Below are positions 1 to 35,205 of a DNA stretch of 35,205 bases, in pieces. Each line of letters starts with the position of its first letter. Position 1 is the first letter of the stretch. The stretch spans positions 1 to 35,205 of the forward strand of contig JAIVGS010000006.1 of assembly GCA_020201435.1 (NCBI GenBank), in the 5' to 3' direction. Below the pieces are notes generated by a model. The model saw only the letters and a list, made by a program, of their open reading frames with translations, was not told the DNA's origin and made no database searches. The DNA is from Myxococcales bacterium (GTDB lineage Bacteria; Myxococcota; Myxococcia; Myxococcales; 40CM-4-68-19). The position numbers were made by a program, and so were the translations under genes.

Positions 1-898
1 CGGACTGATCGCGCGCGGGGTCGACGGCCTCGACGCCGCCGCGGACGAGATTCGCTGGGCGGGCGGGGAAGCGCTGGTTCTGCCGGCGGACGTCTCGGAC
101 GCGCGGCAGGTCCAGAAAGCGGCCCATGCGCTGTTCGACCGGTTCGGTCGCATCGACACCTGGGTGAACGACGCGATGGTCTCGGTGTTCTCGCCGGTGG
201 TCGAGATGACGCCGGAAGAGTACCGGCGGGTGACCGAGGTGAACTATCTCGGAACCGTCTACGGGACGCTCGCGGCGCTGCGGTACATGCTGCCGGCGGA
301 CGACGGAGTGATCCTGCAGATCGGGTCGGCGCTGGTGTATCGATCGATCCCGCTGCAGAGCGCGTATTGCGCGACGAAGGCGGCGATCCGCGGCTTCACC
401 GATTCGCTGCGGTGCGAGCTGATCCATGATCGCTCGCGCGTTCGCGTCTGCATGCTGCAGCTGCCGGCGGTGAACACGCCGCAGTTCGACGTGGTGCGCA
501 CGCGGCTGCCGCGCCATCCGCAGCCGGTGCCGCCGATCTTCCAGCCTGAGATGATCGCGCGCGCCGCGCTGCACCTGACGCAGCACCCGCGCCGCGAGAT
601 GTGGGTCGGGTGGCCGACGGCGAAGGCGATCCTCGCGCAGAAGTTCATCGGAGGGCTGCTCGATCGGTATCTGGCCCGGTTCGGTTGGGACTCGCAGATG
701 GACGAGCGGCCGATCGATCCCGAGACCTGGCGCGACAACCTGCACGAGCCGCTCCCCGGCGACCGCGGGGCGCACGGGGATTTCGACGACCGCTCTCGGG
801 GCGGCAGCGTCGAGCTGTGGGCGCGGATGAACGCCGGGAAGATCGCGGCCGTGGCGGGAGCCGCCGCCGCAGCGGTGATCGCTCGGAGATTCCTGTGA
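1..898 (+). CDS. SDR family oxidoreductase, 5' truncated by window edge
   Basis: This is an NAD(P)-dependent short-chain dehydrogenase/reductase of unknown substrate. The frame is open from base 2, so the N-terminal glycine-rich nucleotide-binding motif lies outside the window. The ATG at 164 is internal, because homologous-looking sequence (LPADVSD, FGRIDTWVNDAM) precedes it. Seen directly: the NNAG-equivalent WVNDAM, the catalytic Ser in QIGSALVYRS, and the YxxxK pair in SAYCATKAA. The C-terminus ends in an Ala-rich hydrophobic helix (AAVAGAAAAAVIARRFL) that may anchor it to the membrane. The stop overlaps the GTG start of the next gene (GTGA), so the two are probably cotranscribed and translationally coupled. 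The family is secure; the reaction is not known. Confidence 0.9.
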   Translation, partial: GLIARGVDGLDAAADEIRWAGGEALVLPADVSDARQVQKAAHALFDRFGRIDTWVNDAMVSVFSPVVEMTPEEYRRVTEVNYLGTVYGTLAALRYMLPADDGVILQIGSALVYRSIPLQSAYCATKAAIRGFTDSLRCELIHDRSRVRVCMLQLPAVNTPQFDVVRTRLPRHPQPVPPIFQPEMIARAALHLTQHPRREMWVGWPTAKAILAQKFIGGLLDRYLARFGWDSQMDERPIDPETWRDNLHEPLPGDRGAHGDFDDRSRGGSVELWARMNAGKIAAVAGAAAAAVIARRFL

Positions 899-1224
899 TC
901 GGCGAGCTGCTCCTGCTCGAGGCCCTCGACCGCCTGGAGCGGCGCGTGCTCGGTGGAAAGCCGGTCTACGATCCGGCACGGCTCGGACAACGGTTGTTCG
1001 ACAGCCCGCGCGCCGGTCGCGCCTTGCGCCTGGTCTATGCCCCCGCCCTCGCGGCGGCGAAGCGCAGGCTGAAGGCGCCGGCGCTCCTCTTCGGGCCCCT
1101 CGTCGCGCTGGCCGAGCTGCTGGCGATGCCGCTCACCGGCGCGACGCCGCCGTTGCGCAAGTGGCGCCCACGTGAGATCGCGCTCCTGTTTGCGCATGCC
1201 ACCGCGTTCGCGCTCCTGGTGTAG
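895..1224 (+). CDS. Small hypothetical membrane-associated protein
   Basis: This is a 109-residue protein of no family I recognise. The GTG start at 895 overlaps the upstream stop as GTGA, the style used throughout this window, which is the main reason to choose it. The N-terminal half is charged (EALDRLERRVLGG). The C-terminal half holds two hydrophobic stretches (ALLFGPLVALAELLAM and IALLFAHATAFALLV), so a small inner-membrane protein is likely. It sits directly behind the SDR enzyme and may work with it, but that is inferred from position only. Confidence 0.6.
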   Translation: MIGELLLLEALDRLERRVLGGKPVYDPARLGQRLFDSPRAGRALRLVYAPALAAAKRRLKAPALLFGPLVALAELLAMPLTGATPPLRKWRPREIALLFAHATAFALLV

Positions 1225-1259
1225 AAGACAGGGCTGAACTGTGATTTGACGCTGCTCGA

Positions 1260-1367
1260 ATGAGCGCGGCCCGAATCCTCCTGCTGGTGTCGTCGCTGCT
1301 GCCCCTCGCCGGAGACTTTGCCTTCATCGCGGCCGTTGCGACGTTTGCAGCGGCGGCGTTCTGGTAG
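1260..1367 (+). CDS. Possible 35-residue hydrophobic peptide
   Basis: An ATG at 1260 opens a 35-codon frame ending in TAG at 1365-1367, 6 bases before the hydrolase start. The product is almost wholly hydrophobic (ARILLLVSSLLPLAGDFAFIAA, then VATFAAAAFW) and could be one or two short membrane helices. It fills the only gap between the small membrane protein and the hydrolase and runs in the same direction. No strong Shine-Dalgarno sequence is visible, and so short a frame could be chance. Confidence 0.3.
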   Translation: MSAARILLLVSSLLPLAGDFAFIAAVATFAAAAFW

Positions 1368-1373
1368 CCGGCC

Positions 1374-2174
1374 ATGGATGTCGTCGCCAAGGACGGAACG
1401 CGTCTGCACGTGATCGAGCAGGGCAGAGGCGACGCCGTCCTCTGGCTGCAGGGGCTGAACGCGCCGGCCTCGGCGTGGGCCGTCCAGCTCGCGCATTTTG
1501 CCCAGTCATATCGCGGGATTGCGCCGGATGCTCGGGGCGTCGGAAAGAGCGACGCACCGCCCGGGCCGTACACCACGCGCCAGATGGCGGACGACGCGCT
1601 CGCGGTGATGGACGCTCTTCAACTTGAAAAGGCGCACATCGTCGGTCTCTCGCTCGGCGGCGCGACCGCGCAGGAGCTGACCCTGAAAGCGCCGGAACGA
1701 GTCAGATCGCTCGCGCTGCTGTCGAGCTTCGCCGCCCAGGATCCGCGCGGGAGGGCGCTCTTGCACGCCTGGCGCGAGCTGTACCCGAGAGCGATCCCCG
1801 AGCTGCGGCATGCCTGGGAGAACCAGGCCTACGCGTGGCTCTTCACCGCCGCGTTCTGGCGAAAGGAAGCCAACGTCCGCGCCGCGCTGCGGTTCGCGCA
1901 AAGCCAGCCGCCGCAGTCGCCCCAGGGATTCGTCGGGCAGGTCGACGCGGCGCTGTCGCATGACACGCGAGATCGACTCGGCAGGATCGACGTCCCGACC
2001 CTCATGATCCACGGCGCGATCGATCAGCTCTCGCCGATCTCGAACGGCGAAGAGCTGGCCCGCCTGATCCCGGGCGCGCAGCTCGTCGTGCTCGACACCG
2101 GACACGCCGTGAACATCGAAGCGCAGCGCGCCGTGAACAACGCGCTTCGCGGGTTGTGGACGCGGGTTCCCTGA
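1374..2174 (+). CDS. Alpha/beta hydrolase
   Basis: This is a 266-residue serine hydrolase of the alpha/beta fold. Visible features are the N-terminal strand and oxyanion region (VLWLQGLNAPASAW), the nucleophile elbow GLSLGG (catalytic Ser), the acid in MIHGAIDQLSP (Asp) and the catalytic His in DTGHAVNIEA near the C-terminus. The length and order are typical of esterase, lactonase or 3-oxoadipate enol-lactonase-like members, but the substrate cannot be named. It runs with the genes upstream. Its 3' end lies just before the sigma-54-type promoter at 2198, which separates it from the regulator. Confidence 0.88.
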   Translation: MDVVAKDGTRLHVIEQGRGDAVLWLQGLNAPASAWAVQLAHFAQSYRGIAPDARGVGKSDAPPGPYTTRQMADDALAVMDALQLEKAHIVGLSLGGATAQELTLKAPERVRSLALLSSFAAQDPRGRALLHAWRELYPRAIPELRHAWENQAYAWLFTAAFWRKEANVRAALRFAQSQPPQSPQGFVGQVDAALSHDTRDRLGRIDVPTLMIHGAIDQLSPISNGEELARLIPGAQLVVLDTGHAVNIEAQRAVNNALRGLWTRVP

Positions 2175-2197
2175 TGTACCGCGCTGCGCCACACCTC

Positions 2198-2213
2198 TGG
2201 CACATCGCTTGCT
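2198..2213 (+). promoter_or_regulatory. Candidate sigma-54 (-24/-12) promoter of the response-regulator gene
   Basis: TGGCACATCGCTTGCT matches the sigma-54 consensus TGGCACGNNNNTTGCW at every fixed position except G7 (A here). The GG (2199-2200) and GC (2211-2212) are separated by exactly 10 bases. The inferred transcription start is near 2224, giving a leader of about 86 nt to the ATG at 2310. No matching activator site could be picked out by eye upstream. This is a sequence match only. Confidence 0.65.
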
Positions 2214-2309
2214 CGTCTGCCTCCAAGAACCGCCGCCCGGAAGGCGAAGTCGGAAAAACTGACCGGCTGTTGTTCAGAAATGACCGGTCGTTTCGGGATG
2301 AGGGAATCG

Positions 2310-3941
<1,632 letters not shown>

Positions 3942-3954
3942 TCCCCGTGTTCGA

Positions 3955-4045
3955 TTCTGACTTGAATGACGCCGCCATCCCAGCGATGCGGGGCTCCTCA
4001 GGAGACGGCCCCCATGGTGGGGCGGCGGCGTCATTCAAGTCAGAA
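3955..4045. terminator. Large 22-bp perfect inverted repeat between convergent genes
   Basis: The arms at 3955-3976 and 4024-4045 are perfect 22-base reverse complements separated by 47 bases. The loop can fold further (CTCCT-c-AGGAG, and GCCCC against GGGGC). It lies between the stops of the regulator (plus strand) and the small membrane-protein gene (minus strand, stop at 4060), so a bidirectional terminator or RNA-stabilising hairpin is the simplest reading. The arm length and perfection are greater than termination needs, so a mobile palindromic repeat is possible. Confidence 0.6.
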
Positions 4046-4059
4046 CCGAAGACGAATGG

Positions 4060-4260
4060 TCAGACGCGGCGTTCGACCAGCTCGGGAGCCGGTTCAGCCT
4101 TCCGGTGCGGCGTCGAGAACAGCTTGCCGACGATCAGGAACAGCGTCCCCATGAACAACAGCAGCAGCGGCTCTTCGAGCGGGCCGGCGACCGTCGAGTG
4201 ATGGAGCGCGAAAGCGGCGAACGCGAAGACGATGGCTGCAGCTGCGATGGTACGAACCAT
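4060..4260 (-). CDS. Small two-helix membrane protein of unknown function
   Basis: This protein has about 66 residues and two clear membrane helices (IAAAAIVFAFAAFALHH and PLLLLFMGTLFLIVGKLFS), then a short charged tail (RKAEPAPELVERRV). An upstream in-frame start at 4290 would add 10 basic residues (MRRREGARTT); the ATG at 4260 gives a more usual N-terminus, but neither has a convincing ribosome site. It is convergent with the regulator gene and divergent from the export operon, so it shares the 4261-4559 intergenic region with that operon. I do not recognise the family. The hydrophobic pattern and clean boundaries argue for a real gene. Confidence 0.55.
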   Translation of the reverse strand: MVRTIAAAAIVFAFAAFALHHSTVAGPLEEPLLLLFMGTLFLIVGKLFSTPHRKAEPAPELVERRV

Positions 4261-4354
4261 TGTTGTCCGAGCCCCTTCCCGTCGCCGCACGCCACTGCCC
4301 GCGGCCTCGCGCGATCCAATAGCGAGAAGCGCGCCAAGTCGCCTTCAGAGCAGA

Positions 4355-4386
4355 CCCACATGTCGGTGTGGGAACCGCCGTTCCAC
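4355..4386. promoter_or_regulatory. Overlapping palindromes upstream of the export operon (candidate activator site)
   Basis: CCCACATGTCGGTGTGGG (4355-4372) is a perfect 6-bp dyad. Its right arm overlaps a second dyad, GTGGGAAC-CGCC-GTTCCAC (4368-4386, one bulge). Another dyad, CGAGCG...CGCTCG, follows near 4387-4408. These lie about 110-165 bases before the predicted sigma-54 start, the usual distance for enhancer-binding-protein sites. They could instead be RNA hairpins if a promoter lies further upstream. The function is inferred. Confidence 0.35.
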
Positions 4387-4492
4387 CGAGCGGAAAAGGC
4401 GTCGCTCGGAAAACCCTTTCCAGCGCAAGGGCGCCCGCTCGCAAGGCTGGTCCGCCGCCTGCAAACAAAGCGGAGGGAGCAGCGCCACGGGC

Positions 4493-4508
4493 TGGCACGG
4501 CGCGTGCT
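4493..4508 (+). promoter_or_regulatory. Candidate sigma-54 (-24/-12) promoter of the polysaccharide operon
   Basis: TGGCACGGCGCGTGCT matches TGGCACGNNNNTTGCW at all fixed positions except T12 (G here). GG (4494-4495) and GC (4506-4507) are exactly 10 bases apart. The predicted start is near 4519, about 40 bases before the ATG at 4560. The rest of 4291-4559 holds no gene, only palindromes and GC-rich sequence. The neighbouring NtrC-type regulator gene makes a sigma-54 promoter here plausible. Confidence 0.65.
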
Positions 4509-4559
4509 CCGGGGTGCGGGACGGTCTGGTCCGCCTTCGCGCGGGCAGGGGAGGGTTGC

Positions 4560-5117
4560 ATGGCGAGGGTTGTCGCTTTCTTGATGGTGACTGTAGCCGT
4601 GACTGCGTGCTCGCACCGAGCGGTGCGCGAGGACGACCAGGTCGCGAAGATGTCCGAATTCCGGATGAGCAAGGAAGACGTGATCGAGGTCTCGGTCTGG
4701 AAGGAGCCCGAGCTCTCGCGCACGGTTCCCATCCGGCCGGACGGCAAGATCACGCTGCCGCTCCTCGGCGACGTGCAGGCCGAGGGACTCAAGCCGCAGG
4801 AGCTGGAGCAGAAGGTGGCGCAGTCGCTCACGCCGTACGTGCGCGACCCGCACGTCACCGTGATCGTCCATGACGTCAACGGCGCCAAGGTCTTCGTCAC
4901 CGGCATGGTGACCCATCCGGGCGTGTTCCCGCTGCGCAACAGCATGGGCCTGTTGCAGGCCCTGGCGATGGCCGGCGGTCTCGCCGAGTTCGCCGACCGT
5001 GGCGACATCAAGGTCCTGCACGCCGACGGGCGTCACGTCGAGGTCGACTACGACAGCCTCGTCTCCGGCGAGAGCAGGGTCTTCCTCGGCCCCGGCGACA
5101 CCGTGGTGGTGCCGTAG
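4560..5117 (+). CDS. Outer-membrane polysaccharide export (OPX/Wza-family) lipoprotein
   Basis: This is a periplasmic/outer-membrane export lipoprotein that receives polymer from the Wzz-like partner. The ATG at 4560 follows a strong ribosome site (GGGGAGGG) and starts a lipoprotein signal peptide with lipobox VTAC (Cys17). Then come a Poly_export domain (EDVIEVSVWKEPELS, IRPDGKITLPLLGDV, PYVRDPHVTV) and one SLBB-like segment (VFVTGMVTHPGVFPL). At 185 aa it is about half the length of E. coli Wza and lacks the C-terminal membrane-spanning helix. Short OPX proteins of myxobacteria are known to rely on a separate beta-barrel, and the next gene encodes one. It is the first gene of the operon and the counterpart of M. 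xanthus ExoA. Confidence 0.93.
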   Translation: MARVVAFLMVTVAVTACSHRAVREDDQVAKMSEFRMSKEDVIEVSVWKEPELSRTVPIRPDGKITLPLLGDVQAEGLKPQELEQKVAQSLTPYVRDPHVTVIVHDVNGAKVFVTGMVTHPGVFPLRNSMGLLQALAMAGGLAEFADRGDIKVLHADGRHVEVDYDSLVSGESRVFLGPGDTVVVP

Positions 5118-5123
5118 GAGACG

Positions 5124-6317
5124 ATGATGACGGCGCGCACACACATCGCGCTGTTCCTCGTCGTGCTTCTTTCGGCGTGGGGGGCGGGCGCGAAGGTCTA
5201 CATCGAGTTCCGTCCGCGGATGTCGATGATGGGCGGATACGACGACAACATCACGCTCAAGGGCAACGGCGGCGACGCGTTCGGGCAGGCAGCGCCGGGG
5301 TTGAAGCTCGATCTGTTCGGCGAGCACGACCTGCACCTCGATCTCGACTGCCAGGCGGGCCTGGCGCGGCTGGCGCACCCGGAGGAGTTCGGACTGTCGT
5401 CGGGCGCGTTCGCCGCCAACGAGTCGTGCGTGCTGGGGACCAAGGTGCACCTCTCGCCGCGCGACAAGCTGCTGGTGCACAGCGTGGCGACCTACGCGCA
5501 GGACCCGTTCTCGATCGCGGGCCTGGGCCTTCTGCTGCGGCCCGGCCAGACCCAGATCTTCGTCGGGAAGCTGTCGGCCGAGATCGACCACGCCCTCTCC
5601 GGCCACACCGAGATCGACTACGGCGTCGACACCCAGGCGCTCGCGTTCGGCGCCGGCGACCCCGGCAACGGATACGTGATCGCGCCGAGCGTGAAGTACG
5701 CGTGGAACAGCAGCGCGCGCAGCAAGTGGGACGTCGGCGTGCGCGAGCAGCTCTTCTTCGGAGTCGGCGCGCCAGCCAACACCCTCGCTCCGAAGGGCGT
5801 GCCGGGCGGCCTGCTCGACGAGGCGCACTCGGCGATGCTCGGTTACACCTGGGCGCTGACGCCTTATGCCGACGTCTTCGGGCGCGCCGGCGGCGTCCTC
5901 GTCACCGGCGGCGGCCGCGACATGGCGATGCCGGTGGCGAAGTTCGGCCTCGAGAGCTACACGCCGTCGACCGCGGTCTCGATCACCGCCGGCCACGACC
6001 TGGTGATCGGCCCCTCGAGCGCGGGACCGATCGTCGGCGACATCGCCGAGCTGGGCGTGATCCAGCAGTGGGAGAAGCTGGGCGGCCACTTCCGCATCGG
6101 CATCTACCGCAACGTCAACGCCTTCAACGCCTCTCAGCTCGGCACTGTCGGGTGGGGCGGCGAAGTCGGCCTCGACTGGTCGTTCACGAGGAATCTCAAG
6201 CTCGGGGTCGCCGCGATGCGCGATGCGCGCCTCTACGACCCGGCGATCGCTGCACCTTTGGTGGATCGAGACGTAGTTCAGCTCCGGCTGACCTGGGAAA
6301 AAGCTCGCTTTGAATAG
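5124..6317 (+). CDS. Outer-membrane beta-barrel protein of polysaccharide export
   Basis: This is a 397-residue exported protein with a signal peptide (HIALFLVVLLSAWGAGAKV). The mature part is made of alternating hydrophobic/polar strands with frequent aromatic ends and Gly/Asn/Asp turns (GGYDDNITLKGN, HTEIDYGVDTQ, GWGGEVGLDWSF, LKLGVAAMRDARLY, VQLRLTWEKARFE), as expected of a large barrel. The start may be 5124 or 5127 (ATGATG). It begins 6 bases after the OPX stop. By position and type it matches ExoB of M. xanthus and the Wzp barrel partners of short OPX proteins, forming the outer-membrane channel. The barrel is clear; the exact family is inferred. Confidence 0.85.
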   Translation: MMTARTHIALFLVVLLSAWGAGAKVYIEFRPRMSMMGGYDDNITLKGNGGDAFGQAAPGLKLDLFGEHDLHLDLDCQAGLARLAHPEEFGLSSGAFAANESCVLGTKVHLSPRDKLLVHSVATYAQDPFSIAGLGLLLRPGQTQIFVGKLSAEIDHALSGHTEIDYGVDTQALAFGAGDPGNGYVIAPSVKYAWNSSARSKWDVGVREQLFFGVGAPANTLAPKGVPGGLLDEAHSAMLGYTWALTPYADVFGRAGGVLVTGGGRDMAMPVAKFGLESYTPSTAVSITAGHDLVIGPSSAGPIVGDIAELGVIQQWEKLGGHFRIGIYRNVNAFNASQLGTVGWGGEVGLDWSFTRNLKLGVAAMRDARLYDPAIAAPLVDRDVVQLRLTWEKARFE

Positions 6318-6327
6318 GGAGAAATCA

Positions 6328-7710
6328 ATGGATCGCACGTACACGATCGACGAGCTGTGGGCCGCGGTGAAGCGGCGGTGGAAGGTCGCGGCGTTGGTGG
6401 CGGGCGGCGTGTTCGTCCTCGCCGGCATCGTGATCGCGCGCATCCCGAACGAGTACAAGGCGCGCGCGCTGGTGATGGTGGAGCCGTTCACTCCGCACCC
6501 GGATCTGGTGATCCCGGTGATCAACGCGCAGAGCCTCGAGGAGAAGGTCAAGTCGGTCCGCTCGAGCGTGTACGCCCGGGGGCTGATGGCGACCGCGATC
6601 GAGGAGCTGAACCTTTATCCAAAGGCCCGCGAGAAGGGCATGGACGAGGCGGTGGAGGCGCTGCGCAACGACACCGAGGTGCACGCCGAGGGCGACAACG
6701 CCTTCGCGATCATCGTGCGCAGCAAGGATCCGGCGGAAGCGGCGAAGACCGCCAACCGGCTGGCCGAGCTGTACATCGAGGGGAACCTCCAGGTCCGCGC
6801 CGGACAGGTGACGCGCACCAGGGACATCATCAGCCAGAAGCTGGCCGAGATGCGCGGGCAGCTGAGCCAGGCGCAGGCGAAGATCAGCGCCTTCAAGCAG
6901 CAGCACCAGGACGAGCTGCCGGAGCTCACCGAAGCCCGGTTCCACCAGCGCGACCAGATCGCCAAGTCGATCGAGCAGGAGGGGACCTTCGCGCAGGAGG
7001 CGCAGCACCGCATCGACCTGCTCGGGACCCAGCCGTTCGGCAAGGACACCGAGGTCGGCCGGCTCGAGGAGCAGTACGACGAGATCCGCGCCAAGTACGC
7101 CGCGCTGACCTCGTCTCTCACACCTGACCACCCCGACGTGGTGGCGATGAAGCGCGAGGTCGACGCGACCTTCGGCCGCCTGGCGAACGCGCGGGCGCGG
7201 GCAGCCGCGAACGACCTCGAGCTGCGCCGGATGAACGACGCGATCAAGCGCAGCCAGAAGCGGATCGAGCAGCTGCAGACCGAGCAGTCGAAGATCGACA
7301 AGTTCATCGCCGGTGCGCCGCTGGTGGCCGCGCAGCTCGCCGACCTGAACAAGGACGTCGACCTGATCGGCGCGAAGGTCGCTTCGCTGACCTCGAAGAA
7401 GGCGGAGGCCGAGATCACCGCCGAGCTCGAGCAGAAGTCGGGCCCGACCGAGTTCCGCGTCCTCGAGAGCGCGCAGCCGCCGACGATCGCGGCGGCGCCG
7501 AATCGGACGCAGTTCCTCGGGCTCGCGCTGCTCGCGGCCATCGCGCTCGGCTGCGCGATCGCGCTCGGGCAGGAGCTGTCGGATCGGTCGATCCGCAGCG
7601 AGAGCGAGATCGGTGACACGCTGGCGCTGCCGGTCCTGGCCTGCGTGCCGGAATTGGGCGGCAAGTACGACCTCCAGGTTCTTCCCTCGCACGTTCAGGC
7701 ACAGGCTTAA
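6328..7710 (+). CDS. Wzz/GNVR polysaccharide chain-length determinant
   Basis: This 460-residue inner-membrane co-polymerase controls polymer length and couples the cytoplasm to the export pore. The ATG at 6328 has AGGGAG 6 bases upstream and is better than the TTG at 6310, which lies inside the barrel gene. The N-terminus has the Wzz pattern (YTIDELWAAVKRRWK) and a membrane helix at about 21-41. A long periplasmic coiled coil follows (about 150-350, rich in Gln/Glu/Lys/Arg). A Pro-containing segment (SAQPPTIAAAPNRTQ) precedes the second helix (about 396-415), and a short cytoplasmic tail follows. There is no fused kinase domain; the separate CpsD-like gene follows after 12 bases. This matches ExoC in the M. 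xanthus order. Confidence 0.93.
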   Translation: MDRTYTIDELWAAVKRRWKVAALVAGGVFVLAGIVIARIPNEYKARALVMVEPFTPHPDLVIPVINAQSLEEKVKSVRSSVYARGLMATAIEELNLYPKAREKGMDEAVEALRNDTEVHAEGDNAFAIIVRSKDPAEAAKTANRLAELYIEGNLQVRAGQVTRTRDIISQKLAEMRGQLSQAQAKISAFKQQHQDELPELTEARFHQRDQIAKSIEQEGTFAQEAQHRIDLLGTQPFGKDTEVGRLEEQYDEIRAKYAALTSSLTPDHPDVVAMKREVDATFGRLANARARAAANDLELRRMNDAIKRSQKRIEQLQTEQSKIDKFIAGAPLVAAQLADLNKDVDLIGAKVASLTSKKAEAEITAELEQKSGPTEFRVLESAQPPTIAAAPNRTQFLGLALLAAIALGCAIALGQELSDRSIRSESEIGDTLALPVLACVPELGGKYDLQVLPSHVQAQA

Positions 7711-7722
7711 GAGGAGATCATC

Positions 7723-8499
7723 ATGTCTTCGAATGCAAAAGCGGTTGAGGCACGGGGCCGGTTCCTCGAACGGATCGAGGGCGGCGGCGAGGCGGCGAGC
7801 ATCGACGAGCGGCTGGTCGCGCTCACCAACCCGATGGGGGCGGCGGCCGAGCAGTACCGGATGCTGCTCCACCGGCTGCGGCACACGCGGGCGCTGCGCG
7901 GCGAGGCCATCCAGGGCGGCGTGGTGATCGCGGTGACGTCGGCGGTGCGCGGCGAGGGCGTGTCGGTGACGGCGGCCAACCTGGCGCTGACGGCGGCGCG
8001 CGCTCGCGACGCGAAGGTGGCGCTGGTCGACTGCGACCTGCGGCGCGGCGGCCAGGCGACGCTGTTCGGGATGGGCGCGCGGGCCGGACTGGCCGACGTG
8101 CTCACCGGCAAGACCGAGATCGGCGAGGCGCTCGGGCGGTTCAGCGAGGGTCACCTGGCGGTGATCACCTCGGGCCGCGCACCCGGGGCGGAGTCGGCCT
8201 CGCTTCTGGCGGGGACGCGCTTCTCGCAGACGCTGGCGCTCCTGCGCACGCTCTTCGACGAGATCTATCTGGATGTCCCGCCTGCCCTGGCGACCGCCGA
8301 CGCGTCGGTGGTGGCCCACAAGGCGGACGGCATCGTCATCGTGGCGCGCGCGGGGACGACGCCCCGCGAGCAGGTGGCGGGCGCGGTGCGTTCGCTGGCG
8401 GGTGCTCCGGTGTGGGGACTGGTGCTCAACGGCGTGGAGCCCTCGCGGGTGCCCTCGCCGCTGCCGGTCGTGAAGGGTCACCTCACCAGCGGGCGCTGA
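7723..8499 (+). CDS. CpsD/Wzc-type tyrosine-kinase-like ATPase with degenerate Walker A
   Basis: This 258-residue protein has the fold signature of the bacterial tyrosine kinase cytoplasmic domain that partners Wzz proteins. It has the N-terminal EQYRMLLHRLRH segment, Walker A' (LVDCDLRRGG, Asp103/Asp105) and Walker B (IYLDVPPAL, Asp184). The Walker A motif, normally GEGKST, reads GEGVSV: the nucleotide-binding Lys is Val80 (GTG at 7960) and the Thr is Val82. The C-terminus (VPSPLPVVKGHLTSGR) has no tyrosine cluster, the usual autophosphorylation site. It therefore looks like a pseudokinase or scaffold for the chain-length protein. It occupies the position of ExoD, which is an active kinase in M. 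xanthus. Intact reading frame and neat spacing argue against a decaying gene. Confidence 0.88.
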   Translation: MSSNAKAVEARGRFLERIEGGGEAASIDERLVALTNPMGAAAEQYRMLLHRLRHTRALRGEAIQGGVVIAVTSAVRGEGVSVTAANLALTAARARDAKVALVDCDLRRGGQATLFGMGARAGLADVLTGKTEIGEALGRFSEGHLAVITSGRAPGAESASLLAGTRFSQTLALLRTLFDEIYLDVPPALATADASVVAHKADGIVIVARAGTTPREQVAGAVRSLAGAPVWGLVLNGVEPSRVPSPLPVVKGHLTSGR

Positions 8500-8504
8500 G
8501 GACG

Positions 8505-10088
8505 ATGCCCCAATTTGCAAACCACTGGTACAGCGGGCGCGCTGCGCGACTGGTCTGCATCGAAGCCGCGCTGGTCGGGCTCGCGATCTGGATCAGCGGC
8601 CGCTCGGCCCACGGCATGCGCGAGCTGGCGGCGCTGATCGCGGCGGCGGCCTGCGTGCCGGCCGCGCTGTACCTCGCCGACCTCTACGACCCGCAGGTGA
8701 TGCGCAACGACCGCAGCCGGGGCGCGAGCGTGCTCAAGGCGCTCGGGTTCGCGGCCCTCGCGGCAGCCATCTGCGGCGTCCTGAGCGGCGGTGGCCTTCC
8801 GCGCGGCGCGCTGATCGACACCATCGGCGTGGCGAGCGTCGGCGTGCTCCTGGCGCGGGCGGCGCTGGTGGCGCGGATCGACGAGCGCGGCCACAACCGG
8901 GTGCTGGTCATCGGCGCGGGCAATCGGGCGCTCGAGATCGAGCGGATCATCCGGACCGAGGCTTACGGCGAGTACGAGGTGGCGGGGAAGCTCGATCCGG
9001 CCGTCGATCTGACGATGCCGGTCGAGCAGCCGAAAGCGGCGGCCGGCGGCGAAGCCGTGATCGCGGCGGCGCCGGGTCCGACGCTCGTCGAGCAGTCGCC
9101 GGCGCCCGAAGTGGTGCCCTCGGCGCAGTTGATCGTCGGGCCCGCGGGAGCGCCGGCGCAGATCCAGGGGCCGGCGGCGGAAGCGAAGGTCGCCTCGCTC
9201 CACGTGGTCGCGGAAGAAATGCCCCTCGCCCCGGTGGTCGCGCTGCCGACGCCGGCGTCGACGCTCGCGGTCACCGCGCACACGCTGTCGCAAGCGGTAC
9301 GCGAGCTGCGCGTCGACACCATCGTGATCGCGTCGGACGAGCGGCGCTCGCGGCTGCCGGTCGAGGAGTTGATCCGTCTGCGGTTGTCGGGCGTGACCGT
9401 GCTTCCGGCGCAGCGGTTCGCCGAGCGCGTGCTGCGGCGCATTCCGTTGTCGCTGCTGCGGCCGAGCGATCTCGCGATCGGGGAGGGCCTGATCTCGCCC
9501 TTGCGCACGGGGTTCAAGCGGGTCTTCGACCTGGTGATGAGCTCGCTGCTGCTGATCTGCGCGGCGCCGGTGCTGTTCGTGCTCGCCATGCTGATCAAGC
9601 TCGACTCGGAAGGGCCCGTCTTCTACTGGCAGGAGCGCGTCGGCCGCGGCGGCAAGCCGTACCGGGTCCACAAGCTGCGGACGATGAAGAAGGACGCCGA
9701 GAAGCTCTCCGGGCCGGTGTGGGCCCAGCAGCGCGATCCGCGCGTCACGCGCCTCGGCGCCTTCCTGCGCAAGTCGCGGCTCGACGAGATTCCGCAGGTG
9801 TTCGCCGTCTTCCGCGGCGACATGTCGTTCGTGGGGCCGCGGCCGGAGCGGCCGTTCTTCGTGCAGCAGCTCAAGACGCAGATCCAGTTCTTCGGCCTGC
9901 GCGAGGCGGTCAAGCCGGGCATCACCGGGTGGGCGCAGATCCGCTATCCGTACGGCGCGACCGTCGAGGACGCTCGCGCGAAGCTCGAGTACGACCTGTA
10001 CTACGTGCAGCACCAGTCGCTGTTCCTCGATCTCGCGATCTGCTTCCACACGGTCAAGACGGTTCTCTTCGGGAGGGGAGCGCGATGA
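8505..10088 (+). CDS. Polyprenyl-phosphate hexose-1-phosphate transferase (PHPT, WbaP/EpsZ-like)
   Basis: This 527-residue membrane enzyme should start the repeat unit by moving a sugar-1-phosphate from a UDP-sugar to undecaprenyl phosphate. The ATG at 8505 has GAGGA just upstream. About four N-terminal hydrophobic segments (residues 15-125) lead to a Rossmann-like domain (VLVIGAGNRALEIERII). The C-terminal catalytic bacterial sugar-transferase domain has its own hydrophobic segment (FDLVMSSLLLICAAPVLF) followed by SEGPVFYWQERVGRGGKPY, HKLRTMKKDAE, LRKSRLDEIPQ, FVGPRPERP and KPGITGWAQI, all hallmark motifs. An Ala/Pro/Val-rich insertion of about 94 residues (165-258) splits the Rossmann-like domain. 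It overlaps the next gene by ATGA and matches ExoE by position. Confidence 0.93.
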   Translation: MPQFANHWYSGRAARLVCIEAALVGLAIWISGRSAHGMRELAALIAAAACVPAALYLADLYDPQVMRNDRSRGASVLKALGFAALAAAICGVLSGGGLPRGALIDTIGVASVGVLLARAALVARIDERGHNRVLVIGAGNRALEIERIIRTEAYGEYEVAGKLDPAVDLTMPVEQPKAAAGGEAVIAAAPGPTLVEQSPAPEVVPSAQLIVGPAGAPAQIQGPAAEAKVASLHVVAEEMPLAPVVALPTPASTLAVTAHTLSQAVRELRVDTIVIASDERRSRLPVEELIRLRLSGVTVLPAQRFAERVLRRIPLSLLRPSDLAIGEGLISPLRTGFKRVFDLVMSSLLLICAAPVLFVLAMLIKLDSEGPVFYWQERVGRGGKPYRVHKLRTMKKDAEKLSGPVWAQQRDPRVTRLGAFLRKSRLDEIPQVFAVFRGDMSFVGPRPERPFFVQQLKTQIQFFGLREAVKPGITGWAQIRYPYGATVEDARAKLEYDLYYVQHQSLFLDLAICFHTVKTVLFGRGAR

Positions 10089-11284
10089 GCGAGGCGCTAC
10101 CGGCCACCGGCTACCGGCCACCGGCTGCCGGCAAGAGCGAGATTCGCGTCGAGGTCGTCGAGGGACGCGATGGATTCGTCCAGCTCGAAAAGGCGTGGAA
10201 TGACGCGCTTTCGAAGGGCCCGCACGATATTCCGATGCTGCGGCACGAATGGCTCAAGGCGTACATCGAGAATTTTGCGCCGGGCGCCACGCTGCGGACG
10301 TTCGTGGCGCGCGCGGGGCGCGAGATCCATGCGGCGATGCCGTTGATCGAGGCGATCGAAAAGAACGCGGACACGTGCTTTCTTCCGATGACGACCTGGG
10401 CCCTGCCGGTGAACGACCACTCGCAGCGCGGGGGCGTCCTGCTCGGCAAGCGGTGGCAAGAGGGTCTCGAGTCGATTTGGCAGACATTGCGAGAGACGGC
10501 CGGCTGGGACCGGCTGCGGCTGCGCGATCTGCCCGAAGGCGCGGCTGACTGGCGGCTGCGCGAGCTCGCGGAGCAGACGGGGTTTCCTTGCGGCCTCTGG
10601 ATCTCGCTGCGCTCGCCGTACTTGCGCCTGCCGGCGCAGGCCTCGGGGCTCGGGCCTCAGACCTCGGGACAGAAGCACAAGCCGCCGACCGCATACGAGC
10701 AGATCGAGGCGCGGCTCGATGGGAAGTTTCGCCAGAATCTGCGGCGGAGGAAGCGGCGGCTCGCCGAGCTCGGGGAAGTGAGCTACGAGTTTGCCGAGGA
10801 CAACGACGCGCTCGCCGACTTCTTCGACATCGAAGCGAGCGGCTGGAAAGGGCGCGACGGGACCGCGATCGCTCAGCGGCCCGAGCTGGTCGGGTTCTAC
10901 ACGCAGGTCGCGCGCGACGCCGCGAAGCGCAAGGCGCTCGCGCTCGGGCTCCTGAAGCTCGCGGGGAAGCCGATCGCCGCGCACCTGAGCATCGTCCACG
11001 GCGGCCGGCATCATCTGATCAAGATCGGGTACGACGAATCCTTGCACGAATATTCGCCCGGCCAGCAGCTGGTTTCCGAGGCGATCCGCGATTCCTGCGA
11101 GCGCGGCCTGCGCGAGTTCGACTTCCTCGGCCCCTGCATGGAGTGGAAGCTGGACTGGGAGTCGGAGCTGCGGACCCACACCTGGCTGACCATCTTCCGT
11201 CCCACACCGAAGGGCCGGTTGGTCCACGCGGCGCGGTTCACCGCCTGGCCGGTCCTCAAAGCGATGCTCCGGAAGGAGTCCTGA
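10085..11284 (+). CDS. GNAT/FemAB-fold acyltransferase (CelD/BcsL-like), first copy
   Basis: This 399-residue protein has the double-GNAT architecture of the CelD/BcsL and FemAB groups, which transfer acyl or aminoacyl groups. Visible hallmarks are FRQNLRRRKRRLAELG, DFFDIEASGWKGRDGTAI, KPIAAHLSIVHGGRHHLIKIGYDESLHEYSPGQ (split across the core) and REFDFLGP with EWKLDWES. The ATG at 10085 overlaps the PHPT stop (ATGA). The first codons contain a tandem 14-base repeat encoding a Pro/Gly stretch, so the real domain begins near residue 18. It matches ExoG by order. The donor and acceptor are unknown; an N-acyl or aminoacyl decoration of the polymer precursor is likely. Confidence 0.87.
   Translation: MSEALPATGYRPPAAGKSEIRVEVVEGRDGFVQLEKAWNDALSKGPHDIPMLRHEWLKAYIENFAPGATLRTFVARAGREIHAAMPLIEAIEKNADTCFLPMTTWALPVNDHSQRGGVLLGKRWQEGLESIWQTLRETAGWDRLRLRDLPEGAADWRLRELAEQTGFPCGLWISLRSPYLRLPAQASGLGPQTSGQKHKPPTAYEQIEARLDGKFRQNLRRRKRRLAELGEVSYEFAEDNDALADFFDIEASGWKGRDGTAIAQRPELVGFYTQVARDAAKRKALALGLLKLAGKPIAAHLSIVHGGRHHLIKIGYDESLHEYSPGQQLVSEAIRDSCERGLREFDFLGPCMEWKLDWESELRTHTWLTIFRPTPKGRLVHAARFTAWPVLKAMLRKES
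10097..10124 (+). repeat. Tandem 14-bp repeat in the start of the first GNAT gene
   Basis: CTACCGGCCACCGG occurs twice head to tail (10097-10110 and 10111-10124), with a partial third copy (CTGCCGG). It lies within codons 5-15 and encodes a Pro/Thr/Gly-rich N-terminal extension. The 14-base unit is not a multiple of three, so copy-number change would shift the frame. Confidence 0.85.
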
Positions 11285-11286
11285 CG

Positions 11287-12489
11287 ATGGCCAACACTGC
11301 GCAGCGTCTTCGCGTCGCCGAAGGGCAGGGCGAGCGCGCTCCGGCCCCGACGCGGACGGTCCCGTGCATGCAGACGACCTGGCCGCACATGCTCTTCCCG
11401 CGGCCGGCGGCGGCGGTCCCGCTGGTGTTTCCGTTCGATCAGCCCGGCCTGCGCTACCGGTATTTCGCGCGCAATGCGGTGTGGGACGCGATCCGGCTGC
11501 TCGACCTCGCCGGCAAGCGCGTGCTGATGCCCGCGTACCATCACGGCGTCGAGCTGGAGACGCTGCTGGCGGGGGGAGTGCAGCCGGTCTTCTTCCGCGT
11601 CGACGGCCAGATGCGCGCCGACTTCGAGGACGCGCGCGCGAAGGCATCCGGGGACATCGCCGCGCTGTACGTCATCCACTACGCGGGGTTCCCGCAGGAC
11701 ATGGTGGCGGCGCGGCAGCTCGCTCGGGAATTGGGCGTGCCGGTGATCGAGGACTGCGCGCTCGCGCTGCTCTCGCGCGACGGGGAGAAGCCGCTCGGCT
11801 CGTCCGGCGACGTCTCGGTCTTCTGCCTCTACAAGACGTTGCCGGTGCCGAACGGGGGCCTCCTGCTCGCGCGCGGCGAGCTGGCGCGCAAGCTCGACAT
11901 CCTGCCGTACGCGCCGCCGCCGCCGATTCCGTCGACCGCGTCGCACCTGATCGGCAGCCTGCTCTCGAACCTCGAGCTGCGCACCGGCGAGTTCGGCCGC
12001 CGCGCGCGGCAGGCGATGCGCGACGCGGGCCGCTGGTTCGTCTCTCGCGCCAACGTCGAGCGTGTCTCGACCGGGACGCAGCACTTCAACGTCAACGACG
12101 TGCATCTCGGCATGAGCGCGGCGAGCCATCTCGTCCTGCGCAACCAGGACTTCGCCGGGATCGTCGAGCGTCGGCGCCGCAACTACTTCCTGCTCTACGC
12201 GATGCTGCGCGACGTCGCTCCGCCGATCACGGGGGAGCTCAAGCCCGGCGTCTGCCCGCTCTTCTACCCGATGCCGACCGACGACAAGGCGGGCGCGATG
12301 GCGCGGCTGCTCGCGCGCGGCGTCGAGACCGTCGACTTCTGGCGCGTGCGGCACCCGGCAGTGCCGGGCGGGGCCTTCCCCGAGGTCGACAGGCTGCGGG
12401 AGCGCGTCCTCGAGCTGCCGGTGCACCAGGATCTCTCGCCCGCCGATGCCGAGCACGTCGCTTCCTGCGTGCGGGAGCTGCTCGCGTGA
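11287..12489 (+). CDS. DegT/DnrJ/EryC1/StrS-family PLP aminotransferase
   Basis: This 400-residue enzyme is of the sugar aminotransferase family, which usually converts a nucleotide keto-sugar to an amino sugar with glutamate as donor. The cofactor residues appear intact: RNAVWDAIRLL near the N-terminus, HYAGFPQDM, Asp in PVIEDCALALLS (pyrimidine contact) and the internal-aldimine Lys in VFCLYKTLPVPNGG. The ATG at 11287 follows AAGGAG. The first 40 residues are poorly ordered and Pro/Ala-rich. The end overlaps the next gene as GTGA. Flanked by two GNAT/FemAB genes, it matches ExoH. A route to an N-acylated amino sugar is a reasonable guess. Confidence 0.9.
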   Translation: MANTAQRLRVAEGQGERAPAPTRTVPCMQTTWPHMLFPRPAAAVPLVFPFDQPGLRYRYFARNAVWDAIRLLDLAGKRVLMPAYHHGVELETLLAGGVQPVFFRVDGQMRADFEDARAKASGDIAALYVIHYAGFPQDMVAARQLARELGVPVIEDCALALLSRDGEKPLGSSGDVSVFCLYKTLPVPNGGLLLARGELARKLDILPYAPPPPIPSTASHLIGSLLSNLELRTGEFGRRARQAMRDAGRWFVSRANVERVSTGTQHFNVNDVHLGMSAASHLVLRNQDFAGIVERRRRNYFLLYAMLRDVAPPITGELKPGVCPLFYPMPTDDKAGAMARLLARGVETVDFWRVRHPAVPGGAFPEVDRLRERVLELPVHQDLSPADAEHVASCVRELLA

Positions 12490-13658
12490 CGCAGGCCGCT
12501 GCCGTCATCGAGGTGAAACCGATCGAAGTCGAGATCGGCCCTCCCGGCACCGACGAGTGGCGCGAGCTGAACGGGCGCGCCCGCGCCGGCTGCATGTTCC
12601 TCTCGCCCGACTGGCTGGAGCCGTGGTGGAAGCACTTCGGCGGCGGCCGCGAGCTGCGGACGATCTGCGTCCGCGAGGGCGGAAAGCTGATCGGCCTGTT
12701 GCCGCTCTTCGCCGAGCAGATCGCGCTCGGCGGCGTGCCGGCGCGGCGGATCGCGTTCCTCGGCGACGGCGACACCGGCTGCGATTATCTCGACGCGCTC
12801 GCCGAGCCGGGGCGCGAGCGGGAAGTGCTCGATCACTGCCTCGCGGCGCTGATGAACCTCGAATGGGACGTGTGCGATCTCGACGGCCTCTGGCGGGAGA
12901 GCTTCACCGCCGGCCAGATCGCGGCCCGGTTTCCTCCGTCGCACGCGACCGGCGGCATCGTCCGCGACTCGCGGTTGCGCTACGTCTGCCCGCACATCCC
13001 GCTCAACGGCACGTACGATCAGTACCTGCAGGGCCTCTCGCGCCGCGAGAATCTGAAGCGCCGGGAAAAGTGGCTCTTCCGGCAACCGGGCGTCTTCATC
13101 GAGTGCGCGCGCACGCCGCAGGAAGCGGTCAAGGCGGCCGAGCAGTTCCTCGAGCTGCACCGGGCGCGCTGGGCGGTCGAGGGCGGCTCGGACGGCTTGT
13201 CGGACGCGCGCCACGAAGCCTTTCATCGCGACGCGGCGCAGCGGCTGGCGCAGACCGGCGCGCTGCGGATGTACACGCTCTACGCGGCGCGGCGACCGGT
13301 CGCGTCGGTGTACGGCGTCGTCCACGGCGGCAAGTTCAATTATTACCAGTCGGGGTACGACCCGAACTGGGCGTCGCGCTCGGTTGGCCTGGTCCTGCTG
13401 GCAAAGACCGTCGCCGACGCCTTCGCCGAGGGTCTCCAGGAATTCGACTTCCTGCGCGGCAACGAGGGCTACAAGGGCGAGTGGGCGCGCGGGGAGCGCT
13501 GGACCATCCAGCTCCGGCTCTGGCGCGGCGTACGCGGCCGCGCTGCGCGTAACGCGCTCGCCGCGACTTTGTTCGCTCGTGAAACGTTCAAGGCCGCGCT
13601 GCCGAAAGAGACGCTCGCCGCACTGCGCAAGATGAAACGCGCTCTGCAGCGGCGGTGA
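12486..13658 (+). CDS. GNAT/FemAB-fold acyltransferase, second copy
   Basis: This 390-residue protein has the same double-GNAT type as the gene two places upstream but clearly diverged sequence. Landmarks are MFLSPDWLEPWWKHFGGG, ELRTICVREGGKLIGLLPLF, LSRRENLKRREKWLF, FLELHRARWAVEGGSDGL, RRPVASVYGVVHGGKFNYY, QSGYDPNWASRSVGLV and LQEFDFLRGNEGYKGEW. The GTG at 12486 overlaps the upstream stop (GTGA), which fixes the start. It corresponds to ExoI. Two non-identical copies suggest two different substrates or successive acylations. Confidence 0.87.
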   Translation: MTQAAAVIEVKPIEVEIGPPGTDEWRELNGRARAGCMFLSPDWLEPWWKHFGGGRELRTICVREGGKLIGLLPLFAEQIALGGVPARRIAFLGDGDTGCDYLDALAEPGREREVLDHCLAALMNLEWDVCDLDGLWRESFTAGQIAARFPPSHATGGIVRDSRLRYVCPHIPLNGTYDQYLQGLSRRENLKRREKWLFRQPGVFIECARTPQEAVKAAEQFLELHRARWAVEGGSDGLSDARHEAFHRDAAQRLAQTGALRMYTLYAARRPVASVYGVVHGGKFNYYQSGYDPNWASRSVGLVLLAKTVADAFAEGLQEFDFLRGNEGYKGEWARGERWTIQLRLWRGVRGRAARNALAATLFARETFKAALPKETLAALRKMKRALQRR

Positions 13659-13705
13659 CGGCGCGCAGTGTACAGATTGCCGCCGTCGAGAGGGGGAGGG
13701 CGCGG

Positions 13706-14878
13706 ATGGAGCGGCTGAAGCAACAGGCAATTCAGATGGCGCGGCGCGCCGCGAAAGGTGTCGCCGCGATCGCGTTGCACTGGTCGGGCGCGCGCGAGCT
13801 GCTCTCCGCGGTCCAGCGGCGCGCGGTCGGCGGGCGGCGCGTGCTGATCCTCAGCTACCACCGGGTGGTGAAGGACTTCGGGCTGGAGGAGAAGCGCAGC
13901 CTCTCCTCGCTCAACGTCTCTCACGAGACGTTCCGGCGGCACCTCGAGGCGCTCCAGGAGACCCACGACATCGTCCCGCTCGAGGACGCGCTCTCGGTCA
14001 TCGACGGCAGCAGGGCCGCCGCGCGCGACGTGGCGGTGATCACCTTCGACGACGGTTATCGCGACGTGTACGCGCACGCTTTCCCGGTGATGCGCGACAT
14101 GCGCGTCCCGGGAGTGGTCTACGTGCCTTCGGCGCTGATCGGCACCGAGCGGCGGCTGGGACACGATCGGCTCTACGCGGCGCTGGCGCGGATGCGCGAG
14201 CGCGGCATCGGTCCGGTCGCGGTCGGCGTCGGCGGCCGCGGCGAGCGCTGGCTCACGGACGCGCTCGAAGGCGGCGCCGATCCGCACACCGCGCTCGAGC
14301 GGCTGATCGCGCACTACCCGACGCCGGGGCTGCTCGAGCTCGCCGAGGCTCTCGAGGAGCGCCTCGGGCTCAAGCACGAGAAGGCGCCCGACGGGCAGCT
14401 GCCGATGACGTGGGAGATGCTGCGCGAGATGGATTCGCACGGCATCGTCACCGGCGCGCACACTGCCGAGCACACCGTGCTGACCCACGCGAAGCTCAGC
14501 GAGGCGCGGCGCGAGATCGCGCAATGCAAGGCGACGCTCGAACGAGGCGTGCACAAGCCGGTGAAGCACTTCGCGTACTGCAACGGCTATTACAGCGCGG
14601 GCGTCGCCCAGGCCCTGCGCGCGGAAGGGTTCATCAGCGCGGTCACCACCGAAGACATGCCCAACGTGCCCGGCGCCGATCCGTTCGCGCTCAAGCGCAA
14701 GGTCCTCTGGGAAGCGTCGTCGATGGGCGCCCTCGGCTTCTATTCCAAACCGCTCATCGCCTGCCAGTTCGACGACACCTTCGGCATGCTCGGCGTGCAG
14801 AAGCCCGTGATGGGGGCGCGGCCGACCAACTTCGAAAAAGAGGAGACGGCGCCAGCGGAGATCTCGGCGCACGGCTGA
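13706..14878 (+). CDS. Polysaccharide deacetylase (NodB-homology, CE4)
   Basis: This is a metal-dependent N- or O-deacetylase of polysaccharides. The NodB motifs are visible: TFDDGYRD (motif 1, about residue 112), HTAEH (motif 2, metal-binding His pair) and KHFAYCNGYYS (motif 3). LILSYHRVV and LEALQETHDIVPLEDAL are typical of this family's N-terminal part. The ATG at 13706 has an excellent ribosome site (AGGGGGAGGG); a GTG at 13655 would give a GTGA overlap with the upstream gene and 17 more residues, and cannot be excluded. The 390-residue protein has no signal peptide but a basic, possibly membrane-associated N-terminus. It may act on lipid-linked intermediates in the cytoplasm. Confidence 0.9.
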   Translation: MERLKQQAIQMARRAAKGVAAIALHWSGARELLSAVQRRAVGGRRVLILSYHRVVKDFGLEEKRSLSSLNVSHETFRRHLEALQETHDIVPLEDALSVIDGSRAAARDVAVITFDDGYRDVYAHAFPVMRDMRVPGVVYVPSALIGTERRLGHDRLYAALARMRERGIGPVAVGVGGRGERWLTDALEGGADPHTALERLIAHYPTPGLLELAEALEERLGLKHEKAPDGQLPMTWEMLREMDSHGIVTGAHTAEHTVLTHAKLSEARREIAQCKATLERGVHKPVKHFAYCNGYYSAGVAQALRAEGFISAVTTEDMPNVPGADPFALKRKVLWEASSMGALGFYSKPLIACQFDDTFGMLGVQKPVMGARPTNFEKEETAPAEISAHG

Positions 14879-14881
14879 GAC

Positions 14882-16351
14882 ATGAAACCGAGGGGGATCC
14901 TGGGACAGGCCGGCCCGCTGATGCTGGGCCGCGGCGGCGCGACGGTGCTGGGCTTCGCGCTGCCGCTGATCCTGACGCGCCTTCTGCCGCAGGCGGAGTT
15001 CGGAACGTACAAGCAGGTGTGGCTGGTGGTCAGCACCGCCTACCTGATGCTGCAGCTCGGGATGGCGCAGAGCCTCTACTACTTCATCCCGCGCAAGGAC
15101 GGCCGCGCCAAGCAGTGGCTGACCCAGGCCACGGTTTCGCTCTCCGTGATCGGCATCGTCTGCGGCATCGCGCTCTATGCCGGCCGGTTCGCGATCGCGA
15201 AGCAATTCGGAAATCCGGAGCTCGCGCAGTTCGGGCTGCCGATGGCGCTGATCGCGGCGTTCATGATCGCCGGCTCGCCGCTCGAGATCCACCTCACCGC
15301 CGAGGGAAAGGTCCGGACCGCGGCGTGGTGCATCTTCCTCTCCGACGCTTTCCGGGTCGTCGCCTCGGTGGTCCCGCTGCTGCTCGGTTGGGGCTTGCGC
15401 GGCTTCTTCTGGGCTTACGTCCTTCACGCCGCCGCCCGGTGCGCCGTGCAGCAGATGTTCTTCCTCGCTCACGGAAAGCCGGCCCTGGAGTGGAAGCTGT
15501 GGAGGGAGCAGCTCGCGTACGCGCTGCCGTTCGGTGCGGCGATCCTGCTCGACATCCCGCAGAAGACGTTCCACCAGTGGGCGGTCGGCTGGAGCGTCGA
15601 CGCGGCGGCGTTCGCCATCTATGCGCAGGGCTGCTTCCAGCTGCCAATTGTAAACTTACTATACTCTCCGATCAGCGACATCCTCCAGGTGCGGCTCGCG
15701 CAGCCCGGGGGCCACGATCACCGGGTGCATCTCTTCCACGACGCGAATCTTCGGCTGGCCGCCGTCTTCTTTCCGTTCACCGCCGGCATGGTCGCGGCCG
15801 CGTCCCTCTTCATCCCGGCGCTCTTCACCCACACCTACGACGCGAGCGTGCCGATCTTCCGGGTCGCCATCCTCATGACGCCGTTCGCTTCGCTGCCGCT
15901 CGACGGTACGCTGCGGGCGCTCGGCGAGACGAAGTACCTCTTCCGCATCTTCTTCTGGCGCCTGCTGGTGACGGCGCCGGCGGTGCTGCTCGGGATGCAC
16001 GCCTTCGGCATGATCGGCGCGATCACCGGCCATGCGCTCGCGGAGTCGGTGATGCGGGTCGCGATGCTCGACAAGACCCGCCGGATGCTCGACGCGACCT
16101 GGCGCGAAGTGCTCCCGTGGGGGCAACTCGGCGTGATCGCCGTTGCGTCGGTCGTCGCCTGCGCGCCGGCGATTCTGATCGCGCGTCATTCGGCTGCGGG
16201 CCCACGCCCCTTCCTCGCGCTCTGCGCGGCCGGTGTGTCGTATCTCGCGGTGTACCTCGCGGCGATCGCCTTCACCCCCGGCGAGGGCGGCGCCATCGAC
16301 CGGATCCGTCGCGTCCTGCTCGGCCACGCCCCGGCGCAAGCGAGCGCCTGA
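14882..16351 (+). CDS. Wzx-type polysaccharide flippase (MOP superfamily)
   Basis: This 489-residue polytopic inner-membrane protein has about 12-14 hydrophobic segments. The start matches the Wzx/RfbX pattern (GPLMLGRGGATVLGFALPLILTRLLPQAEFGTYKQVW), broken here only for length. The expected job is moving the undecaprenyl-linked repeat unit across the inner membrane. It starts 3 bases after the deacetylase stop. A run of AT-rich, otherwise rare codons at 15644-15667 (including TTA and CTA) stands out from the surrounding GC-rich usage. Its presence makes this a Wzx/Wzy pathway locus, but no Wzy polymerase is recognisable in the window. Confidence 0.9.
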   Translation: MKPRGILGQAGPLMLGRGGATVLGFALPLILTRLLPQAEFGTYKQVWLVVSTAYLMLQLGMAQSLYYFIPRKDGRAKQWLTQATVSLSVIGIVCGIALYAGRFAIAKQFGNPELAQFGLPMALIAAFMIAGSPLEIHLTAEGKVRTAAWCIFLSDAFRVVASVVPLLLGWGLRGFFWAYVLHAAARCAVQQMFFLAHGKPALEWKLWREQLAYALPFGAAILLDIPQKTFHQWAVGWSVDAAAFAIYAQGCFQLPIVNLLYSPISDILQVRLAQPGGHDHRVHLFHDANLRLAAVFFPFTAGMVAAASLFIPALFTHTYDASVPIFRVAILMTPFASLPLDGTLRALGETKYLFRIFFWRLLVTAPAVLLGMHAFGMIGAITGHALAESVMRVAMLDKTRRMLDATWREVLPWGQLGVIAVASVVACAPAILIARHSAAGPRPFLALCAAGVSYLAVYLAAIAFTPGEGGAIDRIRRVLLGHAPAQASA

Positions 16352-16373
16352 AAGCGAACAGTCGCCGGGCGGC

Positions 16374-16432
16374 TGCCCCCTTGCCGGCCGAGGGGCGCCT
16401 CCCCACCTTCCTGTGGGCGTGTGGGGGAGGCG
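16374..16432 (+). promoter_or_regulatory. Hairpin covering the ribosome site of the first GT4 gene
   Basis: In the 85-base gap after the flippase, CGCCTCCCCAC (16396-16406) pairs with GTGGGGGAGGCG (16421-16432, one bulged G). The right arm contains the GGGGGAGG ribosome site for the ATG at 16437. Just upstream, a CCCC near 16377 can pair with GGGG at 16392-16395, with a CCGGCC-containing loop. The overlap at the junction makes the two stems possible alternatives. A translational attenuator or processing site is plausible; a simple intra-operon hairpin is the alternative. Confidence 0.45.
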
Positions 16433-16436
16433 GGAC

Positions 16437-17462
16437 ATGCGGAATCCAGTCAGGAAAATCGCGTTCGTCGGCAATCCCGATCGCAACGTCGCGGAGGCGC
16501 TGCGCGAGTACGGCTATCGCGTCGAGGGGGTGCAGACCGATTCGATCGTCGGCCTCGCGCGCGAGCTCTACCGGATGAAGCCGTCGGTGGTCCACGCGCG
16601 GCAGAATCACCTCAAGGCCGGCGTGGTCGCCAAGCTGCTCGACATCCCCCTGCTGATCCAGGCGGGCCGCCACGACCTCGGCTCGCTGACCGCGCACGCG
16701 GCGCGGATGGCGAGCCGCACGCTCTGTGGCGGAGCCTCGGTGCGCGAGGCGCTGATCGGACACGGCGCGCCGGCGGCCAGCACCTGCGTGCTGCGCAGCC
16801 TGCTCGACGTGCACGACGATCTCCGCGCCGCGACGATCTTCCCGCCGATGCTCGATCCGGCCATCCACTGGGTGGTGGCGGCGTCGCCGTGCGACGGTCC
16901 CGATCGGGGCCACCAGGACCTCGTGCTCGCCTTCCTCTCGCTCGCGCGCGCGCGTCCGAAGCTGAAGCTGCTGATCGCCGGCGAGGGCTGCGAAGGCCGC
17001 AAGCTGCGGGCGCAGGCGGACCAGGCCGGAATGCTCAACCGCGTCGTCGTGCATACGGTCGCGCTCGAACAGCTGCCTGCGGTCTTCGCCCGCGCAGTCG
17101 CGGTCGTCGGGCCGAGCCGCAGCGGGAACTCGCCGGACGCGGTCCCGGAGGCGCTCGCGGTGGGCGCGCCGGTCGTCGCCACGGCCATCGGCTCGCATCC
17201 GACCTGGGTGCGCGAAGGCCGGACCGGCTGGCTGGTTCCGCCACGCGCACCGGCCGCGCTCGCGGCCCGTCTGGCGCAGATCGTCGACGACCCGCAGACC
17301 GCGCGCAAGGTCGGCGCACAGGCCCGCCTGGCCGCGCTCGAGCTGGTGGCGCCGCGCGCGGTCGCCCAGGAGCTGGCGCGCTGCTACGCCGCCATCGGCC
17401 GCGTTCCGGCCCTGCAGCACACCGGAATCTACTTCCCGGCGCCTCGCCTTCAGCGCGCGTGA
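16437..17462 (+). CDS. Glycosyltransferase, GT4-like (GT-B fold)
   Basis: This 341-residue cytoplasmic glycosyltransferase has an N-terminal Rossmann-like acceptor domain (KIAFVGNPDRNVAEALREYGY) and a C-terminal nucleotide-sugar domain (LKLLIAGEGCEGRKLRAQA, GPSRSGNSPDAVPEALAVGAPVVAT). The final glutamate of the usual E-x7-E signature is present in PEALAVG; the first is replaced within the SGNSPDA variant, which is common in this subgroup. The start is fixed by the strong GGGGGAGG site. The donor sugar is unknown. It should add one residue of the repeat unit. Confidence 0.87.
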   Translation: MRNPVRKIAFVGNPDRNVAEALREYGYRVEGVQTDSIVGLARELYRMKPSVVHARQNHLKAGVVAKLLDIPLLIQAGRHDLGSLTAHAARMASRTLCGGASVREALIGHGAPAASTCVLRSLLDVHDDLRAATIFPPMLDPAIHWVVAASPCDGPDRGHQDLVLAFLSLARARPKLKLLIAGEGCEGRKLRAQADQAGMLNRVVVHTVALEQLPAVFARAVAVVGPSRSGNSPDAVPEALAVGAPVVATAIGSHPTWVREGRTGWLVPPRAPAALAARLAQIVDDPQTARKVGAQARLAALELVAPRAVAQELARCYAAIGRVPALQHTGIYFPAPRLQRA

Positions 17463-17483
17463 TGCACAGCTTGGGGCGCATCG

Positions 17484-18560
17484 ATGACGCAGCCGCCTGA
17501 GATGAAAATTCTGCTGGTGGGCGATTTTCCGCCTCCCAGCGGCGGCGTGGCCACGCATGTGGAAGAGCTTTTCCGTGCGGTGCGCGCGCGGGGTGGCGAG
17601 TGTGAGGTCCTGGACATCGGGAAAGGGCAGCTTCCAGCCGACGGCGTGATTCCGGCAGGGGGCGTCGGGCGCTTCTCGGCGCTGCTCGCCTCGCGGGCCG
17701 CGGCCGGATTTCGCATCCACCTGCACACCAGCTGCGCGAATCCGAAGTCCCTCGCGCTGATCTCGGCCTGTGCGGCGGCGGGTCGCGCGGCGGGCCGGCC
17801 GCCGATCGTCACGCTGCACTCGGGCCTGTGCCCTGCCTGGCTCGCGGAGTCGCCGCTGCGCCGGGCGACGGCGCGGGCCGCGCTGCGGCAGTACGGCAGC
17901 GTGATCGCGGTGAACGAAGAGATTCGCGCCGCGATCGGAGTTCCCGACGCGGAAGTGATTCCGGCGTTCTCCGCGGAGTTCCTCTTTCCGGGCGCGCCGC
18001 CGCCGGGTCTCGTCGAGCTGCGGGCCGCGTCGTCGTCGCTCTTCTGCGCGATGGCCTCCCCCCGGCCGGAATACGGCCTGCCCGTCCTGCTGACCGCGTT
18101 CGATCGCGTGCGGATTGCCGTGCCCTCCGCCGCGCTCGCGCTCTACGGCACCGGGACCGAAGGGGCGAAGGCGCCCGGTGTGTGCGGTTTCGGCGAGGTC
18201 CTTCGGCCGCAGGCGCTGGCGTTGATCGCGGCCTGCGACGTCTTCGTGCGTCCGACGCTCGCCGACGGCGATTCGGTCAGCGTGCGCGAGGCGCTGGCGC
18301 TCGGCCGCGTCGTCGTCGCCACCCGCGTCGGACACCGGCCGGCCGACGTGCGGCTGGTGCCGCCCGCCGACGCCGATGCGCTGGCGAAAGAGATGATCGC
18401 CGCCGCGACCACGGCGCGACCGGTGCAGCCGGTGCGCGCGCCGGCGCACGACGGACTTCCACGGATTCTCTCGCTCTACGGTTGGACACCGCCCGCGCCG
18501 CGCCGCGAAGCGCCGGCGCGCGAGGAGGCAGCACCATGTGCGGCATCAGCGGCTTCCTGA
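17484..18560 (+). CDS. Glycosyltransferase, GT4-like
   Basis: This 358-residue retaining glycosyltransferase of the GT-B fold has a typical N-terminus KILLVGDFPPPSGGVATHVEELF. The nucleotide-sugar domain contains DVFVRPTLADGDSVSVREALALGRVVVATRVGH (read here in two pieces because of its length), the usual sugar-diphosphate loop of the family. The ATG at 17484 has GGGG about 8 bases upstream; ATG 17502 is an alternative. The 3' end overlaps the asparagine synthetase start by 25 bases, so translation is probably coupled. Acceptor and donor are not known. Confidence 0.88.
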   Translation: MTQPPEMKILLVGDFPPPSGGVATHVEELFRAVRARGGECEVLDIGKGQLPADGVIPAGGVGRFSALLASRAAAGFRIHLHTSCANPKSLALISACAAAGRAAGRPPIVTLHSGLCPAWLAESPLRRATARAALRQYGSVIAVNEEIRAAIGVPDAEVIPAFSAEFLFPGAPPPGLVELRAASSSLFCAMASPRPEYGLPVLLTAFDRVRIAVPSAALALYGTGTEGAKAPGVCGFGEVLRPQALALIAACDVFVRPTLADGDSVSVREALALGRVVVATRVGHRPADVRLVPPADADALAKEMIAAATTARPVQPVRAPAHDGLPRILSLYGWTPPAPRREAPAREEAAPCAASAAS

Positions 18561-21500
18561 ATCGCGACCGGCAGCAGCCCGCCGACGAGGCCCTCCTGCG
18601 TCGGATGACCGAGGTGATCGCTCACCGCGGTCCCGACGGCAGCGGCACGTTCGTCAGCGGGCCGGTCGCGCTCGGGCATCGCCGGCTCTCGATCATCGAC
18701 CTCTCCTCGAACGGCGCACAGCCGATGCACAACGAGGACGGGACGGTCACCATCACGTTCAACGGCGAGATCTACAACTACCTCGGCCTGCGCGAGGAAT
18801 TGATCGCGCGGGGGCACACGTTCCGATCCCGCTGCGACACCGAGGTGCTGGTCCACGGCTACGAGGAGTGGGGCGACTCGCTGCCGGAGCGGCTCGCCGG
18901 GATGTTCGCGTTCGCCATCTGGGACTCGAGGCGCGAGCGGCTGTTCATGGCCCGCGACCGGCTCGGGAAGAAACCGCTCTACTACCACGCCGGCCGCGAG
19001 CGATTCGTCTTCGGCAGCGAGATCAAGTCGCTGCTCTGCGACGCGAACGTTCCCCGCGCGATCGACGACGACGCGCTCGATCTCTACCTCGGCGCGCGCT
19101 ACGTGCCGGCGCCGCTCACGATGTTCGCCGGCATCTCGAAGCTCCCTCCGGGCTCGTGCGCGGTGTACGAGAGGGGAGAGCTCAAGGTCCGCCGCTACTG
19201 GAAGACGGTCTTCCCGCCCACCACCGATCCGCGCAGCGACGAAGAGCTCGCCCGCGAATTGTGGAAGCGCGTGAAGGATGCGACCGAGGCGCGGCTGATG
19301 GCCGACGTGCCGGTCGGGGTCTTCCTCTCCGGTGGTCTCGATTCGAGCTGCATCGCCGCGCAGATGATCGATCTGCGGCGCGAGCGCGGCGAAGGCGGGG
19401 TGAAGAGCTTCTCGGTCGGTTATCTCGCCGACGACGGCTCCTCCGAGCTCGACCAGGCCCGGCGCGTCGCGCAGGCGCTGGGCACCGAGCACCGCGAGGT
19501 CGTGGTCACCGCCGAGGATTTCGCGCGCTTTTTGCCCGATCTCGTCTGGTACATGGACGAGCCGGTCGCCGACGCCGCGTGTGTGCCCCTCTACTACCTG
19601 AGCAAGCGCGCGCGCGAGGAAGTGATCGTCGTCCTCTCCGGCGAGGGCGCCGACGAAGTCCTCGCCGGGTATCCGATCTACCGCACCATGCTCCTGCTCG
19701 AGCGCCTTCGCGCGTTGAGTCCGGCCGCGGCGGCGGCGTTGCCGATCGCGCGCCATCCGAAGCTGCGCAAGTATTTGCGCTGGGCGACCCAGCCGCTCGA
19801 GCAGCGCTACCGCGGCGTCTCGGTCGCGTTCACCGACGACGAGAAGCGGCTCCTGAACGGCCGCGGCGGCGACCGGCTCGTCGAGCGGCTCGCGCAGGAG
19901 TGGGCGGAGACCGAAGGCCTGCCGCCGCTGGAGCGGATGCTCGAGCTCGATCGCCGCGTCTGGCTGCCGGACGATCTGCTGGTCAAGGCCGACAAGATGA
20001 CGATGGCGACCTCGCAGGAGCTGCGGGTGCCGTTCCTCGACCATCGGCTGATCGAGTGGTGCGCGGGCCTGCCGCAGCACGTGAAGCTGCGCGGCGGCGT
20101 CGGCAAGTGGCTCCTGCGACAGGCCGCGAAAGCGCGTCTGCCCGCGGAGTGCACCGCGCCCGGCAAGCGCGGCTTCACGGTTCCGGTCTCGAACTGGTTC
20201 CGCAAGCAGCTGCACGAGCCGCTGCGCGACGCGCTGCTCGCCTCCGATTCTCTCGCCCGGACCCGCTTCGGCGAGAAGGCCGTGACCCGGCTGCTCGACG
20301 ATCACCTGAAAGGCCGAAGCGACCGTAAAGAGGAGCTGTTCGCCCTCTGGGTCCTCGAGCTGTGGCGGAAGCGATTCGAAGTCCAGACGACTGCGGTCAA
20401 GCGAAGGAGCGAGATCTCGATGGGCGCGTTGAAGGGGCGGGACATCGTTTGTTTCTCCAATGACTGGGACGGCGATCCGCTGTCGAAGATGCACGCGATG
20501 AAGATCCTCGCTCGCGAGAACCGCGTGTTGTGGGTCAACAGCATCGGCAACCGGCGGCCGACCGCGACCGCGCGCGACGCCCGGCGGATCGTGAAAAAGC
20601 TGTCGGGCGCGATGCAGGGCATCCAGGAGCGCCATCCGAACATCTGGGTGCTGACGCCGCTGGCGATTCCGTTCTACGGCAGCGAGCTGGTCCGCGCCGC
20701 GAACGGGATGTTGCTCAAGGCGCAAGTGCAGAACGCGATGCAGGCGCTGAACTTCAAGGACGTCATCTCGTGGAGCTTCCTACCCTCGAGCGCGCCGGTG
20801 TCGGGAACCCTGGGTGAAAGTCTGGTCGTGTACCACTGCGTCGACGAGTTCAGCGCGTTCAGCGACGCGCCGGCGCAGGAGATCCGCGAGCTCGAACGGC
20901 GCTTGATGCTCAAGTCCGACGTGGTGATCTGCTCGAGCGAAAAGCTGCGCGCCGACAAGGCGCGGGTGAATCCGAACGCGTACCTGGTGCAGCACGGTGT
21001 CGACCTCGAGCACTTCGGCAAGGCGTACGATCCGGCGACGACGATCCCCGACGACCTCAAGGGCGCGCCGGGCCCGATCATCGGGTTCTGGGGGCTGATC
21101 GCCGACTGGGTCGATCTGCAGCTCATCCGCCACGTCGCCGACGCGTTCTCCGGCGGCACCGTGGTGCTGATCGGCAACTCCACGACCGACATGAAGCCGA
21201 TCGACGGCGCGCGCAACATCCGCTTCCTCGGGCGCAAGCCGTACGCGGATCTGCCTCGCTACGCGAAAGCGTTCGACGTCGCGCTGATGCCGTTCAAGGT
21301 CAACGAGCTGACCCTCGCCTCGAATCCGTTGAAAGTGCGCGAATACCTCGCCGCCGGATTGCCGGTCGTTTCGACGGCGATCCCGGAGGTCGAGCGGCTC
21401 GGCGTCTGCCGCATCGGCAAGGACGCCGACGGCATCGTCCGCGAGATCTCCGCGGCGGTCGCTGCCGGGCCCGGCCCGAGCGAAGTCCGGGCCGCGCAGG

Positions 21501-21589
21501 TGCGCAGCGAGGGATGGGAAGCGCGCGTCGCCGAGATGCAGGAGATCGTGGCCGCCGCGCTGGCCGGCCGCAAGAAGCAGGCGGCGTGA
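18536..21589 (+). CDS. asnB: Asparagine synthetase (glutamine-hydrolysing) fused to a GT4 glycosyltransferase
   Basis: One uninterrupted 1017-codon frame encodes two complete enzymes. Residues 1 to about 617 are a class B asparagine synthetase: catalytic Cys2 (MCGISGF), HRGPDG, NGEIYNY and CDTEVL of the glutaminase, then the ATP-pyrophosphatase loop FLSGGLDSS and GEGADEVLAGY of the synthetase. That part reaches its usual end (FALWVLELWRKRF). After about 11 linker residues, Met629 begins a typical glycosyltransferase N-terminus (KGRDIVCFSNDWDGDPLSK) with GFWGLIADW and SNPLKVREYLAAGLPVV later. No stop separates them. An AAGGAG at 20404 lies 10 bases before the ATG of codon 629, so a separate glycosyltransferase may also be made. 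Such amidotransferases in polysaccharide loci are thought to amidate sugars or make amide bonds; that role is inferred. Confidence 0.88.
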   Translation: MCGISGFLNRDRQQPADEALLRRMTEVIAHRGPDGSGTFVSGPVALGHRRLSIIDLSSNGAQPMHNEDGTVTITFNGEIYNYLGLREELIARGHTFRSRCDTEVLVHGYEEWGDSLPERLAGMFAFAIWDSRRERLFMARDRLGKKPLYYHAGRERFVFGSEIKSLLCDANVPRAIDDDALDLYLGARYVPAPLTMFAGISKLPPGSCAVYERGELKVRRYWKTVFPPTTDPRSDEELARELWKRVKDATEARLMADVPVGVFLSGGLDSSCIAAQMIDLRRERGEGGVKSFSVGYLADDGSSELDQARRVAQALGTEHREVVVTAEDFARFLPDLVWYMDEPVADAACVPLYYLSKRAREEVIVVLSGEGADEVLAGYPIYRTMLLLERLRALSPAAAAALPIARHPKLRKYLRWATQPLEQRYRGVSVAFTDDEKRLLNGRGGDRLVERLAQEWAETEGLPPLERMLELDRRVWLPDDLLVKADKMTMATSQELRVPFLDHRLIEWCAGLPQHVKLRGGVGKWLLRQAAKARLPAECTAPGKRGFTVPVSNWFRKQLHEPLRDALLASDSLARTRFGEKAVTRLLDDHLKGRSDRKEELFALWVLELWRKRFEVQTTAVKRRSEISMGALKGRDIVCFSNDWDGDPLSKMHAMKILARENRVLWVNSIGNRRPTATARDARRIVKKLSGAMQGIQERHPNIWVLTPLAIPFYGSELVRAANGMLLKAQVQNAMQALNFKDVISWSFLPSSAPVSGTLGESLVVYHCVDEFSAFSDAPAQEIRELERRLMLKSDVVICSSEKLRADKARVNPNAYLVQHGVDLEHFGKAYDPATTIPDDLKGAPGPIIGFWGLIADWVDLQLIRHVADAFSGGTVVLIGNSTTDMKPIDGARNIRFLGRKPYADLPRYAKAFDVALMPFKVNELTLASNPLKVREYLAAGLPVVSTAIPEVERLGVCRIGKDADGIVREISAAVAAGPGPSEVRAAQVRSEGWEARVAEMQEIVAAALAGRKKQAA
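20404..20422 (+). promoter_or_regulatory. Possible internal translation start of the glycosyltransferase half
   Basis: AAGGAG (20404-20409) stands 10 bases before an in-frame ATG (20420-20422) at exactly the point where the glycosyltransferase domain begins. This looks like the relic, or the still working, start of a once separate gene whose upstream neighbour has lost its stop codon. Confidence 0.5.
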
Positions 21590-23619
21590 TGGATCTGTCG
21601 TACTACAGCTATCTCGCGCAGACGATTCCGCCGCGCGAGCTGGCGCGGGCGCTCGCGGTTCGCGCGCGCCGGGCGGTGGTCTCCCGGCTGCGGCCGCTGA
21701 TCTCCGACGCGCCTGCCGAGCAGCGCCGTGCGCGCGCGCTGTACGCGTTGACCGAGTCGAGGCCGTCGGTCGTCGAGCCGTGGGAGCGCGAGCCGACCGC
21801 GCGGCTGCTGCGCGAGCGCTGGCCGGAATCGTGCGCCGCGGTGCTGCGCGAGGCCGAAGCGGCGCGTCGGGGCGTGCTGACCATCTTCGGCCGATCGATC
21901 GAGTGCGGCTCGCCGATCGACTACCACCGCGATCCGCTCGCTCCGCACGTTCGATACGACGCGCAGGAACCGGGCGAGAGGGTCGACCTCTTCCGGCCCG
22001 GCGCGGACGCGAAGGCGATGTGGGAAGTGGGCCGCCTCCAGCACCTGTGGCGGTTCGCGCAGGCGCGCTGGCTGGCCGAGACCATCGGGGAGCGCAGCGA
22101 GTGGGCGCGCGCCTGGATCGACGCCGTGCGTCACTTCCGCGCCGCCAACCCGGCGGGCTTCGGCGTGCAGTGGTCGTGCGCGATGGAGGTGAGCCTGCGC
22201 GCGATGAACGTCGCGCTGACCTTCGCGTACGTGCGCGACGACGCGGCCCTCGACGGGACGTTCACCGGAGAGCTCCTCGACATGCTCGACGAGCACTGCG
22301 CTTACGTCGAGAGCCACCTCGAGGAGACCGGCGCGATCCGGACCAACCATTACGCGGCCGATCTCGTCGGGCTGGTCGTGGTCGGCGCGCTCTTTCCCGA
22401 GGTGCAGCGCCGCTGGGCGCTGGAGAAGCTCTGGGAAGAGATCCCCCGCCAGTGCCGCCAAGACGGTACGCATTTCGAATCCTCGACCGGGTATCAGCGC
22501 CTCTGCGCCGAGCTGTTTCTCGCCGCGGTCCTCGCGGTGCGCGCCACGGGCGAAACGGTTCCTCGCGAGATCCTGACGGCCGTGCGCGGGCTGCATCGGA
22601 GCCTGGCGCTGACCCTCAAGCCGTCGGGCGCGATGCCGCAGATCGGCGACCTCGATTCGTGCCGCGGCCTGCCGTTGGTTCCGCGGTCGGCGCTGGATGC
22701 CTCGTTCCTCGCGCCGCTCGGCGCGGCGGCCCTCGACGATCCGTCGTTGAAGGCCGGCGAGTGCCCGCCCGAAGTCGCGTGGCTGCTCGGCCCGGACGGC
22801 GTGCGGACGTTCGATCTCCTCGAGGACGACGCGCGGCCCGGCAACGTCCTGCTGCGCGACGCCGGCATCGCCGTCCTGAGATCGGGAGACGCATGGCTGT
22901 GCATGTCCGCCGGGCCGAACGGCCAGGGCGGCACCGGCGGCCACGCGCACAACGACAAGAACTCCGTCGAGCTCTCGATCGGCGCCACCGACCTCGTCGT
23001 CGACCGCGGCACGTTCGTCTACGCGCGCGACGCGAGCGAGCGCAACGCGCGCCGGGGGACCGCCGGGCACAGCACCGTGCAGATCGACGGCCTCGAGCAG
23101 AACCGCATCGTTCCCGGCCGGCTGTTCGCGCTTCCCGACACCGCCGGGGCGCAGATCCTGCGCGTCGAGCGCCGCGACGGATTCGAGCTCGCGACCGGTT
23201 CGCACACCGGGTACCGCAGCGTCGGAGTCACCCACCGCCGGATCGCGGCGCTGTCGGCCGATGCCGCGGCGTTCGTCGACGAATTGCGCGGCCGTGGCGA
23301 GCACCGGTTGACGCTGCGCTGGTACGTGCCGCGCACCGATCTCGTCCAGCGCGCGGCGACGCCCGAGGAAGCCCTTCGCCTCGAGAAGCTGCACGACGCG
23401 GGCCTGGCCTTCGGCTACGACACCAGCCGCTGCGTCGCGGTGGGCGACGTCGCCCTCTTCGCCTTCGGCGCGACGCTGCCCTGGCAGCTCTCGGTGACCG
23501 CGACCGACGTCTCCCCGGGCTATGGGGAAAAAGTTTTCGCACGGCTGATCGCGCTCGATTTCGCCGGCTCGGTGCCGGCACGTCTGTTTACGGCCGTGCT
23601 CTTTCTGCACGCGCAGTGA
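21589..23619 (+). CDS. Heparinase II/III family protein (polysaccharide lyase-like)
   Basis: This 676-residue protein has an N-terminal alpha-toroid part (MWEVGRLQHLWRFAQARW, TNHYAADLVGLVVVGALFP, DGTHFESSTGYQRLCAELF) and a C-terminal beta-sandwich heparinase II/III-like part (GGHAHNDKNSVELS, VVDRGTFVY, GTAGHSTVQIDG). Known members cleave uronic-acid-containing polysaccharides by beta-elimination. The His/Asn/Asp of GGHAHNDK and the Asn-His-Tyr/Tyr motifs are conserved. No signal peptide is evident at the ATG at 21589, whose A overlaps the upstream stop. Together with the uronate-forming dehydrogenase that follows, it points to a uronate-containing polymer. It could trim the polymer, or act as a modifying enzyme during synthesis. 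Confidence 0.88.
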   Translation: MDLSYYSYLAQTIPPRELARALAVRARRAVVSRLRPLISDAPAEQRRARALYALTESRPSVVEPWEREPTARLLRERWPESCAAVLREAEAARRGVLTIFGRSIECGSPIDYHRDPLAPHVRYDAQEPGERVDLFRPGADAKAMWEVGRLQHLWRFAQARWLAETIGERSEWARAWIDAVRHFRAANPAGFGVQWSCAMEVSLRAMNVALTFAYVRDDAALDGTFTGELLDMLDEHCAYVESHLEETGAIRTNHYAADLVGLVVVGALFPEVQRRWALEKLWEEIPRQCRQDGTHFESSTGYQRLCAELFLAAVLAVRATGETVPREILTAVRGLHRSLALTLKPSGAMPQIGDLDSCRGLPLVPRSALDASFLAPLGAAALDDPSLKAGECPPEVAWLLGPDGVRTFDLLEDDARPGNVLLRDAGIAVLRSGDAWLCMSAGPNGQGGTGGHAHNDKNSVELSIGATDLVVDRGTFVYARDASERNARRGTAGHSTVQIDGLEQNRIVPGRLFALPDTAGAQILRVERRDGFELATGSHTGYRSVGVTHRRIAALSADAAAFVDELRGRGEHRLTLRWYVPRTDLVQRAATPEEALRLEKLHDAGLAFGYDTSRCVAVGDVALFAFGATLPWQLSVTATDVSPGYGEKVFARLIALDFAGSVPARLFTAVLFLHAQ

Positions 23620-23663
23620 CGGATGTGTAGCTTCCGCCCACATCGGGGGAACGGGGGAGGGGA

Positions 23664-25004
23664 ATGCTTCAGGTCAAAGAGCCGACTCTTTTGGACAAGA
23701 TCCTCGCGCGCGAGGCCGTGGTCGGGATCTGCGGACTCGGGTACGTCGGCCTGCCGCTGGCGCTGACGTTCGGCGAGAAGGGCTTTCCGGTCATCGGCTT
23801 CGACATCGACCGGCGGAAGATCGAGGCGATCGAGAAGGGCGAGAGCTACATCAAGCACATCGCGTCCGACCGCATCGCCAGGGCGACCCGGCTGGAGAAG
23901 CCGTTCAGCGCGACGATGGACTTCCGCAAGGCCTCTCAGGCCGACGCGCTGATCATGTGCGTGCCGACTCCGCTGAACGCGAATCGCGAGCCGGACATGA
24001 CGTACATCGAGAACACCGCGAAGGCGATCGGGCCGTACGTGCGGCCGGGGCAGATCGTCATCCTCGAAAGCTCGACGTATCCGGGCACCACCGAAGAGGT
24101 GGTCAAGCCGATCGTCGAGAAGCTCTCGGGGCTGCGCGCCGGCATCGACTTCTTCCTCGCCTTCTCTCCGGAGCGCGAGGATCCGGGCAACCCGAATTTC
24201 AACACCGCGACGATTCCGAAAGTGGTCGGCGGCTACACGAAGCAGTGCACCGAGATCGCCACCGCGCTCTACTCGGCGTCGATCACGAAGGTGGTCCCGG
24301 TCCGCGGCACCCGCGAGGCCGAGCTCACCAAGCTGCTGGAGAACATCTTCCGCTGCGTCAACATCGCGCTGGTCAACGAGCTCAAGCTGCTCTGCGAGCG
24401 GATGAACATCGACGTCTGGGAAGTGATCAACGCGGCGGCGACCAAGCCGTTCGGCTTCATGCCCTTCTATCCGGGGCCGGGGCTGGGCGGGCACTGCATC
24501 CCGATCGATCCCTTCTATCTGACCTGGAAGGCGCGCGAGTTCGAGTTCAACACCCGGTTCATCGAGCTGGCGGGCGAGATCAACTGGCAGATGCCGCACC
24601 ACGTGGTCGAGCGCACGATGGACGCCTTGAACGAGCAGGGGAAAGCGCTGAAGGGCTCGCGGGTGCTGATCCTCGGCCTCGCGTACAAGAAGAACATCGA
24701 CGATCTGCGCGAGAGCCCGTCGATCCGGCTGATCGAGCTGTTCCGCGAGAAGGGCGCTTCCGTCCAGTATCACGACCCGTACTGCCCGAAGATGAAGGAG
24801 ATGCGGCACCAGCCGAAGTACATGCTGGAGATGGAGAGCGTGCCGCTCGAGCAGGGCGTGGCCGAGGCGGACGTGGTGGTGATCGCGACCGACCACGACT
24901 CGATCGACTACCAGAAGCTGGTGCGCGACGCGAAGCTGGTGATCGACACGCGGAACGCGACCAAGAACGTGACGTTCGGCAAGGACAAGGTCCGCAGCGC
25001 ATAA
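23664..25004 (+). CDS. Nucleotide-sugar 6-dehydrogenase (UDP-GlcNAc/UDP-ManNAc type)
   Basis: This NAD-dependent enzyme oxidises C6 of a UDP-sugar to a uronic acid in two steps. It has 446 residues: N-terminal dinucleotide fold (GLGYVGLPLALTFGEKG), SSTYPGTTEE, FSPEREDPGN, the central helix with ELTKLLENIFRCVNIALVNE, the catalytic Cys278 in GLGGHCIPIDP followed by YLTWKAREF, and the C-terminal AYKKNIDDLRESPS and ATDHDSIDY. The HCIPIDPFYL pattern fits the WbpA/WecC group (N-acetylated substrates) better than UDP-glucose dehydrogenase, but the exact substrate is inferred. The ATG at 23664 has a strong GGGGGAGGGG site. It is the last gene of the operon before the repeats at 25008. Confidence 0.92.
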   Translation: MLQVKEPTLLDKILAREAVVGICGLGYVGLPLALTFGEKGFPVIGFDIDRRKIEAIEKGESYIKHIASDRIARATRLEKPFSATMDFRKASQADALIMCVPTPLNANREPDMTYIENTAKAIGPYVRPGQIVILESSTYPGTTEEVVKPIVEKLSGLRAGIDFFLAFSPEREDPGNPNFNTATIPKVVGGYTKQCTEIATALYSASITKVVPVRGTREAELTKLLENIFRCVNIALVNELKLLCERMNIDVWEVINAAATKPFGFMPFYPGPGLGGHCIPIDPFYLTWKAREFEFNTRFIELAGEINWQMPHHVVERTMDALNEQGKALKGSRVLILGLAYKKNIDDLRESPSIRLIELFREKGASVQYHDPYCPKMKEMRHQPKYMLEMESVPLEQGVAEADVVVIATDHDSIDYQKLVRDAKLVIDTRNATKNVTFGKDKVRSA

Positions 25005-25007
25005 TTT

Positions 25008-25102
25008 GGGGACACTCGATTGGGACACTCGATTCGGACACTCGATTGGGACACCCGCACGCGCGGCGCTGTCCAAATCGAGTGTCACCATTGACTGTCC
25101 CC
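25008..25102. repeat. Tandem 13-bp repeat with an inverted copy
   Basis: GGACACTCGATT appears three times with a 13-base period (25010-25021, 25023-25034, 25036-25047), followed by a decayed copy (GGACACCC). An inverted copy, AATCGAGTGTC, is at 25076-25086, preceded by TGTCC. The outer GGGGACA (25008-25014) and TGTCCCC (25096-25102) are also reverse complements. The sequence is AT-richer than its surroundings and non-coding. It resembles REP-type palindromes whose stems end in GGGGACA/TGTCCCC. It may also end the polysaccharide operon transcript. Confidence 0.8.
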
Positions 25103-25154
25103 GTCTTGCATTTCGCCCTCGCGCGAACTGCCGGCTGCGCGTTACAACCAGTCA

Positions 25155-26852
25155 ATGCTGGTTTTACTCGTCGCCGCTGCGGTCGCGTTCACGCCCGACC
25201 AGAAAGACCCCCGCCAGCGCATGCTGGCGGCGATGGCGGAGGAGCTCGAGCGCGCGCACAAGAGCCTGCAGCTGCGCGGACACGAGGCGCCGTACTTCCT
25301 CGGCTACGCCGTGCGCGGCATCGACACCGAAGAGGTCGGCGCGAAATACGGCGCGGTCTTCCTCGATCACACCCGCCACGATCGCCGGCTGCAGGTCGAC
25401 GTGCGGGTCGGCAGCTACCAGTTCGACAACACCGGCCAGCAGGAAGTCTTCGACTTCGACGGAAGCGACTCCGGCTACAGCGCCGGCCGCGAGGCGCCGC
25501 TCGACGACGATCCGGTCGCGCTGCGCAACGCGCTCTGGCTCCTGACCGACGATCATTACAAGAAGTCGCTCTCGGCGTACCTCAAGAAGAAGGGCAAGGA
25601 AGTCTATCGCCCCGACGACCCCGACGCGCCGCCGAGCTTCTCGCGCGAGACGCCGCACGTCTCGATCGATCCGCCGCTCGATCATCCGTTCGACCGCGCC
25701 GGCTGGGCCCGCGAAACGCGCGCGCAGACCGGGCGTTTGCGCTCGCGGCCGGAGCTGTTCGACTCCCAGATGCGGGTCTCGATGGACCACGAGACCCGCG
25801 AGTTCGCCAATACCGAAGGCACCCGGCTCGTCACCGAGCAGGTGATCTACGCCCTCCACGTGCAGGCCTGGACCCGCGCGCCCGACGGGATGCTGCTCGA
25901 GGACAGCCGCGACTACTACGGCGCGCGCGAGAGCGAATTGCCGCGCGGGGAGGTGCTCGCGGCGCACCTCGAAGAGATGGTGAACGAGCTGCTCGCGCTC
26001 CGAGAGGCGCCGGTCCTCGATCCGTACACCGGCCCTGCGCTGCTCGCGCCCGAGGCGGCGGGCGTGCTCTTCCACGAAGCGGTCGGCCACCGTCTCGAGG
26101 GCGAACGCCAGAACGACGACAAGGACGGCCACACCTTCAAAGGGCAGATCGGAAAGCCTATCCTCCCGTTCTTCCTCACGATTTTGGACGATCCGACGGC
26201 GCGCGCGCTGGGCAGCGTCTCGCTGAACGGCTTCTACCGCTTCGACGATCAGGGCGTGCCCGGCCAGCGGACGGCGCTCGTCGACAAAGGCGTCCTCAAG
26301 TCGTTCCTGCTTTCGCGCGCCCCGGTCCAGGGCTTCACGCTGTCCAACGGCCACGGCCGATCCGCGCCGGGCCGCGATCCGGTGGCGCGGATGTCGAATC
26401 TGATCGTCGAATCCTCGAAGACGGTCTCGGCCGCGAAGCTCAAGGAAGCCTTGATCGCGGAAGCGAAGCGGCAGGACAAACCGTTCGGCCTCTTGATCCG
26501 CGACGTCACCGGCGGCAACACCGACACCAGCGGCTACGCCTACCAGGCCTTCAAGGGCCAGCCGCGGCTGGTCTACAAAGTCGATGCGAAGACGGGCGCC
26601 GAGACCCTCGTGCGCGGCGTCGAGATCGTCGGCACGCCGCTGCTCAGCATCAACAAGATCATCGCGACCGGCGACGATCCGCGCGTCTTCAACGGCTACT
26701 GCGGCGCGGAGAGCGGTTTCGTCCCGGTCAGCACCGTCGCCCCGACAGTCCTGGTCAGCGAGATCGAGCTGCAGCGCACCCGCAAAGACAGCGGCCGTCC
26801 GCCGGTCCTGCCGTCGCCGTGGGCAGCTCCGCTCACTTCCGCAAAAAAATAA
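25155..26852 (+). CDS. TldD/PmbA-family metalloprotease-like protein, probably exported
   Basis: This 565-residue protein shows the TldD metal motif HEAVGHRLEGE (HExxxH, His307 to His312) and family blocks SNLIVESSKTVS, LLIRDVTGGNTDTSGYAYQ and GVEIVGTPLLSINKI. TldD-type proteins with PmbA/TldE process peptides in the cytoplasm. This one instead begins with a short hydrophobic stretch (MLVLLVAAAVAF), suggesting export, and is longer than TldD because of about 200 extra N-terminal residues (DTEEVGAKYGAVFLDHTRHD and following). No PmbA partner is adjacent. The ATG at 25155 fits the signal-like N-terminus. The target is unknown. Confidence 0.87.
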   Translation: MLVLLVAAAVAFTPDQKDPRQRMLAAMAEELERAHKSLQLRGHEAPYFLGYAVRGIDTEEVGAKYGAVFLDHTRHDRRLQVDVRVGSYQFDNTGQQEVFDFDGSDSGYSAGREAPLDDDPVALRNALWLLTDDHYKKSLSAYLKKKGKEVYRPDDPDAPPSFSRETPHVSIDPPLDHPFDRAGWARETRAQTGRLRSRPELFDSQMRVSMDHETREFANTEGTRLVTEQVIYALHVQAWTRAPDGMLLEDSRDYYGARESELPRGEVLAAHLEEMVNELLALREAPVLDPYTGPALLAPEAAGVLFHEAVGHRLEGERQNDDKDGHTFKGQIGKPILPFFLTILDDPTARALGSVSLNGFYRFDDQGVPGQRTALVDKGVLKSFLLSRAPVQGFTLSNGHGRSAPGRDPVARMSNLIVESSKTVSAAKLKEALIAEAKRQDKPFGLLIRDVTGGNTDTSGYAYQAFKGQPRLVYKVDAKTGAETLVRGVEIVGTPLLSINKIIATGDDPRVFNGYCGAESGFVPVSTVAPTVLVSEIELQRTRKDSGRPPVLPSPWAAPLTSAKK

Positions 26853-26966
26853 AAAGCAACTGCGCACCGCGAAGGCGCGAAGGCGCAAAGGTTACGGGTT
26901 GGTTGCGGAGCGGCGTCGCTTGCCAACCCCAACCCTTCGCTCCTTCGCTGTGTGCTTTTGCTTTTA
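26850..26966. terminator. Long imperfect hairpin between convergent genes (bidirectional terminator)
   Basis: The 111-base gap between the TldD-like gene and the convergent lipoprotein gene folds back on itself. The left part (26850-26903, containing AAAAAGCAA, GCGAAGGCGCGAAGG and GGGTTGG) is imperfectly complementary to the right part (26922-26966, containing CCAACCC, CTTCGCTCCTTCGC and TTGCTTTT). An A-rich start and a T-rich end give T-tracts on both strands, as expected for a bidirectional intrinsic terminator. The repeated GAAGGCGC motif resembles scattered genomic repeats of unknown role. Confidence 0.65.
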
Positions 26967-27809
26967 CGGTCCGCCAGCGCCCGAAGCTGAAATCGGAAGC
27001 GCGGCGAAGCCGGTGCGGATCGTTTGCTGCTCGAAGTCGGAGAGACTCCGCCCCGTCGCCGCCTTGAACGCGTCGGCGAATCGCGCGCCCGTTCGAACGC
27101 CGCGAAGCACGTCCCGTACACCCTGATCGCCGCAGATCCGGACCAGCAAGTCGAACGCGCGATGCGCCGCGCCGTACACCGCCTCTTTCTCGGTCCGGTA
27201 CAACTCCGCCTTCGGGTGCAGCAGGTCCGCACCCGGATGGGCCGCGAGCCAGTGCGACAGATCCTCGCTCGACAACCGCCGGTGTCCTTGCCCGGCGGTC
27301 ACCGACGCCATCCCCTCCCGAAACCAGAGCGGCGGCTCTTCGATCACCGCATCCAATACCGGCTCGTCCTCCGGCTGGAGCAGCTGGTACATCAGCACGT
27401 GCGTCAGCTCGTGCGTGAGCAGCTCGTTCAGCTCCTCCTCGATCGGCTCGCTCGCGTTCCAGCTCCGCGGCGACTGGAGCAACACCTGGTCGCCGTACGC
27501 CCACGCCCGCAGCCACGGATAACCGCGCCGATCGACGGCGCGCTCGAGCGACTCGTGATCGGGAAACACGCGAATCCACACTCCCTCGCGAAAGCTGCCC
27601 CAGCGCGACAGCCGCGGCCCTACCGCGAGCAGGCCGCTCTCGATCCGCGCCAGCTCGCGCTCGTCGGCCTTGCTGTAGAGGACCTCGAAGAGAAGTCCGG
27701 GCCCCTGAACGCGTGCTGCAAGTGATACATCCGTCGCCTGCGGGCGCGTCGTGGCGCAGGCCAGCAGGAACGCAGGTCCGAGCGTCGCGACGAGCCGCGA
27801 GGTTCGCAC
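26964..27809 (-). CDS. Putative peptidase-MA-like (gluzincin) lipoprotein
   Basis: This is a secreted or membrane-anchored zinc peptidase of about 281 residues. The GTG at 27809 starts a lipoprotein signal (RTSRLVATLGPAFLLAC with Cys after LLA); the frame also allows a TTG at 27845. The metal site HELTH sits in LLTHELTHVLMYQ, and the third ligand Glu is probably in LWFREGMASVTAG, as in peptidase MA and other gluzincins. RVFPDHESLERAV and the C-terminal FKAATGRSLSDFEQQ fit the same group. It is convergent with the TldD-like gene and divergent from the oxidoreductase gene, with about 47 bases between the two starts. The substrate is unknown. Confidence 0.8.
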   Translation of the reverse strand: MRTSRLVATLGPAFLLACATTRPQATDVSLAARVQGPGLLFEVLYSKADERELARIESGLLAVGPRLSRWGSFREGVWIRVFPDHESLERAVDRRGYPWLRAWAYGDQVLLQSPRSWNASEPIEEELNELLTHELTHVLMYQLLQPEDEPVLDAVIEEPPLWFREGMASVTAGQGHRRLSSEDLSHWLAAHPGADLLHPKAELYRTEKEAVYGAAHRAFDLLVRICGDQGVRDVLRGVRTGARFADAFKAATGRSLSDFEQQTIRTGFAALPISASGAGGP

Positions 27810-27856
27810 GAAGCCATCGTGACAGGATGGCGGGCCTCGGATCAAGGGGACGGGAA

Positions 27857-28852
27857 ATGCGGCAGGTGTGGATCACCAAAAAGGGCGGGCCCGAAGTCCT
27901 CCAGGTGCGCGAGGCGCCCGATCCGCAGCCCAAGCCCGGAGAGGTGCGAATCCGCGTTCGCGCCGCCGGGGTGAATTTCGCCGACCTGATGGCGCGGGTC
28001 GGGCTCTACCGCGACGCGCCGCCGATCCCATGTGTGATGGGGTACGAGGTTTCGGGAGAGATCGATCTGCCGGTTTCACGGGCGGGCGAGCGCGTCATCG
28101 CCGCGACGAAGTTCGGCGGGCAGAGCGAGATGGTCTGCGTGCCGGAGGCGATGGTCGCGCCACTGCCGAAAGGGCTCGGCTTCGCCGAGGGAGCGTCGAT
28201 CCCGATCGTCTGGCTCACCGCCTGGCACATGCTGGTCGAGCTCGGCAACGTGCGCCGCGGCCAGACTGTGCTCATCCACGCAGCCGCCGGCGGAGTCGGC
28301 ACCGCGGCATTGCAGATCTGCAAGAAGTTCGGCGCGCGAACCATCGGCACCGCGTCCGCCGGGAAGCACGAGCGCCTGCGGCAGCTCGGGCTCGATCACG
28401 CGATCGACTACCGGACCCAGGACTTCGTCGAGGAAACGCTGAAAGCCACGGGCGGGCGCGGCGTCGACATCGCCCTCGACCCTCTCGGCGAATTCTCGCG
28501 CAGCTTCAAGTCGTTGGCGAAAGTCGGCAGGCTGATGATGTACGGCGCGAGCAACGTGATGCCCGGCGAGCGTTTCAATCCGTTCCAGGCCGTGAAGGCC
28601 GTGGCGCGGATGCCGTTCTTTCATCCGTTGAAGCTCCTTCCCGACAACAAGGGCGTCTTCGGCATCAACATGGGCCAGCTCTGGAACGAGACCGCGCTGC
28701 TCTCCGGCGAGCTGCGCGAGATCCTGAAGGGCTTCGAGGCCGGCGAGTTCAAGGCGATCGTCGACGCCGAAGTACCGTTCGCCGAGGCCGGCAGGGCGCA
28801 CGAACGAATCTCCTCGCGCTCGAACTTCGGCAAGGTGGTCCTCGTTCCGTGA
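27857..28852 (+). CDS. Quinone-oxidoreductase-like medium-chain dehydrogenase
   Basis: This 331-residue member of the zinc-free MDR (quinone oxidoreductase/VAT-1-like) family has PGEVRIRVRAAGVNFADL, the NAD(P)H fold AAAGGVGTAALQICK, DHAIDYRTQDF and GGRGVDIALDPLG. The structural and catalytic Cys ligands of zinc alcohol dehydrogenases are absent, as expected of quinone reductases. The ATG at 27857 follows AAGGGGACGGGA. The stop overlaps the GTG of the membrane-protein gene (GTGA), so it is cotranscribed with it although the functions look unrelated. The physiological substrate is not known. Confidence 0.9.
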   Translation: MRQVWITKKGGPEVLQVREAPDPQPKPGEVRIRVRAAGVNFADLMARVGLYRDAPPIPCVMGYEVSGEIDLPVSRAGERVIAATKFGGQSEMVCVPEAMVAPLPKGLGFAEGASIPIVWLTAWHMLVELGNVRRGQTVLIHAAAGGVGTAALQICKKFGARTIGTASAGKHERLRQLGLDHAIDYRTQDFVEETLKATGGRGVDIALDPLGEFSRSFKSLAKVGRLMMYGASNVMPGERFNPFQAVKAVARMPFFHPLKLLPDNKGVFGINMGQLWNETALLSGELREILKGFEAGEFKAIVDAEVPFAEAGRAHERISSRSNFGKVVLVP

Positions 28853-31092
28853 TTCCGCGCTGGCTCTTCTGGCTCGCCGCCCTCGTCTTCGCCTTCGGCC
28901 TCTGCGGTCTGAGCGGCAGCTCGTGGCTGGTCTTCGCCCGCTTCGATCCGCTGATGGCCGGCGCTGCCCACTATGAGCGCGAATTCTTCGGCACCTCGCG
29001 TCCCATCCGCAGCGACGAGTGGGCGGTCCAGACGCCGCACGCCCGCGCCCAGCAGGTCGCGGAGCCGAAGTTCCCGCTGGTGAACCTGAATCTCGGCCTC
29101 GGAGCGTTGCAGCGGAATACGTACACGATTCCGATCCTCGACTGGGGAGTGATCTTCCGACCGCTGACGTGGCCGTATTTCCTGCCCGGTCGATGGTCAT
29201 GGGGAGTCTTCTGGTTTTTCCGCGAGGCGCTGCTCCTCGTCGCGCTCGCCTGGCTCGCGGCCGAGTTCACCGCGCGCCCGCGCGACAACGCGACGGCGCT
29301 GGGTGCGCTGGCGATCTTCTTCTCCGGCGCGATGACGTGGTGGGCCTCGACGCCGATGATCGAATTCGTCCTGTTCGCGTGCCTCGCCGGTGCGGCGGCG
29401 GCGGCCTCGGCCCGCCATCCGCGCGCGCTCGCCGCCACCGCGTACTTCTCCGCGTGCGCGTTCTGCTCGTTCTATCCGCCGATCTGGGCGCCGATGCTCT
29501 GGATCGTCGGCGGCCTCCTGGTCGATGCGCATCGCGCGCGCGGGCGGTTGTTGGCCGCGATTCCGGCGTTGCTCGCCGTGATCGCGGGCGCCGTCGTCGG
29601 CCTGCTCTACCAGTTGCCGTACCTGTCGCTGGTGATCGACACCGCGTACCCGGGCCGTCGCGTCGCCGCGTCCGGCACCGAGCCGCTGTCGAAGCTCGTC
29701 GAGCTCGTCTGGCCCTCGGTCACCGCGACGGCGCCAGTCCGCTGCGGCGAAGCGACGTATCTCGGACGGATTGCGAATTGGAACGTCTGCGAAGCGTCAT
29801 CGGTCGAGGCGGTTCCGCTGCTGCTCCTCGTCGCCGTCGCACTGGTGAGCGCGCGGGTCCGGCGGGCGTTCCTGGCCGTCGTCCACGCCCGTCCGGCGTT
29901 TCTCATCGCGGTCGGCGTGCTCGCCGCGTGGATCTTCGCGCCGTTGCCGGGATGGTTCGCGACCGTCACGCTGCTGCGCTGGTCGCCGGGCGGACGGACG
30001 TGGATCGCGTTCGGCCTCGCCTGCGCGCTGATCGCGGTCGCGGTCCTGAGCGGGCTCCGCGCCGACGAGGCGGAAGAACCGCGCTCGAAGCGCGCGATCG
30101 TCGCCGGCGGGATCGCCCTTGCAGCGGCGGCTTTCTGGGCGAGCCGCTACCTGGGGGCGAGCCCGTTTCTCACCCGCTGCGTCGCCCGTAACTGGTGGCC
30201 GCCGATGCTGATCGCCGCCGGTCTCTCGCTCGCCTCGTTGCGCTGGATCGGCAGCCGCCGCGGCGCGGCGCTGATGATCGCGGCCTGGCTCGGCTCGGTC
30301 GCCTACGCGAACTTCACCGTCAACCCGATGATCCGCGTCAGGCAGCTCTTCCTCCGCGGTCCGGGCCAGGAAGCGATCGATCGCGCGCTGGCCGCCGCGC
30401 CCGGCCGTCTTGCCGACTTCTCCAACGAGCCCGGCGCGACGTTGGCGGCGTTCGGGTGGCCGATGCTCAACGGCGTGCAGGAGGCGCCGGACCTCGCGCT
30501 CTTCCGCTTCCTCGCCCCCGAGAGCCCCGGCCTCACCGATGAAGTCTACAACCGCTACGCGCACTATTCGTTTACCCTTCCACCGCAACCGACTCACCTC
30601 TTCCAGGCGGACTACTTCCGTGCCGCGATCTCCCCCTGCAGCCGGAGGCTGGCGGCGCTGTGGGTGAACCATCTCCTCGTCGATCCCAAAGCGACGATCC
30701 CTGTCGCGTGTGCAGCGGACTTCACTGTCAGTGAAGCCGGCGACCGCCGCCTCTGGTCGCGCAAGGACCCGGTCTGCCGTTTCGGCGTGGCGACCGGCAC
30801 GCCGACGAGCGCGCTGGATTTCGACTTTTCCTGCCCGGCGCAGGCCGGCGCGCGGTTCGATGCAGGGGTGAGCCGCTTCACCATCCGAGTGCCCTCGGAC
30901 GCGGCGCGAAGCTGGGCGGTGGCGGTCGATCCGTCGGTGATCGACGCGATCAGTTGCACCGGCGCGACGTCGCGGTTCCTCGATGCGCACCTCGTCGTAC
31001 ATCCCGACGGGACCGGCGAAGCCTCGTGCACCGCGCGCTACCTCGACAGCCTCGGCGCGCTGCGCCGTCTCCTGCGGCGGCGCGGCACGTGA
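28849..31092 (+). CDS. Large polytopic membrane protein, possibly GT-C-like
   Basis: This 747-residue protein has an N-terminal helix (WLFWLAALVFAFGLCGLSG) and about ten more hydrophobic segments up to residue 490, then a soluble, probably periplasmic C-terminal domain of about 250 residues. The first external loop contains TSRPIRSDEWAVQTP, whose acidic Asp-Glu pair resembles the position of catalytic acids in GT-C enzymes. The GTG at 28849 overlaps the upstream stop, and its own stop overlaps the next GTG. The DPM1-like GT2 that follows would supply polyprenyl-phosphate sugar, the donor used by GT-C enzymes, which supports this reading. The family name is not recognised with certainty. Confidence 0.7.
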   Translation: MIPRWLFWLAALVFAFGLCGLSGSSWLVFARFDPLMAGAAHYEREFFGTSRPIRSDEWAVQTPHARAQQVAEPKFPLVNLNLGLGALQRNTYTIPILDWGVIFRPLTWPYFLPGRWSWGVFWFFREALLLVALAWLAAEFTARPRDNATALGALAIFFSGAMTWWASTPMIEFVLFACLAGAAAAASARHPRALAATAYFSACAFCSFYPPIWAPMLWIVGGLLVDAHRARGRLLAAIPALLAVIAGAVVGLLYQLPYLSLVIDTAYPGRRVAASGTEPLSKLVELVWPSVTATAPVRCGEATYLGRIANWNVCEASSVEAVPLLLLVAVALVSARVRRAFLAVVHARPAFLIAVGVLAAWIFAPLPGWFATVTLLRWSPGGRTWIAFGLACALIAVAVLSGLRADEAEEPRSKRAIVAGGIALAAAAFWASRYLGASPFLTRCVARNWWPPMLIAAGLSLASLRWIGSRRGAALMIAAWLGSVAYANFTVNPMIRVRQLFLRGPGQEAIDRALAAAPGRLADFSNEPGATLAAFGWPMLNGVQEAPDLALFRFLAPESPGLTDEVYNRYAHYSFTLPPQPTHLFQADYFRAAISPCSRRLAALWVNHLLVDPKATIPVACAADFTVSEAGDRRLWSRKDPVCRFGVATGTPTSALDFDFSCPAQAGARFDAGVSRFTIRVPSDAARSWAVAVDPSVIDAISCTGATSRFLDAHLVVHPDGTGEASCTARYLDSLGALRRLLRRRGT

Positions 31093-31808
31093 TAGAGAAC
31101 GCCCCGGTGCGAGGGCTGGTCATCATTCCCGCGCTCAACGAGGAGCGCAATCTGCCGCGCGTCCTCGAGTCGCTGCGCCGCGACGCTCCGCAGTGGCACG
31201 TGTGCGTGGTCGACGACGGCTCCTCCGACGCGACGGCGCGGATCGCGAGCGAGCAGGGCGCGACCGTGCTGCGGCACGCGCAGAACCTCGGCATCGGCGG
31301 GGCGGTGCAGACTGGGTATCTGTGGGCGCGCGATCACGGCTACGACGTCGCCGCGCAGATCGACGGCGACGGCCAGCACGATCCTCAGTTCCTCGCCGCG
31401 GCCCGCTCGCCGATCGAGCACGGCAAGGCCGATTTCGTCGTCGGCTCGCGCTATCTCGCTGGCGGCGACGGCTTCCGGTCGACCGCCGTCCGCCGCGCGG
31501 GAATCCGCTACCTCTGCTGGTTCCTGCGGTTCCGCTGCGGCGCGCGCGTGACTGATCCGACTTCGGGCTTCCGGGTCGCCGGCCGCCGCGCGATCGAGCT
31601 CTTCGCCGAACACTACCCGTCCGATTATCCCGAGCCCGAGGCGATCGCGCTCGCCACCCGCGGCGGCCTCGCGCTGCAGGAAGTGCCGGTCGTGATGCGC
31701 GAGCGCGAGCATGGCCGCAGCAGCATCGGCGCGGGCGGCACTCTCTATTACCTGCTCAAGGTGTCTCTCGCGCTGCTCCTTCTGCCGGCGCGCCGAGGTG
31801 TGGCATGA
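31089..31808 (+). CDS. GT2 glycosyltransferase, polyprenyl-phosphate mannose/glucose synthase-like
   Basis: This 239-residue GT-A enzyme has LVIIPALNEERNLPRVLESL, the nucleotide-binding CVVDDGSSDAT, the metal-binding QIDGDGQHDPQ and VVGSRYLAGGDG, then TDPTSGFRVAGRRAIELF, all typical of DPM1/DesVII-type polyprenyl-phosphate glycosyltransferases. The GTG at 31089 overlaps the upstream stop (GTGA), fixing the start; the end overlaps the next ATG (ATGA). There is a hydrophobic C-terminal tail (TLYYLLKVSLALLLLP). It probably makes a polyprenyl-phosphate sugar used by a membrane glycosyltransferase, with the preceding gene as the candidate user. Confidence 0.9.
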   Translation: MIENAPVRGLVIIPALNEERNLPRVLESLRRDAPQWHVCVVDDGSSDATARIASEQGATVLRHAQNLGIGGAVQTGYLWARDHGYDVAAQIDGDGQHDPQFLAAARSPIEHGKADFVVGSRYLAGGDGFRSTAVRRAGIRYLCWFLRFRCGARVTDPTSGFRVAGRRAIELFAEHYPSDYPEPEAIALATRGGLALQEVPVVMREREHGRSSIGAGGTLYYLLKVSLALLLLPARRGVA

Positions 31809-32188
31809 CGCAATCGCTGCTTCCGCTCGAGCTGCAGGTCGTCGCCTGCGGCACTCTGCTCGCGTTCTTCGGCTGGGTCGTGCGCCTCGTACGGCGCGAG
31901 CGGCTGAGCCTGCGCGACAGCCTGCTCTGGATCCTCTCGACCGCGGCGGTGTTCGCGATGACGCTCTTTCCGCGCCTTTTGCAGGCGATGGCGCGCGCGC
32001 TCGCGGTCGAAGTGCCGTCCAACGCGCTCTTCGCGCTCGCGATCCTCTACCTGACGCTCAACGTGCTTTCGCTCACCATCGCGCTCTCGAACGGCGCGAC
32101 GCGCGCGCGTCGGCTGACCCAGGAGTGCGCATTGCTGCGCGGCGAGCTCGACGCGCTCCGGGCGCGCGTCGACGACCTCGCCGGATGA
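31805..32188 (+). CDS. DUF2304-like small membrane protein
   Basis: This 127-residue protein has three membrane segments (VACGTLLAFFGWVVRLV, LLWILSTAAVFAMTLFP, LFALAILYLTLNVLSLTIALS) and a short coiled-coil tail (LRGELDALRARVDDLAG). RRERLSLRDSLLWIL and the overall layout fit DUF2304 proteins, which commonly follow DPM1-like GT2 genes in glycan loci. It overlaps both neighbours by ATGA. It may anchor or activate the GT2; that is inferred from gene pairing. Confidence 0.8.
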   Translation: MTQSLLPLELQVVACGTLLAFFGWVVRLVRRERLSLRDSLLWILSTAAVFAMTLFPRLLQAMARALAVEVPSNALFALAILYLTLNVLSLTIALSNGATRARRLTQECALLRGELDALRARVDDLAG

Positions 32189-32988
32189 CCTGCCCCGCAT
32201 GCTCGTCCGGGGCGGTCCTTTTCGACTTCGAGACGCCGCGCCTGAAGGTCTGGAAATGCCGTTCGTGCGGGCACCGGCTCGCGCAACATCTGGCGGTCGA
32301 ATCGTTGCTCGACTACCACCAGCAGTACGATCAAGGCGCGTTCGTCGACTCCCTGCGCGCGACGCGCGTGCGGCAGGCGAGACGGATTCTCGGCTGGATT
32401 CGCGAGGCCGAACCCGCCGCGACGCGGCTGCTCGACTACGGCTGCGGCCGCGGCTGGTTCCTCGACGAAGCGAAGGCCGCCGGCTGGCAAGTCGCCGGCG
32501 CGGACAGCTCGCCGATGGCGGTGCAGATGCTGCGCGATCGCGGCATCGCAGCCGTCGACCTCGATCGGCCGATCGAATCCGAGGTGGTGACGTTGCTCGA
32601 CGTGATCGAGCATTTCACCGTCGAGGAGCTGGTGCCGCGGCTTTCAGCGGTGCGCGCCAGGGTCGTCGTGATCAAGGTGCCGACTTCGGAGGGCTTGCTG
32701 TACCGTTTCGCGCGCGGTCGAGCCTTGGAGCAGATGTACCAGGTGGGGACCTATCCGCCGCATCATCACTATTTCAACCGGCGATCGCTGCGGCACGTTC
32801 TCGCTCGCGCGGGAATGCAGCCGCTCGGCTTTCACCGCGATCGCGATTTCGAGCCGTCGACGGTCGCGGCGCGCGCCGGCCTGCATTTTCCGCTCGCCGG
32901 CGTCGCCGGCTCCGTTGCCGCTGCCGCCGCGGCGCTGCTGCGGATGGAAGACTCGCTCATCTCTCTCGCGCGACCCAGGGCTTCCTGA
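32185..32988 (+). CDS. Class I SAM-dependent methyltransferase with N-terminal zinc ribbon
   Basis: This 267-residue protein begins with a Cys4 zinc-ribbon (CPACSS and CRSCGH), followed by the SAM-binding motif LLDYGCGRGWFLDEA and a later VVTLLDVIEHFTVEEL. The C-terminal part has HHHYFNRRSLRHVL. Such ribbon-containing methyltransferases are common in glycan and lipopolysaccharide loci and methylate sugars or small metabolites. The ATG overlaps the upstream stop. The last 32 bases overlap the convergent GT2 gene tail to tail. Confidence 0.88.
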   Translation: MTCPACSSGAVLFDFETPRLKVWKCRSCGHRLAQHLAVESLLDYHQQYDQGAFVDSLRATRVRQARRILGWIREAEPAATRLLDYGCGRGWFLDEAKAAGWQVAGADSSPMAVQMLRDRGIAAVDLDRPIESEVVTLLDVIEHFTVEELVPRLSAVRARVVVIKVPTSEGLLYRFARGRALEQMYQVGTYPPHHHYFNRRSLRHVLARAGMQPLGFHRDRDFEPSTVAARAGLHFPLAGVAGSVAAAAAALLRMEDSLISLARPRAS

Positions 32989-34732
32989 CCCGCGGCGGCC
33001 AGGCGAGGGAGACGTTCTTCGCGTCGAGCGTGAGATTCGGGTTGTAGGCCGGGTCCTCGAGCAGCGCGTTGCCCCAGCGCGCTTTCAGCCGCGCCATCTC
33101 GCCGCGGAAGCGCAGCCACTTGGGCAGGGTGTTCTCGCTGCCGCGGCTCTTCGACTCGTGGTGGATCACGGTCGCGTACGGCGTCCAGACGTTGCGCAGT
33201 CCGCGCTCTCGGACGCGGAGGCAGAAGTCGACGTCGTTGAACGCGACCGCGAACCCCTCGTCGAAGCCGCCGACGTCGAGATACGTCTTGCGCCGCACCA
33301 GCATGCACGCAGCGGTCACCCCGGAAAAATTCTGCGTCAACCGCGCGCGGCCGCAGTAGCCCGGCGCGTTCTCGGGAAGGTTCTTGTGGATGTGATCGGC
33401 GATTCCGCCGATGCCGATCACCACCCCCGCATGCTGCACGGTCCGATCGGGATAGAGCAGCTTCGCCCCGACGCACCCAATCTCCGGCCGCAACGCATGC
33501 GAGAGCATCTCCTCGAGCCAACCGGGATCCACGAATTCGAGATCGTTGTTCAACAGGCCGACGACTTCACCGCGGGCCTGCGCGACCGCGAAGTTGTTGA
33601 TCGCCGAGAAATTGAACGGATGCGGATAGCGCAGGACGCGCTCCAGCTTCGCCAGGTAATCGAGCGTCGACGGATCCGTGCTCTGGTTGTCGACGACGAG
33701 GATCTCGTAATTTCGATAACCGGTGACCTTGCGCAGCGACTCGATGCACGTCTCGAGGAGCGCACGTCCGTTGCGGGTCGGAATGATCAGGCTCACCAGC
33801 GGCTGCGACGGCAGCGGCCAGCGAACGCGCTTCGTCGCCGGCGGCGCCGGCTTTCCATGTTTGTGCAGAATCACGAATGGCACGTGCCGCACGTTCTTTG
33901 CCTGCAGCGGATCGGGGCCGACGCGCGAGGCGAACGCCCGTGAGATGTAGTTGGTCGACAGGAACAAATCCGGGTTCCAGTCCGGCTTGAGCTCCGGCCC
34001 GTACAGACGGCCCTGCTCGTCGACGCTGTCCTCGTCTCCGTAGACGAAGTCCGCCTCCGGATGCTCCGCGATTTCCCGCGCGAGGAGATAGAGCGCGTGC
34101 TCGGTCAGCTCGTCGGTCGGGTCGAGGTAGAGCTTCCACTCGCCCTGCTTGAAGTACAGCTGCCGGCCGACGTCGCCGATCGCGCCGGAAAATCCCACCG
34201 CGAGCCTCGCGGCATCGGCGCGGATCGCCGCGCGATCCGCGTCGGTCAGCTCGCCAAACCGCGCGTACCACCGCTCGTACCAGAGCTGCGGCTCCTCGTT
34301 CATCTCCTTCTGCGCCAGCCGCTGCCGCAGCTCGCCCGAGACGAGAAGCCGCGCCAGCCGCAGGGCCGAGATCGGAATCGTCCACGGCTCGGCGAACCGC
34401 CGCTTCACCACCGGAACCGCGAGCCGCAATGCCGTCTCCACCGCGCCGAGCTCGCGCGCCGCGAGCCTGCCCAGCGAAGCGCCGCCGGCGTCGAGGGCGA
34501 GCCGCCGCACCGTCCGCGGCAGCTCGACGACGGTCTGCACGCGCCCATCGCGCGGCTGCGGCAGCACCAGCGCGGTCGCGTCGGAAAATCCCGCGCCGTC
34601 GTCGACCAGCAGCCGCGGCGCCGACGCCAGCGCGCCGGCGATCTCGAGCCGCAGCTCGGTCCACCCGGTCGGCAGGCGCTCGCCGCGCAGCTCGAAGACG
34701 CCGCTCTCCGGAACGGGCTGCAATTCGATCAT
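32957..34732 (-). CDS. GT2 glycosyltransferase with degenerate first GT domain
   Basis: This 591-residue protein has an N-terminal beta-rich domain (about 1-100), a remnant of a GT2 domain (about 150-290) and a complete GT2 domain (about 312-590). The usual architecture has two complete GT2 domains. In the first, the nucleotide-binding half is missing: ADRAAIRADAARLAVGF passes almost directly to YLDPTDELTEHALYLL, and then AEHPEADFVYGDEDSVDEQG and LKPDWNPDLFLSTNYIS. The second keeps SLIIPTRNG, ILVVDNQSTD, LLNNDLEFVDPGW and FNDVDFCLRV. The protein is probably a single-site rhamnosyl- or other glycosyltransferase. Its start is 21 bases from the divergent epimerase gene. Confidence 0.88.
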   Translation of the reverse strand: MIELQPVPESGVFELRGERLPTGWTELRLEIAGALASAPRLLVDDGAGFSDATALVLPQPRDGRVQTVVELPRTVRRLALDAGGASLGRLAARELGAVETALRLAVPVVKRRFAEPWTIPISALRLARLLVSGELRQRLAQKEMNEEPQLWYERWYARFGELTDADRAAIRADAARLAVGFSGAIGDVGRQLYFKQGEWKLYLDPTDELTEHALYLLAREIAEHPEADFVYGDEDSVDEQGRLYGPELKPDWNPDLFLSTNYISRAFASRVGPDPLQAKNVRHVPFVILHKHGKPAPPATKRVRWPLPSQPLVSLIIPTRNGRALLETCIESLRKVTGYRNYEILVVDNQSTDPSTLDYLAKLERVLRYPHPFNFSAINNFAVAQARGEVVGLLNNDLEFVDPGWLEEMLSHALRPEIGCVGAKLLYPDRTVQHAGVVIGIGGIADHIHKNLPENAPGYCGRARLTQNFSGVTAACMLVRRKTYLDVGGFDEGFAVAFNDVDFCLRVRERGLRNVWTPYATVIHHESKSRGSENTLPKWLRFRGEMARLKARWGNALLEDPAYNPNLTLDAKNVSLAWPPRVRKPWVARER

Positions 34733-34753
34733 CGGCGCGTGTATACCTCAGGG

Positions 34754-35205
34754 ATGCACGTCGTCGTCACTGGAGGAGCAGGCTTCATCGGCGGACATTC
34801 GGTCCGCGAGCTGCAGCGGCGCGGCCACAAGGTCACGGTCATCGACGACCTGAGCCACGGCAAGCGCGAGAACGTCGACACGCCGTTGCACGTCCTCGAC
34901 GTCCGCTCGCCGGAGGCGCGCGATCTCGTCCGGAGCGAAAAGCCTGACGCGATCCTCCACCTCGCCGCCCAGATGGACGTGCGCAAGTCGATGTCCGACC
35001 CGCTCTTCGACGCGTCGGTGAACGTCCTCGGAACCGTGAACATGCTCGACACCGGCGTCCGGCGCTTCGTCTTCTCGTCGTCGGGGGGCGCGGTCTACGG
35101 CGAGCAGGACTACTTTCCCGCGCGTGAAGACCACCCGCGCCGGCCGGCGAGCGCCTACGGCGCCTCGAAGCTCTGCGGCGAGGAATACCTCGCCCTCTAC
35201 CAGCG
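34754..35205 (+). CDS. NAD-dependent sugar epimerase (GalE-like extended SDR), 3' truncated by window edge
   Basis: The first 150 codons of an extended SDR enzyme are present. It has the dinucleotide motif TGGAGFIGGH, VIDDLSHGKRENV, HLAAQMDVRKSM, the catalytic Ser region FVFSSSGGAVYGE and YxxxK in AYGASKLCGEEY. This pattern fits UDP-glucose/UDP-GlcNAc 4-epimerases, supplying galactose-type sugars, but dehydratases and reductases of the same fold cannot be excluded without the C-terminus. The ATG at 34754 lies just after AGGG. The divergent GT2 gene starts 21 bases away. Confidence 0.88.
   Translation, partial: MHVVVTGGAGFIGGHSVRELQRRGHKVTVIDDLSHGKRENVDTPLHVLDVRSPEARDLVRSEKPDAILHLAAQMDVRKSMSDPLFDASVNVLGTVNMLDTGVRRFVFSSSGGAVYGEQDYFPAREDHPRRPASAYGASKLCGEEYLALYQ

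Follow-up and report, generated by a model that had tools for sequence, protein, structure and literature searches.

The repeat at positions 25008–25102 of the 35,205-nucleotide stretch of DNA analysed here (the window) is probably a non-autonomous copy of a dispersed family that ends in arrays of 13-bp units instead of single inverted repeats and belongs with a TIRYT/RAYT-type Y1 HUH transposase encoded on contig C190 of the same genome. Each unit of an array is a tip (GGGGACAC) followed by a core of 5–6 nt (TCGTT/TCGAT). The assignment draws on sequence comparison, chiefly on the linkage of arrays to transposase genes, on the phylogeny of those genes and on the agreement of the cores within each genome.

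Structure and position of the element

Direct reading of the sequence gives a two-sided element of 95 bp, in which a left array of three 13-bp units and a partial tip is separated by a spacer from an inverted right array of two units and a partial tip. The features of the element and its two neighbouring genes are as follows.

23664–25004, + strand: upstream gene, UDP-glucose/GDP-mannose dehydrogenase (Pfam PF03721/PF00984/PF03720)
25009–25021, + strand: unit 1, GGGACACTCGATT; one extra G ahead of it completes the tip GGGGACAC
25022–25034, + strand: unit 2, GGGACACTCGATT, identical to unit 1
25035–25047, + strand: unit 3, CGGACACTCGATT
25048–25057, + strand: inner partial unit GGGACACCCG, a tip without a full core
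25058–25069, no strand: 12-nt spacer separating the two arms
25070–25075, - strand: inner partial tip of the right arm, reading TGGACA on the - strand
25076–25088, - strand: inverted unit GTGACACTCGATT
25089–25101, - strand: outer inverted unit GGGACAGTCAATG, with a differing core; the arm terminates in TGTCCCC at 25102
25155–26852, + strand: downstream gene, PmbA/TldD-like metallopeptidase (Pfam PF19289)

The dehydrogenase gene ends in a TAA stop at 25002–25004, and the element begins 4 nt behind it. TRF reports 25009–25054 with a period of 13, 3.5 copies, 93% matches and a score of 85, the top of its 38 rows for the window, and the inverted arms 25008–25040 and 25070–25102 are 85% complementary over 33 nt. 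A search for inverted pairs of at least 12 nt returned four, three of which join both arms and one of which pairs the right arm with 25149–25160; it returned no internal palindrome of reportable length within the 13-bp units. Direct reading, TRF and the inverted arms confirm the tandem 13-bp repeat with an inverted copy that an earlier note on this DNA had described, with the correction that the inverted part is not one copy but two inverted 13-mers plus a partial tip, the outer core being different.

The segment 25005–25105 folds at -27.3 kcal/mol as DNA (z -4.8) and at -52.5 kcal/mol as RNA (z -6.6), with 0 of 200 shuffles as good in either case. The alternative hairpins proposed in the earlier note are therefore possible for this copy, as DNA and as RNA; for spread, however, the inverted arm seems unneeded, because a one-sided array elsewhere in the genome has a clean empty site (see below). 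At the gathering threshold Rfam gave no match in the window, and on this ground a known structured RNA was rejected.

Dispersed arrays and the transposase genes beside them

The genome to which the window belongs (G000) is a 4.76-Mb draft in 363 contigs, many of them ending in arrays. The 12-mer GGACACTCGATT has 58 copies in it and its reversed control none, so the repeat is multicopy and not unique in the genome; by hand count on the match list, 44 of the 58 copies lie exactly 13 nt from another copy. TTGGGGACA has 104 copies, as against 6 for its control. Contigs C4, C45, C60, C132, C143, C153, C163, C193, C267 and C297 start or end at or near arrays. Since arrays seem to break the assembly, these copy numbers are probably lower bounds.

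We parsed 46 array clusters from 58 loci chosen off the match lists rather than from a whole-genome parse; the clusters include the four arrays beside the C190 and C107 transposase genes, and both 13- and 14-bp arrays. Two pairs of loci share long identical stretches (98 nt in L078/L082, 79 nt in L065/L086), so each pair may be one split locus. The longest run per cluster ranges from 2 to 11 units. Clusters occur in both orientations, and 9 of the 46 have at least two units on both strands. An opposite-strand tip lies within 130 nt in 13 clusters and in none of the other 33, a count limited by the 10 clusters that are near the end of the sequence stretch examined. Among the 163 units of arrays with four or more, the main 13-bp cores TCGATT and TCGTTG account for 49 and 46, respectively. 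Mean distance from the three major cores is 0.17–0.37 for the first three units and 2.17 for the last unit, the larger value arising partly by construction because the core of the last unit extends into the flank.

In 31 of the 46 clusters an edge follows the stop codon of an open frame of 120 or more codons by 0–25 nt, compared with 117 of 920 random points. This placement, and a window element that folds far better than its shuffles, would suit transcription terminators or stabilisers of mRNA 3' ends maintained by the host. We regard that explanation as very unlikely. Many arrays cannot form a hairpin, because 33 of the 46 clusters have no opposite-strand tip within 130 nt (with the limit on that count given above); the window site carries no element in three congeners in which both flanks were found; the open frame of an RlmL-like methyltransferase gene contains one of the arrays; and the window has no Rfam match at the gathering threshold. 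A place behind stops is also expected if selection removes insertions in genes.

The methyltransferase site lies in L053 (contig C48), where a five-unit array (L053:1350–1414) sits within a 417-codon open frame of the RlmL-like gene and leaves the frame unbroken. G000 and G002, a genome of the same genus, both have an array at this site, with different cores. A reading of L053 as inverted arrays around a hidden transposase was rejected: the intervening 690 bp read as a portion of the methyltransferase gene, and L053 is for that reason taken as two separate arrays.

Other repeats were seen alongside these arrays. A 14-bp array family (GGGACACATTGACT and the like; L034, L188, L189, L190, L191) coexists with the 13-bp family. 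In L063, L070, L072, L086 and L185, A/G- or C/T-rich sequence stands next to the arrays or close by; it contains repeated CTCGTT-like hexamers and looks as though cores had multiplied without their tips. Further GGGGACA...TGTCCCC inverted pairs with different cores occur in L087, L088, L097, L101, L056, L080, L081, L089, L091, L095, L096 and L100, and some of them (GGGGACACAATACTTA in L087 and L097) match the tips of the C23 transposase.

Y1_Tnp has 21 matches in G000, 17 of them above the family cut-off. The gene at C190 (L033/L066) has five units upstream, with interior core TCGTTG, and five inverted units downstream, with cores TCGATT and TCGATG; a Y1-type transposase near similar copies, which the earlier note had suggested looking for, is thus present, with 13-mer arrays in inverted orientation on its two sides. 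The gene at C107 is flanked by 14-bp arrays, and that at C23 by a single inverted tip, GGGGACACAATACTTAACTCC. G002 contains two relatives of the C190 transposase, each flanked by inverted 13-bp arrays: the one at C163 of G002 matches C190 at 81% and occupies the same chromosomal place (flanking DNA 89% and 83%), and the one at C685 matches it at 74%. G002 also carries 14-bp arrays; no C107-type gene was found in this 61%-complete genome.

Within each genome, the cores of the dispersed units agree with those beside the transposase genes. The interior 13-bp cores of G000 follow TC[GA][AT]T in 125 of 136 dispersed units (55 loci) and in 8 of 8 units beside C190. Those of G002 follow C[CT][TC][TCG] in 37 of 38 dispersed units (20 loci), in 5 of 6 beside C163 and in 4 of 4 beside C685. 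The outermost unit beside the C163 gene of G002 reads GGGGACAC plus GATTCT, and GATTCT is the adjoining flank.

The triple-array pattern GGGACAN{6,9}GGGACAN{6,9}GGGACA matched 120 times in G000, 35 times in G002, once in G006 and not at all in the other nine of the 12 family genomes, and its control gave 0 in all 12. Across the phylum the pattern is unspecific when used alone: 27 of 195 genomes match, 25 of those with at most five matches, and some controls exceed the matches. Transposase relatives at the 55% level occur in G009, which has no array, and in G006, which has one short array, so the arrays characterise one clade rather than the whole enzyme family. That clade comprises the four array-type transposases, which group together in a tree of 86 proteins (support 100/92). 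Outside it fall C23, its G002 relative C605, which has single tips, the G009 relative, which has two tips some 46 nt apart upstream and no 13-bp array at its locus, and a relative from an actinomycete MAG with one AGGGACAC tip per side.

Six of the proteins were aligned. H60-x-H62 and Y119 are invariant in all six, and all six match Y1_Tnp (PF01797) above cut-off. NCBIfam REP_Tyr_transpos (NF047646) matches the C190 protein with E 3.5e-20; the six scores (72.4, 75.7, 66.0, 74.7, 67.9 and 69.3) lie below its cut-off of 80 bits. Five proteins have the Y motif YIELNP and one has YVELNP. At the u position of HuH the six carry S, A, G, S, G and V, and Table 1 of PMC6006769 lists V, Y or F for subclass 2.1. 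Behind the transposase core there is an extension of about 90 residues in which Pfam lists no HTH at E up to 5; one HTH_46 match (E 0.26) overlaps the transposase core and not the extension. A PDB sequence search gave only a weak match to TnpA_REP (4er8, E 0.018). Just upstream of the transposase start in L033, L034, L038 and L173, each of the four has GATGTCAGACCCC in the gap that separates the start codon from the inner TIR edge. In G002, a relative of the C23 transposase (L177:553–1194) is without the usual N-terminus and may for that reason be inactive.

Linkage, the single clade and core agreement together make the association between arrays and transposase well supported at the level of sequence. 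From the comparison alone, the natural inference is that the enzyme moves the arrays.

Sites in related genomes and a possible mode of spread

We compared 12 chosen arrays of G000 with G002, and 10 non-transposase arrays of G002 with G000. Four of the 12 sites (L068, L071, L074, L076) are shared with G002, with different units. Five have no array in G002, as judged by both flanks for L069 and L058 and by one flank only for L067, L063 and L079, and the remaining three (L060, L075, L084) gave no call either way. L069 provides a clean empty site: G002 reads GCTAG|TCGTCGA (L306), and G000 has a 10-unit one-sided array between, with no evident target duplication. The window site has neither GGGACA nor TGTCCC in G002, G005 and G006, each of them located by both flanks. 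The 345 nt that follow the stop in G003 likewise contain neither; there the comparison covers the upstream flank, and the downstream gene is on another contig. The empty allele of the window site is not clean, the neighbouring intergenic DNA also differing between species.

Among the 10 arrays of G002, four (L179, L180, L181, L187) match an array locus of G000 through both flanks. L178 corresponds to L093 by one flank, with arrays at unequal distances, and L185 matches several G000 loci one-sidedly, through DNA that recurs at several places in G002. L182, L183, L184 and L186 have no counterpart among the G000 loci. At two shared sites (L179/L190 and L187/L191) G002 has a 13-bp array where G000 has a 14-bp array, and at L074 the 13-bp units of G000 are followed by a 14-bp-type unit and G002 has 14-bp units. 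The L180/L077 pair has two matching outer units (CTTCG-like, then TCAAT) and different inner ones, a pattern suggestive of descent combined with replacement. For the other shared sites, unit replacement cannot be distinguished from a separate, second insertion into a favoured target.

The site comparison bears on whether these could be ordinary minisatellites, local tandem repeats that grew through replication slippage or unequal exchange, independently of any transposase. Units are near-uniform within arrays (mean distance 0.17–0.37 for the first three) and run length varies from 2 to 11 units per cluster, much as slippage would produce. Nevertheless the same 13-mer family stands at dozens of places in both orientations, with nine clusters having at least two units on both strands; the cores differ between species but within one genome match each other and those beside the transposase; and the site of the 10-unit array is cleanly empty in G002. 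Slippage may well add length, but it leaves the dispersal unexplained, and we think minisatellites unlikely.

A scan of genome contigs confirmed at least 566 relatives of the transposase, of which the best 80 were kept, one of them being G002 itself. In 55 of these best 80, the 220 bp upstream contain GGG[AG]AC and the 220 bp downstream contain GT[CT]CCC; the other 25 lack a tip on one or both sides. For 122 tips of the best 79 relatives excluding G002, the flank at -8 to -1 covaries with positions +13 to +20: in a scan of 175 window pairs, each with 60 permutations that kept the column make-up, the five best pairs lie on one antidiagonal (z 7.6, 7.2, 6.3, 5.6 and 3.8). This covariation suggests that the canonical end is hairpin-like, its outer arm formed by the flank, its inner arm by a guide and its 13-nt loop by GGGGACACCATAC.

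In the same 79 relatives, the 6-nt flank of a tip recurs exactly within 90 nt outward for 48 of 121 tips, as against a mean of 4.7 (max 12) for permuted flanks, a mean of 3.1 (max 10) for shuffled regions and 189 of 4183 random points. By eye, in 20 chosen loci, the copies consist of the flank and then a variable length of tip. Such reiteration is weak at the dispersed arrays of G000, where 7 of 48 edges have it, compared with 89 of 1592 random points (one-sided p 0.017). One locus from a distant Thermodesulfobacteriota MAG (L236) has a 13-bp GGGGACAGAATAT run of two full units at the tip of its transposase, where an array may have begun independently.

If the family is indeed mobilised by this transposase, the enzyme would nick single-stranded DNA at the tip and move or copy tips, which would often land just behind stop codons. 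Arrays would then lengthen by repeated duplication of a tip and its adjacent flank, and newer units would displace older ones at existing arrays. The family-wide reiteration suggests such tip-plus-flank growth as a hypothesis and the 13-bp units fit it; slippage could do part of the lengthening.

More tentatively, and with some doubt, TIRYT enzymes in general may write short DNA at their own nick, each round adding a copy of the flank and a variable length of tip, with a fixed start and a variable end. The canonical relatives would thereby leave ragged reiterations, and one clade would have come to make regular 13- or 14-bp arrays that spread and are overwritten at old sites by each lineage's unit. 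This would amount to concerted evolution of a dispersed repeat with a domesticated transposase as its driver. 

The comparisons themselves offer a substrate with a testable grammar (flank as outer arm, guide as inner arm, loop GGGGACACCATAC) together with a derived tip-array clade. The shared sites with each species' own unit form a natural experiment on the control of a genome-wide population of repeats by one transposase, retained in both species.

Comparison with known systems

The earlier note had likened the element to REP-type palindromes moved by RAYT transposases. The link to a RAYT-kind gene and the multicopy nature hold, and the element is not a classical REP, having neither a palindromic unit nor a conserved GTAG tag. 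According to PMC3733652, REPs are palindromes of 20–40 bp that carry at one end a tag, for example GTAG. The arrays share with REP, BIME and REPIN sequences and their GTAG-type RAYTs the character of short non-autonomous repeats with many genomic copies and a linked Y1 transposase that has cognate repeats on both sides; Y1 transposases of the REP-associated kind are in the genome, and some copies are two-sided like a REPIN. Unlike them, the unit is a 13-bp direct repeat: the single imperfect palindrome of 20–40 nt is absent from the window element, and many arrays are one-sided. The tag was sought beside array edges selected by G[GT]GACA. Of 51 such edges, five have GTAG among the 20 nt that flank them; these five stand at differing distances, so that GTAG does not qualify as a conserved tag, and the columns from -20 to -4, left of the edge, carry at most 0.34 bits. 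Moreover, YIELNP is the Y motif listed for subclass 2.1, for which the REP column of Table 1 reads 'no' (PMC6006769). A classical REP or REPIN moved by a GTAG-type RAYT is accordingly rejected, for lack of a conserved tag and of a palindromic unit, and we hold it to be highly improbable.

A search of the literature for TIRtron, TIRYT, GGGGWSAS, RAYT with tandem repeats, Myxococc- and REPIN, which covered few subscription journals, turned up no description of such arrays in the texts that it reached. The IS200/IS605 elements use HUH Y1 chemistry, and base pairing of a guide inside the end with the flank gives recognition. The covariation described above resembles this flank–guide pairing, with the difference that the covarying guide here stands at +13 to +20 behind the tip. 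We know of no tandem tip arrays in IS200/IS605.

Subclass 2.1 of TnpA_Y1 (RAYT group 1) is characterised by the motifs YIELNP or Y[IV]HLNP and NHVH or NH[YF]H and by a C-terminal HTH/DnaA-like domain. The 2018 survey that describes it cites the consensus GGGG[AT][CG]A[CG], considers it probably equivalent to the TIRYTs (20 of 26 examples) and, in the parts consulted, reports no REP-like sequences beside its genes (PMC6006769). Five of the six aligned transposases have the Y motif YIELNP in common with it. The u residue of HuH, which is V in one of the six, and the C-terminal extension give no clear match to it, and the flank–guide hairpin covariation (79 relatives) and a clade with dispersed arrays are differences from the subclass as that survey presents it.

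Among named kinds the closest is the TIR/TIRYT ('TIRtron') group with the motif GGGGWSAS, in which a RAYT-like Y1 gene lies between inverted repeats, some of them bearing that motif (PMC3733652). Certain TIRs have further copies at other genomic places, including dimers and clusters, and one TIRYT group comes from Acidobacteria (PMC3733652, Di Nocera et al. 2013). Our elements differ in two ways from the account in PMC3733652, as far as the sections consulted go: the TIRs there are single, dimeric or grouped, whereas the TIR here is a tandem array of 13- or 14-bp tips, and one-sided dispersed arrays are unmentioned there. The likeness lies in the plan and in the motif. The Y1 gene of L033/L066 stands between GGGGACAC arrays upstream and inverted arrays downstream, the tip GGGGACAC corresponds to GGGGWSAS, both ends of the window element (GGGGACAC and GGGGACAG) fit that motif, and the TIR recurs as a repeat family across the genome, as is true of some described TIRs.
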